Positions 1 to 64,000 of a stretch of DNA of 64,000 nucleotides are shown in pieces. A program made the position numbers and the translations under genes. Within the stretch, counting starts at the first letter, position 1. Each line of letters begins with the position of its first letter. Under the pieces are notes generated by a model. The model saw nothing but the letters and a program-made list of their open reading frames with translations. It had not been told where the DNA came from and made no database searches. The DNA comes from Muriicola jejuensis (lineage in GTDB: Bacteria > Bacteroidota > Bacteroidia > Flavobacteriales > Flavobacteriaceae), in contig NZ_JAABOP010000001.1 of NCBI RefSeq assembly GCF_010671595.1, positions 496,001 through 560,000 of the forward strand. Reading direction: 5' to 3'.

Positions 1-903
1 ATTGGCACCGTGGCCTGCTTCGGCCTGGATATGGTCATTGATCTCCCCTATTTCATCAATGGTGATCTCCTTGGTACCAGAAACGATGAGCAACAATACG
101 TTTTTGGCTCCGGTGATCTTGTTGTCGTTCAGTAAGGGGGAGTCCAGAGCCTTCATGATCGCTTCTGTGGCCCGGGCAGAGCCTGAAGCCATGGCAGATC
201 CCATAATCGCGGTCCCGCTGTTTGATAGCACAGTCTTGGCATCCCTTAAATCTATATTCTGGGTGTAGTGATGGGTGATCACCTCTGCAATGCCCCTGGC
301 CGCAGTGGCCAAAACCTCATCTGCCTTGGAGAAACCAGCCTTGAAGCCAAGGTTCCCGTACACTTCGCGAAGTTTGTTATTGTTGATGATGATGAGGGAA
401 TCCACGTGCTCCCTGAGTCTCTCTATCCCTTTTTGGGCCTGATGGCACCTCATCTTCCCCTCGAACTGGAAAGGCATGGTGACGATCCCCACCGTAAGGA
501 TGTCCATGGCCTTCGCCTGTTTCGCAATGATAGGAGCCGCTCCTGTGCCGGTACCTCCTCCCATTCCGGCTGTGATAAAGATCATCTTTGTGGTGATATC
601 GAGCATACGCTTGATGTCCTCCATACTTTCCACAGCGGCCTGCTCCCCCACTTCAGGATTGGCCCCTGCCCCAAGTCCCTCCGTCAGGGAAACTCCTAAC
701 TGTATCTTATTCGGTACCGGGCTGTTCTGTAAGGCCTGAGAATCCGTGTTGCAGATCACGAAGTCCACGCCATTGATCCCAGCCTGGAACATGTAATTTA
801 TCGCATTGCTTCCTCCACCACCGACGCCGATCACTTTAATGACATTGCTTTGATTCTTGGGGAGGTCAAAGGAAATATTTTCAAATTCGGTGTTCTTGCT
901 CAT
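1..903 (-). CDS. ftsZ: Cell division GTPase FtsZ (3' end off window)
   Basis: Tubulin-like GTPase that polymerises into the Z ring at midcell and recruits the divisome. Only the first 301 codons are present; the rest lies beyond the left edge. The start is an ATG giving MSKNTEFENISFDLP. The nucleotide-binding loop GVGGGGSNAINYM lies at about residues 27-38 and the tubulin signature GGGTGTGAAP at about 115-124, both intact. Flavobacterial FtsZ usually has a long C-terminal linker, which cannot be judged here. It follows ftsA by 36 bases and probably shares the long dcw transcript. Confidence 0.97.
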   Translation of the reverse strand, partial: MSKNTEFENISFDLPKNQSNVIKVIGVGGGGSNAINYMFQAGINGVDFVICNTDSQALQNSPVPNKIQLGVSLTEGLGAGANPEVGEQAAVESMEDIKRMLDITTKMIFITAGMGGGTGTGAAPIIAKQAKAMDILTVGIVTMPFQFEGKMRCHQAQKGIERLREHVDSLIIINNNKLREVYGNLGFKAGFSKADEVLATAARGIAEVITHHYTQNIDLRDAKTVLSNSGTAIMGSAMASGSARATEAIMKALDSPLLNDNKITGAKNVLLLIVSGTKEITIDEIGEINDHIQAEAGHGAN

Positions 904-939
904 GTTGCTCTTATTAGGGGTTTATTGTTTTGCTTTTCT

Positions 940-2262
940 TCATTCTGCGTTGTCCAGAAAATCCTTTAGTTTTTCTGACCACCTGTCAAAGACTGATTTA
1001 CGCTCTCTTTTCTTGGCCGTGGCTGTAACCGTTTCCTCATGGCCCTGCATGACCATCTCCCGTTCCTTTTCTGCCTCCAGGGTCTTTAACCTACGCTTGT
1101 CCTTGTTCTCTACGGCATTCATCAACAATCCAACGGCCGTTGCGTAAAGCGGACTCGCGATCTCTGCATCGGAATCTCCGGCCAGATGTTCATTGGGATA
1201 GCCAATCCTGGTATCCATTCCCGTGATGTATTCGACCAGTTGCTTGAGGTGTTTTAATTGGCTTCCACCTCCCGTCAGGACGATACCGGCGATCAATTTC
1301 TTCTTCTGTTCTTCGTGTCCGTAATTCTTGATCTCCACATATACCTGCTCTATGATCTCGACCACCCTGGCGTGAATGATCTTGGACAGATTCTTCAGTG
1401 TGATTTCCTTTGGCTCCCTGCCCCTTAGCCCGGGAATGGAAACGATCTCGTTGTCCTTGTTCTCTCCTGGCCAGGCCGAGCCGAATTTGATCTTAAGGAG
1501 TTCTGCCTGTTTTTCAATGATGGAGCATCCTTCCTTGATGTCTTCAGTGATCACATTCCCTCCAAAAGGGATTACGGCCGTATGCCTGATGATGCCGTCC
1601 TTGAAGATTGCCAGGTCTGTGGTACCTCCCCCGATATCGATCAGGGCCACCCCGGCTTCCTTCTCTTCCTGACTCAGCACAGCCTCGGAAGAAGCAAGGG
1701 GTTCCAGCGTAATATTGTACAGATCCAGACCGGCACTTTTTATGCACCTTCCTATGTTCTTGATCGAGGATACCTGCCCTACGACCACGTGGAAGTTGGC
1801 CTCGAGACGTCCGCCATACATGCCGATGGGCTGCTTAATCTCAGCCTGTCCGTCTACCTTGTATTCCTGAGGCAGCACGTGGATGATCTCTTCTCCGGGT
1901 AACATTACCAGCTTGTAAACCTGATTGCACAATTTCTCCAGATCGTCTTCATTGATCACTTCCTCGGAATTGGCCCGGGTGATGTAATCACTGTGTTGCA
2001 GGCTCCGGATATGCTGCCCGGCGATCCCTACGACTACTGACCCTATCTTCAAGCCCGAATTGGCTTCTGCCTGCTCTACTGCCTGCTGAATGGATTTTAT
2101 GGTCTGGGTGATATTGTTCACCACACCACGGTGTACCCCCAGACTTTTAGACCGGCCGATACCCAATACTTCGATCTTGCCGTATTCATTTTCCTTACCG
2201 ATAATCGCCACGATCTTAGTGGTTCCTATATCGAGACCCACTGAGTAATTTACCTGATCCAT
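940..2262 (-). CDS. ftsA: Cell division protein FtsA
   Basis: Actin-like ATPase that ties FtsZ filaments to the inner membrane. About 440 residues, a normal length. The first phosphate motif LDIGTTKIVAIIG is near the N-terminus, DIGGGTTDLAIF is the second, and GIVLTGGGSQ the adenosine-side motif. The C-terminus ends in a basic/amphipathic segment (KSVFDRWSEKLKDFLDNAE) that fits the membrane-targeting helix. An upstream TTG or similar start would add 12 residues and overlap ftsQ. The ATG giving MDQVNYSVGLD is preferred because it leaves 4 bases after ftsQ and matches where the actin fold begins. Confidence 0.96.
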   Translation of the reverse strand: MDQVNYSVGLDIGTTKIVAIIGKENEYGKIEVLGIGRSKSLGVHRGVVNNITQTIKSIQQAVEQAEANSGLKIGSVVVGIAGQHIRSLQHSDYITRANSEEVINEDDLEKLCNQVYKLVMLPGEEIIHVLPQEYKVDGQAEIKQPIGMYGGRLEANFHVVVGQVSSIKNIGRCIKSAGLDLYNITLEPLASSEAVLSQEEKEAGVALIDIGGGTTDLAIFKDGIIRHTAVIPFGGNVITEDIKEGCSIIEKQAELLKIKFGSAWPGENKDNEIVSIPGLRGREPKEITLKNLSKIIHARVVEIIEQVYVEIKNYGHEEQKKKLIAGIVLTGGGSQLKHLKQLVEYITGMDTRIGYPNEHLAGDSDAEIASPLYATAVGLLMNAVENKDKRRLKTLEAEKEREMVMQGHEETVTATAKKRERKSVFDRWSEKLKDFLDNAE

Positions 2263-2266
2263 AATC

Positions 2267-2986
2267 TTATATTTTTGTGCACACAACTTGGTTGTCAAAT
2301 TCTAAACTTACCACGGCGTAATCCTTGAGGGATTTGTCTTTTAGGGCCTTCGCGTAGAAAGCCTTGAAGTTTTTGAACTTCGCTTCAAGGTCCCTGACGT
2401 CCCCCAGGTTCACGATAAAATCCTCCACCCTGAATTTTAACTGGTACCGCTCTTCAGAAAGAATGTGAATCCCGATCACGTTCTTCCTGAGAAAATCGTC
2501 CTTGTTTATATACTTCAGTATTTCAAATACATCATCCAGACTCTTACCGGTAATCTCCCCTGTTATGATAGGTACCCTGGCGGAGTGCAACTTGGATAAG
2601 GGCATAGATTTTCCATCCTCATCAAGGTAGAAAGTTGAATTCCCTTTAACTCTGCCTATGGGCTGCCTTTGGAAAATTTTGGATGTAAGTTTGTCATCAA
2701 TAGTAAGATATACTTGGGCACTTTTCACCATATCATGGGTCTCGAGGACCTTTTCTATAGTATTCAAAACTACCTTTTCTTTATCCTCCATCAGGATGCT
2801 TCCGTAATTTTGTATTAACAATTTATTAACCATATCCTTGGATAGGTATACATTGTTGTCTCCTTCAAAAACGATCTCCACCTCACCGATGGGTCTGACG
2901 GCATTTCGATGATTAGAAAATGCATAAAGTCCTGTTATACAGATTATTAAACAGAACGTTTTGATATAGTTCCAATTAATTTTCAT
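2267..2986 (-). CDS. ftsQ: Cell division protein FtsQ/DivIB
   Basis: Bitopic divisome protein linking early and late division proteins through its periplasmic POTRA domain. It has a short cytoplasmic segment, one hydrophobic helix (FCLIICITGLYAF) and a POTRA-like region from about residue 35 (GEVEIVFEGDNNVYLSKDMV), followed by a beta domain. Sequence similarity to proteobacterial FtsQ is low, so the call rests on topology and on its place between murC and ftsA. The ATG giving MKINWNYIK overlaps the murC end by 11 bases; a TTG two codons upstream is less likely. Confidence 0.9.
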   Translation of the reverse strand: MKINWNYIKTFCLIICITGLYAFSNHRNAVRPIGEVEIVFEGDNNVYLSKDMVNKLLIQNYGSILMEDKEKVVLNTIEKVLETHDMVKSAQVYLTIDDKLTSKIFQRQPIGRVKGNSTFYLDEDGKSMPLSKLHSARVPIITGEITGKSLDDVFEILKYINKDDFLRKNVIGIHILSEERYQLKFRVEDFIVNLGDVRDLEAKFKNFKAFYAKALKDKSLKDYAVVSLEFDNQVVCTKI

Positions 2987-4328
2987 AGTCAAATTCGCGT
3001 TTTAGTGAGTCTGCTTCAAGGCCTATGTCCCCTGCTCCCAGCGTTACCAGGATCTCGGGATTTTGTGCCTTTATTTCTTTGGCCAATTCCTGTTTTGTGA
3101 CCAGTTTTTTCTTCGGGTTTGAGATCCGTTCCAACAAGCCCTGGGAAGTAACTCCGGGGATCGGTTTTTCACGGGCCGGGTAGATATCCAGCAACAGAAT
3201 ACTGTCGAATCCGGACAGGCTTTTGGCAAAATCCTCCATAAAATCCCTGGTCCTGGAAAACAGATGGGGTTGAAAGACCGTCAGGATGCTCTTCCCCGGA
3301 TGCATTTCCCGGATCGCTTCCAGCACGGCGTCGATTTCCGCTGGGTGGTGGGCGTAATCGTCAATAAAGATCAGGTTGTCCTTCCGGATCTTATAGGAGA
3401 AACGTCTCTGTACACCCTTGAAGGTTTCCAGTGCCTTCGCGAGGCGATCCGGCGGGGGACCGGCCTGGATCGCCATTGCGAAAGCCACTAAGCCATTGAG
3501 CAGGTTATGTCTGCCCGGCTTATTGAATCTCACCCCTTCGAGTGTTCTTTCAGGGGTGCCCAAATCGAATATGTAGGTGCCATGTTCAATCTTTATATTC
3601 CTTATGCAGTAATCGGAATCGTCCTCAATTCCATAGGTGATGCCCTTTAAGGGCAGCCCGTTCCTTACGAAGAGTTTTCCGCCGGGTTTGAGCCTGGAGG
3701 CAAATTCGAGGAAGGATGCACGCAGCGATTCCTGGTCACCGTAGATGTCCAGATGGTCCGCATCCATAGAGGTTATGCAGGCCACGTTCGGATGGAGTCT
3801 CAAAAAGGATCGGTCAAATTCATCTGCTTCCACCACAGAGTATTCGTCTCCCTCACTGATAAAATTGCTGTTGAAGTCTTCTGAAATTCCTCCGAGGAAA
3901 GCCGTGAGGGGTGTACCTGTCTCCCTGAGCAAATGTGCCAGTATGCTGGAAGTGGTGGTCTTCCCATGGGTTCCTGCCACAGCGAAACAGAAGGTGTCCC
4001 GAGTGATCGTTCCAAGGACCTCAGATCGCTTCTGAACCCTGAACCCGTGTTCCTTAAAGTGAGTCCATTCACTGTGATCCACTGGCACGGCTGGAGTATA
4101 AACGATCAGGGTGTCTGACGGATCGAGGAATGGAGCCGGCACAAGGGAAAGATCATCCAAATAATGAATATCCATCCCCAGGGCCTCCAATTCCATGGTC
4201 AGGGGTGATGGGGTTTTGTCATAGCCCGCCACTTCCATACCGCGGAATACAAAATACCTGGCCAGGGCAGACATTCCTATGCCTCCGATCCCGATAAAAT
4301 AAACCCTATGGAAATCGAATCTATCCAT
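2976..4328 (-). CDS. murC: UDP-N-acetylmuramate--L-alanine ligase MurC
   Basis: Cytoplasmic ATP-dependent ligase that adds L-Ala to UDP-MurNAc, the first amino-acid step of peptidoglycan precursor synthesis. About 450 residues. The N-terminal Rossmann domain shows [14 protein letters not shown] at 11-24, the ATP loop [10 protein letters not shown] is at about 119-128, and the central domain contains [11 protein letters not shown] and the C-terminal region [10 protein letters not shown] typical of MurC. The start giving [13 protein letters not shown] overlaps the murG stop by 8 bases (ATGGATAG). A longer upstream reading has no support. Confidence 0.97.
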
Positions 4329-5421
4329 GCCTGTTATTGAGTAATTCCACGATCTCATCCACAATACTTTCCGTAGCCCCGGGCTTTGCCAGACTTTTGA
4401 TGTTCCTGCCGAGTTCTGCTCGCTTCTCTCCGGAGTTTAGCAGCTCCTCGAAGGCCGGTTTGAACTCCGCATCGAGTTCCTCTTCCCTTATCATAAGCGC
4501 GGCCTGCTGTTTCACCAAAGCCAATGCGTTTTTGGTCTGATGATCCTCCGCCACATTGGGCGAAGGGATGAACATGACAGGTTTGCCTACCATACAGAGT
4601 TCTGAGACGGAACCGGCTCCTGACCTGGAAATAATGATATCCGCAATTCTATAGCCGTGTTCCATATGATTTAAATATCCAAATACCTTTACAGTATCAG
4701 AATTCAGGTGTTTGTATTGTTCGTAATACCCAGAGCCGCATTGCCAGACGAGCTGTAATCCCGATGCCTTGAAAAAGGGAAGCTGGGATTCGATGAGCTG
4801 GTTGATACGCCTAGATCCGAGGCTTCCTCCGAGAACCAGGAGGGTCATTTTCTCCGGGAGGAGATCGAAGAATTCGTATGATCCCTTCGCATCTTCCGGG
4901 AGATTAACCAGAGCGGCCCTCACGGGATTCCCCGTAAATACGATCTTCTCTTTTGGGAAGAATTTTTCCATCCCCCCATAGGCCACACAGATCCTGTCTA
5001 CCTTCCCGGAAAGCCATTTATTGGTGATCCCCGCGTAGGAGTTCTGTTCCTGCAGCAGGCAGGGTACACCCTTGCGGGAGGCCACCTGCAAAACAGGTCC
5101 GCTTGCAAAGCCGCCTGTCCCGACTACCACATCCGGATTGAACTTTCTTACTATGTTTCTCGCTCTTATCAAACTACTTATCACTTTAATTGGGAAGAGC
5201 AGATTCTTTACGCTTAGTTTTCTCTGTAATCCACTGATCCACAATCCTTTTATTTCGTATCCTGCCTGAGGCACCTTTTCCATCTCCATCCTGTCCTGTG
5301 CTCCCACAAACAAGATCTCTGCATCCGGGAATCTCCTTTTAAACTCATTGGCAATAGAGATTGCCGGATAGATATGCCCTCCTGTGCCTCCTCCTGAGAG
5401 AATGATCCTATAACTGCCCAC
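4321..5421 (-). CDS. murG: UDP-GlcNAc transferase MurG
   Basis: Peripheral membrane GT-B glycosyltransferase that converts lipid I to lipid II by adding GlcNAc. 366 residues, normal for the family. The glycine-rich loop [12 protein letters not shown] is at residues 9-20, a second G loop ([12 protein letters not shown]) is central, and the donor-binding motif [17 protein letters not shown] with downstream DHQTKNA is present. The start codon is GTG, 14 bases inside the end of ftsW, giving [12 protein letters not shown]; no better ATG lies ahead of the conserved loop. Confidence 0.97.
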
Positions 5422-6601
5422 TCAAGACTTCTAAAGGGTTATTCTCATCTATTTCCTTCTGCTCTTCAGCCTGCTCATTCTTCCTGCTCGCACTCAGTAC
5501 AATTCCAATGGCCAGGCAGGTCATCCAGATCGATGTACCCCCACTGCTGATAAGCGGCAGGGTCTGTCCTGTGACGGGAAACAGTTCTACCGCCACTGCC
5601 ATATTGATGAGTGCCTGGAATACGATCGGCAAGCCAACCCCCACTACGAGCAATTTCCCGAAGACCGAGGTATTGGCATTGGCTACGACCACGATCCTGA
5701 AAAGGAGGAGCATATACACGAACATGAGGGAGAAACCCCCAATTAGCCCGTATTCCTCCACGATAATGGCATATATAAAATCCGAAGAACTCTGAGGAAG
5801 GAAATTCTTCATGACGCTCTTGCCTGCCCCGTTACCCACGAGGCCCCCGCTGGCAATGGCAATTTTTGCTTTTTCTATCTGATAGTCTGCCTCCGTGTCT
5901 GCTGGATCCCAGAAACTTTCCAACCGGTTCATCCAGGTGTCTACCCTGTTTGGAAAAAGGTCTGGAGCCGCCTTGGCCACCAGCACGAATAGCAATAACC
6001 CCAACAGCCCGATTCCCACGACCCCGGTCAGATATTTCACAGGGTAGCCCCCCAGGAAACACAACACGAGAACCATGAAGAAAAGGATGGCTGCCGTGGA
6101 AAAGTTCGCAGGCAGGATCAGCATGACGATCAAAAATACAGGGGACCACAGAGGTAAAATACTCTCCTTGAAAGTGATCTCCTTCTCCTTGATCTTCGAG
6201 AGGTAGCGGGCGATATACACCATCAGGACCACTGAAGCCAGGGTGGAGGTCTGAAAGGTGATCCCCACCAGGGGTAACCGGATCCACCTGCTCGCGTTGG
6301 CTCCCCCTATGGTAGTACCCTGTGCCAGGGTATACACCAGAAGTGCCAGTACCACGGGCATCGCAATAATGGACAGCCCTTTAAAATAATGTGCCGGTAT
6401 CTTGTGAACCCCGTAAATGATGCCAAATCCAAGAAAGAGTAAGAGACCGTGTTTCACCAGGTGACCCATAGTGGTACCGTTCCCCACCACATAGACCAGG
6501 TTACTGCTGGCGCTGTAGACCGGCAGGAATGAGAACAAAGCCAGCAGGGCCACCACAGCCCATATGACCTTATCTCCCTGTATGTGGCTGAATATCTTCA
6601 T
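5408..6601 (-). CDS. ftsW: SEDS peptidoglycan polymerase FtsW
   Basis: Multi-spanning SEDS-family glycosyltransferase that polymerises lipid II at the septum together with the transpeptidase FtsI encoded upstream. 397 residues with about ten hydrophobic segments. Family features include the region [16 protein letters not shown] in the large periplasmic loop, [12 protein letters not shown], and [16 protein letters not shown] near the C-terminus. The C-terminal cytoplasmic tail is acidic. The position between murD and murG supports FtsW rather than RodA. Confidence 0.95.
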
Positions 6602-6604
6602 TGT

Positions 6605-7939
6605 TTAAAGGTTTTTGATGGCCTCCTTAAACTGATTGCCCCGGTCTTCGTAATTCTGAAAGAGGTCGAAACTCGCACATGCTGGTGACAACAGTACGGA
6701 ATCCCCCCTTTCGGCAACCTTGTAAGCTACCTTTACGGCTTCGGACATGGCGTAGGTCTCCACAAAAATGTCTACCGCATTGCTGAATACCTCCCTGAGT
6801 TTGGAATTGTCCATACCCAGGCAAATTATGGCTTTTACCTTTTCGCGAACCAGGGGCATGAGCACCTTGTAGTCATTCCCCTTGTCTACCCCTCCCACGA
6901 TCCATACCGTAGGTGTGGTCATACTGTCCAGGGCGTAATAGGTGGCATTTACATTGGTGGCCTTTGAATCGTTGATGTACTGTACATGGTGTATTTTCAG
7001 CACCTTTTCCAGCCTGTGATCGGCACCCTGAAAATTTTGTATGCTCTCCCGGATCACTTCCTTCCGTATACCCACTAATTTGGCCGCCGTGATCGCGGCC
7101 ATGGTATTCTTGAGGTTGTGCTTTCCCTCCAGTGCTAATGAATCTGATGCTAATTCCATAATGTCCTCTTGTGTCTTTATAATAAATTGTTCTTTCCTAA
7201 GGCTGGTTCCTTCTCTTCCTTCCCCTTCCAATGAGAAGGGCAGGCATACGGCCCGGACCGGGTGGTTCTCTAGGTGGGAGGTGATCACCTCATCATCCCC
7301 GTCATAAATGAAATAATCCTCCTTGCCCTGGTTCATGGTGATCCTGAATTTAGACGCTACGTACTTTGTAAAATCGTAGTCGTACCGGTCCAGGTGATCC
7401 GGGGTGATATTGGTGATCATCCCGATGTGAGGCCGGAAATCCGTGATCCCATCCAACTGGAAGCTGCTGATCTCCAGGACGTAATAGTCCTTTTCGGTCT
7501 CAGCCACCATTTTGGCGAAGCTATCGCCGATATTTCCCGCCATACCCACTGACAGGCCCGCCTGTTTGAAAATATGGTAGGTCAGCATGGTGGTGGTGGT
7601 CTTTCCATTGCTCCCGGTGATCCCGATAATGGTGGCCTGCGTATACCTGGATGCAAACTCGATCTCGGAGATCACGGGAATGCCCTTTGCGATGAGTTTT
7701 TGCACCAGGGGTGCCTTGTCCGGGATCCCCGGGCTCTTCATCACCAGGCTTGCATTGAGGATCTTCTCCTCCGAATGACCGCCTTCTTCCCAATCCAATC
7801 CAAAATGAATAAGAACGTCCTTGTACTTTTTCTGGATCTGTCCCTTGTCCGAGACAAATACCTCATATCCTTTCTTTTTCCCCAGGATGGCTGTGCCCAC
7901 TCCGCTTTCGCCTCCTCCCAGAACCACCAGGCGATCCAT
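6605..7939 (-). CDS. murD: UDP-MurNAc-L-Ala--D-glutamate ligase MurD
   Basis: ATP-dependent ligase that adds D-Glu to UDP-MurNAc-L-Ala. 444 residues. The N-terminal nucleotide-sugar domain begins LVVLGGGESGVGTAILGKKKGY. The ATP loop GITGSNGKTTTT is at about 106-117, NITPDHLDRYD marks the central domain, and NDSKATNVNAT plus LLSPACASFDLF the C-terminal domain. The gene leaves only three bases before ftsW and one after mraY, so it is clearly translated from the same message. Confidence 0.97.
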   Translation of the reverse strand: MDRLVVLGGGESGVGTAILGKKKGYEVFVSDKGQIQKKYKDVLIHFGLDWEEGGHSEEKILNASLVMKSPGIPDKAPLVQKLIAKGIPVISEIEFASRYTQATIIGITGSNGKTTTTMLTYHIFKQAGLSVGMAGNIGDSFAKMVAETEKDYYVLEISSFQLDGITDFRPHIGMITNITPDHLDRYDYDFTKYVASKFRITMNQGKEDYFIYDGDDEVITSHLENHPVRAVCLPFSLEGEGREGTSLRKEQFIIKTQEDIMELASDSLALEGKHNLKNTMAAITAAKLVGIRKEVIRESIQNFQGADHRLEKVLKIHHVQYINDSKATNVNATYYALDSMTTPTVWIVGGVDKGNDYKVLMPLVREKVKAIICLGMDNSKLREVFSNAVDIFVETYAMSEAVKVAYKVAERGDSVLLSPACASFDLFQNYEDRGNQFKEAIKNL

Positions 7940-7940
7940 C

Positions 7941-9161
7941 CTATCGTACCTTTAGGGTTACTATGGTCACGATGGCCAGCAAGATCCCGATGATCCAGAA
8001 TCTGGTGACGATCTTGCTTTCGTGATAGCCTTTCTTCTGATAATGATGATGAAGGGGCGACATCAGAAAAATGCGCCTCCCTTCCCCGTATTTCTTCTTG
8101 GTATACTTGAAATAGCTCACCTGCATCATGACCGAGAGGGACTCTGCAAAAAAGATCCCGCACAAGATGGGGATGAGCAGTTCCTTTCGCACGATGATGG
8201 CGATGACCGCTATCACCCCGCCTATGGTAAGGCTTCCCGTATCCCCCATGAACACTTGGGCCGGGTACGCATTGTACCACAGAAATCCCACCAGGGAACC
8301 CACAAAGGCCGAGATAAAGACGACCAGTTCCCCTGCCCTGGGTATATAGAATATGTCCAGGTAGTTTGAGAAAATAATATTACCGGAGACCCATGCGAAA
8401 ATGCCGAGGGTAAGTACGATGATCGCAGATGTACCTGCGGCAAGGCCATCGATCCCATCCGTCAGGTTGGCACCGTTGGAGACCGCCGTGACAATAAAGA
8501 TCACGATAGGGATAAAGACCAGCCAGGCGTATTTCTGAGGATCTGCGCCAAACCAGGAAACCACTTCCCCATAGTCGAGCTCATTGTTCTTAAAGAAGGG
8601 GATGTTGGTCTTGGTCGATTTCAATTCCTTCCCTTCCACATCCCTGACCTCGAATCGCTCCGTGATCGTGGTCTTGTTCTTTTCTTTCATGGTGACCTCG
8701 GGATGAAAGAACAGGGTAGCACCTACCATCAACCCCAGGACCACCTGTCCCAGGATTTTAAACCTTCCTTTAAGGCCATCTTTGTTCTTCCTGAAGATCT
8801 TTATATAGTCGTCTATAAATCCGATGATCCCCATCCAGAGAGTAGTGACGATCAACAGGATCACATAGATATTGTCCAATCTTGCGAACAGAAGTACGGG
8901 GACCAGGGTAGACATAATGATGATAATCCCTCCCATGGTGGGTGTTCCCTGTTTCTGCTGCTGCCCTTCCAGCCCGAGGTCACGGACCGTCTCCCCTATC
9001 TGCTTGCGCCTGAGTAGCAGGATGATCCGCTTCCCGAGGGTGGTCGCCAATACAAGGGAAAGCAATACCGCCATGGCTGCCCGGAAGGTGAGGAACTGAA
9101 AAAGGGTAGCTCCCGGGAACTGGTATTGTTTTTCCAAATATTCAAACAGATAGTATAGCAT
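7941..9161 (-). CDS. mraY: Phospho-MurNAc-pentapeptide transferase MraY
   Basis: Integral membrane enzyme that transfers phospho-MurNAc-pentapeptide to undecaprenyl phosphate to form lipid I. The conserved Asp pair is in GFIDDYIKI (117-118), the [12 protein letters not shown] motif at about 232-243, and [11 protein letters not shown] near the C-terminus. At 406 residues it is longer than the roughly 360 of E. coli. The extra length is a hydrophilic insert at about 155-210 rich in Lys, Thr and Glu between membrane segments, a feature I associate with Bacteroidota MraY. Confidence 0.96.
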
Positions 9162-9173
9162 AGTTTATACTGC

Positions 9174-10637
9174 TTATTTTTTCAATTCTTCCAGAATGCG
9201 TTTCACGATCTTGAAATCATCAAAGTCGACCCTGTTCCCGTTCGTCTCCTGGTACGTCTCATGTCCCTTTCCAGCAAGAAGGATTATGTCCTGTGCACCA
9301 GCCAGCTGACAGGCCGTCCTTATAGCCTGTTCCCTGTTTTCAATGGCCAGTACCTTCAGAGAGTGCTGAGGTTCCACTCCTGCTTCCATTTCCGAAATAA
9401 TGGACGCCGGGGGTTCGGATCTGGGGTTGTCAGAGGTGAAGATCACCTTGTTGCTCATGGAGGAGGCGATATGCCCCATTACCGGACGCTTAGACTTGTC
9501 ACGATCACCACCGCACCCCACTACGGTGATGACGCTTTCATTTCCAGTCCTCAATGCACTGATTGTTTCCAGCACATTTTTTAAAGCGTCCGGCGTATGG
9601 GCATAATCAACAATAGCCGTTATGCGATTCTTAGAGATATGGTATTGAAACCTCCCGTCGACGTTTTCGAGTTCGCTGAGAAGTTTAAGGGTTTCGAATT
9701 TATCCAGACCCATCAGATCGGCCGTTGCGTAGATAGCCAGGATGTTGTAGGCGTTGAAATGCCCGATGAGTTTGGTCCAGAGTTCATTGTTATCGATCTT
9801 CAGCAACTGCCCGCTGAATTGGTTTTCCAGGATCTGGGCCCGGTAATCCGCATAGGATTTCAGGGCGTAGGTGTATTTTCTCGCTTTGGTATTCTGCAGC
9901 ATGACCAAACCGTTCTTGTCATCCATGTTGGCCAGGGCGAAGGCATTTTTGGGCAACTCGTCGAAGAGTCTCTTCTTCGCATCCCGGTATTCGGCGAAAG
10001 TATTATGGTAATCGAGGTGATCATGGGAAAGGTTGGTGAAAATGGCCCCCGCAAATACGAGTCCGGCCGTGCGTCTCTGATCGATCCCATGAGAACTGGC
10101 CTCCATAAAACAGTATTCTACCCCTGCCTCGCTCATCAGGGACAGGTATCGATTGATGGTGAGCGCATCCGGCGTTGTATGTCGGGTGGGGTATTCCTTC
10201 TCGTCTACCATGATCCGGATGGTGGAGATTAAACCCACTTTAAAACCTGCCTTTTTGAACAATCTGTAAAGCAGGGTGGTAACTGTGGTCTTTCCGTTGG
10301 TACCCGTAACCCCCACCAATTTGAGGTTCTTTGAAGGATTTTCGTAAAAGTTGGCGGCCATCACCGCAAGGGCTTTTTTGGAATCTTCCACTTCGAGGTA
10401 GCTAACCTCATTCACCAGTTTTTCAGGCAATTGTTCACAAACCACCGCATTTGCGCCTGAGGCGATCGCTTTCTCAATAAATCCATGCCCGTCTGACTGG
10501 GTCCCGCGAATGGCCACGAATACATCGTCCATGCCGACTTCCCTGGAATCGAAACAGATGTGGTTCACGAGCTTGGCGGTGGTCCCGCTCACTGCCGTGA
10601 GGCCTACTCCGTACAGGATGTCCTTAAGCGATTTCAT
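9174..10637 (-). CDS. murE: MurE ligase, probably meso-diaminopimelate adding
   Basis: ATP-dependent ligase that adds the third stem-peptide residue to UDP-MurNAc-L-Ala-D-Glu. 487 residues. The ATP loop is GVTGTNGKTTVTT and the carbamylated-Lys region follows the usual order. The specificity segment reads SDNPRSEPP; DNPR is the motif of enzymes that use meso-diaminopimelate instead of lysine, so the wall is predicted to be A1-gamma type. The start overlaps the ftsI end by 4 bases. Confidence 0.96.
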   Translation of the reverse strand: MKSLKDILYGVGLTAVSGTTAKLVNHICFDSREVGMDDVFVAIRGTQSDGHGFIEKAIASGANAVVCEQLPEKLVNEVSYLEVEDSKKALAVMAANFYENPSKNLKLVGVTGTNGKTTVTTLLYRLFKKAGFKVGLISTIRIMVDEKEYPTRHTTPDALTINRYLSLMSEAGVEYCFMEASSHGIDQRRTAGLVFAGAIFTNLSHDHLDYHNTFAEYRDAKKRLFDELPKNAFALANMDDKNGLVMLQNTKARKYTYALKSYADYRAQILENQFSGQLLKIDNNELWTKLIGHFNAYNILAIYATADLMGLDKFETLKLLSELENVDGRFQYHISKNRITAIVDYAHTPDALKNVLETISALRTGNESVITVVGCGGDRDKSKRPVMGHIASSMSNKVIFTSDNPRSEPPASIISEMEAGVEPQHSLKVLAIENREQAIRTACQLAGAQDIILLAGKGHETYQETNGNRVDFDDFKIVKRILEELKK

Positions 10638-12640
10638 GACAATTCCAGAATTATTTTGGTCACCTGATTCAGCCGGGTTCCCTGGCTCACAGATTGTTTC
10701 TTGACTTTCCCGTTACCTCTGACCTCTACCTGAAGACCGAGGTTCTCCAGAATGGACACGGCATCCATCCCGCTCATCCCTTTCAGGTCAGGAATGGTTT
10801 GAAGGTCCTTTTGTACTTCTTCGAAATAGGATTCATAGGCATCTTCCAGTGCCTCGTTGAATGGGTCCAGGTCGGCCACCTCATCCACCATGGGATTGTT
10901 GGCGTAGATCTTTTGGGCGATGGATTTGAATACCGGGCCCGAAACATCAGCCCCGTAATACCCCACGCTCTTATCCGGTTCATGGATGATCACGATACAG
11001 GAATACTTGGGGTCATCTGCCGGGAAATAGCCCGCAAAAGTGGATATATACTTTAGCTTATCAGGATCCTTCCCCACGTAATTCTTCTGGGCTGTCCCCG
11101 TTTTTCCTGCCATGGAAAAATCACTGGTGTACAGCCTGTGTCCTGTCCCGTGTTCCTTTTCCACCACATTTTTGAGCAGTTGCTGTACTTTCCGGACGGT
11201 CTCCTCAGAACAGATCATGGGATTGATCACCTCTTTCTCGAATTTCTGGATGGTGCTGTTCCATTCCTTTACCTCCTTGATCAGCCTCGGCCTCAGCAAT
11301 TGCCCGTCGTTGGCAATAGCGTTGTAAAAGGCGAGGATCTGAAGAGGTGTCAGGGAGACCTCATATCCGTGAGACATCCAGGCCAGGGAGATACCGGACC
11401 ACCCTTTGTCTCCCGGGTTGCGAATCACCGGCCGGCCTTCCCCTTTTATGGGCAGGCCCAGTTCTTCATGTAACCCCATTTGCCTGAGTCGATTCACGAA
11501 AGCCTGTGGGTCATTTTTATATCCGTTGTGGATCATTTTGGCAAAGGCCGTATTCGAAGAGACCTCAAAGGCCTCTGACACCGTGATCTCCCCGTATCCG
11601 CCGTGCTTGGAATCCCTTACCACTCGGTCGTAGAGCCTCCACCTGCCCTTTTCGGTGTCGATTACCGTATTGGTATCTACCACCTGGTCTTCAAGGGCCG
11701 CCACGAGGGACATCAGTTTAAAGGTAGATCCCGGTTCGTGGGATTCTCCTACTGCGTAATTCAGGCGTTCGTAGTATTTACCCTCTTCGGTCCTGCCGAG
11801 GTTTGAGATAGCCTTGATCTCACCCGTATGGGTCTCCATCACGATCACGCAGCCGTGGTCTGCCTTGTATTTTTCGAGTTGCTTCAAAAGCCCGTGATGG
11901 GCTATATCCTGGATATTGATATCGATCGTAGAGATCACATCGTACCCGTCCTGGGGTTCTATAATGTTATCAAGACCAATAGGCTTCCATTGTCCCTTAG
12001 CGATCTTTTGTTTAAGCCGTTTGCCTTCCTTTCCCCTCAGGTATTCCCCGAAGGCACCTTCCAGACCTACCCGGGTGGCGTAGCCATTTTCGTCGAAACG
12101 CTCATACCCCACACTCCTTTCGGCTATCTTGCCAAGAGGGTGTTCGCGAACGGTCTTCTGGTCTACGATGAGTCCGCCCCGGTACGGCCCCAGGTTGAAA
12201 AGCGGGAACCCCTTTACACTCATATACTCGGAGTAGTCCAGGTTGCGGGCAATAAGAGCATACCGGTTCTTTTGGGCCTTTGCCTTGCGAAGGAGTTGTT
12301 CAAAATGGGAGGCGGGCTTGTTCAGGAGCCTCCCCAATTCTTTGGAAAGTGGACCGACCAGTTTCTTGAAATCTTCGTCCTTTACGGTAACCGCATCAAA
12401 CCGAATGGAGTATTTGGAGACCGAGGTAGCGAGCAAACTGCCGTCATCAGAGTACAAATTACCCCGGTTTGGAGGGATGGTAAACATCTTCTCGGTGCGT
12501 TCCAGAGCCAGTTCCTTGTATTTATCGCCCTGCACCATCTGTATGCTCACCAATTTAAAAAGGACCAGACCTGCAAAAAGGAACATGGTCCCCGAGACGA
12601 GGTATAACCTGGTAAGGATATGTTTCGGGTTAAAGGCCAT
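10634..12640 (-). CDS. ftsI: Septal transpeptidase FtsI (PBP3) with PASTA domain
   Basis: Class B penicillin-binding protein that crosslinks septal peptidoglycan with FtsW. 668 residues. One N-terminal membrane anchor (TMFLFAGLVLFKLVSIQM) is followed by the pedestal domain. The transpeptidase motifs are SxxK in HEPGSTFKLMS, SxN in EVSSNTAFAK, and KTG in MAGKTGTAQK. The last 60 residues (TIPDLKGMSGMDAVSILENL onward) form one PASTA domain. The start shares one base with the upstream stop (TAATG), so translation is coupled to ftsL. Confidence 0.96.
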   Translation of the reverse strand: MAFNPKHILTRLYLVSGTMFLFAGLVLFKLVSIQMVQGDKYKELALERTEKMFTIPPNRGNLYSDDGSLLATSVSKYSIRFDAVTVKDEDFKKLVGPLSKELGRLLNKPASHFEQLLRKAKAQKNRYALIARNLDYSEYMSVKGFPLFNLGPYRGGLIVDQKTVREHPLGKIAERSVGYERFDENGYATRVGLEGAFGEYLRGKEGKRLKQKIAKGQWKPIGLDNIIEPQDGYDVISTIDINIQDIAHHGLLKQLEKYKADHGCVIVMETHTGEIKAISNLGRTEEGKYYERLNYAVGESHEPGSTFKLMSLVAALEDQVVDTNTVIDTEKGRWRLYDRVVRDSKHGGYGEITVSEAFEVSSNTAFAKMIHNGYKNDPQAFVNRLRQMGLHEELGLPIKGEGRPVIRNPGDKGWSGISLAWMSHGYEVSLTPLQILAFYNAIANDGQLLRPRLIKEVKEWNSTIQKFEKEVINPMICSEETVRKVQQLLKNVVEKEHGTGHRLYTSDFSMAGKTGTAQKNYVGKDPDKLKYISTFAGYFPADDPKYSCIVIIHEPDKSVGYYGADVSGPVFKSIAQKIYANNPMVDEVADLDPFNEALEDAYESYFEEVQKDLQTIPDLKGMSGMDAVSILENLGLQVEVRGNGKVKKQSVSQGTRLNQVTKIILELS

Positions 12641-12960
12641 TACGGAGTAGCGGATTTAACTTTGATCTTCTTTGGAGGCGATTCAGAGGGAAGCAGACCC
12701 TTTTCGGCTACTGCCAGTCTTACGGTCGACTCCAGTTTTTGCTTTTGGACATCGGATCGCATCTCGACAAACTCGCTGCGCAAAGCCTTGACCTCCTCAT
12801 TCAGGGCGGCAAGCTGGTGCACCTTTTTGTCTGCACTGTGGGAGCTGGAAATCATGATAGTGGCCAGGAAAGAGGCAAAAACAAGGAAGAGCCAGTTCTT
12901 TGGCGCGTCCCCGCTTACCAGAAACTTCCCTTTTAATATGGATACAATTCCCTCTTTCAT
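12640..12960 (-). CDS. ftsL: FtsL-like small divisome protein
   Basis: Bitopic protein of 106 residues expected to form a complex with FtsQ and a DivIC/FtsB partner. A positively charged N-terminus, one membrane helix (NWLFLVFASFLATIMISSS, about 22-40) and a coiled-coil-prone stretch (LAALNEEVKALRSEFVEMRS, about 50-69) give the FtsL topology. FtsL proteins diverge so strongly that the call rests on size, topology and position between rsmH and ftsI. The C-terminal tail is Lys/Pro rich. Confidence 0.8.
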   Translation of the reverse strand: MKEGIVSILKGKFLVSGDAPKNWLFLVFASFLATIMISSSHSADKKVHQLAALNEEVKALRSEFVEMRSDVQKQKLESTVRLAVAEKGLLPSESPPKKIKVKSATP

Positions 12961-12977
12961 CTTAATGGTCTATATGG

Positions 12978-13874
12978 TTATCTTCTCTCTGCTATTCTCA
13001 GTTTCGCACTCCTGGCTCTGTTGTTCTCTCTGATCTCCTCCTCTGTCGGTACGATCAGGCCTCCCACCTTATCAAAGGGCTTTAGCGGTTTGCCGTAAAA
13101 GTCCTTTTTCAGTTCTCCTTCAAAATTCCCGGTCAATATGAACCGCTTTACCAGGCGGTCCTCCAGGGAATGGTAACTGATCACGCTCAGCCTGCCACCT
13201 GTCACCAGCAGATCGGGGGTCTGGAGTAAAAACTCTTTGATCGCCTCCAACTCCTGGTTCACTTCGATCCGTATCGCCTGGTAGACCTGGGCGAGGATCT
13301 TGTGCTCCTTATGGGCCGGCAAAAATCCCCTCAACACCTCCTTTAATTCAGAAGAGGTCCTGATCGGCTTCTCTTTCCTGGCAGAAATGATGGCCCGGGT
13401 CATCGCCTGGGCGTTCCTGATCTCGCCGTACTCTTTCAACACCTGGCTCAGCTGATCTGCCGGATAGGTATTTACAATGTCAAAGGCCGAGAGCTCGTTG
13501 CGCCTGGTCATCCTCATATCGAGTCCCCCTTCAAAACGAGTGGAAAATCCCCTCTCTGCACTGTCGAACTGATGGGAAGAGACCCCGAAATCAGCCAGGA
13601 TGCCGTTCACTTTCCGAATGCCATAGAACTTTAAAAACTGACCGAGGTACCTGAAATTCTCATTGATCAGGGTAAATCGATCATCCTTTATCTCATTTTG
13701 CAGAGCGTCCTCGTCCTGGTCAAAGGCAATCAACCTGCCTTGTTCCCCCAGCCTTCTGAGGATCTCCCGCGAATGCCCTCCTCCTCCGAAGGTGATGTCT
13801 ACATAGACGCCATCCGCTTTTATATCAAGTCCATCCACCGCAGGATGAAGCAGAACGGGGTTATGATAGCTCAT
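12978..13874 (-). CDS. rsmH: 16S rRNA m4C1402 methyltransferase RsmH
   Basis: SAM-dependent methyltransferase that modifies C1402 (E. coli numbering) of 16S rRNA in the decoding centre. About 298 residues. The SAM-binding loop DITFGGGGHS is at 26-35, DFGVSSHQFDSAERGFS matches the family-specific segment, and SYHSLEDRLVKRF lies near the C-terminus. Two in-frame ATGs (13880 and 13874) are possible. Homologues usually begin MSYHNPVLL, which favours 13874. Either start overlaps the mraZ end by 14-20 bases. Confidence 0.96.
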   Translation of the reverse strand: MSYHNPVLLHPAVDGLDIKADGVYVDITFGGGGHSREILRRLGEQGRLIAFDQDEDALQNEIKDDRFTLINENFRYLGQFLKFYGIRKVNGILADFGVSSHQFDSAERGFSTRFEGGLDMRMTRRNELSAFDIVNTYPADQLSQVLKEYGEIRNAQAMTRAIISARKEKPIRTSSELKEVLRGFLPAHKEHKILAQVYQAIRIEVNQELEAIKEFLLQTPDLLVTGGRLSVISYHSLEDRLVKRFILTGNFEGELKKDFYGKPLKPFDKVGGLIVPTEEEIRENNRARSAKLRIAERR

Positions 13875-14325
13875 CGCCATCGTCACCCATGACCTCTTCG
13901 GCCAATTCTGCAAAGTTCTCTGCCGTCTCATCGAGTACCTTTTCATAGCTGTCCTTATCCCAGATCTCGATGATATTGATCGCTGAGCTCAGCACCACTT
14001 CCTTGTTGATCCCGGCCACGGCTATAAGATTTTTTGGAATGAGGAGGCGGCCGGTAGCATCGACCTCCACAGGCTTGACGCCAGCTGAAAACCTCCTTAT
14101 AAAGTCGTTGTTCTTCTTTTTGAATCGATTCTTTCGGTTCATTTTCTGCATCAGCAAATTCCATTCTTCCATAGGATAAAGTTCGAGGCAAGGCTGGAAT
14201 ACCGAACGCTTGATAACAAAACCATTGTTGATGATCGGGGCCATTTGATTCTTAAGGGTAACGGGTATCATTACCCTTCCCTTAGCATCGGCTTTGCAAT
14301 CATATGTCCCAATGAAACTGATCAT
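13861..14325 (-). CDS. mraZ: Transcriptional regulator MraZ
   Basis: DNA-binding protein of the AbrB-like swapped-hairpin fold and first gene of the dcw cluster. In other bacteria it binds repeats in its own promoter and represses the operon. 154 residues. The two tandem MraZ half-domains each carry the DxxGR signature: CDAKGRVMIPV near residue 10 and VDATGRLLIPKN near 90. The last ~30 residues are acidic (AEEVMGDDGDELS). Three matching 10-base repeats sit just upstream, which supports autoregulation. Confidence 0.96.
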   Translation of the reverse strand: MISFIGTYDCKADAKGRVMIPVTLKNQMAPIINNGFVIKRSVFQPCLELYPMEEWNLLMQKMNRKNRFKKKNNDFIRRFSAGVKPVEVDATGRLLIPKNLIAVAGINKEVVLSSAINIIEIWDKDSYEKVLDETAENFAELAEEVMGDDGDELS

Positions 14326-14356
14326 TCAAACTTGGTTGGTCTTCTGTATATAAACT

Positions 14357-14364
14357 CAAATATA
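14357..14364 (-). promoter_or_regulatory. Putative -7 box of the dcw promoter
   Basis: On the minus strand the sequence reads TATATTTG, an exact match to the Bacteroidota -7 consensus TAnnTTTG. It lies 31 bases ahead of the mraZ ATG, giving a predicted leader of about 25 bases. No well-spaced TTG -33 element is seen; the MraZ repeats occupy the expected upstream region. Confidence 0.65.
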
Positions 14365-14373
14365 TAGAAATTA

Positions 14374-14403
14374 TTACCACTATTTACCACAAATTACCAC
14401 TTT
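14374..14403 (-). promoter_or_regulatory. MraZ operator: three direct repeats at 10-base spacing
   Basis: Read on the minus strand there are three copies of GTGGTAA, starting every 10 bases (TTACCAC on the plus strand at 14374-14380, 14384-14390 and 14394-14400). The outermost copy is AAAGTGGTAA. Exact 10-base periodicity with a TGG/GTG core matches the MraZ boxes known in other phyla. The array lies directly upstream of the -7 box, so bound MraZ would cover the -33 region. Confidence 0.75.
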
Positions 14404-14531
14404 GTTTGTTTTTTTTCCAAATCTGAACCGGAAATTCCACTTAGTGCACGGACTATCTCCGCAAGGCGGAGATGTGCGAAAAAGCGCTTCTATCATATGG
14501 AGGTAAGAATTCTCATATCTCATTAAATGGC

Positions 14532-14543
14532 CCCATATATGGG
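14532..14543. repeat. Perfect 12-base palindrome CCCATATATGGG
   Basis: The palindrome lies 8 bases upstream of a TATATTTG box, in the spacer region of the predicted promoter of the alpha/beta hydrolase gene. The position suits an operator. No matching regulator is evident nearby. Confidence 0.4.
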
Positions 14544-14550
14544 AAATGCC

Positions 14551-14558
14551 TATATTTG
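14551..14558 (+). promoter_or_regulatory. Putative -7 box for the alpha/beta hydrolase gene
   Basis: TATATTTG matches TAnnTTTG exactly and lies 27 bases ahead of the ATG at 14585. No clear TTG at -33. It is divergent from the mraZ promoter, about 190 bases away. Confidence 0.5.
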
Positions 14559-14584
14559 CCCACTGACAACAGAAGCTGTTGAGC

Positions 14585-15349
14585 ATGGAGAATACGATTA
14601 AGAAGGACGGAAAATACCGCTATATAGAAGTAGGAGAAGGTACTCCTATGATCATCCTTCACGGTTTGATGGGGGGTCTGAGTAACTTCGAAGGGGTCAC
14701 CAATTACTTTCCCAGGAAAGGGTACCAGGTGCTGGTCCCTGAATTGCCTATATACAGCATGCCCATGCTAAAGACCAACGTCAAAAATTTTGCGAAGTTC
14801 CTGGAGCAGTTTATTGAATACAAAGGTCTTAAAGACGTGATCCTGCTCGGAAATTCCCTGGGAGGGCATATTGGACTGCTGCATACCAAACTCTATCCGG
14901 AAATGGTTAAGGCCCTTGTTATAACCGGCAGTTCCGGTCTTTACGAAAGTGCCATGGGGGATGGGTACCCCAAGCGGGGAGATTACGAATTCATCAAAAA
15001 GAAGGCACAGGACGTTTTTTACGACCCGGCGGTAGCCACCAAGGAGATCGTGGACGAGGTCTTTGCCACGGTGAATGACCGGATGAAACTGATCAAGACC
15101 CTGGCTATTGCCAAAAGCGCCATCAGGCACAATATGTCTAAGGACCTGCCTCACATGCAAACCCCTACCTGTATAATCTGGGGCGAAAATGATTCGGTAA
15201 CACCCCCGAACGTAGCCAGGGAATTTCACGAGCTCCTTCCCGATTCAGACCTCTTCTGGATTGAGAAGTGCGGACATGCCCCTATGATGGAGCATCCTGA
15301 TGAATTTAACGAGATCCTTGCCAAGTGGCTTGAGCAACGCAATTTCTAA
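14585..15349 (+). CDS. Alpha/beta-fold hydrolase
   Basis: Cytoplasmic serine hydrolase of unknown substrate, about 254 residues with no signal peptide. The oxyanion-hole motif LHGLMGG lies near residue 25, the nucleophile elbow is GNSLGGH, and the catalytic His is in EKCGHAPMMEHPDEF near the C-terminus, preceded by an Asp in WGENDSVTP. The family includes epoxide hydrolases, esterases and C-C hydrolases, and sequence alone does not choose among them. A TTG two codons upstream is possible, but the ATG is preferred. It lies 12 bases before engB and may be co-transcribed with it. Confidence 0.9.
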   Translation: MENTIKKDGKYRYIEVGEGTPMIILHGLMGGLSNFEGVTNYFPRKGYQVLVPELPIYSMPMLKTNVKNFAKFLEQFIEYKGLKDVILLGNSLGGHIGLLHTKLYPEMVKALVITGSSGLYESAMGDGYPKRGDYEFIKKKAQDVFYDPAVATKEIVDEVFATVNDRMKLIKTLAIAKSAIRHNMSKDLPHMQTPTCIIWGENDSVTPPNVAREFHELLPDSDLFWIEKCGHAPMMEHPDEFNEILAKWLEQRNF

Positions 15350-15361
15350 GTCCGGGAGATC

Positions 15362-15994
15362 ATGAAAATAAAGTCGGCCGACTTTGTCATGAGTAATTCC
15401 AGTGTGGCCAGCTGCCCCTCGGACCCCATCCCTGAATACGCCTTTATAGGTCGGTCTAACGTCGGCAAAAGTTCCCTCATCAATATGCTGACGGAGAGAA
15501 AATCCCTCGCTAAAACCTCCGGCAGGCCGGGAAAGACCCAGTTGATCAACCATTTCAGGATCAACGATAACTGGTTTTTGGTGGACCTCCCTGGATATGG
15601 GTATGCCCGGGTCTCCAAAAAGGATAAAAAGACCTTCCAGAAGTATATCACCGAGTATTTTCTTAAGAGGAAACAGCTCATCAGCGCCTTTGTACTGGTG
15701 GATATCCGCCACGATCCTCAGCCCATAGACCTCAATTTCATGGAATGGCTGGGAGAAAACAGCATCCCCTTTGCCATCGTTTTCACCAAATCAGATAAAC
15801 TCAAGCCCAACGCCATAGAACGCCAGGTAAAGGCCTACCTCAAGACGATGACCGAGGGAGTTTGGGAGGAGGCCCCCCTTCATTTTGTCACCTCTTCTTT
15901 AAAATCTGCGGGCAGGGACGAGATCCTGGATTATATAGGGCAGATCAATTCTGATTACCATGCTCAACAGGGCCAGGGATCATTCAGGCCTTAA
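15362..15994 (+). CDS. engB: Ribosome biogenesis GTP-binding protein EngB/YsxC
   Basis: Small essential GTPase involved in late assembly of the 50S subunit. 210 residues. All G motifs are present: G1 GRSNVGKSS at 30-38, G2 region TSGRPGKTQ, G3 DLPGYGYA, G4 TKSDKL, and a Ser-rich G5 (FVTSSLKSAGRDEI). The N-terminus MKIKSADFVMSNSS fits flavobacterial homologues. It is convergent with the small unknown gene downstream, with only 13 bases between stops. Confidence 0.96.
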   Translation: MKIKSADFVMSNSSVASCPSDPIPEYAFIGRSNVGKSSLINMLTERKSLAKTSGRPGKTQLINHFRINDNWFLVDLPGYGYARVSKKDKKTFQKYITEYFLKRKQLISAFVLVDIRHDPQPIDLNFMEWLGENSIPFAIVFTKSDKLKPNAIERQVKAYLKTMTEGVWEEAPLHFVTSSLKSAGRDEILDYIGQINSDYHAQQGQGSFRP

Positions 15995-16007
15995 AAAACC
16001 AGGCTCA

Positions 16008-16388
16008 CTAAAGTTGTAAACGGACTTCAATCTCCCGGACCAGGTCTTCCGTCCCTGCGAGGGCATTGAGTTCCCGGGTCCCCAGAAAAATGTTCATTTC
16101 GTAATCGGTAACTTCCAGGACGATGGGAAAGGTCAGGGCCGGCATGAATTTAGAAGCATAGGCTTTGCGGAATTCATCCTTGTGAAGGAATTCCATCGGA
16201 ACGACGGATTTCTTCCTGAATCTTTTCCATTCCGGTTTCTCCAATAATGTGCCATGGGTCAATTCACACAGCCTGCACTCATACGTATGCGGGCTCAGCA
16301 CTTTGTGGGCCGCGTCGATAAGACCGTTTCCCAGGCCCGAATCTGCATTGTATACAAACAGTAATTTTTGAATTGGATCTCTGCCCAC
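16008..16388 (-). CDS. Conserved small protein of unknown function
   Basis: About 126 residues, GTG start. I recognise a family pattern but no assigned function. It begins KLLFVYNADSGLGNGLIDAAHK, resembling a short alpha/beta unit, then carries CRLCELTHG (a single CxxC pair with a nearby His) and ends with a strand-rich region (FPIVLEVTDYEMNIFLGTREL). No signal peptide or membrane segment. The CxxC-x4-H could be redox-active or bind a metal, but one pair alone does not establish that. Automated labels of GTPase are not supported, since no P-loop is present. Confidence 0.7.
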   Translation of the reverse strand: MGRDPIQKLLFVYNADSGLGNGLIDAAHKVLSPHTYECRLCELTHGTLLEKPEWKRFRKKSVVPMEFLHKDEFRKAYASKFMPALTFPIVLEVTDYEMNIFLGTRELNALAGTEDLVREIEVRLQL

Positions 16389-16475
16389 AAGTACCGAATT
16401 TTGTTTCTCCGGAAAAATAGATTAATTCCCCGGGAAGAGTCGTCAGGAATTCCTTTTCCTTACGACTGAGAAGGG

Positions 16476-16483
16476 CAAAAATA
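16476..16483 (-). promoter_or_regulatory. Putative -7 box for the small unknown gene
   Basis: The minus strand reads TATTTTTG, an exact TAnnTTTG match. A TTG lies 23 bases further upstream, near the long end of usual spacing. The predicted leader is about 80 bases. The box abuts the pirin start, so this promoter would overlap the pirin 5' end. Confidence 0.4.
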
Positions 16484-16489
16484 ATACCT

Positions 16490-17203
16490 ATGAAAAAGAT
16501 CCTCCACAAGGCAGATAGCCGGGGCCATGCAAATCACGGGTGGCTTAACTCATATCACACCTTTAGCTTTGCAAATTATTACGATCCATCCAGAATGAAT
16601 TTTGGCGTTCTCAGGGTTCTCAATGATGACGAAGTATCCCCGGGGATGGGTTTCGGTACCCACCCCCACCAGAATATGGAGATCATTTCCATCCCGCTGG
16701 AAGGTGACCTGGAGCACAGGGACAGCATGGGCAACGTAGCAGTGATCCGTTCAGGCGATATACAGGCTATGAGTGCAGGGACCGGAGTGAGCCACAGCGA
16801 GAAGAACAGGAATTCGGACAGGGCGGTGAAATTCCTTCAGATCTGGGTACTGCCCAAGAAGGCGAATGTGACCCCGAGATACGATCAGATCACCCTTGAA
16901 CCGGAAGATCTCAGGGACCGGTTCCATCAGATCATTTCGCCTGTTCCCGAAGATGAAGGCATTTGGATACACCAGGACGCCTGGTTTCATTTAGGTGAAT
17001 TAACCTCCGGGGTTGTGATCCCCTACACCTTTAAAAAGAAGGGCAACGGACTGTATATTTTTGTGCTGGAGGGTTCCTGTGACGTGGCCGGAGAACGCGT
17101 TTACAGAAGGGATGGCCTGGGGGTGTGGGAGACGGATTCCTTAGAATTCAGTACCATGGAGCCTTCCAAGTTGTTGCTGATGGAAGTGCCTATGGCCAAT
17201 TAG
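16490..17203 (+). CDS. Pirin family protein (YhaK-like bicupin)
   Basis: Cupin-fold protein of 237 residues; some family members show quercetin 2,3-dioxygenase activity, others act in transcription or stress response. The N-terminal cupin carries the metal-site residues in FGTHPHQNMEIIS (His, His, Glu) and the second set in GTGVSHSEKN. The start MKKILHKADSRGHANHGWL is typical. Its stop codon overlaps the gldC stop by four bases on the opposite strand, so the two genes converge with no intergenic terminator. Confidence 0.92.
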   Translation: MKKILHKADSRGHANHGWLNSYHTFSFANYYDPSRMNFGVLRVLNDDEVSPGMGFGTHPHQNMEIISIPLEGDLEHRDSMGNVAVIRSGDIQAMSAGTGVSHSEKNRNSDRAVKFLQIWVLPKKANVTPRYDQITLEPEDLRDRFHQIISPVPEDEGIWIHQDAWFHLGELTSGVVIPYTFKKKGNGLYIFVLEGSCDVAGERVYRRDGLGVWETDSLEFSTMEPSKLLLMEVPMAN

Positions 17204-17535
17204 CCCTCCAGTTCGAGTTTCTCAGCGAAATAGGCGCAGAAATCCTTCATGGTAGCCGTCATCTTCTCGTCCTGGGTCGCTTTCATAAAAGTATCTGAGA
17301 GGGAAAGGAGGGTCTGGTGAAAAAAGACCTTCATCTCATCCAGGGGCATGTCCTTGGTCCAGAGGTCGATCTTGAGAGACTCTTTGTTCTTGCTGTCCCA
17401 AACAGACAGTAGCATGGCTTTGGCTTCCTCGTCGACGATCCCCCCATCCTGGGCAGACCAGCTCAACTTTTCGGGGATGCGGTTCTCATCGAGGGTGATC
17501 CTGAGCAGGATCTCTGAGGTCTCTTCCTTTTTCAT
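17200..17535 (-). CDS. gldC: Gliding motility protein GldC
   Basis: Small soluble protein of 111 residues; in Flavobacterium johnsoniae its loss reduces gliding. Recognised by ENRIPEKLSWSAQDGG, AKAMLLSVWDSKNKESLKID and DEMKVFFHQTLLSLSDTF, which match the family over its whole length. The ATG giving MKKEETSEILLRI matches family length; a 22-codon upstream extension is unlikely. It follows gldB after 92 bases and is probably co-transcribed with it. Confidence 0.94.
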   Translation of the reverse strand: MKKEETSEILLRITLDENRIPEKLSWSAQDGGIVDEEAKAMLLSVWDSKNKESLKIDLWTKDMPLDEMKVFFHQTLLSLSDTFMKATQDEKMTATMKDFCAYFAEKLELEG

Positions 17536-17627
17536 CTGTGTATTTTTAGATTTTTTACAGGTCAGATGTAATTCGCCAATAAACATCTCGGTGGGAATCA
17601 CGATCTGTTACGACTCATTACATAGCC

Positions 17628-18590
17628 TTATTTCTGGGGTTTGTAGTTGGATTCCTTGAATACGATCTCTGCCGGTGTGGTCCACAAGCGGTTTACAGGA
17701 GTATCCGTGCGCTCCATAAAGGCCCTTACGATCTGCCATCCTATGTAGCGGCCCAATCGTCCAGGGGATTCATTGTCGAGTTCCAGCCTGAACTTAGAAA
17801 ACGGGGCAGGGTCCAGGAAACGGGGCGCCAGTTTTGAGTCTGTGCTGTAGAGCAATTCCCTTTCGACAAAATAGCGCCATATCTGCTCTTCATTCGCCCG
17901 GGCCCAGGCCAGTTCTTCCTCCTCATACCCTATTTTTTGCCCGTCGGTCTGCCAGGACAGCAGCAGATCCTTCAGGTACAGCTCCTTTCCGTAATAGATC
18001 ATCTGGGCCAGGAAGCTCCGGTCATCAGGAAATGGCACCACTTTCTTAGCCAGGGCACTGGCTATATCGCTCTCCAGGTACTGGGAGTCCAGACCTTTCG
18101 CAATATAGCGATCGATCCCGGCGTAGAACCTGTGATCTTTCCCCAGATAATTATCCAGACCGATAAGCAGAAGGGAATCTGTCAGGATGATGCGGTTCTC
18201 GTAGTCCACATCCGTGGTCAGGGTAATCAGGTCAGGGATAGGGTATTGCGGAAAATAGTATGCGACGTGTTTAAATAACAGGGTGAGTTCCTCTTCTTCT
18301 TCCCCGAAATCGGCATAGGCGCTGTCCACGGCCTGCCTCAATTCAACCTGGATGGTATCCTGTAGTTTAGCAAGCCATATGCTATCCGAGTACTGAGGAG
18401 GGAAGAAATAGGGGTATCTCGCTTTGAGGTCCGGCAGACTATTAACATCGGTTTGGGCAAACTCCCTGTCAAACCTTTTTATTTCCAGTTGCACCGGCTG
18501 ATTCAGGATCTCCTCCGGAATTGCTTTTTCATCTGCACACCCTGATAAAATGAGAATAGAAAGGATTCCAAGAAAGAAGGACCTGATCAT
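17628..18590 (-). CDS. gldB: Gliding motility lipoprotein GldB
   Basis: Membrane lipoprotein required for gliding in Flavobacterium; exact role unknown. About 320 residues. A short signal peptide ends in the lipobox ILSGC, so processing would place lipidated Cys near residue 17. Conserved segments include IKRFDREFAQTDVNSL, YDLS-like helical stretches and GRYIGWQIVRAFMERTD. The ATG at 18590 is chosen because it places the lipobox correctly; an upstream reading adds 24 unsupported residues. It is divergent from nadE. Confidence 0.94.
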   Translation of the reverse strand: MIRSFFLGILSILILSGCADEKAIPEEILNQPVQLEIKRFDREFAQTDVNSLPDLKARYPYFFPPQYSDSIWLAKLQDTIQVELRQAVDSAYADFGEEEEELTLLFKHVAYYFPQYPIPDLITLTTDVDYENRIILTDSLLLIGLDNYLGKDHRFYAGIDRYIAKGLDSQYLESDIASALAKKVVPFPDDRSFLAQMIYYGKELYLKDLLLSWQTDGQKIGYEEEELAWARANEEQIWRYFVERELLYSTDSKLAPRFLDPAPFSKFRLELDNESPGRLGRYIGWQIVRAFMERTDTPVNRLWTTPAEIVFKESNYKPQK

Positions 18591-18648
18591 AAAAAGTAAT
18601 GGGTTTAGCGCTTTAATATTACGTCTGCAGGGGTTATTTTTACGAGCC

Positions 18649-18656
18649 CAAAGGTA
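18649..18656 (-). promoter_or_regulatory. Putative -7 box of the gldBC promoter
   Basis: The minus strand reads TACCTTTG, an exact TAnnTTTG match, 58 bases ahead of the gldB ATG. No TTG at the ideal -33 spacing. It lies 29 bases from the nadE start in the divergent intergenic region. Confidence 0.5.
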
Positions 18657-18684
18657 CAGCATTTCAATTAAATTCTAGAAGATC

Positions 18685-19473
18685 ATGCAAACGGATAAAG
18701 TAGTAGCTCATATTGTAGATTGGCTCAAGGAATACAGTACGAATGCAAAGACGAAGGGCTTCGTGGTAGGAGTTTCCGGTGGGATCGATTCAGCGGTGAC
18801 CTCCACCCTCTGCGCCCGAACGGGCCTGGATGTCCTTTGCGTGGAAATGCCAATACACCAGAGCGAGAACCAGGTAACCCGTGCAGACAAGCACATAGAC
18901 TGGCTTATTGCAAACTATCCCAATGTGAGCAGGCAACCCGTAAATCTGACCCCGGTCTTTGACCAGCTTGTGAGCGCCCTGCCCAAGGTGGAGAACGAAG
19001 AGGAGCGCTTTATGTCACTTGCCAATACCCGTGCCAGATTGCGCATGACCACCCTGTATTACTTCGCTGCCCTCAAGGGATACCTGGTCGCAGGTACTGG
19101 AAACAAGGTCGAGGATTTTGGCATTGGTTTCTACACGAAATACGGGGATGGGGGGGTAGACCTCAGCCCTATTGCGGACCTCCTCAAAACCGAAGTTTAT
19201 GAACTGGGCTCATACCTCGGGGTGCATGAGGACATCCTGATGGCGCCTCCCACAGACGGACTCTGGGGAGACGACCGAACTGACGAAGACCAGATAGGTG
19301 CATCTTACCCCGAATTGGAATGGGCCATAAAAATGGATACGGAGAGGAGGAAAATACAGGATTTTAAAGGAAGGGAAGCGGAAGTTTTCGCAATCTACAA
19401 GAAGTTCAATACGGCGAACAAACATAAGATGATTCCTATACCCATTTGTGAGATTCCGGAGACTCTGAAATGA
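18685..19473 (+). CDS. nadE: Ammonia-dependent NAD+ synthetase NadE
   Basis: Catalyses ATP-dependent amidation of nicotinic acid adenine dinucleotide to NAD+, the last step of NAD synthesis. 262 residues, with no glutaminase domain, so ammonia is the predicted nitrogen donor. The PP-loop GVSGGIDSAVTS is at about 29-40, the NaAD-binding stretch AGTGNKVEDFGIGFYTKYGDGG is central, and PTDGLWGDDRTDEDQIG follows. It is divergent from gldB, an arrangement I recall from other flavobacteria. Confidence 0.96.
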   Translation: MQTDKVVAHIVDWLKEYSTNAKTKGFVVGVSGGIDSAVTSTLCARTGLDVLCVEMPIHQSENQVTRADKHIDWLIANYPNVSRQPVNLTPVFDQLVSALPKVENEEERFMSLANTRARLRMTTLYYFAALKGYLVAGTGNKVEDFGIGFYTKYGDGGVDLSPIADLLKTEVYELGSYLGVHEDILMAPPTDGLWGDDRTDEDQIGASYPELEWAIKMDTERRKIQDFKGREAEVFAIYKKFNTANKHKMIPIPICEIPETLK

Positions 19474-19637
19474 CCGATCACCTGAAAATAGGGCATTTAA
19501 GACGAATTGTTGGCGGCAAATTGTAGTAAAACCTTAATATTTTTACAGTTTTGCCATAGAACTTAGACAATAAAACCTTACATTGCGTGTTAGGTTTAGG
19601 CGTAATTCTTACGCTATTTGTCTAGAAATAACCAACG

Positions 19638-20267
19638 ATGATCAACATTTTAATTGCCGACAACCACCCTATTGTCAGATTGGGAATCAAGGAGGTCCTC
19701 AATACAGTTGCGGATTTTGAAGTACTTGGTGACGTCTCAACCACAAACGAGCTATTCGAAGCCCTTAAGAAAAAGAAACCGGATATTGTTATCCTGGAAA
19801 TGGACATTCCTGAAATAAACGGTATCGCCACCCTGAGAAAGATGAAGAAAGAGTATCCTGATGTGAAAGTACTCATCTACAGTGGCCAGTCTGAGGATGT
19901 CTACGCCCTCAGTACCATCAGGGCAGGTGCATTTGGATACCTGTCTAAATCCGCAGACCTCGATTACATCATCTCAGCCGTTAAAAAAGTCGGGCAGGGT
20001 AAAATGTTCATAACCAACGAACTGGCGCAACGACTCGCCTTTGACGAAGGCACCCAGAAACAACGCCGATTCTTCAGAAAACTTTCCACCAGGGAAGTGG
20101 AGGTACTGAAACTTCTGGCCAGTGGCAAACGCAACAAGGATGTGGCCGAGGGTCTCAACCTCAATGAAAAGACGGTGAGCACCTACAAATCCAGGCTGAT
20201 GAAAAAACTCAACGTGGATAACCTCGTGGATCTCTTGCAGCAGGCAAAAGCCCTCGAATTGTATTAA
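19638..20267 (+). CDS. LuxR/NarL-type response regulator with atypical receiver
   Basis: Two-domain DNA-binding regulator of 209 residues. The receiver (1-120) begins ILIADNHPIVR and the HTH domain (about 140-205) contains LSTREVEVLKLLASGKRNKD and EKTVSTYKSRLMKKLNV. The normal phospho-acceptor Asp is replaced by Glu54 (VILEMDIPE; codon GAA at 19797-19799), and the acidic pair at 8-9 is Asp-Asn, not Asp-Asp. The conserved Lys is present in GYLSKSA. Phosphorylation by a histidine kinase is therefore doubtful. No kinase gene is nearby, and a terminator follows. Confidence 0.92.
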   Translation: MINILIADNHPIVRLGIKEVLNTVADFEVLGDVSTTNELFEALKKKKPDIVILEMDIPEINGIATLRKMKKEYPDVKVLIYSGQSEDVYALSTIRAGAFGYLSKSADLDYIISAVKKVGQGKMFITNELAQRLAFDEGTQKQRRFFRKLSTREVEVLKLLASGKRNKDVAEGLNLNEKTVSTYKSRLMKKLNVDNLVDLLQQAKALELY

Positions 20268-20293
20268 AGAATACCAAGCTAACTATAGAAAGA

Positions 20294-20321
20294 CCTCCTG
20301 ATGATTCAGGAGGTTTTTTTT
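20294..20321 (+). terminator. Rho-independent terminator after the response regulator
   Basis: Perfect stem CCTCCTGA/TCAGGAGG with a 4-base loop, followed by eight T. It lies 27 bases after the stop codon and 33 bases before the convergent dnaG stop. Confidence 0.9.
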
Positions 20322-20353
20322 ATCCTCTTACCTCTTTGGTCGATCAGAGACAT

Positions 20354-22333
20354 TCAGGACAAGACCCTGTTCAGTTTGTTGTTGAGCAATTTGTTCAGCT
20401 GAAGGTAATGCACGATCTCTTCCAGTACTTCACTGTTGTCCTCGGTTTTTTCCTCCGTATCCTGCTGGAGGCTGTGGATCCTCTTCTTGATCAGGAAACA
20501 GCGCAGTGTGAGTATGGTCTCACTTACCAGCTGGGCGATCGTCCTGGCCTTCTCCTTGGGATAGATATCCTTGCGTTCCCAATTGTGGAGGTTGTATTTC
20601 TCCTCTTCCATAAGGATGGATGAAACATCATTGACCAGCTGTTGATCGAGTTCGTGCAAAAATTCTGCGATCTGGAAATCCTCTTTTTCGTTCAGGGCTT
20701 CCATGAGCCTGTAGTAGATCGTTTTAAAGTGGTCATGGGTGAGTTCTATCTCATCTTCCTGCAGGTCGAGGTAGATCTTTTCATAGACCCTGGCCTCCAC
20801 GCGTTCCGGTTCAAGCACCAGTTCTCCTTCCTCATTCTCTTTGAGGACCAGGTCTTCGAATTCCTCCATTTCCTTACCGTAAAGCAGGAGTATTTCTATG
20901 ATCTTGCGCTCCAGCTCGTATTGCACGTCCACCCGCGCTTCGGCCGGAGTATCCCGGACCACTTCAAAGGCCTTTGTTTCCTGGTTCCTTCGCTTGCTCG
21001 CCTCCTGAAAATCCTTCCTTCCGATCTGGGCCAGCGTATTGAACAGTACCTCTTCTGAGATATTCATCATGGCCGCACATTGCTGTACGTAGATCTCCCG
21101 TTTGATACGATCGGGAACTTTGGCGATACTGCCCACGATATCGCGGATGGTATCTGCCTTTTTTATGGGGTCATTGGCTGCCTCCTTAGCCAGGAGTGAG
21201 GTTTTGAACTGTATAAAATCCTTTGAGTTCTCTTCCAGGTACAGGACCACATCCTCATAGGCGTTGTTCTTTGCAAAACTATCGGGATCCTCTCCGGCAG
21301 GGAAGGTGCAGATGCGGACGTTCATCCCCTGTTCCAGGATCAGGTCGACCCCTCTCAGGGAAGCCCGCAAACCGGCGGCGTCCCCGTCAAAAAGAACGGT
21401 GATGTTCTTTGTGAGTCGACTGATTATGCGAATCTGCTCCGGGGTAAGGGCCGTACCGCTGGAAGCCACCACGTTCCGTATACCCCTCTGGTACATTTGT
21501 ATTACGTCCGTATACCCTTCAACGAGGTAGCAGTTGTCTTCCCTGGCAATGGCCTGTTTGGCGAAATAGATCCCGTAGAGCACCTTGCTCTTGTGGTAGA
21601 TCTCGCTTTCAGGAGAATTCAGGTATTTTGCGGCTTTTTTGTCATTCCCCAGGATACGCCCACCAAACCCGAGTACCCGGCCGCTCAGGGAATGTATGGT
21701 AAAGAGAACCCTCCCTTTGAACCGGTCAAACTTCCGCTTTTGACCTGGATTTCGGGGATCGTCCTTCACGATCGTCAGACCTGTTTTCTCCAGATAATCC
21801 AGCTGATACCCTTTTTCCAGGGCCTGTTCGGTAAAGGCATCCCATTCGTCTAACCCATAGCCCAGGCCAAAGAGACGAATGGTCTCCTCTGTGAACCCCC
21901 GTTCTTTGAAATACGACAGGCCCACGGCCTTTCCGGGTTCTGTATTCCAAAGGACCCCCTCATAATACTCCTTTGCATATTCGGAGACCAGATAGAGACT
22001 TTCCCGTTCATTGGCCTGCTCTTTTTGTTCATCAGACTGCTCGGTCTCCTCTACCTCGATCTGATACTTCTTTGCGAGGTATTTGATGGCTTCCGGATAG
22101 GTGAAGTGTTCGTGCTCCATCAAAAATGCCACCACGTTGCCCCCTTTGCCACTGCTGAAATCTTTCCAAATCTGTTTTACAGGAGAGACCATAAAACTGG
22201 GAGTGCGTTCGTCCGTGAACGGGCTTAGGCCTTTGAAGTTGGAACCGGATTTCTTCAGGTTGACAAAATCCCCGATCACCTCCTCCACACGGGCCATTTC
22301 GTATACCTGGTCTATTGTAGATTTTGAGATCAA
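20354..22333 (-). CDS. dnaG: DNA primase DnaG without zinc ligands
   Basis: Makes RNA primers for replication with the DnaB helicase. About 659 residues from the proposed TTG start (LISKSTIDQVYEMARVEEVIG). An in-frame ATG 28 codons upstream would add a hydrophobic leader not expected of a primase. The TOPRIM core is intact: LVEGYTDVIQM and VLFDGDAAGLRASLRG. The N-terminal zinc ribbon is degenerate: the four ligands of CPFH...CFGC are replaced in GLSPFTDERTPSF (S37, T40) and IWKDFSSGKGG (D58, S61). The C-terminal helicase-binding domain is present by length. Confidence 0.94.
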   Translation of the reverse strand: MISKSTIDQVYEMARVEEVIGDFVNLKKSGSNFKGLSPFTDERTPSFMVSPVKQIWKDFSSGKGGNVVAFLMEHEHFTYPEAIKYLAKKYQIEVEETEQSDEQKEQANERESLYLVSEYAKEYYEGVLWNTEPGKAVGLSYFKERGFTEETIRLFGLGYGLDEWDAFTEQALEKGYQLDYLEKTGLTIVKDDPRNPGQKRKFDRFKGRVLFTIHSLSGRVLGFGGRILGNDKKAAKYLNSPESEIYHKSKVLYGIYFAKQAIAREDNCYLVEGYTDVIQMYQRGIRNVVASSGTALTPEQIRIISRLTKNITVLFDGDAAGLRASLRGVDLILEQGMNVRICTFPAGEDPDSFAKNNAYEDVVLYLEENSKDFIQFKTSLLAKEAANDPIKKADTIRDIVGSIAKVPDRIKREIYVQQCAAMMNISEEVLFNTLAQIGRKDFQEASKRRNQETKAFEVVRDTPAEARVDVQYELERKIIEILLLYGKEMEEFEDLVLKENEEGELVLEPERVEARVYEKIYLDLQEDEIELTHDHFKTIYYRLMEALNEKEDFQIAEFLHELDQQLVNDVSSILMEEEKYNLHNWERKDIYPKEKARTIAQLVSETILTLRCFLIKKRIHSLQQDTEEKTEDNSEVLEEIVHYLQLNKLLNNKLNRVLS

Positions 22334-22364
22334 ACTGAGCGATTTACAGCTGGTTAAAAATACA

Positions 22365-22400
22365 TAAACAGGGACGGTTAAAAAAACAAATCCCTGTTTA
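22365..22400. repeat. 10-base inverted repeat upstream of dnaG
   Basis: TAAACAGGGA and TCCCTGTTTA form a perfect inverted repeat around a 16-base A-rich (plus-strand) spacer. It lies 32 bases upstream of the proposed dnaG TTG start and about 50 bases after the preceding gene's stop. On the minus strand it is followed by TGTATTTTTAA, so it could be a weak terminator of the upstream operon, an operator, or a leader hairpin. Confidence 0.5.
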
Positions 22401-22449
22401 CTAACATATCTTTCCAAGCGAGAATTTCACCCGGAAAACCCATAAGGTA

Positions 22450-23535
22450 TCAGTCAAGGTCCAGGCGGAGCCCGAAGGAAATATTCCTCTGATCTACACT
22501 GGCCTCCTTAAAGATAGGACTGAGGTCGTACTTGGTATACAACAAGACGCCATCCACCCCTGCGTAGGCTCCAATGCCATATACGAAGTCACTGGTATTA
22601 TACCCCCTTTTCAATTTATCCTTGACACGCTCTCCATTGCGGTCGTATTTAAGTTTTTGTCTGGTGCCAAGATTAAAACCTCCATACCCCCCAAAGCCAA
22701 TACGAAACTGATTTCGGATAGAATACCTCAACCTGGTTTCCGTCTTGGTCATTCGGGAAGGACCAAATTCAAAATACACGGGAACGACCAGGTTGTCCAT
22801 CCGGAGTTTCGACTTTCTCAAGTCCACATCAAAGGTCTCCAAAGTGGTCTCGTCCCCGTTTGCCACGAAATACTGATTGTCCTTCGGATTGAGGCCGTTC
22901 ATTTGCAGGGACAGACCGTAATTCAATCGCATGAAATTCGTATTCCTGAATACCCGGGTCCTCCAGTTAACTCCCAGTTCAAAAAACCGGCTCCCTCCCA
23001 ATTCGTAGGGAGAATCCCCCAGGGACTGTCCGCTGATGATCGCATTATTGATCCCGAAAGCGAGGACCAGATCCGAATAGGTACGTCTGTCATACACGAT
23101 CTTTCTCTCTTTATTCCTGTCGGAATATCTGATCCCGAAAACCCGGCTGTTGCTCTCATCCCGGTGGCCCCATCCTATCTCTATCTTGGTAAGGTATCTG
23201 GTACTGTCCTGAACGGTAGGTATTTCCCCTTCATTGCGCTCCAACAGGGCAATGGTGTTGTCTATGATGGCCAGTCTGTTCTCTATATTCAAGGCCCTTT
23301 TCCGGGCGGCTTCCTCTTTGAGGACACGGGCTTCCTCCAGGCTGATCTCCCCATTCTTCTGACGTGCTACAATGGCCTCTACCTCATTCTTTAAGGCATC
23401 TTTTTCCTGTAGCTCAATGAGAACTCTCTGTTGTCTCAGTGAATCGATTTTTTGTTCCGTTCTTTCCTGAGCACCGAGGTGATGTGCCATCAGGCACAGG
23501 ATGAAAACCGCTGTAATCCTTGAAATTGCTGTCAT
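22450..23535 (-). CDS. Predicted outer-membrane beta-barrel protein
   Basis: About 361 residues. A signal peptide (MTAISRITAVFILCLMAHH, cleaved after GAQ) is followed by a charged helical segment (about 25-95, rich in Glu, Arg and Lys with heptad-like Leu/Ile), then alternating strands with many aromatic and Gly residues to a C-terminal FGLRLDLD. I do not recognise a specific family; porin-like barrel is inferred from strand pattern. It ends the operon with the sigma factor and membrane protein genes and may be the envelope component they respond to. Confidence 0.7.
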   Translation of the reverse strand: MTAISRITAVFILCLMAHHLGAQERTEQKIDSLRQQRVLIELQEKDALKNEVEAIVARQKNGEISLEEARVLKEEAARKRALNIENRLAIIDNTIALLERNEGEIPTVQDSTRYLTKIEIGWGHRDESNSRVFGIRYSDRNKERKIVYDRRTYSDLVLAFGINNAIISGQSLGDSPYELGGSRFFELGVNWRTRVFRNTNFMRLNYGLSLQMNGLNPKDNQYFVANGDETTLETFDVDLRKSKLRMDNLVVPVYFEFGPSRMTKTETRLRYSIRNQFRIGFGGYGGFNLGTRQKLKYDRNGERVKDKLKRGYNTSDFVYGIGAYAGVDGVLLYTKYDLSPIFKEASVDQRNISFGLRLDLD

Positions 23536-23624
23536 TTTATTGGTCTTTAATTGATGATTGATGAATAAACTCACTCTGGCCTCGTCCCGAGGGATGAAGC
23601 AAATAAATCGGTTATGGAGTATGA

Positions 23625-24353
23625 TTATTGGTTCCTGTACGCTACAGCTGTTCTGACTTTGAGATAGCCTTCCTTTAATTTATCAAACAACTGATCCCTG
23701 AAAGACCTGTTAAGGTCTCCCTCCACTTCAGAGAGCAGGGCCATGGCATCCACTTTTGGAGAAGCTGAAGCTGCCCTTTCCTGGATCAATTGTTCCTGAG
23801 CCGAACGAAGCAGAGAATCAATGACCTCATCTTCCACCATTGCGCCCGAGTCTTCCAAACTGGCAACCTGGGAAACCACCCTGGCGACCATGATATCCAC
23901 TTTATCATGTGGTATTGATCTGTTAACAGGGCTCTCTTCAAAGGTCTTGGGCGAACGGACGATCTGCTTTTCCGTCAGTTTACCCTCTGCGGTCCGATTC
24001 TCCGGGATCGTCTCTGCTCCCAGACCGGGATCAGAGAGAACAGCCCATTTTTCCGATTCGGGTGGATCGATCCATTCCTCCCCGGTCCGTTTTTCTTCCG
24101 CAGGCTGGGAATCGGTTTCCACCAATTCTATATTAACAGAGCCGGGTTCCTCATTCCGGTTCATCAACAACACTGAAACAAACAGAATCCCTATGAAACC
24201 GGCCGCTATGCCGAACCTCCAGTACGTCTTATTCGGTGAAGGCAGCTCACTGCCTAACTGTTCCTCTATCCTGTTCCAGGCTCCCCGGGAAGGGCAGATC
24301 CTTCGGTTTTCGAGTGTTTCCTTTATTTTCTTGTCCAGCCGGTTCTTTTCCAT
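23625..24353 (-). CDS. Putative anti-sigma-like membrane protein
   Basis: 242 residues with a cytoplasmic N-terminus of about 45 residues (MEKNRLDKKIKETLENRRI, then WNRIEEQLG), one membrane helix (FGIAAGFIGILFVSVLLM) and a long hydrophilic, Glu-rich periplasmic part. This topology and its place 13 bases after an ECF sigma factor suggest an anti-sigma factor, although no recognisable zinc anti-sigma motif is present. Similar genes in flavobacteria carry no experimental assignment that I know. Confidence 0.6.
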   Translation of the reverse strand: MEKNRLDKKIKETLENRRICPSRGAWNRIEEQLGSELPSPNKTYWRFGIAAGFIGILFVSVLLMNRNEEPGSVNIELVETDSQPAEEKRTGEEWIDPPESEKWAVLSDPGLGAETIPENRTAEGKLTEKQIVRSPKTFEESPVNRSIPHDKVDIMVARVVSQVASLEDSGAMVEDEVIDSLLRSAQEQLIQERAASASPKVDAMALLSEVEGDLNRSFRDQLFDKLKEGYLKVRTAVAYRNQ

Positions 24354-24366
24354 GATCCTGGTATTT

Positions 24367-24927
24367 CTATTTAGCGCGTTTACTGATCTCCAGATTGTGG
24401 ATCCTATCCTGCAGAAATTGCCTTGCCCTGTAAAGCTGAGACCTCGAGGTATTCTCTGAGATCTTCAGGAGCTCTGCGATATCTTTGTGTTTGTACCCTT
24501 CGAACGCATAGAGCACAAAAACCAATTTATAACCTTCAGGCAGGGCATCAATAAGTTCCTGGGCTTCTTCCTCCCCCAAACGGGATTCCTGATAGATCTG
24601 TTCTTCCATAGTATTCTCCACAACTTCAGAATCGTATACTACGAATTGATTTTTCCTGAGAAACGTTATGGCCTCTCTCACCATGATCCGTCTTAACCAC
24701 CCTTCAAAACTCCCTTCATTCCGAAAGGCATGAAGGTGTTGGAAGGCCTTTACGAAGCCCGTAATCATCACGTCCTCTGCAAATTGCAAATCCCTTATGT
24801 AATGCCTGCAGATCGAAAGCATTTTAGGTGCATGCGTCTCATAAATCTGTTTCTGAGCAGCACGGTTGCCTTTGGCAGCCTTCTTTAAGATAGCCTTCGG
24901 ATTATCGTACAGGGAAATGATCATCAT
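24367..24927 (-). CDS. RNA polymerase ECF sigma factor
   Basis: 186 residues with region 2 (RHYIRDLQFAEDVMITGFVK, then FEGWLRRIMVREAI) and region 4 (LPEGYKLVFVLYAFEGYKHK, then ISENTSRSQLYRARQFL), and no region 3, as in extracytoplasmic-function sigma factors. Two adjacent ATGs are possible starts. It heads a three-gene operon with a predicted membrane regulator and a barrel protein, which suggests control of an envelope response. No autoregulated promoter could be identified upstream. Confidence 0.93.
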   Translation of the reverse strand: MMIISLYDNPKAILKKAAKGNRAAQKQIYETHAPKMLSICRHYIRDLQFAEDVMITGFVKAFQHLHAFRNEGSFEGWLRRIMVREAITFLRKNQFVVYDSEVVENTMEEQIYQESRLGEEEAQELIDALPEGYKLVFVLYAFEGYKHKDIAELLKISENTSRSQLYRARQFLQDRIHNLEISKRAK

Positions 24928-25024
24928 GTTAGGTGTCCTTCACTTACATAGACGAGATAGATCGCAAAAACGTTGCCTGGATCAGAAAAAAAATAATTTT
25001 TTTAGAAAAAATATCTCTAAAACC

Positions 25025-26002
25025 CTATTTTTTACGGTCCACCACGTAATTCACCATGAGCTTCAGGGAATCCTTGTAGGTGGAGTCAGGATAGGAATCC
25101 AGAAGCGTTAACGCCTGGTCCTGGTAATCGTGCATTTTTGATTCTGCGTATTCGAGTCCGCCCGCATCCTTCACGAACTGTATGACCTCTTTTACCCGCT
25201 TCCTGTCCTTGTTGTAGTTCTTGACCGAATTGATAAGCCAGCGCCTGTCCTTTTCGGAGGCCGTATTTAAAGCGTATATGAGCGGCAGGGTCATTTTCTG
25301 TTCCTTGATGTCTATACCCGTGGGTTTACCGATGGCGGTCTCCCCGTAGTCAAAGAGGTCGTCCTTGATCTGAAAGGCCATTCCGCAAAGCTCCCCGAAT
25401 TTACGAAAGGTCTCCACATCCGGCGAATCGGGTTTTACGGAACAGGCCCCCAGGCTGCAACACGCCGCAATAAGGGTCGCCGTTTTCTGCCTGATAATAT
25501 CGTAATACACCTCTTCGCTGATATCGAGGCGCCTCGCCTTTTCGAGCTGCAGCAATTCCCCTTCACTGATCTCCCGGATCGCTACCGAGATGATCCTGAG
25601 CAGATCGAAATCCCCGTGATCCACGGAGAGCAACATCCCTTTGGAAAGCAGGTAATCCCCCACCAGGACAGCGATCTTGTTCTTCCACAGGGCATTGATG
25701 GAGAAGAAACCTCTTCGCTTGTAACTCTCATCCACTACATCGTCGTGAACCAGGGAAGCGGTGTGGATAAGCTCTATGACGGAGGCCCCTCGATAGGTGC
25801 GTTCATTCACCTCCCCCCCACTGACCATCTTTGCGGTCAGAAAGACGAACATAGGCCTCATCTGCTTGCCTTTGCGGTTCACAATGTAATAGGTAATCCT
25901 GTTCAGGAGGGCCACCTTGGAAGACATGGATTCAAAGAACTTCTGTTCAAAGAGTTCCATTTCCCTGCTTACGGGCTCCTTAATCTGGGATACGATTTTC
26001 AC
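25025..26002 (-). CDS. Trans-polyprenyl diphosphate synthase
   Basis: Elongates allylic diphosphates with IPP to give the long prenyl chain, most likely the side chain of menaquinone. About 325 residues. The first Asp-rich motif HDDVVDESYKRRG is at about 86-98 and the second, FQIKDDLFDYGE, at about 210. KGKQMRP at 44-50 binds IPP. The GTG giving MKIVSQIKEPVSREM matches the family N-terminus; the ATG 16 codons upstream adds residues without resemblance. Chain length cannot be read directly. Confidence 0.92.
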   Translation of the reverse strand: MKIVSQIKEPVSREMELFEQKFFESMSSKVALLNRITYYIVNRKGKQMRPMFVFLTAKMVSGGEVNERTYRGASVIELIHTASLVHDDVVDESYKRRGFFSINALWKNKIAVLVGDYLLSKGMLLSVDHGDFDLLRIISVAIREISEGELLQLEKARRLDISEEVYYDIIRQKTATLIAACCSLGACSVKPDSPDVETFRKFGELCGMAFQIKDDLFDYGETAIGKPTGIDIKEQKMTLPLIYALNTASEKDRRWLINSVKNYNKDRKRVKEVIQFVKDAGGLEYAESKMHDYQDQALTLLDSYPDSTYKDSLKLMVNYVVDRKK

Positions 26003-26123
26003 GGAAGATACTTTGGTTCGCACACAATGTGACTCCTTAAAATTAGGCAAAAAAGGTGTGGCCTAGCCGGAAGTCGACCTATATTCCCGAAATCACCTGT
26101 ATTTTTTTTATTGAATCCGCCTT

Positions 26124-27167
26124 TCAAGATTTATTCGCCAATTGCCCGCAGGCCGCATCTATATCCTTGCCCCGTGATCGTCTGACCGTGACGGTAATCC
26201 CATGGGCTTCCAGGGTCTCCACGTACATGGCGATGGCCTGATCCCCGGCTTGTTTGAAATCGCCATCATCGATGGGGTTGTATTCAATGAGGTTGACTTT
26301 AGACGGGGCAAATCTGCAAAATTCCACCAGGGCGTCAACGTCCTCCCGCTTGTCATTGACCCCTTCCCAGACCACGTATTCATAAGTGATCTTACTCCTG
26401 GTCTTTTGATACCAATACACGAGGGATTCTCTGAGATCTGAGAGGGTTAAGGAGGCATTGAAGGGCATGATGGAGGTGCGGGTCTCTTGCACAGCTGAAT
26501 GGAGAGAAACGGCCAGCTTGAACTTCACCTCTTCGTCAGCCAGTTTCCGGATCATTTTTGGGACCCCTGAGGTAGAGACAGTGATACGTCTGGGGGACAT
26601 TCCGAGGCCTTCGTCTCCTGTGATCTTGTGGATGGCCTTCAGGAGGTTGTTGTAATTCATCAAGGGCTCCCCCATCCCCATAAAGACGATATTGCTCAGG
26701 GGGCGGTTGTAGTAAAGCCTGCTTTGGCGATCGATGGCCACCACCTGGTCATAGATCTCATCCGGATTGAGGTTACGCATTCGCTTGAGTCGCGCTGTAG
26801 CGCAGAATTTGCAGTCGAGACTGCAACCCACCTGACTCGAGACACAGGCAGTGGTCCTTTTGGAGGTTGGGATCAGGACCGATTCCACTACGAGTCCGTC
26901 GTGCAGACGCACCGCATTTTTGATGGTCCCATCCTGACTTCTCTGCATGCGGTCTACCTCAATATGGTTGATCACATACTCTTCTTCCAGTACCGTCCTG
27001 GTGTCTTTGGAGAGGTTGGTCATATCGGCAAAGGAATGGGCGCCTTTCTTCCACAGCCATTCATAGACCTGGTCGCCCCGGTAGGCCTGATCCCCCCTTG
27101 TGAGGAAGAAAGACCTGAGATCTTCCCTGGAGAGGGCCCTGATATCCTTCTTTTGCACGGGTTCCAT
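26124..27167 (-). CDS. rlmN: Dual-specificity RNA methyltransferase RlmN
   Basis: Radical-SAM enzyme that methylates C2 of A2503 in 23S rRNA and A37 in some tRNAs. 347 residues. The iron-sulfur cluster motif is CSLDCKFC at 115-122, MGMGEPLMNYNN binds SAM, and SLHSAVQETR and the C-terminal AACGQLAN with its Cys complete the family pattern. A stable GC-rich hairpin lies between the queA stop and this start. Confidence 0.95.
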   Translation of the reverse strand: MEPVQKKDIRALSREDLRSFFLTRGDQAYRGDQVYEWLWKKGAHSFADMTNLSKDTRTVLEEEYVINHIEVDRMQRSQDGTIKNAVRLHDGLVVESVLIPTSKRTTACVSSQVGCSLDCKFCATARLKRMRNLNPDEIYDQVVAIDRQSRLYYNRPLSNIVFMGMGEPLMNYNNLLKAIHKITGDEGLGMSPRRITVSTSGVPKMIRKLADEEVKFKLAVSLHSAVQETRTSIMPFNASLTLSDLRESLVYWYQKTRSKITYEYVVWEGVNDKREDVDALVEFCRFAPSKVNLIEYNPIDDGDFKQAGDQAIAMYVETLEAHGITVTVRRSRGKDIDAACGQLANKS

Positions 27168-27182
27168 GGGCGTTCATATGAT

Positions 27183-27209
27183 CCCCGCCCCGGAAATAGC
27201 GGGGCAGGG
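27183..27209 (-). other. GC-rich hairpin ahead of rlmN
   Basis: On the minus strand CCCTGCCCCG pairs with CGGGGCGGGG (one G-U pair) around a 7-base loop. The stem ends 16 bases before the rlmN ATG and is not followed by T on this strand. On the plus strand a run of six T lies four bases beyond it, so it could end antisense transcripts; otherwise it may modulate rlmN translation. Confidence 0.55.
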
Positions 27210-27222
27210 ATGGTTTTTTGAA

Positions 27223-28272
27223 TCAGAGGATCAGCATGGCGTCCCCATAGGAATAGAATCTGTATCCCTCGATGATCGCCTCCTTGTATGCCCGCTTCAT
27301 CAGGTCATGGCCCATAAAGGCAGAGACCATCATCAGAAGCGTTGATTTCGGCAGGTGGAAATTGGTGATCATGGCATTGGCGATACTGAAATCATATGGG
27401 GGAAAGATGAATTTATTGGTCCATCCCTCAAAGGTGTTGAGCATTTGTTCAGAGGAAACCGCACTCTCCAGCCCCCTCATGGCCGTAGTACCCACTGCAC
27501 AGATCCTTCTTTTCTTTTTCTTGGCAGAATTCACGATCTCGGTGGCCCTTTCGTCTATGATCAGTTCTTCGCTGTCCATCTTGTGTTTGGAGAGGTCTTC
27601 CACTTCCACGGGGTTGAAGGTCCCCAATCCCACATGCAGGGTAAGCTCGGCAAATTTTACTCCTTTGATCTCCAGTCTTTTCAACAGGTGCTTGGAAAAG
27701 TGAAGTCCGGCCGTGGGAGCTGCCACAGCTCCCTCGTGCTTGGCGTAAATGGTCTGGTATCTGTCCTCATCCTCGGGCTCTACCTTGCGTTTTATGTATT
27801 TGGGAAGGGGGGTTTCGCCCAGCTCCCGCAGTTTTCTCCTGAAATCGATATAAGCCCCGTCGTAGAGGAATCGCAAAGTACGGCCCCTGGAGGTGGTATT
27901 GTCGATCACCTCGGCCACCAGGCTTTCGTCTTCTCCGAAGTAGAGCTTGTTACCGATTCGGATCTTCCTGGCAGGATCCACCAGTACATCCCACAACCGC
28001 TGTTCTTCATTGAGTTCCCGAAGCAGGAATACTTCTATCCTGGCCCCGGTCTTCTCCTTGTTCCCAAACAAACGGGCGGGAAAGACCTTGGTGTTGTTCA
28101 AAACCATCACGTCGTTCTCATCGAAATAATCGATCAGATCCTTGAACATCTTGTGTTCGATCTTGCCGGTATCCCTGTGGACCACCATCAATCTGGATTC
28201 ATCCCGGTTCTCAGCAGGGTATTCTGCCAGTAATTCTTTGGGGAGTTCAAAATTAAAATGAGAAAGTTTCAT
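27223..28272 (-). CDS. queA: tRNA ribosyltransferase-isomerase QueA
   Basis: Transfers and isomerises the ribosyl part of SAM to preQ1 in tRNA to give epoxyqueuosine, in queuosine synthesis. About 349 residues. Recognised from [47 protein letters not shown] and [15 protein letters not shown], all conserved family segments. The ATG at 28272 is chosen because it begins at the conserved N-terminus; a longer reading adds 19 residues of no similarity. It lies ahead of rlmN on the same strand. Confidence 0.95.
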
Positions 28273-28419
28273 AGATGCGTATTTCTTGAATATCAAATCC
28301 TGTTCAGGTCGACAACCATCAGCCTGCACTCAGGACTAACCCTGAAAATTGGGGGCTGATTCAAAGGGTGCAAATATACGACGCTCCCACAGGGGTTGTC
28401 AAGTAAAAGTGAGATTAAA

Positions 28420-29676
28420 TCACCGGGCTTCCTTCCGGATCCTGAAATTCAGTTTTCTGAGGTCTTCCCAGAAATCGGGATACGACTTGGAGACCACCCC
28501 TGCATCTTCAATAAACAGGCTCGTTTTCAGGGCCAGTGGGGCAAAGGCCATGGCCATCCTGTGGTCGTTATAGGTAGCGATGGATTTATTACTTAAGATC
28601 TTTCCACCGGGATCCAGCTCGAGGTGATTTTCTGAGACGCGGATTTGCGCCCCCATTTTGCTAAGCTCATTTTTTAGTGCTTCCAGCCGGTCTGTTTCCT
28701 TGATTTTTAGCGTATGCAGCCCGGTGAGTTTGCAGCCCATCCCCAGGCCAAAACAGGTGACCGCCACGGTCTGGGCAATATCAGGGGCATCTGCCAGGTG
28801 CAACGATATCGTTTTGGGCGGTATTGCGCCCTTGACATTCGGCACATCGGATACTTTTTCAAGGTGCAGGCTCGATCCTTCAAAACGGGATTCCACGCCG
28901 AACTGTTTGTAGACCTCCACCAGAATACTGTCTCCCTGCAGGCTATCCGGACGATAAGAAGAGAGCGCAAGACGGGTGCCAGGGAGACTGAGGGCAACGA
29001 TGCTGTAAAAGTAAGATGCGGAACTCCAGTCGGATTCCACCCTGAGAGTTTTCGGTTCAATTCGCTGCGCGTGCTTTACAGTGATCCTGTTCCCGCTGAA
29101 TTCCGTTGAGATCCCCAGGCTCTCCAGGAGAGAGAGGGTCATCCGGATATAAGGTACGGATGTGATCTTCCCCAGTAATTCGAGTTCAATGCCGGAAGGC
29201 GTTCCCGGGGCCACCAGCAAGAGGGCGGAGATATACTGGCTACTGATGTCTGCGGGAAGGCTAACGCGGAATCTCTGCAGGCTTTTACCCCGGATGTGCA
29301 GGGGTGGATATCCCCTTTCCCCCAGATAAGTGATGTCTGCTCCCAATTCCCTCAGGGCCTCTACCAGTACCTCTATGGGCCTCTCCTGCATGCGGGAAGA
29401 ACCGGTGAGGGTTACATCACTCCCCTCGCGGGTGGCGAAGAAAGCGGTCAGGAACCTCATGGCGGTCCCTGCATGGTGTATGTCTACCGTACCCGAACGA
29501 GCCTTTAGCCCTTCCTGCATCACTTTTACATCATCTGCATTGGAGAGATTCTCTATTTGCAATTCAGGGAAGATGGACTGAAGCAGGAGCAGTCTGTTCG
29601 ACTCGCTCTTGGAACCCGTCATGCGGATCTCAGTATCGGGGATGGTCCTAACCGGGCCTTCTAGGTAAATATTCAA
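28420..29676 (-). CDS. aroA: EPSP synthase AroA
   Basis: Transfers enolpyruvyl from PEP to shikimate 3-phosphate in the shikimate pathway. 418 residues. The motif TGSKSESNRLLLL binds substrate, HHAGTAMRFLTAFFA corresponds to the PEP-binding loop, and KIKETDRLEAL and YNDHRMAMAFAPLAL carry conserved active-site residues. The start codon appears to be TTG (MNIYLEGPV), since no suitable ATG precedes the conserved region. It supplies chorismate for the Phe/Tyr operon 5 kb away, but is not in the same transcript. Confidence 0.94.
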   Translation of the reverse strand: MNIYLEGPVRTIPDTEIRMTGSKSESNRLLLLQSIFPELQIENLSNADDVKVMQEGLKARSGTVDIHHAGTAMRFLTAFFATREGSDVTLTGSSRMQERPIEVLVEALRELGADITYLGERGYPPLHIRGKSLQRFRVSLPADISSQYISALLLVAPGTPSGIELELLGKITSVPYIRMTLSLLESLGISTEFSGNRITVKHAQRIEPKTLRVESDWSSASYFYSIVALSLPGTRLALSSYRPDSLQGDSILVEVYKQFGVESRFEGSSLHLEKVSDVPNVKGAIPPKTISLHLADAPDIAQTVAVTCFGLGMGCKLTGLHTLKIKETDRLEALKNELSKMGAQIRVSENHLELDPGGKILSNKSIATYNDHRMAMAFAPLALKTSLFIEDAGVVSKSYPDFWEDLRKLNFRIRKEAR

Positions 29677-29724
29677 TTTAAGGGAATTTTGGTGTTGTCT
29701 AATCGCGGATGCCAGTGCTCCGTC

Positions 29725-30051
29725 CTACTTTAATTTTTTATTCTCCTGATGGCGTTTGTGGTCCCTTTTTGCCTTGAGATCGAGTTTCCTGTCAAAGGCT
29801 TTCTGCAGGTCTATCCCGGTCTGGTTGGCCAGGCAGAGCACCACAAAAAGGACATCCGCGAGTTCTTCCCCCAAGTCCTTCTCCTTATCTGAAGGTTTTT
29901 CGCTTTGCTCCCCGTATCTCCTGGCGATGATACGGGCAACCTCCCCTACTTCTTCGGTCAACTGAGCCATATTGGTAAGTTCATTGAAGTACCTGACCCC
30001 ATGGGCCCTGATCCAATCATCTACGGCCTGTTGTGCATTGCTGATATTCAT
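29725..30051 (-). CDS. MazG-like nucleotide pyrophosphohydrolase
   Basis: Small all-alpha NTP pyrophosphohydrolase of 108 residues, expected to hydrolyse (d)NTPs to monophosphates as housecleaning. Metal ligands fall in TEEVGEVARII and GEELADVLFVV (ExxE and ExxD patterns). It corresponds to a single MazG domain, without the tandem repeat of E. coli MazG. The start overlaps the dtd end by 4 bases, so the two are translationally coupled. Confidence 0.9.
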   Translation of the reverse strand: MNISNAQQAVDDWIRAHGVRYFNELTNMAQLTEEVGEVARIIARRYGEQSEKPSDKEKDLGEELADVLFVVLCLANQTGIDLQKAFDRKLDLKAKRDHKRHQENKKLK

Positions 30052-30503
30052 AGGTCCTTGTTTTTTGTATCGATGAAAATGGTCACAGGCCCATCATTAA
30101 GCAGGGCCACTTTCATATCCGCACCGAATATGCCGGTGCCCACCTGCTTAGACAGGTCCTTCTCGAACTGCCTAACAAAAGCCTCGTAAAGAGGGATGGC
30201 CACGTCCGGTTTTGAGGCCCGGATATAGGAAGGTCTGTTCCCTTTTTTTGTATTTGCATGCAGGGTAAACTGGCTTACCACGATGGCTTCGCCTCCCACA
30301 TCGATCAGGGATTTGTTCATCACCCCGTAATCGTCGTTGAAGATACGCAAATTGGCGATCTTCCTGGACAACCATTCGATATCCTCCAGGGTATCGGCAT
30401 CTTCGATTCCCAAGAGAACGAGCAGTCCCTTTTGGATCTCAGAGACCCTTTTGCCCTCTATGGTCACATGGGCCCAGCTAACCCTTTGAATCACTGCCCT
30501 CAT
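30048..30503 (-). CDS. dtd: D-aminoacyl-tRNA deacylase Dtd
   Basis: Removes D-amino acids from mischarged tRNAs. 151 residues, normal for DTD. The two catalytic-pocket motifs are VVSQFTLHA (SQxTL) and LLNDGPVTIFID (the cross-subunit NxGP(V/F)T loop). The start MRAVIQRVSWAHVTIEG is standard. It lies 28 bases downstream of rsgA and is followed by the MazG-like gene. Confidence 0.95.
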   Translation of the reverse strand: MRAVIQRVSWAHVTIEGKRVSEIQKGLLVLLGIEDADTLEDIEWLSRKIANLRIFNDDYGVMNKSLIDVGGEAIVVSQFTLHANTKKGNRPSYIRASKPDVAIPLYEAFVRQFEKDLSKQVGTGIFGADMKVALLNDGPVTIFIDTKNKDL

Positions 30504-30531
30504 TCCCTGCCTGCTATGTCGTCAGAAAAAG

Positions 30532-31482
30532 TCATTCTATTTCAAATTCGTCCTCCCTGTAGGTATCCCCTTCTCCTGTGACCATCTGAAGGTAACTTCT
30601 ATACCGGCTCCAGGAGACCTCATCGGCCTCAAGGGCCTTTTTTACCGCACAGTGCGGCTCATCGATATGGAGGCAATTGTTGAATTTACAATCCTGTTTC
30701 AGGGCAAAGAATTCCGGGAAATAATCCCCTATCTCTTCCTTTTCCATATCCACCAGGCCAAATCCCTTGATGCCGGGCGTGTCTATGATACGGGCGTCAA
30801 AACTCAGATCGAACATCTCCGCAAATGTGGTCGTATGTTGTCCTTGCAGGTGTTGTTCTGAGATCTCCGCGGTCCTGAGCTGGAGGGAGGGTTCAATGGC
30901 ATTGATCAGGGTCGACTTCCCCACCCCGGAATTTCCGGAGAACATGCTGGTCTTGCCGATCATCATTTCCTTCACCCGGTCTACGTTAAAACCAGTCTTT
31001 GCAGAGATTTCCAGACAGGTAAACCCCACCTTGCCATACAGGTCAGACAGGTATTTGATCTCGGCCAGTTCCTCTTCCGCATAAGTGTCTATCTTGTTGA
31101 ACAACAAGACCGTCTTAACGTCATAGGCCTCGGTTGTGGTAAGGAAGCGGTCGATGAATATGGTATAGGTCTTCGGGTTGTTGAGGGTGATCAGAAGGAA
31201 GACCTGATCTACATTGGCCGCGATGACATGGGTTTGTTTGGAAAGGTTGACCGATTTGCGGACGATGTAATTGACCCTGTCCTCGATCTCGTGGATCACC
31301 CCATAGGTCACGTCCCCGGTTTGCTCGAGCTCAAATCTCACCCTGTCTCCCACGGCAATGGGGTTGGTACTTTTGATCCCCCTGATCCGGAACTTGCCTT
31401 TGATACGGCATTCGTACACCTCTCCTTCAGGAGTTTTGACCGTGTACCAGCTGCCGGTAGATTTATAAACAGTTCCGTTCAT
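30532..31482 (-). CDS. rsgA: Ribosome small-subunit GTPase RsgA
   Basis: Circularly permuted GTPase that checks late 30S assembly. 316 residues. An N-terminal OB fold is followed by G4 NKID at 129-132, then the P-loop GNSGVGKST at 183-191 and G3 DTPGIKGFG, in the permuted order. The C-terminal zinc site is CKFNNCLHIDEPHC. First gene of a likely rsgA-dtd-mazG run; divergent from a small secreted protein gene. Confidence 0.96.
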   Translation of the reverse strand: MNGTVYKSTGSWYTVKTPEGEVYECRIKGKFRIRGIKSTNPIAVGDRVRFELEQTGDVTYGVIHEIEDRVNYIVRKSVNLSKQTHVIAANVDQVFLLITLNNPKTYTIFIDRFLTTTEAYDVKTVLLFNKIDTYAEEELAEIKYLSDLYGKVGFTCLEISAKTGFNVDRVKEMMIGKTSMFSGNSGVGKSTLINAIEPSLQLRTAEISEQHLQGQHTTTFAEMFDLSFDARIIDTPGIKGFGLVDMEKEEIGDYFPEFFALKQDCKFNNCLHIDEPHCAVKKALEADEVSWSRYRSYLQMVTGEGDTYREDEFEIE

Positions 31483-31575
31483 CCTTGTTCATATCTCCCT
31501 GCAAAGAAACAACTTTACTTCTATACATTGAGGTATCTTTAATCAGCAAACTGTCAACCCTTAAATACAACTATT

Positions 31576-32016
31576 ATGAAAAAATGCCATTTATTGCTGC
31601 TTCCCTTGTTGATTTTCCCCTTTCTCCTGTCAGCCCAGGAATTCAAGGTCATCACCAGTGTGGAATCTATAGTCCCAAGCGGACTTGGTCGGTCCCGAAT
31701 CATCAATGCCCTTGAAGACAAGGATTACAAGGAATTCACGAGTGTTCAGACCGAAGACGACAACACCCGGAATAAAGCCGACCGGGGAGAGATCCGGGTC
31801 AAGAATTTTGAGGAGACCAAACTATTGAACTTCTACAACATCGGAGGAATACGTTTTCAAAATATTGCTGCCAACGATGCTGTGATCACCTCTATGATCA
31901 ATACTATGGTTTCTGAGGGATGGGAACTGGCCTTCGTGACCAGTGCCGTGGAAAGTGATGGTGGAAAAGGGGACGACAATGGGATCTTTATCACGCGATA
32001 TATCTTCAAGCGGTAA
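31576..32016 (+). CDS. Small secreted protein of unknown function
   Basis: 146 residues. A signal peptide (KKCHLLLLPLLIFPFLLSA, cut before QEF) is followed by an acidic, soluble domain containing SVESIVPSGLGRSRI, RGEIRVKNFEETKLLNFYNI and MVSEGWELAFVTSAVESDGG. The last part resembles short proteins in Bacteroidota described only as hypothetical. No metal or catalytic motif was seen. It is monocistronic and ends at a bidirectional terminator. Confidence 0.75.
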   Translation: MKKCHLLLLPLLIFPFLLSAQEFKVITSVESIVPSGLGRSRIINALEDKDYKEFTSVQTEDDNTRNKADRGEIRVKNFEETKLLNFYNIGGIRFQNIAANDAVITSMINTMVSEGWELAFVTSAVESDGGKGDDNGIFITRYIFKR

Positions 32017-32040
32017 AAAGGATCTTTACCAAAGAAAAAA

Positions 32041-32066
32041 CCCTGAACCGATCAGTTCAGGGTTTT
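32041..32066. terminator. Bidirectional terminator
   Basis: Perfect stem CCCTGAAC/GTTCAGGG around a 6-base loop, flanked by an A run on the left and TTTT on the right. It lies between the convergent small secreted protein and DUF2807 genes and can serve both strands. Confidence 0.85.
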
Positions 32067-32085
32067 GTTCTGATTTTTCCGGAAG

Positions 32086-32760
32086 TTACTCCTTAATATA
32101 GATCCTGCCTCCGGCAAAGGTGTTCCGGTTGACCTCACCGGGGTTCCCGTAGACATATACATCTCCTCCTGCCCTTACATTGATATCTACCTTCTCGGTG
32201 GCACTCAGGGTGGCCTCTCCCCCTGCACTGATCTTAACGGAGGCGACGGATGTTTTGAGATCACGGCCCTCAAAGATCCCTCCAGTATTGAGGACGATCA
32301 CCTGGTTCTTTGCAAGGCCGGAAGCCTCAATGATCCCTCCGGTCACTGAACGGACATCCACCTGTTCCACATCCAGGCCGATGAGTATCTGAGCCCCTTC
32401 CTGGGCCTTCAGTGTGATTCGATTGGTTTTGACGGTCTCATTGCATACGATTTTGGCCCCTTCATTTCCATCGATGGTCTCCAGCCCTGTGTAAAAGACC
32501 TCGATCAGGGTGTCTTCCCCCTGGAACTTCTTGTCTATTTGCATCCTCAACTTCAGGACGCCGTTCTTATTCACAAACTGAATGTCTTCAGCGTGGTCAC
32601 CTTTGATCAGGATGCGATTTTCATCAGACTTGATCAGGTTTACTTCGATCAGGTCGTATACCTTGATCTCCCTGAATTCCCCGACCTCCTTGTCCACAAT
32701 GCGCTGAGCCACTGCCATTGAACCCATGAGCAGGGCGGCGAAAAATACTGTTCTTTTCAT
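32086..32760 (-). CDS. Secreted head-GIN (DUF2807) protein
   Basis: 224 residues. A signal peptide (MKRTVFFAALLMGSMAVAQ) is followed by a DUF2807 beta-helix-like region: short strands with repeated turns such as EGAKIVCNETV, GGIIEASGLAKNQ and AGGEATLSATEK, ending AGGRIYIKE. Such proteins are exported and presumed to be envelope associated; function is not known. A second DUF2807 protein is at 60170-60943. It is monocistronic between a terminator and the aromatic operon. Confidence 0.85.
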   Translation of the reverse strand: MKRTVFFAALLMGSMAVAQRIVDKEVGEFREIKVYDLIEVNLIKSDENRILIKGDHAEDIQFVNKNGVLKLRMQIDKKFQGEDTLIEVFYTGLETIDGNEGAKIVCNETVKTNRITLKAQEGAQILIGLDVEQVDVRSVTGGIIEASGLAKNQVIVLNTGGIFEGRDLKTSVASVKISAGGEATLSATEKVDINVRAGGDVYVYGNPGEVNRNTFAGGRIYIKE

Positions 32761-32824
32761 CTTACCTGTTTTTGTTTTTCTAAAGACTACTGGAAGTCGT
32801 CCTTGTTACAGTTCAGGCAGCTTT

Positions 32825-33907
32825 TTATGAATTGATGATCTTTTCCTGGTGGTTGATGGACTCCTGGTGGATGGCTTTGAACATCTTGAGAACAAATTCC
32901 TCACTCAGTCCTTTAGCCTCCCCTTCCAGGATCATCTTCCCGAGGATGGCATTCCAACGGTTGGTCTGCAACACGGCCACGTTCTTCTGTTTCTTCAACA
33001 ACCCTATCCCGTCAGAGACCTGCATCCTCTTCCCGAGGAGATCGATAAGCTGATTGTCAAGAATGTCTATCTGGGCCCGTAAATTACTGAGGTTACTCTT
33101 GTATTCGGCTTCCTCGTCCGTTTCCTTTCTGATCCTGAGGTCTTCCATGATCTGTATGAGTCGTTTGGGGGTTACCTGCTGGGCCGCATCGCTCCAGGCG
33201 TTGTCTGGGTCACAATGCGTCTCTATCATCAATCCGTCAAAATTGAGGTCCAGAGCGGTCTGTGAAACATCAAAGATCATGTCCCGCTTTCCTGTGATGT
33301 GGGAGGGGTCATTGATCAGGGGCAGATCCGGGAACCGTGTCTGCAATTCAATGGCCAGCTGCCATTCGGGTATGTTCCGGTATTTTGTTTTTTCATAAGT
33401 GGAAAAGCCGCGATGGATCACCCCCAATTTTTTGATCCCCGCAGAATGCAGCCGTTCCACGGCGCCCAACCATAGGGAAAGGTCAGGGTTTACTGGGTTC
33501 TTTACAAGGACCACTTTGTCCGTTCCCTCCAGGGCATCGGCGATCTCCTGGACGATAAACGGGCTTACCGTAGACCGGGCCCCTATCCACAGGAGGTCCA
33601 CATCGTGTTCTAGGGCGAGGTCTACATGCGCCTTGTTGGCCACTTCGGTAGCGGTCTTTAATCCGGTTTCCTCCTTGACCTTCTGTAGCCATTTGAGTCC
33701 GATGGCTCCTACTCCCTCGAAATTCCCCGGCCGGGTCCTGGGTTTCCATATTCCGGCCCTATAATAGTTGACATCCGTATCCTTGAGATCGTGGGCGATC
33801 TCCAGCACCTGTTTCTCGGTCTCGGCACTACAGGGTCCTGCGATCACCAATGGGTGGGGCAGGGCCATGTCATCCAGCCAACGTCTCAAATCTTTTGAAT
33901 TTTCCAT
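32825..33907 (-). CDS. Bifunctional DAHP synthase/chorismate mutase
   Basis: Fusion of two shikimate-pathway enzymes, 360 residues. The N-terminal part (about 1-260) is a DAHP synthase of the AroA-beta/KDO8P-synthase class: VIAGPCSAETEKQ, RAGIWKPRTRPGNFEG, KVVLVKNPVNPD, VIHRGF and MIETHCDPD. The C-terminal part (about 265-355) is an AroQ chorismate mutase: LRAQIDILDNQLIDLLGKRM. Last gene of the pheA operon, one base after tyrA. The fused mutase may allow prephenate-dependent regulation of the synthase, as known for related fusions. Confidence 0.95.
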   Translation of the reverse strand: MENSKDLRRWLDDMALPHPLVIAGPCSAETEKQVLEIAHDLKDTDVNYYRAGIWKPRTRPGNFEGVGAIGLKWLQKVKEETGLKTATEVANKAHVDLALEHDVDLLWIGARSTVSPFIVQEIADALEGTDKVVLVKNPVNPDLSLWLGAVERLHSAGIKKLGVIHRGFSTYEKTKYRNIPEWQLAIELQTRFPDLPLINDPSHITGKRDMIFDVSQTALDLNFDGLMIETHCDPDNAWSDAAQQVTPKRLIQIMEDLRIRKETDEEAEYKSNLSNLRAQIDILDNQLIDLLGKRMQVSDGIGLLKKQKNVAVLQTNRWNAILGKMILEGEAKGLSEEFVLKMFKAIHQESINHQEKIINS

Positions 33908-33908
33908 G

Positions 33909-34775
33909 CTATGCTTCTTTTTTGTTCAATGGTATTCCTTTCAGGATTTCCCTGATCTTGTTCGTATCTTCCATTTCGCGGTAGATGCCTTCCATGTCAT
34001 CATCCGCCAGTTTTTTTCTGAATGCCTCCAGGTTTTGGATGTATTCCCGAAGGGTCTCCAGCACATTTTCCCTGTTCTGCTCAAAGATAGGGGTCCACAT
34101 GGCAGGAGAGCTTTTTGCCAGCCTGACGGTGGATTCGAATCCACTTCCCGCCATATCAAAAATATCGCGTTCGTTCTTCTCTTTTTCGATCACCGTCTTT
34201 CCGAGCATGAATGAACTGATATGGGAGAGGTGAGACACATAAGCAATGTGTTTGTCATGTGCCTCCGGGTTCATGTATCGGATCCGCATCCCGATCCTGG
34301 AGAACAGGTCCAGCGCCTTTTCCTGCAGCTTGAAGGCCGTTTTCTCCACCTCGCAAATAATATTCGTCTTTCCTTCATATAATCCCTCCAGGGCTGCCCT
34401 CGGACCTGAGAACTCGGTACCCGCAATGGGATGGCAGGCCATGAAATTCCTGCGCTTCGGGTGGTTGGAGACAACCGCACAGATCAGGGATTTGGTAGAA
34501 CCGGCATCGATCACCAGGGTCTCATCTCCTACGGTGTTGAGCAGGGATGGTAATTCCCTTACGGCAGCATCTACGGGAATGGCCAGGAAAACGATCTCCG
34601 CTTCGGCTAAGGAGGACCCTTTACCTGCCGAATCTATGATCCCCAATTCCAGGGCCGTTTTCAAGTGGTCGGGGTTGTTGTCCATCCCGAAGATCTCAGC
34701 ATCCGGCAGCACCCTTTTCAGGTCCCGGGCAAAGGAACCCCCAATCAAACCCACTCCTATGATTCCAATTTTCAT
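33909..34775 (-). CDS. tyrA: Prephenate dehydrogenase TyrA
   Basis: NAD(P)-dependent oxidative decarboxylation of prephenate to 4-hydroxyphenylpyruvate, for tyrosine. 288 residues. The dinucleotide loop GIIGVGLIGGSFARDL is at the N-terminus, ACHPIAGTEFSGPRAA contains the catalytic His, and HIAYVSHLSHISSF marks the dimer domain. No C-terminal ACT domain is present, so direct feedback by tyrosine through ACT is not expected. The start overlaps the aminotransferase end by 4 bases. Confidence 0.95.
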   Translation of the reverse strand: MKIGIIGVGLIGGSFARDLKRVLPDAEIFGMDNNPDHLKTALELGIIDSAGKGSSLAEAEIVFLAIPVDAAVRELPSLLNTVGDETLVIDAGSTKSLICAVVSNHPKRRNFMACHPIAGTEFSGPRAALEGLYEGKTNIICEVEKTAFKLQEKALDLFSRIGMRIRYMNPEAHDKHIAYVSHLSHISSFMLGKTVIEKEKNERDIFDMAGSGFESTVRLAKSSPAMWTPIFEQNRENVLETLREYIQNLEAFRKKLADDDMEGIYREMEDTNKIREILKGIPLNKKEA

Positions 34776-35929
34776 TTGTCTTGTTTAAATCTCAAAATCG
34801 CCTCTTCGATCTTCTCCGATTCCACGCAAAGGGAGAATCGGATATACCCTTCCCCCTGGCTGCCAAAAATGGTCCCCGGGGCCACAAATATATCTTTCTC
34901 GTACAGCAGTTTGTCAATGAATTCCTCTGAACCCGGTGCCCCTTCCGGCAGGCGCGCCCATACGAACATGCCAACAGCCTCTGGGTCATAGGTACACCCG
35001 AGCAGGCTCGCTAGCCGGAACATATGTTCCCTCCTTTCCCCATAAATCCTGTCGAGGTTCTCGAACCAGGCCCGTCCACTTTTCAGGGCGGCCACCGCAC
35101 CCTTCTGGATCCCGTAGAACATGCCTGAATCCATATTGCTTTTTACTTTCAGGACGGCCTGGATAAGTCCGGCATTACCCAGGACCATCCCTACCCTCCA
35201 GCCGGCCATATTAAAGGTCTTGCTCAGGGAATTGAGTTCTAGAACCCCCTCCCCGGCTCCTTCTGCCTGCAGTATGCTCTTCGGGTCTGAACCCAGGACA
35301 AAGCTGTAGGGGTTGTCGTTCACCAGGAGGATACGGTGTTTCCGGCCAAAGTCGACCAGTTCCTGCCACTGATCCAGGGTCACCGTGGCACCGGTAGGCA
35401 TATGCGGATAGCTTACCCACATGAGTTTTACATGGGAGAGATCCTCCCGGGCGAGCTGCTCGAGATCCGGGAACCACCCCCGCTCTTCATTAAGGGGATA
35501 CGGCCTGGGATTTGCCCCTACAAGTCGAGTAACGGCCTGGTAAGTAGGGTATCCGGGGTCGGGGATCAACACCTCATCCCCTGGGTTCAGGAAAGCCATG
35601 CTGATATGCATGATGCCTTCCTTGGAGCCCATAAGGGGTAGTATCTCTTTTTCCGGATCAGTGGAAACGCCGAACTTCTCCCGGTAAAAGTCGGCAATAG
35701 CCTGCCTTAGCTCAGGCAATCCCTGGTAGCTCTGATACTGGTGAGCTCCGCGGTCTGTTATGGCCTCTTTAAGGGTGCGAAGCACTTCCTCAGAGGGGGC
35801 GAGGTCCGGACTGCCAATACCCATATTGATGATTGGGCGGCCTGATGCTGCCAGTCCCCTGACCTCCTTCAGCTTCCTGGAGAAATAGTATTCCTCTACG
35901 GTATGGAGCCTGTCTGCCGGATCTATCAT
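34772..35929 (-). CDS. Class I/II aminotransferase, probably aromatic
   Basis: PLP-dependent aminotransferase of 385 residues. The Schiff-base Lys is K237 in SLSKTFNMAGWRVG and the Arg binding the carboxylate is near the C-terminus (YIRFSLCVE). The usual PNNPTG motif reads YPHMPTG. Its place between pheA and tyrA, overlapping both neighbours by 4 bases, strongly suggests that it converts phenylpyruvate and 4-hydroxyphenylpyruvate to Phe and Tyr. An aspartate or LL-DAP aminotransferase role cannot be excluded from sequence alone. Confidence 0.9.
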   Translation of the reverse strand: MIDPADRLHTVEEYYFSRKLKEVRGLAASGRPIINMGIGSPDLAPSEEVLRTLKEAITDRGAHQYQSYQGLPELRQAIADFYREKFGVSTDPEKEILPLMGSKEGIMHISMAFLNPGDEVLIPDPGYPTYQAVTRLVGANPRPYPLNEERGWFPDLEQLAREDLSHVKLMWVSYPHMPTGATVTLDQWQELVDFGRKHRILLVNDNPYSFVLGSDPKSILQAEGAGEGVLELNSLSKTFNMAGWRVGMVLGNAGLIQAVLKVKSNMDSGMFYGIQKGAVAALKSGRAWFENLDRIYGERREHMFRLASLLGCTYDPEAVGMFVWARLPEGAPGSEEFIDKLLYEKDIFVAPGTIFGSQGEGYIRFSLCVESEKIEEAILRFKQDK

Positions 35930-36753
35930 AACCTTACATTTTTATACTCTCCCAAGACCCTGAAATCCTCTGACATGATTGTGAGCAGGGATTTGGCCTT
36001 CTCGAAGTGGTCGTACAACTCAAAGGTGACATCCACAAAGAAGGCGTATTTCCAGGGGGTTTCTATGACCGGAAGACTTTGGATCTTGGTGAGGTTCAGG
36101 TTGCAATCGCTCATTACATTCAGCACCGTAGCCAGGCTCCCCCTTTTGTGGTCTGTCAAAAAGCGCAGGGAGGCCTTGTTAATGGTCTCCTTTGGCAATT
36201 CCTTATTGGTCGTTTTTACAATGATAAAGCGGGTTGCATTATTCTTGATGGTCTGTATCTCCGGGGCGATGATCTCCAGGTCGTAAAGCTCAGCGGCTGC
36301 TTTGGGAGCTATGGCCGCGATCCCTGACAGCTGGTTTTCCTGAATGCCCTTTGCGGTCTCAGCCGTATCCACGTCTTCCACCATTTTGATATGCGATTGG
36401 GTCTTTAAAAATTCCCGGCATTGCAAAAGGGCCATGGGGTGGGACCTGACTTCCCGTATATCCGCAAGGGACTGTCCTTTCAGTCCCATGAGGTTATGGT
36501 GGATATTGAGGTAGTGTTCCCCAATGATGTGCAGGTCGTTCTCATAGACCAGGGCGTAATTGGGGATAATGGAACCTGCGATGGAGTTCTCGATGGCCAT
36601 GACGCCCTTGTCTGCTTTCCCGGCCAGGAGCTCATCCACCAGGCCGTGAAAGGAAAGGCATTCCAGCAGGTCTATGTCCTCCCCAAAATACTCTCTTGCC
36701 ACCTGGTGGTGGTTAGATCCTCTTATTCCCTGAATTGCGATACGTTTCTTCAC
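35926..36753 (-). CDS. pheA: Prephenate dehydratase PheA with ACT domain
   Basis: Converts prephenate to phenylpyruvate for phenylalanine synthesis. 275 residues, GTG start. The catalytic TRF motif is at 174-176 (NNATRFIIVK). A C-terminal ACT domain begins near 195. The Phe-binding motifs known from other PheA ACT domains (GALY and ESRP) read GSLA (205-208) and QSLP (225-228), so feedback inhibition may be altered. No chorismate mutase domain is fused here; the mutase is in the last gene of the operon. First structural gene after a leader peptide and attenuator. Confidence 0.95.
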   Translation of the reverse strand: MKKRIAIQGIRGSNHHQVAREYFGEDIDLLECLSFHGLVDELLAGKADKGVMAIENSIAGSIIPNYALVYENDLHIIGEHYLNIHHNLMGLKGQSLADIREVRSHPMALLQCREFLKTQSHIKMVEDVDTAETAKGIQENQLSGIAAIAPKAAAELYDLEIIAPEIQTIKNNATRFIIVKTTNKELPKETINKASLRFLTDHKRGSLATVLNVMSDCNLNLTKIQSLPVIETPWKYAFFVDVTFELYDHFEKAKSLLTIMSEDFRVLGEYKNVRL

Positions 36754-36764
36754 TGCTAATAATC

Positions 36765-36792
36765 AAAAAAAAAGCCCCGATGGGTTCGGGAC
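36765..36792 (-). terminator. Attenuator terminator ahead of pheA
   Basis: On the minus strand GTCCCGA pairs with TCGGGGC (one G-U pair) around ACCCA, followed by nine T, ending 12 bases before the pheA GTG. A terminator in this place would stop the operon before its first structural gene, so it must be conditional. Its 5' arm overlaps a segment that can pair with the end of the leader peptide gene instead. Confidence 0.88.
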
Positions 36793-36830
36793 TTTGCTTA
36801 TATGGTATAACACCTGGCTACAACAGTCCC
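36788..36830 (-). promoter_or_regulatory. Antiterminator pairing in the pheA leader
   Basis: On the minus strand GGGACT (36830-36825), followed by a bulged G and TTG, can pair with CAAAGTCCC (36796-36788): six pairs, a one-base bulge, then three pairs. The 3' half overlaps the 5' arm of the terminator, so the two hairpins exclude each other. GGGACT is inside the last codons of the leader peptide, next to its TAG, where a terminating ribosome would mask it. Confidence 0.75.
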
Positions 36831-36895
36831 TTCCTCTTTTGAAAAAAGAAGTAAAAATAGAAGCTGTTCCAGATGTTCAAAAGCATGGTCTTCAT
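36818..36895 (-). CDS. Phe/Tyr-rich leader peptide of the pheA operon
   Basis: A 25-codon frame reading MKTMLLNIW then NSFYFYFFFQKRKGLL and TAG. Seven consecutive codons are aromatic (five Phe, two Tyr), and one Trp precedes them. An SD-like GGAG lies about 7 bases ahead of the ATG. The stop is 25 bases before the attenuator hairpin and 64 before pheA. By analogy with pheL-type leaders, stalling at Phe/Tyr codons under shortage would leave GGGACT free to form the antiterminator. The peptide itself is predicted to have no other function. Confidence 0.82.
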   Translation of the reverse strand: MKTMLLNIWNSFYFYFFFQKRKGLL

Positions 36896-37149
36896 TAAAA
36901 AACTCCAGCTAAGGTAATTATTAAATCGAGAATTCGACATTTTGGTGGAATTTTTTTTCGAAGTCGCTGTTTTGCGGAGTAAATCTGCTAAAAATGTTTC
37001 AAAGCGCTGATATTTATGAAAAATCCATAATTCTCGTCTTCCTGTTCACACATTTCCCAAGTCGGACCACTCAATTTCAAGGCCCAATCACTAAAGACAA
37101 AAACCTAGTTCGGGGGACTTTGTTTATTTTTATGACGTAAAACAGAATC
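36896..37149. other. Intergenic region between the pheA leader and gldA
   Basis: About 254 bases that must hold the divergent promoters of the pheA operon (minus) and gldA (plus). No exact TAnnTTTG box was found on either strand; TAATTACC (minus, ahead of the leader) and TATTTTTA (plus, about 20 bases before gldA) are imperfect candidates. A minus-strand frame at 36988-37053 is open for 21 codons but has no good start signal. Confidence 0.5.
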
Positions 37150-38046
37150 ATGTCTATCGTAGTTGAACACCTCAGCAAGGCCTATAATGGCCAACCGGCC
37201 CTTAAAGACGTCTCTTTCCAGATAGCCAAGGGAGAGGTAGTCGGCTTTCTGGGGCCCAATGGAGCGGGGAAATCCACCCTCATGAAAATACTCACTACCT
37301 ATCTGAGCGCCGATGATGGCAGGGCCTGGGTAAATGGGTTCGACGTGGCTACCGAAGCCCGAAGTGTTCAGAAGAGCATAGGCTACCTTCCCGAGCACAA
37401 CCCCCTTTACCTTGAGATGTACGTAAAGGAGTACCTTATGTTCATCTCAGAACTTTACGGTGCCACCATGGAAGATGTGATGGAAAGCATTCAGAAAGTA
37501 GGCCTTGAAAGCGAAGCCCGTAAGAAGATCGTACAACTCTCAAAGGGATACCGACAAAGAGTGGGTCTTGCCGCCGCCTTGTTGCACCATCCGGAGGTCC
37601 TGATCCTTGATGAGCCAACGACTGGGCTCGACCCCAATCAGTTGCTGGATATCAGAAGGCTGATCCGGGACCTAGGCAAGGACAGGACGATCCTGCTTTC
37701 CACCCACATCATGAAAGAAGTGGAATCTGTCTGTGACCGTGTCCTGATCATCAACAAGGGAGAATTGGTAGCAGACAAGAAACTGACGGAGCTCAGGGAA
37801 GGAAAAGAACAGATCATCGAGGTCGAATTCGATTACCGGGTGGAAGAAGCCTTCCTGATGAAAATCCCGCATGTGACCCATGTGAAGAACCTGTCGGGTT
37901 TTATGTACGAGATCACTTTCAGTCACCCTGAGGACATGAGGCCCGCGGTTTTCGATTTCGCCCATGACAACCAATTGAAAACCCTCCAGCTGAGCAGGAA
38001 GAACAAGAACCTCGAAAGCCTATTTACAGAATTGACCGGTTCCTGA
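37150..38046 (+). CDS. gldA: Gliding motility ABC transporter ATPase GldA
   Basis: ATP-binding subunit that works with the membrane proteins GldF and GldG in the gliding-associated ABC transporter of flavobacteria. 298 residues. Walker A GPNGAGKST is at 35-43, the signature motif LSKGYRQRVG near 134, Walker B VLILDEPTTGLDP near 157, and the His switch LSTHIM follows. The N-terminus SIVVEHLSKAYNGQPALKDV is characteristic of GldA. gldF and gldG are not in the window. Its stop is 9 bases from a convergent stop. Confidence 0.9.
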   Translation: MSIVVEHLSKAYNGQPALKDVSFQIAKGEVVGFLGPNGAGKSTLMKILTTYLSADDGRAWVNGFDVATEARSVQKSIGYLPEHNPLYLEMYVKEYLMFISELYGATMEDVMESIQKVGLESEARKKIVQLSKGYRQRVGLAAALLHHPEVLILDEPTTGLDPNQLLDIRRLIRDLGKDRTILLSTHIMKEVESVCDRVLIINKGELVADKKLTELREGKEQIIEVEFDYRVEEAFLMKIPHVTHVKNLSGFMYEITFSHPEDMRPAVFDFAHDNQLKTLQLSRKNKNLESLFTELTGS

Positions 38047-38055
38047 GGTCTTTCT

Positions 38056-40440
38056 CTAACGCGGATTGATTCTAAGCTTCTCAACGGCTACGGAATCTAT
38101 TTTATCCCTGGAATAATACACGGGGAAATACCGGTCTTCGGCCCAGGGTTTGAAGAGGTTATCGTAAAAGGGACTCGCCGGGTCCCCAGACTGACCGGGG
38201 CCATTCGTCCCTAAAGCCCTGTCCCAATCCTCTGTTGTGACGACCATCCGGAAAGAGGCTCCACTGCTTTGCCTGTCGTTATTCCCGGTCGATCCCGGGG
38301 TGTAACCGTTCCCACCCCTTGGCAGAGGTCCGAGATTGAGTGAATCCGACCATGATTCATTGACCGACCTGCCAAGCGGATGATAAATATAGGTGTGTTT
38401 GTATTGCTTCTGTCCATACCTCCAGTTTTCGAGGTCGTCCCCCAGGGAAATGCGCAGGGACTCCACCCCTGCCGTGAAGGCTTCCTCTATAAACCTGTCC
38501 CTGCCTGCCTCGGGGCGTGGGCCAAATCTTGAATACGGGTCCAGGAGCCAGTCGACCACCCGTTTTAATTGAATATCCTCAATGATCCCCTGTGCGCGTT
38601 CCGGGATAAACTCCCGGGCGGCCTTCTCCCTGAGTTCTTTCTCAAAGGCCACATAGATTCCGGCTTCCACGCTTTCTGGCAACAGCCTGAAATCCCATGG
38701 CAAGAGACGGTCACGGGCCCTGGCAGCCAGCCCATCCAGGTCGAGTCCCGAAAGCATGGGCACCAGCGTCCTCGCGGGAAGCGAAAGGTAATCCACCTGC
38801 AGGGCCGTCATGTCCTCCAGGGTAAAGAGGGTATCTGTGCTGAGGACTTTTTCGATCCGGTCCCCTCTGTACGGATCGGACCATTCATAACCTATGGCAT
38901 CCCAATGTTCATAGGTGTCCGGGGTCACATTCTGGTTGGCGGTGGCTATGAATCCCCTGTCAGGGTCTGCTTCATGGGGTTTCTCAATAATGGGCAGATA
39001 CCCGTCCCATTCATATCTTCCGTCACCGGGTACGGGCACCAGGCCGCTGAAATTCCTCCTAACCGGGGCTATCCCTACTGCTTGCCATCCGATATGGCCA
39101 TCCCTGTCTGCCCAGACCATGTTCTCCCCCGGAATATGGCTGTAGTTACAGGCCTCCCTGAATTCTTCCCAATTCCGGGCCTGATCCATCCTGAGGGAGG
39201 CCAGGTAAGGAGACCCTCCGGGTTCCAGCCAGGCACATCGCACGGCATACGCCTTCAGGTTTATACTATCCACATAGGTGACCGGCCCATGTCTCGTATA
39301 TCGCAATTCCACCTCAGCCGCCTCCATCCCTTTAACCGGGATGGTTTCCCTGATGGTCTTCATGGATTCCCATCCGTCCTTGTATTTGTATTCTTCGAGG
39401 TTTTCAGGGTTCAGGTCGTATACATAGAGATCCTCCCCGTCCGTACTGAAGACGGTCAGTCCCCAGGCTCCGTATTCATTGTGCCCAATGGAGATCCCTG
39501 GGATCTCGGGTTCTCCCCCTCCTATCACATTCCATCCGGGAGCCACCAGGTGGGCCATATACCTAAGGGAAGGGACAGCGATGGTGCGATGGGGATCATT
39601 GGCCATAAGGGTATGACCATCAGAGGTCTTGGAACCACTCAGTACCCAGTTGTTGCTGCCAATGGAAAGGCTGTCTACAGGTGTCGGTTCAAGGTCAGGT
39701 TGATAGGCGCTACCCCTCTTTCTGTATTGAGGGAGTAGGTCCTCAGGTAGGAATCGGACCGGTCTTCTGTAAGCGTAATAGAGTTCCAGGATATGATCCC
39801 GCAGGAGGGAGGCATCTACAGCAGGGTCTATTTCGAGGTCAGGGGTTTTGGGATGGAACCAATACAGGTCCCTTACCGCTTCTTCTCCTATGGTGTTTAC
39901 CGCCCTGCCGATCTCGAGTTCAGCTCCGATATTGCCCAGCAACCCCTGGTGGCGGGAAATAACAACATCGGGGGTCCATTTTTGAGGGAGGATATCGAGC
40001 ATCCTGAACTCTATAGGGAGGAGGGTCGTATCCCTGAGCACTTCTTCTATGTACGCATTGACCCCTTCCGTGTACGCAGTAATGATCTCAGAACCCCGTT
40101 CGTGGTAATGGCCCATCTCCTGTTGCAGGTCACCCCTAAACTTAAACAGGCGGGTACCCGTATCCCTTTTCAGGGCCCTTTCCCCCAGGATCTCGGCCAC
40201 GGTGCCAGTGGCTTGTCTGCGCCAGACCTCGAATTGAAAGAGTCTGTCTCTTGCCGCAGCATACCCCTGTGCGAAGAAGAGGTCGTGTTCGTTTTCCGCA
40301 TATATGTGGTTGATACCCCACTGGTCCCTAATGATCTCTACAGGTTCCTGCAGGCCTTCCACGACCCTCTGTTCGGAAGGGGAGGATTTACAGGAAATAA
40401 GGACCACACTTAACAGGCCGAATAAAGCCTTAGAATACAT
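38056..40440 (-). CDS. Penicillin-acylase-family lipoprotein
   Basis: N-terminal nucleophile hydrolase of about 794 residues. The signal peptide ends in the lipobox VLISC, predicting an envelope lipoprotein. The family is autoprocessed at a Ser that becomes the nucleophile; Ser262 in SIGSNNWVLSG is at the expected start of the beta chain. EPEIPGISIGHNEYGAWG and YEWSDPYRGDRIE are further family segments. Natural substrates are unknown; acyl-homoserine lactones or N-acyl amino acids are possible. The ATG at 40440 gives the lipobox in the right place. Confidence 0.92.
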   Translation of the reverse strand: MYSKALFGLLSVVLISCKSSPSEQRVVEGLQEPVEIIRDQWGINHIYAENEHDLFFAQGYAAARDRLFQFEVWRRQATGTVAEILGERALKRDTGTRLFKFRGDLQQEMGHYHERGSEIITAYTEGVNAYIEEVLRDTTLLPIEFRMLDILPQKWTPDVVISRHQGLLGNIGAELEIGRAVNTIGEEAVRDLYWFHPKTPDLEIDPAVDASLLRDHILELYYAYRRPVRFLPEDLLPQYRKRGSAYQPDLEPTPVDSLSIGSNNWVLSGSKTSDGHTLMANDPHRTIAVPSLRYMAHLVAPGWNVIGGGEPEIPGISIGHNEYGAWGLTVFSTDGEDLYVYDLNPENLEEYKYKDGWESMKTIRETIPVKGMEAAEVELRYTRHGPVTYVDSINLKAYAVRCAWLEPGGSPYLASLRMDQARNWEEFREACNYSHIPGENMVWADRDGHIGWQAVGIAPVRRNFSGLVPVPGDGRYEWDGYLPIIEKPHEADPDRGFIATANQNVTPDTYEHWDAIGYEWSDPYRGDRIEKVLSTDTLFTLEDMTALQVDYLSLPARTLVPMLSGLDLDGLAARARDRLLPWDFRLLPESVEAGIYVAFEKELREKAAREFIPERAQGIIEDIQLKRVVDWLLDPYSRFGPRPEAGRDRFIEEAFTAGVESLRISLGDDLENWRYGQKQYKHTYIYHPLGRSVNESWSDSLNLGPLPRGGNGYTPGSTGNNDRQSSGASFRMVVTTEDWDRALGTNGPGQSGDPASPFYDNLFKPWAEDRYFPVYYSRDKIDSVAVEKLRINPR

Positions 40441-40484
40441 TTTATATCTACAGCGGATAAGAATTTTTTGGATCATGTGTGGAG

Positions 40485-41426
40485 TTATTTGTTCTGGTGA
40501 ATAAAACTTACCAGGATATTCAACAAGCCTTCCTTCAAAGGCAGAGTGGGGTCGTTATAGGTCTTTAAATTTTCCATTCGATCTGCAGGTGCTTCCTTCA
40601 ACACGTGATTCATGCCTTCCAGGATCTCCTTTCGGAAATTCGGATTAACTGCGGCCATGAATTCTGCATCCTCTACCTGCACCTGTATGTCGGTGGTACC
40701 CTGCAGGATGAGGACCGGGCAATCGAGTTTGGCGATCTCTTCAGCCGGATCGTATTTAAACCAGGAGATCAGGTAGGGTTGTACGCTAGGCCTGAAAAGG
40801 GCATTCAGCATGGGGTTTACATTATCAACCGTCCTGCCCATTTCCAGGGAATCCAAAATAGGATTGGTCATCAAAGTAACACCAGGGGGTTGAGAACTCA
40901 ACTGTTCCCTGAGAATATCGGCAGCCGGTCTTCCGGTCCCGGCCAGAGAGATAAACTTTTCTGCTTTTACGCGTTCTGAGGCGATCATGCCGATCAGGGA
41001 ACCTTCGCTATGACCTGCGATTATGAGCTCTGAAAACCTTGGGTCATTCCTGAGTTTCATCGCCCAACCAACCACATCGTCTATATAGGTTTCGAACCTG
41101 AGGTCTTCTTCTTTGGAGACGGCAGAACCACTGGCGGCAATCCCTCTTTTATCGATCCGAAGACTTGCGATCCCTTGTTCAGCGAGGCCTTTTGCCAGCA
41201 TTTGAAGGGAGTTATTGGACATCATGGGGTTGTTGCCATTGCGGTCTGTGGGACCTGAGCCCGGGATAATAAGGACGACCGGGAATTTAGCCTCCGCTTC
41301 CGGAATGACCAGGCTGCCTTTCAGGGTGCCGGTTTCTGTATTGAGTTCCACTTCACTCTCCTCCTGCGCACAAAGGAGGGAGGTCACCAAAAGGGAAAAG
41401 ACCAGGAGCAGGTTTCTGATTTTCAT
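40485..41426 (-). CDS. Secreted alpha/beta hydrolase
   Basis: About 313 residues with a cleavable signal peptide (MKIRNLLLVFSLLVTSLLCAQ region). The fold is shown by LIIPGSGPTDRNGNNP (oxyanion hole), IDKRGIAASG, the nucleophile elbow AGHSEGSLIG, an Asp in LQGTTDIQVQ and the catalytic His in GMNHVLKEAP. It resembles the Bacteroidota group of exported dienelactone hydrolase-like/acyl-peptidase proteins; substrate unknown. It lies between a penicillin-acylase-like lipoprotein and fhs on the same strand. Confidence 0.88.
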   Translation of the reverse strand: MKIRNLLLVFSLLVTSLLCAQEESEVELNTETGTLKGSLVIPEAEAKFPVVLIIPGSGPTDRNGNNPMMSNNSLQMLAKGLAEQGIASLRIDKRGIAASGSAVSKEEDLRFETYIDDVVGWAMKLRNDPRFSELIIAGHSEGSLIGMIASERVKAEKFISLAGTGRPAADILREQLSSQPPGVTLMTNPILDSLEMGRTVDNVNPMLNALFRPSVQPYLISWFKYDPAEEIAKLDCPVLILQGTTDIQVQVEDAEFMAAVNPNFRKEILEGMNHVLKEAPADRMENLKTYNDPTLPLKEGLLNILVSFIHQNK

Positions 41427-41436
41427 AGGATCTTTC

Positions 41437-43104
41437 TTAAAAGAGTCCACTTATAGTTCCGTCCGCATCTATGGTAATGTGTTCCGCCGAAGGCGTGGCA
41501 GGTAACCCGGGCATCCTTAAAATGTTACCGGCAATGGGGATGATAAATCCCGCTCCGGTCGCGATCTCGAATTCCCTTATATTGATCTCAAAATTCTCCG
41601 GCCTGCCCAATAATTTTTCATCATCGCTCAGGCTTTTCTGAGTTTTGGCGATACAAACCGGAAGTTGCCCATATCCCATTCGCTCAAACCGATTCATCTG
41701 TGCTCTTGCCTTGTTGGTCAGGATGACGTTCTTCGCCCCGTAGATCGTACTACAGACCTTTTCTATCTTGGTGCGGATGGAATCTCTGAGTTCGTAAGTG
41801 GGAGTATATTTCCCCTTGCATCCCGCAGCGGCCTCTACGACCAGGTCAGCAAGATCCACGCAGCCATTGCCCCCATCGGCCCAGCCATAACTCAATGCCG
41901 CAGGGACGCCGAGTTTTTTGCAATGTTCCAGGAGGGTCTTTTTTTCAGCCTCCGTATCACTGCTGAAGGCATTCACGGAAACGACGATAGGGATGCCAAA
42001 GCTCTGCAGGCTTTTGATATGCCTCTCCAGGTTAGGCATGCCTTTTTTAAGAGCCTCCACATCTTCCTGGGTCAATTCATTCAAAGCCTTGCCCCCGTGG
42101 TATTTTAACGCCCGTATGGTCGCCACCAGGACCACCGCCTTAGGGGAAAGGCCGGCCTCACGGCACTTGATATTGAGGAATTTTTCCGCCCCGAGATCTG
42201 CCCCAAAGCCCGCCTCAGTGACCACATAGTCCCCCAGGCTCAGGCCCATTTTGGTAGCCAGGATGGAATTGGTCCCCTGGGCAATATTTGCAAAAGGACC
42301 CCCGTGGATGATGGCTGGGTTACCCTCCAGGGTCTGGACCAGATTGGGTTTAATGGCGTCCTTCAAAAGCACGGCCATTGCTCCCTGAGCATTGAGGTCC
42401 CGGGCATATACCGGTTTCCCGTCCCAGGTATCCCCTATGTAGATATTCCCGCACTTTTCCTGCAAATCCTCCAGGCTTTTGCTGAGGCAGAGAATGGCCA
42501 TGATCTCAGAGGCCGCCGTGATGTTGAACCCGGTCTCCCTGGGAATTCCCCCGGCCTTGCCGCCGAGGGCTGCGACGATATTCCTGAGTCCACGGTCATT
42601 CATGTCCATACAGCGTTTCCAGATGACCGTACGAGGGTCTATGCCCAGGTTGCGCGTCTTGTTCTGTATGTTATTGTCGATCAGGGCTGCCAGGAGGTTG
42701 TTGGCCTTTTCTATAGCGTGGAAATCGCCCGTAAAATGCAGGTTGATATCCACCATGGGAATCACCTGGCTCCAGCCTCCCCCGGCTGCCCCTCCTTTGA
42801 TCCCGAAGACCGGGCCCAGGCTGGGTTCTCTCAGTACGACGACCGTCTTTTTTTTACTCAGGTTCAGAGCATCGCCCAGCCCTATGGAGGTCGTGGTCTT
42901 CCCTTCCCCTGCCGGAGTCGGTGTAATGGCGGTCACCAGGATCAGGTGGCCATTTTCCACGTCATCCTCGCGGATCAGGTGCAAGGGTAGTTTGGCCTTG
43001 TTGGAGCCGTAGTATTCGAGCTCTTCTTCGGGAATTTCCAGAATGGCGGCAATTTCCCTGATGTGTTTTTCCCTGACGCTTTGTGCGATCTGAATGTCTG
43101 TCAT
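41437..43104 (-). CDS. fhs: Formate--tetrahydrofolate ligase
   Basis: ATP-dependent formation of 10-formyl-THF from formate. 555 residues, full length for the family. The P-loop TPTPAGEGKTTTSIGLGDAL is near residue 60, REPSLGPVFGIKGGAAGGG follows and the region MPGLPATPSAE near the C-terminus binds folate. In an aerobe it probably feeds formyl groups to purine synthesis or recycles formate. Not in an evident C1 operon here; metF and metH are 20 kb away. Confidence 0.96.
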   Translation of the reverse strand: MTDIQIAQSVREKHIREIAAILEIPEEELEYYGSNKAKLPLHLIREDDVENGHLILVTAITPTPAGEGKTTTSIGLGDALNLSKKKTVVVLREPSLGPVFGIKGGAAGGGWSQVIPMVDINLHFTGDFHAIEKANNLLAALIDNNIQNKTRNLGIDPRTVIWKRCMDMNDRGLRNIVAALGGKAGGIPRETGFNITAASEIMAILCLSKSLEDLQEKCGNIYIGDTWDGKPVYARDLNAQGAMAVLLKDAIKPNLVQTLEGNPAIIHGGPFANIAQGTNSILATKMGLSLGDYVVTEAGFGADLGAEKFLNIKCREAGLSPKAVVLVATIRALKYHGGKALNELTQEDVEALKKGMPNLERHIKSLQSFGIPIVVSVNAFSSDTEAEKKTLLEHCKKLGVPAALSYGWADGGNGCVDLADLVVEAAAGCKGKYTPTYELRDSIRTKIEKVCSTIYGAKNVILTNKARAQMNRFERMGYGQLPVCIAKTQKSLSDDEKLLGRPENFEINIREFEIATGAGFIIPIAGNILRMPGLPATPSAEHITIDADGTISGLF

Positions 43105-43116
43105 TGGTGATAGATG

Positions 43117-43692
43117 TTAAAATTGGAACCTGAGGGAAATGAGTTTCACATCCCGCTGTGCGTGGAAAGCCACGCTGAGTTTTTCATTAGACAAGGGTTT
43201 GGTGAACAGATACGTACTCCCTACGGCGATCGCAGCTCCTCCGAGCACGTCATAGATATCGTGAAATCCGTCCGGGCCTTCCATCCTGCTCACTCCCACC
43301 AAAGCCGCAAGAATATAGGCATATTTTCCGTATTTCCAGCCATATCGCCTTTGAATAAAGGAGGCCCCGGAGAAAGCAGCGGAGGTATGGCCGGATGGGA
43401 AGGAATCATAGGCATTCCTGCCTTCAGGGCGCTGTCTCTTGGTGATCGCCTTCAGGGAATAGGTCAATACCATGGTGGTGGCGAAGGAAAAGGCAAAATC
43501 GCGGGTTCCCCTGTAGTCCTTCTTGATCAGGGTAGTCAACCCGGCGGTAACGGGCAAAGCGATCTGCAATACATCCCCCGTATCCACAAGGATGTACTCC
43601 CATCGCTCATGTGTCCCTGTATTGTCATCCTGTGCGCGCACTCCCAGGTTCAGGATGAAACACAAAAGGACGACTCCCCCTTTATTCTTCAA
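43117..43692 (-). CDS. PAP2 superfamily phosphatase
   Basis: Membrane-associated phosphatase with the three PAP2 motifs: KxxxxxxRP in LKAITKRQRPEG, PSGH in DSFPSGHTSAAF and SRxxxxxH in GVSRMEGPDGFHD. About 191 residues with a predicted signal peptide (KNKGGVVLLCFILNLGVRAQ). The start is uncertain: a TTG at 43692 fits the signal peptide and overlaps the DoxX end by 11 bases, while a longer reading would overlap by 53. Substrate could be undecaprenyl pyrophosphate, phosphatidate or lipid A. Confidence 0.88.
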   Translation of the reverse strand: MKNKGGVVLLCFILNLGVRAQDDNTGTHERWEYILVDTGDVLQIALPVTAGLTTLIKKDYRGTRDFAFSFATTMVLTYSLKAITKRQRPEGRNAYDSFPSGHTSAAFSGASFIQRRYGWKYGKYAYILAALVGVSRMEGPDGFHDIYDVLGGAAIAVGSTYLFTKPLSNEKLSVAFHAQRDVKLISLRFQF

Positions 43693-44197
43693 CCAATTCA
43701 AATCGAGGTGATTTATTGATAAACAAAAAATCAAGTCCGAATTTCCCGGATCCCATCACCAGGGTATATAAACTCACCCAAAGAAAACCCATGGCCGGCA
43801 GCATCCCCCATAAACCTTCCTCCCATTTCTGACCAAAAATGGCGACCAGCATCGTGCAGAGGATCAGAAAGGCGGCCACCCTCGTCTTGAATCCAAGAGC
43901 CAGCATCAGGCCTCCAATGGTCTCACTAAACCCGGCCATCCAGGCAAAGAATACCGGAAACATGGCAAAGATGCCCCCGAATTGTGCGACGTCCTCCGGG
44001 AACCAGTAGACTACCTCAAAAAGCCCCAGTTCGCGATCTGCAGGGGACCAGGGCACTCCGAATTTTGAAGCCCCGAAATCGATGGCCAGCAACATCCCAC
44101 AGATAAACCTTGGAAAAAAAAGAACCACTTCCGCCCAGGTAGATCTTTGAAGAACTGGTTTGTTAAGAGTCGAATAAAATCTGAAAAGTCGTTTCAT
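43682..44197 (-). CDS. DoxX-like membrane protein
   Basis: 171 residues with four hydrophobic segments: VVLFFPRFICGMLLAIDFG, FGGIFAMFPVFFAWMAGF, GGLMLALGFKTRVAAFLIL and GMLPAMGFLWVSLYTLVMG. The second segment runs into SETIGGLMLALGF, which matches the DoxX core. Function in this family is unknown in most cases. The end overlaps the PAP2 gene, so the pair is probably co-transcribed. Confidence 0.85.
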   Translation of the reverse strand: MKRLFRFYSTLNKPVLQRSTWAEVVLFFPRFICGMLLAIDFGASKFGVPWSPADRELGLFEVVYWFPEDVAQFGGIFAMFPVFFAWMAGFSETIGGLMLALGFKTRVAAFLILCTMLVAIFGQKWEEGLWGMLPAMGFLWVSLYTLVMGSGKFGLDFLFINKSPRFELVEE

Positions 44198-44228
44198 AAA
44201 GGGCGCGTTTTATTGTGGAGGCCATTTT

Positions 44229-45194
44229 TCAATCTGTATTCAGAGCAGACCAGGCAGGGGATTGATTCCTGACCGTGCTAAAGGTCAGACGCCTCTTTTC
44301 CCCACTTTCGGGATGAATGATATAAAGGTCGTAATTCTCACCTCTTCCTGCCGTGTAGGCGATCCACTTCCCATCTGGAGACCAGGCAGGGGAATAACAG
44401 TCGAGCGTATCCCTTGTAATATTCCTGATATCACTGCCATCTGCGTTCATCAGGAAGATCTCGAAGGTATCCCCTTCAGGGCCGTAAAAGGCGATCTGCT
44501 TCCCGTCCGGGGAATATGCTGCCCCGGAATCGTACCCTTGTTTGTTTGTGATCCTTTCAACCAGACTGCCGTCTGACCTCATTCTGAAGATCTCCCCGTT
44601 GGCAGCATATGTGGTATCGCCCTCCTGCCTCAGCTGGCGAGTGAAGAGGATATGCGTGCCATCCGGAGACCAGGCGGGACTTTCCTCATAAGCATCATTA
44701 TCAGTTAAGGCCACCAGGTCACTCCCATCGAACTTCATCTTAAACACCGAACGGCTTTTTCCGTTTCTATCGCTCATAAAGACGATCTCTTTGCCGTCAG
44801 GAGAAATTGAAGGCAGGACATCCTGGGCAGGATGATCCGTGAATCGAATGGCCGTATCCCGCTTCAGGTCGTAAAGGTACAATTCGGGATTCCCATCCCT
44901 GTTGGAATAGCCCATGATGCCGGAACCATCCGGCATCCAGGAAGGGCTGTAATCCAGGTCGGGATGTCGGGATATATTTTTGGCATTCTTTCCATTGCCG
45001 TCCATAAGGTAGATCTCCATGTTCCCATCCCTGTTGGATACAAAGGCGATGGTTCCTTCAGGTTTTGTTATTTCAGCATCCTGTTTTTTTACGTCAGATC
45101 TGCAGGAGGTCATAGATAAGATTCCGATCAGGACCAAGACTGAATAAAAAACCAGATGCTCGAGGAATATTATTCTTGGTCTATATTGGAACAT
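44229..45194 (-). CDS. TolB-like beta-propeller lipoprotein
   Basis: 321 residues. The signal peptide ends with the lipobox LSMTSC, predicting lipidation. The body is a set of six repeats with the pattern SPAWSPDGxxIxF (for example SPSWMPDGSGIMG, LPSISPDGKEIVF, SPAWSPDGTHILF, SGAAYSPDGKQIAF), each followed by DGS or NADGSDIRNIT. This is the WD40-like PD40/TolB propeller. It lacks the N-terminal domain of true TolB, so a Tol-Pal role is not implied. Its upstream region has a palindrome. Confidence 0.9.
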   Translation of the reverse strand: MFQYRPRIIFLEHLVFYSVLVLIGILSMTSCRSDVKKQDAEITKPEGTIAFVSNRDGNMEIYLMDGNGKNAKNISRHPDLDYSPSWMPDGSGIMGYSNRDGNPELYLYDLKRDTAIRFTDHPAQDVLPSISPDGKEIVFMSDRNGKSRSVFKMKFDGSDLVALTDNDAYEESPAWSPDGTHILFTRQLRQEGDTTYAANGEIFRMRSDGSLVERITNKQGYDSGAAYSPDGKQIAFYGPEGDTFEIFLMNADGSDIRNITRDTLDCYSPAWSPDGKWIAYTAGRGENYDLYIIHPESGEKRRLTFSTVRNQSPAWSALNTD

Positions 45195-45266
45195 AGGAAT
45201 CAGGTAATTGTTCCATAAAGTAAGTAAAAAGCATAAAAACTCACCTAAATACTTCTTTAAAACAGT

Positions 45267-45280
45267 ATTTCGATCGAAAT
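45267..45280. repeat. 14-base palindrome ATTTCGATCGAAAT
   Basis: Perfect dyad of 14 bases, 73 bases upstream of the TolB-like lipoprotein start and 30 bases past the DUF4139 gene stop. The position suits an operator of the lipoprotein gene. No terminator T run follows. Confidence 0.45.
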
Positions 45281-45309
45281 AAGGACAAATAAGATCCCTC
45301 TATAGGGTC

Positions 45310-47172
45310 TCACTCAATAACCAAATTCCTGTTTCTCGGATACTTTACCACATACCTGAGGGTAAGCACCTTCTCTTCGTTAGGGTTAAGCCTGAGTTCC
45401 CATTTTACCTCTCCGGTAGTGGAGTCGAGTTTGCCCCCGCTGAGTTCTTCTGCCTCCACCCTGATCTCGTCCCTTTGAGAGACGGGCACCTGGTCTAGTA
45501 GCAGGATATTAACAAGCTTGGATTTGTTGTTCTTAACGGTGAGTTTCCACGCGCGTGACTCCTCCTTTCTCGTACCCACGAACTTCTTAGAACTAAAATC
45601 CGTGATCTTTTCCCGGTTCACGGAAACCGCCTTGTCCCTTCCCAGAGAGATGTCGAGGGTATCAGAGGCATAACGGACGTCCAGTACGGTCTTCCCTACG
45701 AAGGTATTCTCGAAAAAGATGTTGGCCTCCCCTTCCAGGAGGTTGTATTTCTCCCAGTCGGCAATACTGCTGATGAGAAACGCTTCCTTCTCGATCTTGG
45801 GGATGCTGTAATACTGGTAATGGGCGGGCAGGGCATAGTCTGCCATGTTCACCGTATAGGTCTGGTTGTCCGAATTCACCGTATAGGGCAGGTCTATGAC
45901 GAAGTCGACTGTCGTCTGCTTCTCAACCTGCTGGAGGGGAACCGTGCTGACCCCTCTTATCACAACACCTTGCGCCGCACCAGCAAGGCCATCTTCTACA
46001 GCCAATTTCTCTTTTCTTCCCGAACCAACAATGACTACTTCCTCAAGAGCCTGAAAATCTTCGATCAGGGTTACATTGATCACAGAGCGGTTCACGGGCA
46101 GGGTCTGAGTAACAAAACCGATATAGCTGTATTGCAGACTGGTGGCATTGGCAGGGACACTGATCGAGTATCGCCCATCAAAGTCGGTTTGTGTCCCTAT
46201 GGTCGATCCCGCAACGCGGATATTGGCACCAGGGAGAGGATACCCGTCTTGTCCACGGACGATCCCGCTCACCTCAGTTACTGTCCGATTATAAACAGGG
46301 GGGAGCGTATTGTAATCCAGGAAATAGGTCTGCAATTCGGGGGCGGTACCGGAAATATTGGGATTGGCCGAGGATAGCCTGAGATTCACATCCTTCCAGT
46401 CGATCTTCGTATCCTGTTTTACATTGGCCTTGTATACGAGGGAAACGGGTTCATCAATATTGGTGGAGCGTATGTCATAAGAGGGGAACCAGCCCGCATT
46501 ACCTACCACATAAGACAGTTCCAGGTTGGTCCTGCCAGCCCTTTTTGCCTCCAGCTTTACCAGAACTTCTCCATTGGCGTATTCCTTTTTTCCGGTCAGG
46601 GTGTTGACCTGGTTTTGCAGGTCGCGTTCCTTCACGGAAAGCTCGTCCAGTTCTGCCTTCCTTTCCAGCTCTTTGAGTTTTAAAGTGGTGAGCTGACTGC
46701 CGTAATACTCCGCGGCCGATTTGAAGGTGGTGGCCGTAAGGGTCTGGTTGCCGCCTATGACCTTGTTGGCCTGTAAAAAGACGACCTCCTCATTGAGGAT
46801 ATCGAGGTAGGTGCGCACTTTTCTGATCTCATTCCTCACCTTCTCCAACTGGGCCTCGAGGTTCAGGAGTTCGGCCGACTTCTCCAGTTTTTCCATATAA
46901 TTCTGCTGGGGGTTTACTGAAAGGACGATCACATTGCCATCTGCTTTGAGCTGAATGCTTTTCCCATTTATAAAAGGGGAAAGGTCAGTGAACCTGAGCA
47001 AACTGGTACCGGCCGGGACATCTACGGCTTTTTTCCGGGTGATCTGCGCCCCTTCAATAAAAACTGTCACATCCTTTACGGTGGTTTTCACCTCTATTTC
47101 CCTGATCTCCTGAGCCTGGGTGAGTTGGATGCAAAACAGGAGTAATAGCGCGTTGAAGGTTCTGTATATCAT
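45310..47172 (-). CDS. DUF4140/DUF4139 (MuiA-like) protein with SusC-like insert
   Basis: 620 residues, exported (signal peptide ending IQLTQAQ). The N-terminal DUF4140 part (about 25-125) is followed by a coiled-coil region (about 95-200) and a DUF4139 part. The DUF4139 core is interrupted at about 301-388 by a carboxypeptidase-regulatory-like domain (VSGIVRGQDGYPLPGANI, then GTQTDFDGRYSI) that ends in EEVVIVGSG, the phrase that opens the plug of SusC-type TonB receptors. Family function is unknown; mucoidy-inhibitor is a name only. Confidence 0.9.
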   Translation of the reverse strand: MIYRTFNALLLLFCIQLTQAQEIREIEVKTTVKDVTVFIEGAQITRKKAVDVPAGTSLLRFTDLSPFINGKSIQLKADGNVIVLSVNPQQNYMEKLEKSAELLNLEAQLEKVRNEIRKVRTYLDILNEEVVFLQANKVIGGNQTLTATTFKSAAEYYGSQLTTLKLKELERKAELDELSVKERDLQNQVNTLTGKKEYANGEVLVKLEAKRAGRTNLELSYVVGNAGWFPSYDIRSTNIDEPVSLVYKANVKQDTKIDWKDVNLRLSSANPNISGTAPELQTYFLDYNTLPPVYNRTVTEVSGIVRGQDGYPLPGANIRVAGSTIGTQTDFDGRYSISVPANATSLQYSYIGFVTQTLPVNRSVINVTLIEDFQALEEVVIVGSGRKEKLAVEDGLAGAAQGVVIRGVSTVPLQQVEKQTTVDFVIDLPYTVNSDNQTYTVNMADYALPAHYQYYSIPKIEKEAFLISSIADWEKYNLLEGEANIFFENTFVGKTVLDVRYASDTLDISLGRDKAVSVNREKITDFSSKKFVGTRKEESRAWKLTVKNNKSKLVNILLLDQVPVSQRDEIRVEAEELSGGKLDSTTGEVKWELRLNPNEEKVLTLRYVVKYPRNRNLVIE

Positions 47173-47197
47173 ATTCTGGTGATTAGATTATCAGTGC

Positions 47198-47217
47198 TCC
47201 GATATCCAAATATCGGA
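47198..47217. repeat. 8-base inverted repeat ahead of the DUF4139 gene
   Basis: TCCGATAT and ATATCGGA around CCAA, 25 bases ahead of the DUF4139 start and 15 after the TauE stop. No T run follows on the minus strand, so an operator or leader hairpin is more likely than a terminator. Confidence 0.45.
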
Positions 47218-47232
47218 CCATTCCCCTATAAA

Positions 47233-47979
47233 TCAAAAGCCCAACTCCCTGTTTTCAAGAAATAATTTGACGACCGTCACCAATCCGATAATCAGGATCA
47301 GCAGGAGGGAGAGGTTTTTAAACCTGGCCTGGGGGATATAGTGAAGGATCCTCTTGCCGAGGTAAGTACCCACGATCCCTATAAGTAACAGGAAAGGGAC
47401 GTAGATCAGATCGTGATCGTGTATATAACCATTCTCGTAATAGACGAAGGTCCTTGTAAAATCGATCATAAAATCGATGAAGGCCGAGGTGGCGATGAAA
47501 ACGCTCTTCTCCATATTAAAGGCCGCCATGGTAAGCCCGCGGATTGCTCCCCCCGTACCCAGAAGTCCGGCCGAAAACCCGGAAATCGCACCTCCCAGAA
47601 GGGAATTCCTCTTGGAAGGAAGTACAATGAGTTCCTTTTTGATCAGGAAAAGCAAACTCAGGCCAAGCAGGAAAATACCCAGTGAGAATTCGAGCACATA
47701 GGTGTTCAGGTATTTGGACAGGAAGCCGCCGAGGACGACAAAGACTACCGAGGGGATTCCAAGGTAAAGGATCAGGAATTTGTTCAACCCCTTTTTGAAT
47801 AAAAAGATCTTGCTCAGGTTGCTCGAAAGGTGGAAAATGGCGGTCAACCCGAGAACGGAATAAAAGTCGAAATAGAAGTTTCCCAGGGGCACAAAGAAGA
47901 CTGAGGAGCCGAACCCTCCTATGGTGCCGAGGATCTCTGCAAAAAGGGCCAGGAGGAGGAAAAATGTATTTATTTTCAT
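47233..47979 (-). CDS. TauE/SafE-type membrane permease
   Basis: About 248 residues with some eight hydrophobic segments. The family hallmark is two half-repeats beginning GTIGGFGSSVFFVPL near the N-terminus and GFSAGLLGTGGAIRGL in the second half. Members export sulfite or organosulfur compounds, but the substrate cannot be inferred here. The ATG at 47979 gives a start right before the first membrane helix; a longer upstream frame overlaps the DUF3052 gene. It follows that gene by 10 bases. Confidence 0.9.
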   Translation of the reverse strand: MKINTFFLLLALFAEILGTIGGFGSSVFFVPLGNFYFDFYSVLGLTAIFHLSSNLSKIFLFKKGLNKFLILYLGIPSVVFVVLGGFLSKYLNTYVLEFSLGIFLLGLSLLFLIKKELIVLPSKRNSLLGGAISGFSAGLLGTGGAIRGLTMAAFNMEKSVFIATSAFIDFMIDFTRTFVYYENGYIHDHDLIYVPFLLLIGIVGTYLGKRILHYIPQARFKNLSLLLILIIGLVTVVKLFLENRELGF

Positions 47980-47989
47980 TTTTGGAAGA

Positions 47990-48418
47990 TCAAGCAGTTC
48001 TATCCCTGACGGGAATAACAAATTTCAGGGCAGACCAGATCTCGTTCACGGAACAGACCTTGATATCCACCAGGCCATGCCTCAGTCCAAGGTCCCGTAC
48101 GACATTCCCGTCGAGGTCCGTGGGTACTTTAGAGGCCTTTTTTGGCCAGGAGATCCAGATCATTCCCGTTTGATTCAGCTGTTTTCTGAGTGTCCCAAGG
48201 TCCCGGTCGAGTTGATCGGCCTGTAGGGCAAAGTAGTGTATAAAGTCGATCCCGGTATCCTCTTCCGGGAGCAGTTCGAAATCATCGGGCAGATCCTCGA
48301 AAAGGTCAAAATACCCTTCGGGCGGATGGAAGAGTTTTACCCTCTGTCCCCTTTTGATCCCCAGCTTCTTTGCCAGGGGGGTTCCCGAATATCCCAGTGG
48401 ATTTATCCCTTTCATCAC
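47990..48418 (-). CDS. DUF3052-like protein
   Basis: 142 residues, soluble. GYSGTPLAKKLGIKRGQRVKL at the N-terminus is the recognisable start of DUF3052, and IDFIHYFALQADQL, MIWISWPKKASKV and GLVDIKVCSVNEIWSALKF follow. Function unknown. It lies between a TauE permease and an NTF2-like protein on the same strand, with 10-base gaps. Confidence 0.8.
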   Translation of the reverse strand: MMKGINPLGYSGTPLAKKLGIKRGQRVKLFHPPEGYFDLFEDLPDDFELLPEEDTGIDFIHYFALQADQLDRDLGTLRKQLNQTGMIWISWPKKASKVPTDLDGNVVRDLGLRHGLVDIKVCSVNEIWSALKFVIPVRDRTA

Positions 48419-48428
48419 CTGTCAGGGT

Positions 48429-49226
48429 CTAGAAGTTAAAATCGAGAAGCAATTTCCAGTCATCACCCTCCATGCCCCACAGGAGAACGTAAAGTCCCTT
48501 GCCCCCTGCATCATAGATACCTATCTCGCAGACCAGTCGGTCATTAAAGGGGATGATCTTTCGCGGGGTTAGGTTGATACTATAGGATTTGTCCCTCATA
48601 TATCCATACGCCTCAGCGATCTCCATGGCCTTATGGACCTTTCCCCTGTAAAAGTATTTGCCTTTGGAGGAAAAAATGTTCTTCACGATCAGGTCTGGCC
48701 GATGTTGATTCGCGTATAGTTCCCAGGACGAACGCAGGAGTCCGATCTCCGTTTTGTGGTCCCCCATTCTGTCTGATTTGGGTGCAACCGCCTCGAAAGC
48801 CTTATACCATCTCTGGTCGTATTTCCATGCAATCACTCCGGGTATTTTTGTTCCCCCGGCCGTGGTGTAGACCCCGTGGACCAGCATCTGGTTTTCGTAT
48901 AGCTGAAAGAAGGTGATGGTGTCGTATTTTAAAATTCTGTCTTCCCCGTTCAGGCGTTTCCACATTCCCTCAATGGCATCCTGTCCTACGAGAAGAGAAT
49001 CCTTATACATGAGTCCGCTGATCCCGGTATAGGGAGGTGTATTTTTCCGGGTTGAATTGAGTTCACTGAGCCATCCGCTCTGAATGGCATGGACTGCCTT
49101 CTTTAATTCTTTTTTCTGGCCTTGCATAACACCCGCAACGAGCAAAAGGCATAAGACGATCGCCGTTCTCCCAGAGAAACGTTTCCCTATCGTCCGTGTT
49201 TTTGTAATCGAATCCGCAGATTCCAT
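48429..49226 (-). CDS. Exported protein with NTF2-like features
   Basis: About 265 residues. An N-terminal hydrophobic segment (TAIVLCLLLVAGVMQGQ) with a preceding Arg-rich stretch predicts export. The first half (AVHAIQSGWLSELNSTRK, then DAIEGMWKRL) resembles SnoaL/NTF2-like ketosteroid-isomerase folds; the second half may repeat the fold. A GTG 13 codons upstream is possible, but the ATG is preferred. Function unknown. Confidence 0.6.
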   Translation of the reverse strand: MESADSITKTRTIGKRFSGRTAIVLCLLLVAGVMQGQKKELKKAVHAIQSGWLSELNSTRKNTPPYTGISGLMYKDSLLVGQDAIEGMWKRLNGEDRILKYDTITFFQLYENQMLVHGVYTTAGGTKIPGVIAWKYDQRWYKAFEAVAPKSDRMGDHKTEIGLLRSSWELYANQHRPDLIVKNIFSSKGKYFYRGKVHKAMEIAEAYGYMRDKSYSINLTPRKIIPFNDRLVCEIGIYDAGGKGLYVLLWGMEGDDWKLLLDFNF

Positions 49227-49434
49227 ACCTTTATTCTGCAAAAATGTCGGCGTACTTACATTCACCTGTCATTATTTTAAATTAAAGGTACTGAATATTT
49301 GCCGATGCCCCTGGTGTACAGTACTCCTGCAGGTCTCTTTGACCCGGGATAGGCAACATTCCCTATGAAGAATTTGAAGAATATTTTGTAACACTATCCA
49401 TTTTTAGGAGTCTTTATCATAGAACGACTAGCCA

Positions 49435-52098
49435 ATGCGACATCCTTTTCTGATTGTCTGCATCCTGACTGCCTTATGTCTGAAAAGTTTCGGTCAGCAG
49501 CGCGACAGTACGATACAAAAAAGGCAGTACACAACCAGATCCATAGGTGAGTCTGCCCCTCCGAAGATCGATGGAGACCTGGAGGAGGGCGTCTGGGATC
49601 TGGTGGAATGGACGGGTGACTTTATTGAATTCACGCCCGATACGGGCACTTCCCCTACGGAACAAACGCTAATGAAGATCCTCTACGACGACAAGAACCT
49701 CTATGTCGCCTTCAAATGCTTCCAGGAAGACCCTAAAACCATAGAACGCCGACTGGGAAGAAGGGATACTTTTCCGGGGGATTGGGTAGAGATCAATATC
49801 GACAGTTACAATGATGACCGTACAGCCTTTTCCTTTACCGCTTCATCCTCAAGTGTAAAAAGTGACGAATTCGTATCAAATAACGAGGAATTTGACAGCA
49901 GTTGGAATCCCATTTGGTTCCTGGGCACAAAGATCGTCGAGGACGGATGGACCGCCGAGATCCGAATTCCACTGAGCCAGTTGAGGTTCAGCAAAGCCCA
50001 GGATCAGATCTGGGGGCTTCAGGCCACCCGCCGCTACTTCAACAATGAGGAAAGATCTGTCTGGCAGCCGGTAGATGCCAACCCTCCGGGGTGGGTAAGC
50101 GAATTCGGTGAATTACAAGGTTTGATCGGCCTCATCCCACAGAAACAATTAGAGATACAGCCCTATATGCTCAGTCAGTTAGACACCTATGAGGCTCAGG
50201 AAGGAAATCCCTTTCGGGACGGGAGTGATTCGAGGTTCGCAGGCGGACTCGATGCTAAAATCGGAATTACGAATGATCTTACCCTTGATCTGACCATCAA
50301 TCCCGACTTCGGACAGGTTGATGCGGATCCGGGAGCCATAGCCCTGGACGGATTTGAGATCTTCTTTCAGGAACGAAGGCCATTTTTTGTCGAGAATAAG
50401 AATGTATTCGACTTCGGACTTGGAGGCGGCCCCGACAACCTGTTCTTCTCCCGCAGGATAGGGCGGACGCCACAGGGATTTACGACTGAAAACTCTGCCC
50501 TGGGAGAGTATGCCGATGTCCCTAATTTTACAACCATACTCGGAGCGGCAAAATTTAGCGGGAAAACCGCCAACGGCTGGTCTGTAGGATTGCTGGAAAG
50601 TGTCACGGCCAAGGAATTTGCGGAAATCAGACTAGACAATCGTCCAGAAATCCTCAACGGTCTTCCTCTGATGGGTACGGAGCGAAGAGAAATCGTGGAA
50701 CCCCTCACCAATTACCTGGTTGGGAGGGTACAAAAGGATTTCAACGACCGGAATTCATATGTGGGAGGAATCTTTACCGCTACCAACAGAAAATTGGAAG
50801 AAAATCTGGATTTCCTGCACAAGGATGCCTATAGCGGCGGCTTGGATTTCAGACATAACTGGAAGAACCGAACGTATTACGTAGAGGGTATTGTAGCTTT
50901 TAGTAAAGTCTTTGGGGATGAGGAAGCCATCAGCCAGACGCAGAGATCGATTACCCATCTCTTCCAACGGGAGGATGCCAGCCATGTGAGCGTGGATACG
51001 ACCAGGACATCCTTGAGCGGAACAGGCGGGCGGTTTGAGATCGGAAAAAGCGGAGGGGGGAACTGGAGGTATAATTTCGGGGGATACTGGAAGTCGCCCG
51101 AACTGGAGCTCAACGACATTGGTTTTTTGCGCCAGGCCGATGACATCAGGCAATACGCCAGTTTGAGGCGAGTCTTCAACCAACCTACATCCTGGTTCAG
51201 GCAGGCCAATTTTCAGGTGGAATTATCTTCTGCATTCGACTTTCAGGGAAATTACAATCGCATACAATATGAATTGAACGGGTTCATCAACTTCACCAAT
51301 AATTACCTGATCGATTTCGGGGCAGCCCACAAACCGAGGATCTTTACGAATACATTCCTCAGAGGGGGGCCCCGATGGAGGTATAACGAAGAGAATTACT
51401 GGTACGCATTTTTGGGAACTGACCTACGAAAAAAATTGAGTGTGATCGCGGGCACGGTCAATTCACAAGCCACCCAGAACAATTTTTCTTTCTACAATTA
51501 TGAATTCCGGTTAAATTACCAACCCATAAACGCCCTGAGTATCTCCCTGAGTACCGAATACTCTCAGAGTCCCAACCGCACCCAATATGTCAGTGAACAG
51601 AATTTTGGAGGACAGTCCAGGTATATCCTGGGGGCCATCGACCAGGAGACCTTGAGTACGACCCTGAGGATCAATTATAACCTCAACCCAAACCTCAGCT
51701 TGCAGTACTACGGCCAGCCATTTATTTTTAAGGCTGATTTCTCTGACTTCAACTATGTTGTCAATTCTACAGCATTCGATCTGGAAGAGCGCGTGCGTTG
51801 GTATGGGGATGACCAGATCCGATTCAATAATGGAATTTATGAAATAGACGAAGATCGAAATGGAGTCGTGGATTACAGCTTCGGGGACCCCGATTTTGCC
51901 TTTGTTCAGTTCAGATCGAACCTGGTCCTGAGGTGGGAATACATTCCGGGCTCGGAGATTTTCCTCGTCTGGTCACAGGGTATTACCGGGAACGGAAATG
52001 TGGACGATTCTTTCGGGGCCATCATCAACGACCAATTGCTGAACCAAAAGGCGAACAACACCTTCCTAATCAAGGCCACGTACCGGTTCAACCTGTAG
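49435..52098 (+). CDS. DUF5916 exported protein with CBM9-like domain
   Basis: 887 residues. A signal peptide (to KSFGQQ) is followed by a carbohydrate-binding family 9-like domain (about 35-230: PPKIDGDLEEGVWDLVEW, WVEINIDSYNDDRTAFSF) and a large DUF5916 region with strong barrel-like strand pattern to a C-terminal FLIKATYRFNL, as in outer-membrane barrels. The motif FGQVDADPGAIALDGFEIFF is typical of the family. Role unknown; it may bind sugars at the surface. Monocistronic and convergent with a pirin. Confidence 0.9.
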   Translation: MRHPFLIVCILTALCLKSFGQQRDSTIQKRQYTTRSIGESAPPKIDGDLEEGVWDLVEWTGDFIEFTPDTGTSPTEQTLMKILYDDKNLYVAFKCFQEDPKTIERRLGRRDTFPGDWVEINIDSYNDDRTAFSFTASSSSVKSDEFVSNNEEFDSSWNPIWFLGTKIVEDGWTAEIRIPLSQLRFSKAQDQIWGLQATRRYFNNEERSVWQPVDANPPGWVSEFGELQGLIGLIPQKQLEIQPYMLSQLDTYEAQEGNPFRDGSDSRFAGGLDAKIGITNDLTLDLTINPDFGQVDADPGAIALDGFEIFFQERRPFFVENKNVFDFGLGGGPDNLFFSRRIGRTPQGFTTENSALGEYADVPNFTTILGAAKFSGKTANGWSVGLLESVTAKEFAEIRLDNRPEILNGLPLMGTERREIVEPLTNYLVGRVQKDFNDRNSYVGGIFTATNRKLEENLDFLHKDAYSGGLDFRHNWKNRTYYVEGIVAFSKVFGDEEAISQTQRSITHLFQREDASHVSVDTTRTSLSGTGGRFEIGKSGGGNWRYNFGGYWKSPELELNDIGFLRQADDIRQYASLRRVFNQPTSWFRQANFQVELSSAFDFQGNYNRIQYELNGFINFTNNYLIDFGAAHKPRIFTNTFLRGGPRWRYNEENYWYAFLGTDLRKKLSVIAGTVNSQATQNNFSFYNYEFRLNYQPINALSISLSTEYSQSPNRTQYVSEQNFGGQSRYILGAIDQETLSTTLRINYNLNPNLSLQYYGQPFIFKADFSDFNYVVNSTAFDLEERVRWYGDDQIRFNNGIYEIDEDRNGVVDYSFGDPDFAFVQFRSNLVLRWEYIPGSEIFLVWSQGITGNGNVDDSFGAIINDQLLNQKANNTFLIKATYRFNL

Positions 52099-52128
52099 TC
52101 CCCCTGGGCCAGCTTAATAAATTACTTT

Positions 52129-52998
52129 TTAAGGGAAAGGGATATAGGTCTGATCACCCGGTACCTGCGGAAATTTTCTTTCTTCCCACAATTTCCTTGC
52201 TTCCTTGAGCCTGTCGCGGTCCGATGACACAAAATTCCACAGCAGATACCGCTCCTCTTGCAGGGGTTCTCCCCCAAAGAGGAGGATCCTGGTGTCTTTC
52301 CCTAGGTCCATAGTGCACATTTCCCGTGTTTTGCTGATAAGCATCTGCCCTTGACCTACTTCTTCCCCATCCAATTGGATAGACCCTTTGACGATCACAA
52401 AGGCCACCTCTCCCTGGATCTGTTTGCCCAGATCAAGTTGGGCGTCCTCATCTGCCCTGATGTCGACCATAAAAAGGGGAGAATACCCCTGCAGAGGTGA
52501 CTTTCTCCCAAAGGCCGTTCCGGCCACCAGGATGAGCTCACAGTGGTTTTCCTGCCACCTGGGGAGGTCTGAGGCCGGAAAATAGTCGAACCTGGGTTCC
52601 ATTTCTTCCAGTTCTTTTGGCAAGGCGACCCAGATCTGGTACCCGTGCATGGAAAAGGCCTTCCCATTCCTGAGGTGTGCCGGGGTGCGTTCGGTATGTG
52701 TCACGGCCCTGCCAGCGGTCATGAAACCCACATCACCAGGCTTGACCACCTGTACAGAGCCAATGCTGTCCCTGTGTTCGATCGCCCCTTCGAACAGGTA
52801 GGTCAGGGTGGAGAGCCCGATGTGTGGGTGCTGGTTCACATCGAAATAATTTCCCGGACCCAGTTCAGCCGGACCCATATGGTCGATAAAGGTGAACGGT
52901 CCTACCTGCCTTTTCTCCCTGAAAGGTAAAAGCCTTCCCACCATAAAATTCCCGAGATCCCGCTGGCGTTCATCGACCAGCATTTTGTTGTTAGCCAT
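52129..52998 (-). CDS. Second pirin family protein
   Basis: About 289 residues, longer than the pirin at 16490. The metal-site residues are in FDVNQHPHIGLSTLTYLFEG (His, His) and AGRAVTHTERTP (His, Glu). N-terminal FTFIDHMGPAEL is conserved. The ATG giving MANNKMLVDERQ is chosen; an upstream extension of 29 residues has no support. It is convergent with the DUF5916 gene, and a small gene lies just upstream. Confidence 0.9.
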   Translation of the reverse strand: MANNKMLVDERQRDLGNFMVGRLLPFREKRQVGPFTFIDHMGPAELGPGNYFDVNQHPHIGLSTLTYLFEGAIEHRDSIGSVQVVKPGDVGFMTAGRAVTHTERTPAHLRNGKAFSMHGYQIWVALPKELEEMEPRFDYFPASDLPRWQENHCELILVAGTAFGRKSPLQGYSPLFMVDIRADEDAQLDLGKQIQGEVAFVIVKGSIQLDGEEVGQGQMLISKTREMCTMDLGKDTRILLFGGEPLQEERYLLWNFVSSDRDRLKEARKLWEERKFPQVPGDQTYIPFP

Positions 52999-53097
52999 AG
53001 GTGAATTTAAAAAATGTTGATATCGATAATCCTCAAATGGATAATACCGTAAATAGGTTTCACTTAAGACATTTACTCTTCTCAAGGAAAGACAAGT

Positions 53098-53475
53098 TCA
53101 TCCTGCCGAGATCCATTCCCGGGCTGATACCTCATCTCTAAAACCTTTGAACTGCCACTCTGAATTGAGGTTTTTAGACATGGCCACGTATTTCTCGATC
53201 TTTTCTCTGATCCGTTCATTGTCTGCGATATAGGCCAGTTTGAGCTGCATCCCTGACCTGCTGGCTTGTACGTCGTTCATGGTGATCTCCACCATCTCCA
53301 TGGGCCGCCATTCCACGCCTTCAGTTTCCAGGGTATGAACGATCTGGTATTTGGCTTTTTCTGAGCGAGGGTCGCTGAAGAAAGTTTCATTCGCCTTTTC
53401 GATCTCCGCCGAGGTCACATGCCCGTAAAACTCCCATTTGATCCCGCGTTCTTCCCAAATTGTTCTAAAAGGCAT
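53098..53475 (-). CDS. Small protein, possibly SpoIIAA/STAS-like
   Basis: 125 residues, soluble. It begins MPFRTIWEERGIKWEFYGHV, contains TSAEIEKANETFFSDPRSEK and ends with helical FRDEVSAREWI. The pattern of a strand, helix and strand with a conserved Asp-Pro is weakly similar to SpoIIAA-like proteins, but no function can be given. It is possibly co-transcribed with the pirin 99 bases downstream. Confidence 0.6.
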   Translation of the reverse strand: MPFRTIWEERGIKWEFYGHVTSAEIEKANETFFSDPRSEKAKYQIVHTLETEGVEWRPMEMVEITMNDVQASRSGMQLKLAYIADNERIREKIEKYVAMSKNLNSEWQFKGFRDEVSAREWISAG

Positions 53476-53530
53476 GTTTTTCTATTCTTCAGTTCCCTAA
53501 AAGATACTGAAAAAATGGAAAGTCCTCAAA

Positions 53531-54868
53531 TCAGAAGTCACGGTAATTCCCAGAGAGAAACTCATTCGCCTTGGTTTCCCTGAAACTGGCATTTTCACTG
53601 TCCCAATGGAGCTTCTTATTTGGGAAGCGGCCTGCAATTACACCAAGCAAAATGGTCTCGGTTAACCTGGCTGCATAGGAGAAGGGGGCCGTACAGGTAT
53701 CCGTACCCAAACAGGCATCGACGAACTGGTGGTAGTGCTTATTGCCTTCAAGGGCATAGTCCCTGACGGGTTCTCCCAATTCACCCGAGGAAACAAAGGG
53801 TGAGACATCGATCTCCACGTATTTTCCATCCACGATATGCCTTGGCAACTCCATAAAATGCGGTAACAGGAGCCGGCCTTTTTCCCCAATGAACATCGCT
53901 CCCTGCAAGGGGAGTTTCTCTTTGTTCGGCAACCTGAGGTCCTTATGTCCAGGAGGTGCTCCTTTGCCGTCGTACCACACCCATTTCAGCGTCTCCGCAG
54001 TATAGGGGGTCCCCGGAAATTCGTAAGTTACCGTGTTCTTCTCGGGATAGCCAAAGCCATTGGGCTTGCGGCACTTGTTCTTTACAGTGAAGGGAACGTC
54101 CAATTCCAAGGCATTATAGGGAGTATCAAAGATATGGACCCCCATGTCTCCCAGGGTCCCGCAACCGAAGTCGACCAGCTTACGCCAGTTCATGGGATGG
54201 TATACCTCTGCCTTATAAGGCCTGTCAGCTGACGTTCCCAGCCAGAGGTTCCAGTCGAGATTGGAGGGGACAGGATCCGATCCGGTGGGCTTGGGACCGT
54301 CATACCCCCAGTTCTTGGGAGACCAGGCGTGGACTGTGGATACTTTTCCTATGATACCCGATTGGATCAATAGGGTTGCGAGCTTATAATCATAGAAGGA
54401 ATGCACCTGTATCCCCATTTGAGTGATCAGGTTCTTTTCATCTGCCAGTTTTTTCATCGCCCGTACCTCCGAAACATGGTGAGCCAGGGGTTTCTGGCAA
54501 TACACCGGTTTGTTGAGCTGCATGGCCAGCATGCTGGCCGGGGCGTGGCTGTGATCAGGGGTGGAAACAATTACTGCATCGATCTCATCAGCCATTTGGG
54601 AGAACATCATCCGGTAATCTGCAAAACCCCGGGCATCGGGATGCAATTGCCTGGCTGCTTCCAGGTTATTTGAATCCACATCGCATAAGGCAACCACTTT
54701 GACCTTCTCGTGGGAAGAGATCGATTTGAGGTCCTCTGCCCCCATGCCGCCCACGCCTATATGAGCAGTACGCAGGACCATTTCCTGGGAAGAGGACCAC
54801 ATGGAAGCAGGAAGAAGGGATACAGAGGAGGCTACGGCCGTGTTCTTGAGGAAATCTCGTCTTTTCAT
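53531..54868 (-). CDS. Tat-exported Gfo/Idh/MocA oxidoreductase
   Basis: 445 residues. The N-terminus RRDFLKNTAVASSVSL is a twin-arginine signal. A dinucleotide fold follows (TAHIGVGGMGAEDL), with VALCDVDSNNLEAAR and the catalytic-type segment VYCQKPLAHHVSEVRAMKKL (EKP/QKP motif). The family oxidises or reduces sugars and inositols with NAD(P). The substrate is not clear; the periplasmic members of Bacteroidota often act on glycosides. Monocistronic. Confidence 0.93.
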   Translation of the reverse strand: MKRRDFLKNTAVASSVSLLPASMWSSSQEMVLRTAHIGVGGMGAEDLKSISSHEKVKVVALCDVDSNNLEAARQLHPDARGFADYRMMFSQMADEIDAVIVSTPDHSHAPASMLAMQLNKPVYCQKPLAHHVSEVRAMKKLADEKNLITQMGIQVHSFYDYKLATLLIQSGIIGKVSTVHAWSPKNWGYDGPKPTGSDPVPSNLDWNLWLGTSADRPYKAEVYHPMNWRKLVDFGCGTLGDMGVHIFDTPYNALELDVPFTVKNKCRKPNGFGYPEKNTVTYEFPGTPYTAETLKWVWYDGKGAPPGHKDLRLPNKEKLPLQGAMFIGEKGRLLLPHFMELPRHIVDGKYVEIDVSPFVSSGELGEPVRDYALEGNKHYHQFVDACLGTDTCTAPFSYAARLTETILLGVIAGRFPNKKLHWDSENASFRETKANEFLSGNYRDF

Positions 54869-54985
54869 AATTTGTTCAGGTGTTGATCTGTTCCTCCCGG
54901 CTCTGGAATGTATACCGGGATTATCCTACTCCAAAGCAGGACCGTCATAAAGTTAACTATTTCGATCAAAGAAAGGGGGCAGGAC

Positions 54986-55013
54986 AAAAAAAAACCACCG
55001 CTTTAACGGTGGT
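54986..55013 (-). terminator. Terminator of the BNR/VPS10-like protein gene
   Basis: On the minus strand ACCACCG pairs with CGGTGGT around TTAAAG, followed by nine T. It lies 24 bases after the stop of the large gene. Confidence 0.9.
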
Positions 55014-55036
55014 CTTTATTTGGCTTTGATGTGCCT

Positions 55037-58000
55037 TTATTTCGCCTCAAGAAAGGAATCGAAGTCCATCAGTTCCACGGCTTCTATACCTTTTATCTTC
55101 TTTTTCAGCGTATTTAGTGTTTTAACCGCACTGTCAAATCGATCCGTCAAAAGGCTCAGATTCTCCATATCGGCAGCGGATGGTTTGTCATAACTCGATG
55201 CCACCTTGCTGTAGAGGTCGGCGAGCTTTTCCCTGAGCTGGGGTTCAGCCAGGCCCACATAGTTGTCCCCGGTGGTCACCACGAGGGTTTCCTTCAGCTC
55301 CCTGAGCTTGGCGGTCGTCTTCTTTTCCTTGTCTGCCTCGAGTTTAGCAATGAGTTCATCGACCTCATAAACCAGGTAGGCAAGTTGCTGGGTCATGTCG
55401 TATAACTTCATGGTCACTTCGTGCTTGAGTTTTCGATCCTCACCGGACAGGGGGCTGTCCTGGTCATATACCAGGTCGAACGTATGCTCAAAGGTTTCCT
55501 TCCCTTTGGTGATCACGGCCTTGTATGTACCCGCCGGGACCTGTGGGGAGGTGAATCCTCCGAAACTGAAGGTCTTGCCTTTAGCCACCTTCGGTTGTTT
55601 TAGGTTATAGGACCAGTTCACAATATTGATCCCTTTTGATTTTCCGGGTCCGAGTTCCATGAGCGTATTCCCCTCCATGTCCTGTATTTCCATGGTCATT
55701 TTTCCGAAGGTATGCCGCTTACTCAGGTAGTATTTGATCAGTACATCCTTTGATTTATTTCTACCGACGAACTGGGTCTCTGTGCCAAAATTTCCCGCAA
55801 AAGAGCTTTTTTCATTGATCACAGTGGGTTCATTCTTAAAGAAATGCAGGGTCTTGCCCATGACTTCTTCGTCTAGCTCCCTCAGGGGAGATATATCGTC
55901 GATGATGATGACGCCCCTTCCGTGGGTTCCCATGACCAGGTCGTTGGTCCCTTTGTGCAGATCGATAAAGTGAACTGCGACTGCCGGCATATTGTTGGTG
56001 AACTTACTCCAGTTACTACCACCGTCCATGGTGATGTACAGGCCGAACTCGGTTCCTAAGAAAAGGAGGTCCGGATCTTCGTAGTCTTCCTGAATATTCC
56101 TGGCGAATCCTTTTACCTGATCGGTGATAATGTTCGTCCAGGTCTGGCCGAAGTCCGTAGTCTTATAGGCATAGGGAGTCATATCGTTCATGGTATGCCC
56201 GTCAAATACGGCATAGGCTGTCCCTTTATCGAACACACTTGCTTCTATATGATAGCACCAGGTATTCTTCGGCAGCCCCTTGATGTTGCCCACGGTATTG
56301 GTCCATGTCCTGCCCCCATCCCGGGTGACTTGTATGTTGCCATCGTCCGTGCCCACCCAGATGATCTTCTCATCGAGGGGAGATTCGGCAATGGTAAAGA
56401 TGGTGGTATGGTTCTCTGCCCCTGAGTTGTCCATGGAAAGGCCCCCGGAGTCTTCCTGGGCCTGCTTGGCCGGGTCATTGGTCGAGAGGTCCGGGGAAAT
56501 GATCTCCCAGGTGTCTCCCATGTCCTCAGACTTGTGCAGATACTGACTGCCCATATAGAATCGATCGGGCTGATGGGTGCTGACGGCCATGGGCGGGTTC
56601 CAGTTGAATCTCAGTTTTTCCACACCCCTTGAAGGTTGCGGCTGGATGCTCTTGCTCAGTTGCCGGTCCACATCTATCCTCCACACATTTTCAGCCCCCT
56701 GCATTTCCGAATAAATGATATTCTTGGTCGGGTGTTTCAAGACCCTGAAACCGTCCCCGGCCCCTACTGAATTCCAGTCGCGTGCCTCCACCCCACCGGG
56801 GGAGGAAGAAGGACCATACCAGGAGCCATTATCCTGCAGCCCACCATATACGTTATAGGGAGTGGCATCATCCAGGCTTATATGGTAGAACTGGGAGAGA
56901 GGGAGGTTCTCCACGATCTCCATGGTCGTGCCCCCGTTCCAGCTCCGGTAAATACCCCCATCGGTCCCCACGTACATAATGTCGGAATCCTTGATACTGA
57001 AGGCGATGTCATGGATATCACTGTGCATATTCCCCAGATTCTTGAAGGTCTTCCCCCCATCCCGGGAAATGGAACCGCTTAGTCCGCCTTTGACCACCAC
57101 GTTCTCGTCCCTCGGATCCACGACGATTCGCGAGAAGTAGAAAGGCCTCACGGTAATGCCGAAGTCATTATTGAGCTGACTCCAGCTCAGCCCGCCGTCA
57201 TCACTTCGGTAAAGTCCTTTTCGTTCGTCCTTTTCAGCTTCTATGACCGTGTATAGTACCTGTGGGTTAGACGGGGCCACGGCGATTCCGAGACGCCCGA
57301 GGTCTCCTTCGGGAAAACCATTGTGTATCTTCTTCCAGGTGTTCCCTCCATCGGTGGACTTGTACAGGGCACTGTTGCTGCCCCCAGAAGTAAAGGACCA
57401 ACCCGTCCTTCGAAATTCCCACATGGACGCATAGAGCACATCAGGATTGGTAGGATCCATGGCGAGATCTGCGCACCCGGTTTTCGGATCGATATAGAGC
57501 AATTTGCTCCAGGTAAGTCCGCCGTCGGTCGACTTATACACGCCTCTCTCATCGCTATCTCCCCAAAGTGCGCCGAGGACACCGACAAAAATCTCATTGG
57601 GGTCCTGTGGATTCACAATAATACTGGCTATGCGCTCAGATTTATCAAATCCGAGCTTTTCCCAGGAGCTGCCCCCGTCCTTAGACCGGTACAGACCATC
57701 TCCGATAGAAACGGAGTTGCGGGTCCAGGTCTCCCCTGTTCCCACATAAATGGTATTGTCAGGGTCTGAGGGGTCGAGGGCAATGGCACCAATGGATTGG
57801 CAGTACTCGTCAAAAATGGGATTGAAAGTAGTCCCGGCATCATTGGATTTCCAAACACCCCCACCAGCTGCACCTGCGTAGAGGATCCTGCTGTTCGAAG
57901 GATGCATTTCGATGTCGTTCACACGTCCGCTCATCAGGGCGGGGCCTATATGACGGGCCGTCATATCACCGAATAACTCCTTTCCGTCTATAGAACCGGT

Positions 58001-58069
58001 AGCCTGGGCTTCTGTCACAACAGGAGACAGCAACGCCACCAGCATGAATGAAAATATGGTCTGTTTCAT
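55037..58069 (-). CDS. Large exported VPS10/BNR-repeat protein
   Basis: 1010 residues. A signal peptide (to VVTEAQA) is followed by a beta-propeller-like region of sortilin/BNR type: repeated DGGxxW blocks such as SKDGGSSWEKLG, STDGGLTWSKL, STDGGNTWKKI, SDDGGLSWSQL and TRDGGRTWTN. A C-terminal region with charged helices (KLEADKEKKTTAKLRELKE) follows. Such proteins are annotated as glycosyl hydrolases in Bacteroidota without proof. It is probably cell-surface or periplasmic. The gene is monocistronic, with its own terminator. Confidence 0.88.
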   Translation of the reverse strand: MKQTIFSFMLVALLSPVVTEAQATGSIDGKELFGDMTARHIGPALMSGRVNDIEMHPSNSRILYAGAAGGGVWKSNDAGTTFNPIFDEYCQSIGAIALDPSDPDNTIYVGTGETWTRNSVSIGDGLYRSKDGGSSWEKLGFDKSERIASIIVNPQDPNEIFVGVLGALWGDSDERGVYKSTDGGLTWSKLLYIDPKTGCADLAMDPTNPDVLYASMWEFRRTGWSFTSGGSNSALYKSTDGGNTWKKIHNGFPEGDLGRLGIAVAPSNPQVLYTVIEAEKDERKGLYRSDDGGLSWSQLNNDFGITVRPFYFSRIVVDPRDENVVVKGGLSGSISRDGGKTFKNLGNMHSDIHDIAFSIKDSDIMYVGTDGGIYRSWNGGTTMEIVENLPLSQFYHISLDDATPYNVYGGLQDNGSWYGPSSSPGGVEARDWNSVGAGDGFRVLKHPTKNIIYSEMQGAENVWRIDVDRQLSKSIQPQPSRGVEKLRFNWNPPMAVSTHQPDRFYMGSQYLHKSEDMGDTWEIISPDLSTNDPAKQAQEDSGGLSMDNSGAENHTTIFTIAESPLDEKIIWVGTDDGNIQVTRDGGRTWTNTVGNIKGLPKNTWCYHIEASVFDKGTAYAVFDGHTMNDMTPYAYKTTDFGQTWTNIITDQVKGFARNIQEDYEDPDLLFLGTEFGLYITMDGGSNWSKFTNNMPAVAVHFIDLHKGTNDLVMGTHGRGVIIIDDISPLRELDEEVMGKTLHFFKNEPTVINEKSSFAGNFGTETQFVGRNKSKDVLIKYYLSKRHTFGKMTMEIQDMEGNTLMELGPGKSKGINIVNWSYNLKQPKVAKGKTFSFGGFTSPQVPAGTYKAVITKGKETFEHTFDLVYDQDSPLSGEDRKLKHEVTMKLYDMTQQLAYLVYEVDELIAKLEADKEKKTTAKLRELKETLVVTTGDNYVGLAEPQLREKLADLYSKVASSYDKPSAADMENLSLLTDRFDSAVKTLNTLKKKIKGIEAVELMDFDSFLEAK

Positions 58070-58079
58070 ACGCCTTGGT

Positions 58080-58108
58080 AAAAAAAGGACCCTTTTCGCA
58101 AAGGGTCC
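58080..58108 (-). terminator. Terminator of the LolA-like gene
   Basis: On the minus strand GGACCCTTT pairs with AAAGGGTCC around a GCGA-type loop, followed by seven T. It lies 12 bases after the stop of the LolA-like gene and just ahead of the next gene. Confidence 0.9.
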
Positions 58109-58120
58109 GTGGTTTATAAA

Positions 58121-58891
58121 TTACTTTTTCTCGTCTGTGGCCATTTCTTTCGGAAAAGCGAAGGCAGCATCGTCTACGGCAGGATTGAGTTCAATGCTGA
58201 GGATGGTCAACGGACTTGAACCCTGGTCCTTGACTCCCTGGGTCATGGAGAATGGAAAGTACAAACCATCCACTTCCTGATAATCGCTCAGGGTGATCTC
58301 AGAGATCATCCCTTTGGCAGGGCCGGATTTTATCTCTGACTGTACGGAGATGGGAACGAAATTCTCGGTGTCGAAGAAATAGTAGCTCACATCTTCTTCC
58401 TTATTTCCATCGATGGTCAGCGGTTCCTTTACCAACTTGATCTTGAAGGTTTCCGTTCCTTCAATGGTTTCGGTGCCCATGAGTTCCACGGTATAACCCT
58501 TTTCCTTGTAGTCGAGGAAGGAATCGGGGAAATCATTCGTGTTGAGTTTAAAGTTCTCTGTAGTTTCAGCATCGCTCTTCTCGGCCTTCATGGTCATGAA
58601 ATTATCACTCCACAAAGTCTCTCCGTCAAAAACTCCCTGCTTGATCTCCTTTCCCTGGAAATTGATGAGCGTCATCTGCCTGCCATCCTTTAATTGAATG
58701 ATCTCCAGAGGGATTTCCATGCCCTGCTGGTTTACCTTGGCGGTCATCTTCATCCCCTGAAGATTCCTTAAATTTTCCTTCCCTCCGATATTCTCGAAGT
58801 AAGTTTCCACGATTTCATCGGCGGTCTGGGCAGAGCCCATCAAAGGAAGGGCCATGATCGCAATGGCCAGTATGCATTTGATTGTTTTCAT
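58121..58891 (-). CDS. Periplasmic LolA/LppX-like protein
   Basis: 256 residues. A signal peptide (to LMGSAQ) is followed by TADEIVETYFENIGGKENLRN, a hallmark of exported outer-membrane lipoprotein-sorting-like proteins in Bacteroidota, then beta strands ending FAFPKEM. The LolA fold is inferred from strand pattern and length, not from a definite motif. It may carry lipids or a hydrophobic ligand. It has its own terminator; the large propeller gene follows it on the same strand. Confidence 0.8.
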   Translation of the reverse strand: MKTIKCILAIAIMALPLMGSAQTADEIVETYFENIGGKENLRNLQGMKMTAKVNQQGMEIPLEIIQLKDGRQMTLINFQGKEIKQGVFDGETLWSDNFMTMKAEKSDAETTENFKLNTNDFPDSFLDYKEKGYTVELMGTETIEGTETFKIKLVKEPLTIDGNKEEDVSYYFFDTENFVPISVQSEIKSGPAKGMISEITLSDYQEVDGLYFPFSMTQGVKDQGSSPLTILSIELNPAVDDAAFAFPKEMATDEKK

Positions 58892-58985
58892 TTTTTTCAG
58901 TGTTATGAATTTAATGGGTTTTGGAATAAGTACTAAAAGTACATCGTTTGTTACACAATGTCAGAGAAAGATTTAAAATTTAATC

Positions 58986-59016
58986 AAAAAATGGACAGAC
59001 ATGATATACCCTGTCC
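58986..59016 (-). terminator. Probable terminator downstream of the serine hydrolase gene
   Basis: On the minus strand GGACAG pairs with CTGTCC around a 12-base loop, followed by ATTTTTT. The stem is short and the loop long, so this is a weaker call. It lies about 75 bases after the serine hydrolase stop. Confidence 0.55.
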
Positions 59017-59089
59017 TTTTTGGGTGCTACCCTAACAGATTTCGCTCGTAATATAGCTACAGGGATTCCCTTTGCTATGAATTTAAAAA

Positions 59090-60166
59090 TCAGTTATAAA
59101 AATCCTTTAGCGCGGAAAACATGTGATCAAGACCCTGATCAATAATATGTTGTACCTTGGGATCCGTGCAATTGATCAATAGGGATACCACAATCTCCTC
59201 TTTCGGATAGACGAAAAAGTTACTGTATCCGCCCACACCATTTCCCACATGGCCAACAAATTCTCTTCCTGCAGCATCCCTGCTCACCTGCCATCCCAGG
59301 CCGTAGTAGGTGGATTGACCTTCCACTTCCTGGGCAGTGAGAAAAGCTCGCATCACCTCCGAAGGCAGGAGAGAATCATCCAAACAGGCCCTCCCCAGCC
59401 TGGCGAGGTCTTCGGAAGTGGAGAGATACCCTCCTCCGGCCAGCTTGTAACGGTTGTCGACTGGGATAGCCGGGCGAAATCCCGATCTCGATCTTGTGTA
59501 ACAGACGGCGGCGTGATCCGGGAGGTTTCCCGGTGTTTCCTCAAAGGTATGCTCCATATTCAGGGGTCGGAGTACCTTCTCCTTCACATAAGCTGAAAAA
59601 GGCATCCCACTCACCTCTTCCATGGCCAGGGAAATAAGGACCCAGTCAAAACTATTGTACAGGAATCCCGTCCCCGGCTTAAACTGCAGGGGGTCATCCT
59701 GGAAGATCGCCAGGCTGTCCCGAATGGACAAGGACTCGTTCCGGGCGTATTCCCTCCCTTTGTAACCCCTGATGCCTGCGGTGTGTCCTGCCAGCTGCCT
59801 GAGGGTGAAGTCGTATTCTTTCTTCGGAAAATAAGGAACATAGGTGTAAAGGGATTCGTCCAGGTCGATCTCCTTATCGGCAACCATCCTGGCCAGCGCC
59901 ATGGCCGCAAGAGGTTTGGACGCACTGGCGATCCTGAAGAGGGTTTTCCGGGGATCGACCGGTATTCTTTTTTCGAGGTCGGCATAGCCAAAGCCTTTTT
60001 GATAGAGGGTCTTCCCACTATGCAGGACGGTAAGGGCCATCCCCGGTACTTTCCTTTCGTCCACCAGCTCCTGAAAAGAAGAGTCCAGTAGCAGGGCAGA
60101 ATTCACATTTTCCTGCTTGGATGCAGCCGAAAAAAGCGTTTTGAAAAAATCAGTGATAAAGCGCAT
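59090..60166 (-). CDS. Class C beta-lactamase-fold serine hydrolase
   Basis: 358 residues. The active-site SxxK is SASK at 81-84 (FRIASASKPLAAMAL). The second motif reads Y170-N-S where YxN (often YSN) is expected, and the third is HVG (GHVGNGVGGYS). Family members include esterases and D-amino-acid peptidases as well as beta-lactamases. A signal peptide is not evident, so location is uncertain. It is followed by three bases after the DUF2807 lipoprotein gene and is probably in one operon with it and the PagL-like gene. Confidence 0.85.
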   Translation of the reverse strand: MRFITDFFKTLFSAASKQENVNSALLLDSSFQELVDERKVPGMALTVLHSGKTLYQKGFGYADLEKRIPVDPRKTLFRIASASKPLAAMALARMVADKEIDLDESLYTYVPYFPKKEYDFTLRQLAGHTAGIRGYKGREYARNESLSIRDSLAIFQDDPLQFKPGTGFLYNSFDWVLISLAMEEVSGMPFSAYVKEKVLRPLNMEHTFEETPGNLPDHAAVCYTRSRSGFRPAIPVDNRYKLAGGGYLSTSEDLARLGRACLDDSLLPSEVMRAFLTAQEVEGQSTYYGLGWQVSRDAAGREFVGHVGNGVGGYSNFFVYPKEEIVVSLLINCTDPKVQHIIDQGLDHMFSALKDFYN

Positions 60167-60169
60167 ACC

Positions 60170-60943
60170 TCAGTCGATATAGATCAGCTTACCTCGGAAG
60201 AGCTCCTCCACGGAAACCGAGTCGGGCCGATTATAACTCCGCACATCACCCGTACCCCGGATCACACCTCTCAAAATCTCCTGGGGGTTCACGAGTATGT
60301 CATTGCTTCCCCTGTGGTTGACCTCCACTTCCCGGGCCAGGAGCTCTTCGGCTTCGATCCTGGAATCGCCTGCAGCAATAGTGACAGCAAATAGCTGGGT
60401 TGCACCCCGGAGCCGGAAATAGGCGATCCCGTTGGCGACCACGCTGACCTGCTGGGCATCCACATCCAGGTCGAAAGCACCATCCGTGGTCTCCGTTTCC
60501 GGGTTGTTGAAGCTTTCCGAGATAAGTGCGAGATTGGGAAAGGTGAGTGTTCCTTCACTGGCGATTGTCCAGCCCGTGCTGCTCCTGACCTCGTCGATAT
60601 CAGGTGAAGTCACGTAGATCTTTGTGATTCCGTATTCCCTGAAGAGGTTGCAATTATTCTCATTTCTAAGAACCAACCTGTCACCTTCCACCGTCGCAGT
60701 CACTTCCTTCCTCAGGTATTCCCCCGTTTCCACCAGGACCTGCTGCTCAACCCCTGAGGCCAGAATGAGTTGTACCCCCTCGAAAACAGTGATCTTCCGA
60801 AAGCAAGGAAGCTCTACCTCTTCCCTGACGATATCTCCTGCATTCTGAAAACAATCGGGCACATTTTCTCCGTTGCAACCCCAGAGCATCACCCCCATGA
60901 AAGCGATCCAAAGCAAACGATGTACTATTCTTCCCTTTTCCAT
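60170..60943 (-). CDS. DUF2807 head-GIN lipoprotein
   Basis: 257 residues. The signal peptide ends in the lipobox MLWGC, so a lipoprotein is expected. The DUF2807 part has short repeated strands and turns: VRSSTGWTIASEGTLTF, VVANGIAYFRLRGATQ, DSRIEAEELLAREVEV, VNHRGSNDILVNPQ. Ends FRGKLIYID. It lies between the PagL-like and serine hydrolase genes with 3-5 base gaps. A second DUF2807 protein (32086) is secreted without lipidation. Confidence 0.87.
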   Translation of the reverse strand: MEKGRIVHRLLWIAFMGVMLWGCNGENVPDCFQNAGDIVREEVELPCFRKITVFEGVQLILASGVEQQVLVETGEYLRKEVTATVEGDRLVLRNENNCNLFREYGITKIYVTSPDIDEVRSSTGWTIASEGTLTFPNLALISESFNNPETETTDGAFDLDVDAQQVSVVANGIAYFRLRGATQLFAVTIAAGDSRIEAEELLAREVEVNHRGSNDILVNPQEILRGVIRGTGDVRSYNRPDSVSVEELFRGKLIYID

Positions 60944-60948
60944 ATCTG

Positions 60949-62046
60949 TTATAGCCTGATCCCTATGCCCAGTTCCACAGCCTCGGCCTTAGCCGCGTGG
61001 GATTTGAGGCTTAATGCCGCAAACCAGCGATCCCCGAAATAGCGCTTCACCCCCACCCGGTTGTATACCTGTCCCTCAAAATCGAAGGGGTAATACACAT
61101 AGTATCCCAACTGGGTGATCACACTGAGTTTGTCAATGAACAATTCATGCCCCAGGAAGAGACCCACCCTTTTGAAATCCGTGTCTCCATCTACATTCAA
61201 TTCCGGAAAGGAGATCGACTGAAAACGGATAAGTTCCTTCAGGAAGTTGGAATAGAACACCTCCGCACCTAATTGTATGGCACTCAGCCTGCCCAGCCTT
61301 TTGTCTGCATAGGCCGAGAGGATGTAGAAGGGGAACTGACCAGAGTTGATGACATCACTCTCGTTAATCCCCGTCCTGAATACCAGGTTCAGCCTGACCG
61401 GTTCCTCTATAGGCTCTTCCACTGCTTCGAGAAAGGGAGTTTGCCTGTCGCCCTTGAGATCGTAGACCACCCCTGCATTGAAGGCAAAGGTGTTGGTGGA
61501 AGTGTTGGGTGCTTTTACGTTGGCATTGGAATAGTGAATGAGGGAGATACCCGCCTTCACTCCAAGGTTTCTGAAAAGGTTGGGCCTCAGATAATTAAAA
61601 ACGAGGAAGGTGGAACTCATCAGGTGGGTACCGTAGGCATTGTTCCTGAAATTCTCCTCCTTGTCATAGGGATTGGTATTGTAGGCCACCCCCTGACCAA
61701 TACGAAACTGGAGATTCCGATTGAGCAGATAGAAATTGTAATGCAAATAGACCCCGAGATTGACACCCAGGGTTCCGTTGTTCATGTCCTGGTAAACGAG
61801 GGAGACGCCTGTATCCGGATAATTGAATCGTCCCTCCCACCCTTTGTGCCCGAAGGTCTGCTTGCTGAATCCGAGGATGATCCCGGAGGGGTGTTTCCGG
61901 ATCAGGTGTGAGATATCCGTATTGTGCAGGAGGATGGAGCCGTAAAAAGGGGTAGCATCCAGAGTCCACAATTCAGGGGTCTCGCCTTCCTGGGAGATCC
62001 CTCCCCTAAGGCATAGCAGACCAATAAGAAGGAGCCAGTTCTTCAT
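60949..62046 (-). CDS. PagL-like lipid A 3-O-deacylase family protein
   Basis: Predicted outer-membrane acyloxyacyl hydrolase-like barrel, 365 residues with a signal peptide. The catalytic pair seen in PagL, His and Ser, is in LIHYSNANVKAP (H171, S173, N174), and the third residue is probably an acidic group nearby. The rest is strand rich (LHYNFYLLNRNLQFRIG, GYYVYYPFDFEG). PagL itself is about 150 residues, so this is a longer Bacteroidota type. First gene of a likely three-gene operon. Confidence 0.85.
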   Translation of the reverse strand: MKNWLLLIGLLCLRGGISQEGETPELWTLDATPFYGSILLHNTDISHLIRKHPSGIILGFSKQTFGHKGWEGRFNYPDTGVSLVYQDMNNGTLGVNLGVYLHYNFYLLNRNLQFRIGQGVAYNTNPYDKEENFRNNAYGTHLMSSTFLVFNYLRPNLFRNLGVKAGISLIHYSNANVKAPNTSTNTFAFNAGVVYDLKGDRQTPFLEAVEEPIEEPVRLNLVFRTGINESDVINSGQFPFYILSAYADKRLGRLSAIQLGAEVFYSNFLKELIRFQSISFPELNVDGDTDFKRVGLFLGHELFIDKLSVITQLGYYVYYPFDFEGQVYNRVGVKRYFGDRWFAALSLKSHAAKAEAVELGIGIRL

Positions 62047-62106
62047 CCGGGCGTAAAAATAGGAATTAATCGGCTGGTGTATCTCTCAGCCCTTTCTTGA
62101 TTTCCA

Positions 62107-63060
62107 TTAAAATAAGGCCCTGGCGATCTCCCGGATATTGTCGCTTTTACCCATGGAATAGTAGTGCAGCACAGGCACACCGGCCTTCTTTAATTCATTG
62201 GACTGGGCAATGGCCCATTCTATGCCCACCTGCCTCACAGCCTTGTTATCCCTGCATTTCTCCACGGCATCTATCAGGTCCTGAGGCAGATCGATCCGGA
62301 ATACCTGAGGGAGCAGTTGAAGGTGCCTTTTGACGGCTATAGGCTTGATACCCGGAATGATTGGCACATCAATGCCGATCTCCCTGGCTGCAGCTACAAA
62401 ATCAAAGAATTTGCGGTTGTCGAAAAACATTTGGGTGACGATGTAATGAGCCCCCAGGTCCACTTTTTTCTTAAGCCATTTCAAATCGGTCTTTATGGAA
62501 GGAGCTTCCATGTGCTTCTCCGGGTACCCTGCGACCCCTATGCAAAAATCGGAGCAGCTATCCGTTTCTATGACCTCGTGCAGGTACTGGCCCGAATTGA
62601 GATTGCGTATCTGCCTGACCAGGTCCGAGGCATACTGATGACCTCCAGGAGTAGGTTCAAAATATTTTTCCTCCTTCATGGCATCCCCCCTGAGGGCCAT
62701 GACGTTGTCTATGCCCAGGTAATGACAATCCACCAGCAGGTATTCCGTCTCCTCCCGGGTAAACCCCCCACAAAGCACGTGTGGAATCGCGTCCAAATCG
62801 TATTTGTGCATGATGGAGGCACAGATGCCCACCGTTCCCGGGCGCATGCGGGTGAGTTTTTTGTCGAGTAACCCGTCGCGATCTATGTACACGTATTCCT
62901 CCCGTGAGGTGGTCACGTCCACAAAGGGCGGCTTGAATTCCATCAGGGGGTCTATATTGTCATACAACTCCTGTATACTCCTGCCTTTGATGGGCGGGAT
63001 GATCTCAAAGGAGAACAAAGTCTCCCCTTTTGCATTGGCTATGTGTTCTGTTACTTTCAT
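62107..63060 (-). CDS. metF: Methylenetetrahydrofolate reductase MetF
   Basis: FAD enzyme that reduces 5,10-methylene-THF to 5-methyl-THF, the methyl donor for MetH. About 317 residues. LFSFEIIPPIKGRS, VDVTTSREEYV, GIDNVMALRGDAMK and the FAD-contact region GAHYIVTQMFFDN are family segments. The ATG giving MKVTEHIANAKGE is chosen; a longer frame adds 48 residues from the preceding metH frame. It lies 10 bases after metH and is translated with it. Confidence 0.96.
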   Translation of the reverse strand: MKVTEHIANAKGETLFSFEIIPPIKGRSIQELYDNIDPLMEFKPPFVDVTTSREEYVYIDRDGLLDKKLTRMRPGTVGICASIMHKYDLDAIPHVLCGGFTREETEYLLVDCHYLGIDNVMALRGDAMKEEKYFEPTPGGHQYASDLVRQIRNLNSGQYLHEVIETDSCSDFCIGVAGYPEKHMEAPSIKTDLKWLKKKVDLGAHYIVTQMFFDNRKFFDFVAAAREIGIDVPIIPGIKPIAVKRHLQLLPQVFRIDLPQDLIDAVEKCRDNKAVRQVGIEWAIAQSNELKKAGVPVLHYYSMGKSDNIREIARALF

Positions 63061-63070
63061 CCTATCATAC

Positions 63071-64000
63071 TTATTCTTCTGCCAGGTTGGGTGACAGCCA
63101 TTTCCGGGCTTCTTCCAGAGAGATCCCCTTTCGGCGGGCGAAATCCTCCAGTTGGTCGGCCGTGATCTTCCCCAGACCGAAATATCGGGATTCCGGGTGG
63201 GCAAAATAATAGCCGCTTACACTGGCGGCCGGGTACATGGCCAGGCTTTCGGTGAGTTTTACTCCGATCACATCTTCTACCTCGAGGATATCCCACAGGG
63301 TCTTCTTTTCAAGATGGTCCGGGCAGGCAGGATATCCAGGTGCGGGCCTGATCCCCCGGTATTTCTCCCTGATCAGTTCGTCGTTGGAGAAGGTTTCTCC
63401 ATTCGCATAACCCCAATATTTGGTCCTTACCTCCCTGTGAAGGTACTCAGCAAAGGCCTCAGCGAGCCTGTCTGCCAGAGCCTTTACCATAATGGCACTG
63501 TAATCATCCAGGTCCTTTTCGTACTTCCTCACCCAGGTGTCTGTCCCAAATCCCGCGGTCACACAAAAACAGCCTATATAATCCCTGATCCCCGTGGTTT
63601 TCGGAGCGATAAAATCCGCAAGCGCCAGATGGGGCACCCCTACCTTCTTTTTAGACTGCTGCCTGAGGGTCCGGAAAACTGCGGGTTCAGGCTCCGAATC
63701 TAGGTACACTTCTATATCATCGTCATCTACTGAATTTGCGGGGAAGAGCCCGAAGACGGCCTTTGCTTGCAATCCCCGTGCCCTTATGAGTTTATCCAAC
63801 ATTCTCTGGGCATCCGCAAACAAACTGGAGGCTTGCTCCCCCACAACCCGGTCTTTAAGTATGTCCGGATATTTCCCGTGAAGATCCCAGCTCCTGAAAA
63901 AGGGAGTCCAGTCGATAAATGGCCTGAGCAGGCCGAGGTCTACCTCAGTCAAGACGTGCCTGCCCGGCATTTTCGGTTCCTCGATCACAGCAGAATCCCA
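63071..64000 (-). CDS. metH: Cobalamin-dependent methionine synthase MetH (C-terminal part)
   Basis: Only the last ~310 codons are in the window; the 5' part is beyond the right edge. The sequence is the AdoMet-binding reactivation domain: LRPFIDWTPFFRSWDLHGKYP, RTLRQQSKKK, ALADFIAPKTTGIRDYIGCF, AEAFAEYLHREVRTKYWGY, RGIRPAPGYPACPDH and TESLAMYPAASVSGYYFAHP. The frame is open to the edge with a Trp-Asp-Ser run ahead of the visible GTG, so that GTG is internal. Paired with metF, which supplies 5-methyl-THF. Confidence 0.95.
   Translation of the reverse strand, partial: WDSAVIEEPKMPGRHVLTEVDLGLLRPFIDWTPFFRSWDLHGKYPDILKDRVVGEQASSLFADAQRMLDKLIRARGLQAKAVFGLFPANSVDDDDIEVYLDSEPEPAVFRTLRQQSKKKVGVPHLALADFIAPKTTGIRDYIGCFCVTAGFGTDTWVRKYEKDLDDYSAIMVKALADRLAEAFAEYLHREVRTKYWGYANGETFSNDELIREKYRGIRPAPGYPACPDHLEKKTLWDILEVEDVIGVKLTESLAMYPAASVSGYYFAHPESRYFGLGKITADQLEDFARRKGISLEEARKWLSPNLAEE

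Follow-up and report, generated by a model that had tools for sequence, protein, structure and literature searches.

What controls the aromatic amino acid operon of Muriicola jejuensis? In the window (the whole 64,000-nt stretch of DNA that was analysed), four minus-strand genes encode enzymes of Phe and Tyr synthesis: pheA, an aminotransferase gene, tyrA and a gene for a DAHP synthase fused to chorismate mutase. This order is kept in all 64 of the loci longer than 12 kb. A sequence-only reading had proposed ribosome-mediated attenuation in the short stretch before pheA. That proposal is supported here by a leader frame in 80/80 related loci and by co-variation, while the response to Phe and Tyr itself is one that we infer. 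On sequence grounds, the pheA leader is very probably a classical ribosome-mediated transcription attenuator of the operon. The parts of the attenuator, their conservation, their geometry and a co-variation of three strands were all observed.

Anatomy of the pheA Leader

The features of the locus are collected in Table 1. The minus-strand frame of 25 codons with seven aromatic codons (FYFYFFF), as described in the sequence-only reading, is present from 36895 to 36818. GGGACT, which had been placed next to the end of this frame, lies inside it, as codons 22–24 (AAG GGA CTG). The stem with nine T before pheA was found as described (stem 36795–36771, T run 36773–36765), as was the pairing of GGGACT, a bulged G and TTG with the 5′ arm of the terminator, which has an energy of −13.7 kcal/mol with CAAAGTCCC. 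The claim of two mutually exclusive structures holds as well, since segment 3 is common to the antiterminator and the terminator.

Table 1. Features of the pheA leader, its operon and the upstream neighbour in the window.
Feature	Position	Strand	Remarks
Promoter-like element, TACCTTAG (TAnnTTAG)	36909..36916	(-)	present in 76 of 81 loci
Leader peptide frame, MKTMLLNIWNSFYFYFFFQKRKGLL, and stop TAG	36818..36895	(-)	25 codons; ATG at 36895
Second in-frame ATG of leader	36886	(-)	relatives' leaders begin near there
Trp codon TGG, codon 9 of leader	36869..36871	(-)	
Control codons FYFYFFF, codons 12–18	36842..36862	(-)	
Small hairpin, segment 1	36833..36853	(-)	last control codons with the purine-rich codons after them
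Segment 2, GGGACT-G-TTG	36821..36830	(-)	within last leader codons AAG GGA CTG TTG; pairing and co-variation
Segment 3, CAAAGTCCC	36788..36796	(-)	common to antiterminator and terminator 5′ arm
Terminator hairpin, AAAGTCCCGA/TCGGGGCTTT, segments 3:4	36771..36795	(-)	10 pairs
Terminator T run, nine T	36765..36773	(-)	first three T pair with AAA of 5′ arm
pheA, prephenate dehydratase	35926..36753	(-)	PF00800; GTG start
Class I/II aminotransferase	34772..35929	(-)	PF00155
tyrA, prephenate dehydrogenase	33909..34775	(-)	PF02153, PF20463
DAHP synthase fused to chorismate mutase	32825..33907	(-)	PF00793, PF01817
ABC transporter ATPase gene, upstream neighbour	37150-38046	opposite to pheA operon	

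The 41-nt stretch 36760–36800 folds at −14 kcal/mol, and none of 200 shuffles was as stable. Eleven bases lie between the T run and the GTG of pheA (36753). The hairpin is not the trailing terminator of the ABC transporter gene, because that gene runs the other way.

Conservation in Close Relatives

Genome contigs were scanned with the pheA protein, which gave at least 552 confirmed relatives. The best 80 of these were kept, and represent Muriicola, Eudoraea, Maribacter, Zobellia, Arenibacter, Allomuricauda and other Flavobacteriaceae. An aromatic leader lies no more than 400 nt upstream of pheA in every one of these best 80 loci, in agreement with the sequence-only reading, which had expected the frame to be kept in close relatives. 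A leader was defined as an ATG frame of 10–45 codons with at least six F, Y or W in 10 codons, and the window leader entered the computed counts from its second ATG. At this threshold, leaders were found in 81/81 upstream regions of 400 nt (the window and the 80 loci), versus 1/81 on the reverse strand and 1/243 among shuffles.

The layout of the leaders is highly uniform. The last aromatic codon is followed by seven more codons in 81/81 (aromatics within the last three codons left out), and each of the seven control positions is F or Y in 74 to 81 of the 81 leaders. For example, position −9 is F in all 81, and positions −10 and −12 are F in 80. The codon-9 position is occupied by W in 55 leaders, by Y or F in 25 and by G in one. 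The consensus among close relatives reads MTxxYFWNGFYFYFFFKRGTGLL. The codon at −10 is TTC in 80/81 leaders, whereas the pheA genes of the 64 long loci use TTT far more often than TTC (560 versus 136). The stretch from codon −11 to codon −5 was compared with 100 synonymous recodings. In 74 of the 81 leaders, no more than five of these folded more stably, which is a sign of a small hairpin corresponding to segment 1 of the window. Segment 1 itself could be a pause or protector hairpin.

In 76/81 loci, the element TAnnTTAG lies no more than 45 nt before the leader ATG. A TTG at 14–27 nt further upstream was found in only 21 of these 76, and no clear partner box emerged. We compare TAnnTTAG with TAnnTTTG, which we take to be the flavobacterial −7 consensus. 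On this comparison of motifs, TAnnTTAG is possibly the −7 box of the leader promoter, in a variant form of the flavobacterial element.

Terminator, Pairing and Co-Variation

When the threshold was relaxed to five aromatics in 10 codons, 219 of 251 upstream regions contained a leader, including a few likely chance frames (L148, L276), and a terminator follows in 218 of the 219. Removal of L221, which has no terminator, and of seven repeats of an identical leader-to-terminator sequence left 211 distinct cases. A stem of −8 kcal/mol or better is present in 210/211 of the real regions versus 1/211 shuffled stretches, and a loose terminator finder reports something in 40/211 shuffles.

The leader end pairs with the 5′ arm of the terminator at a median of −13.6 kcal/mol in the 211 cases, versus an average of −6.2 for shuffled leader ends. 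At most one of 50 shuffles matches the real pairing in 183/211. Foreign arms also pair fairly well (−10.2 versus −13.6 kcal/mol for the own arm, on average), and when the own arm was ranked against 60 foreign arms, it came in the top 10% in only 90/211. Since the arms are alike and foreign arms pair too, co-variation provides a more stringent test.

Of 210 cases (one arm with a gap was left out), 150 have a perfect 5-base complement to the core of their own arm. When arms were permuted among loci 500 times, the mean was 70.1 and the maximum 85. Among the 117 loci with a core other than GTCCCG, there were 70 complements against a permutation mean of 27.6 and a maximum of 41. The change extends to three strands. 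At one column of arm, leader and return strand, the combinations are CGG in 148 cases, TAA in 31 and TAG in 27, and at another they are GCC in 152 and ATT in 14, although these column counts lean to pairing because the pairs were picked by a pairing program.

The compensatory changes that the sequence-only reading had proposed to look for in both hairpins are found in the three-strand co-variation, and in part in an alignment (A2). This alignment took in 91 of 97 references, with 25 of the 91 rows out of register. Changes on both sides occur in 6/9 antiterminator pairs (shuffle mean 3.4, reached by 1/500), with paired cells barely above shuffles (82.7 versus 81.2%) and with 24 doubly changed cells when the antiterminator was slid by +1 versus 21 in register. 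The terminator has 42 doubly changed cells (shuffle mean 11.5, reached by 0/500), and its doubly changed pairs and pair types are within shuffles (reached by 92 and 171 of 500, respectively). As a side observation, inspection of A2 by eye shows a small AT-rich inverted repeat (for example, AATATTGT..ACAATATA in L025) that recurs between leader stop and terminator, within the loop of the antiterminator.

Geometry and Proposed Mechanism

In the 211 cases, the median distance from the last aromatic codon to the start of segment 2 is 13 nt. The first paired base of segment 2 is at least 9 nt past that codon in 198/211, and in 175/211 the whole segment falls between −16 and +14 relative to the stop. 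A ribosome was assumed to cover 9 nt beyond the A codon. This spacing, taken with the usual footprint, means that segment 2 would be freed on stalling and masked when a ribosome is at the stop.

The proposed sequence of events is as follows. Transcription would start shortly before the leader frame. If charged tRNA-Phe or tRNA-Tyr were short, the translating ribosome would stall in the FYFYFFF run, and segment 2, just beyond its 3′ edge, would be free to pair with segment 3 as soon as the latter is transcribed. The terminator could then not form, and pheA, the aminotransferase gene, tyrA and the DAHP synthase–chorismate mutase gene would be read. If aromatic amino acids were plentiful, the ribosome at the stop codon would cover segment 2, segments 3 and 4 would pair, and transcription would end before pheA. 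A leader without translation would also fold into the terminating form.

Predicted folds were obtained for each of these states. The terminator is predicted in 210/211 with a ribosome at the stop, and in 206/211 for free RNA. With a stalled ribosome and the complete RNA, the minimum-energy fold has the terminator in 162/211 and the antiterminator in 49/211, with the window among the 49. A thermodynamic switch in the full RNA is thus not general. Since the terminator wins in 162 complete RNAs, the order of formation must matter for most loci, where the antiterminator would have to form first. Before the return strand is made, the antiterminator is predicted in 210/211 stalled cases, a weak result because shuffled leader ends also meet the threshold of at least four pairs in 165/211. 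At seven or more pairs, the numbers are 208 real versus 119 shuffled.

Distribution in Bacteroidota

A search of 120 family, 119 class and 148 phylum genomes showed a pheA gene in 102, 31 and 128 of them, respectively. The upstream analysis covered 101 family matches (the window's own left out), 29 class matches and 40 phylum-set loci. The genomes with G numbers were assigned to Flavobacteriaceae or Bacteroidia by their kinship to the window and to named loci. The resulting counts are not independent, as G336 is present twice (L229, L257) and some of these genomes may share their species with a named locus.

At the threshold of six aromatics in 10 codons, leaders precede pheA in 97/101 same-family loci. 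Two of the four loci without a leader have only 128 and 373 nt upstream. In other families of the class, leaders were found in 18 of 27 loci and were absent from nine; two further class-set loci belong to the family of the window, and both have a leader. In L248–L267, which combine family and class loci with three from outside the class, there are leaders in 18/20. No leader was found in 20 loci read from other classes of the phylum (L268–L287). Reverse strands gave 3/130 in the family and class sets and 0/20 in each of the other two. The three loci that fall outside the class, though within the phylum (L260, L261 and L265), have an aromatic leader and pheA scores like those of the class. Transfer, deep ancestry and uncertain placement are candidate explanations.

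Across the family and class the peptide diverges, and the aromatic run, the terminator and the complementarity between leader end and 5′ arm stay. A profile of the leader peptide (A1) was compared with 395 class genomes, 30 of which had a match. Only three matches were clear (E below 1e-8), namely the window genome, G375 and G392; the other 27, with E between 7.8e-4 and 0.1, were taken for chance. The leader peptide is therefore a poor probe beyond close relatives, and reading upstream of pheA is better.

Amino Acids Probably Read by the Leader

Codons for Phe and Tyr occur in all 211 leaders, and codons for Trp in 135. W is present in 38 of 76 leaders under 60% identity versus 26% expected (binomial 6.6e-6), in 20 of 51 under 50% identity (0.028) and in 13 of 32 under 40% (0.06), where the expectation assumes a rate of 1.3% and seven window proteins gave 1.44%. 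These numbers are no more than suggestive of Trp as a third signal, the least certain part of the reading. Control by Phe and Tyr fits an operon for both amino acids, and Trp would fit the DAHP synthase step.

Alternative Explanations

The frame might instead encode a nascent-peptide arrest leader, of which TnaC and ErmC leaders are examples. The peptide itself would then detect a ligand while in the exit tunnel and bring the ribosome to a halt, and the conservation of non-aromatic residues in the consensus of close relatives is in line with such a role. However, family and class peptides diverge to forms such as MTTTVFYTYFNFYFFFSKRNETLYV or MASNRFYFSNNFYFFFSRSQDCAMVI, in which little more than the aromatic content is retained, and changes in leader ends go with the terminator arm. 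For instance, six leaders have P for L at the next-to-last position, and the matching arm change (GGTCCC) is present in four and absent in two. We consider peptide arrest very unlikely. That the frame is fortuitous, and the hairpin a constitutive terminator that lowers pheA expression by partial termination with no sensing, agrees with the strength of the terminator (−14 kcal/mol for the stretch), but such a hairpin leaves the aromatic frame (81/81 versus 1/81 on the reverse strand), the invariant spacing to the leader stop and the co-variation of leader codons with the terminator arm without explanation, and is extremely improbable.

Control might also be exerted by another RNA sensor, such as a T-box or an aptamer, or at pheA translation instead of transcription. 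In one region out of four, terminator and pheA are more than 54 nt apart, which leaves room for other elements. In this genome, however, the corresponding distance is only 11 nt, the window has no Rfam family at gathering score, and a terminator is nearly always found after the leader (218/219), so control of this kind is scarcely credible. Ribosome-mediated attenuation is by far the preferred reading.

Relation to Known Leaders

Rfam 15 at gathering score reports no family in the 64,000 nt of the window. The Phe_leader family (RF01859) reaches 22.8 bits versus a gathering score of 55 (E 0.16), and the pheA leader is therefore not a member. The E. coli pheL/pheA system that this family describes is nevertheless similar in kind: like the window leader, it is rich in Phe codons, its control codons pair with the purines that follow, and it has an exclusive antiterminator and terminator. 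The two differ in that the control codons of pheL are Phe alone, whereas the window leader mixes Phe and Tyr, with Trp often in leaders of this type, and in that the operon here also carries tyrA and DAHP synthase–chorismate mutase. Several amino acids are read by one leader in thrL and ilvL of enterobacteria as well, although the amino acids and operons are different.

A device of the same kind is known in the same phylum. The Bacteroid-trp leader (RF01692, Bacteroidete tryptophan peptide leader RNA), which is listed in Weinberg et al. 2010 (PMC2864571), differs from the pheA leader in its Trp codons and its gene, trpE. In a further Rfam scan of 30 loci (20 pheA, five trpE and five hisG), RF01692 matches 3/5 trpE loci (L243, L308 and L315), and no leader family was found at gathering score at the 20 pheA or five hisG loci, with RF01692 absent from the window pheA leader. 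The remaining matches were Flavo-1 and tRNA. Separately, two Flavo-1 RNAs (RF01705) are located in the pheA locus of a same-family relative (L141:94-169 and 2707-2784).

Other amino acid operons of these bacteria have leaders too. Trp-run leaders precede trpE in 19 of the 21 loci read (L306–L326), and His-run leaders precede hisG in 18 of 19 loci, including that of the window genome, hisG having been found in 19 of 31 relatives; reverse strands gave 0 in both cases. The trpE loci without an ATG leader are L307 and that of the window genome. The latter has a leader with a GTG start, VNRITVHTWWWKNLRPMS, and a terminator-like hairpin (L243:723-839; RF01692 at 55.6 bits, gathering 49). The hisG leader of the same genome, MNNQNTHHHSASRPQAG, is followed by a hairpin, AACCCGTTTGA (L242, about 1209-1330). 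One pass for a threonine leader before two homoserine dehydrogenase genes gave nothing convincing.

The sequence-only reading knew of no described flavobacterial case. This no longer stands, as Bacteroid-trp (RF01692) came earlier, and so did a 2021 study of Flavobacterium psychrophilum (PMC9723704), which names a structured element 5′ of pheA that other genera of Flavobacteriaceae share. The same study gives clues for leader-peptide attenuation before amino acid operons in that species. Its pheA element is probably the one described here; it is named there, as far as the main text consulted goes, in one line, to which we add the sequence of the leader, its pairing and its occurrence outside the family. 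The authors of a 2010 paper (PMC2965389) state that, before the Firmicute case they described, they knew of leader-peptide systems shown only in Proteobacteria and Actinobacteria, and leader-like short frames are mentioned for Bacteroides thetaiotaomicron in PMC7366714. A fuller account of the pheA leader was not found among the open-access papers searched.

Implications

The kind of attenuator has long been known, and the pheA element is named before in one transcriptome study, as far as its accessible text goes (PMC9723704). Added here are the anatomy, the three-strand co-variation and the spread over the class, and possibly the reading of all three aromatics.

A broader picture can be drawn only tentatively, and we hold it to be somewhat doubtful as a whole. 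One leader may read Phe, Tyr and Trp codons side by side and govern the operon of the whole branch, including the first enzyme of the common pathway, and may have been present in the ancestor of Bacteroidia. For classical attenuation to work, a ribosome has to follow the polymerase closely. The upkeep of this leader, together with the His and Trp leaders, would then imply that ribosome and RNA polymerase are coupled closely enough for it in these bacteria, which are said to lack Shine-Dalgarno signals.

A mode of regulation is proposed for the aromatic operon of a major group of marine and soil bacteria, at whose pheA leader no Rfam model reached threshold here. The locus also offers an example of concerted change in the leader codons, the arm of the terminator and its return strand.
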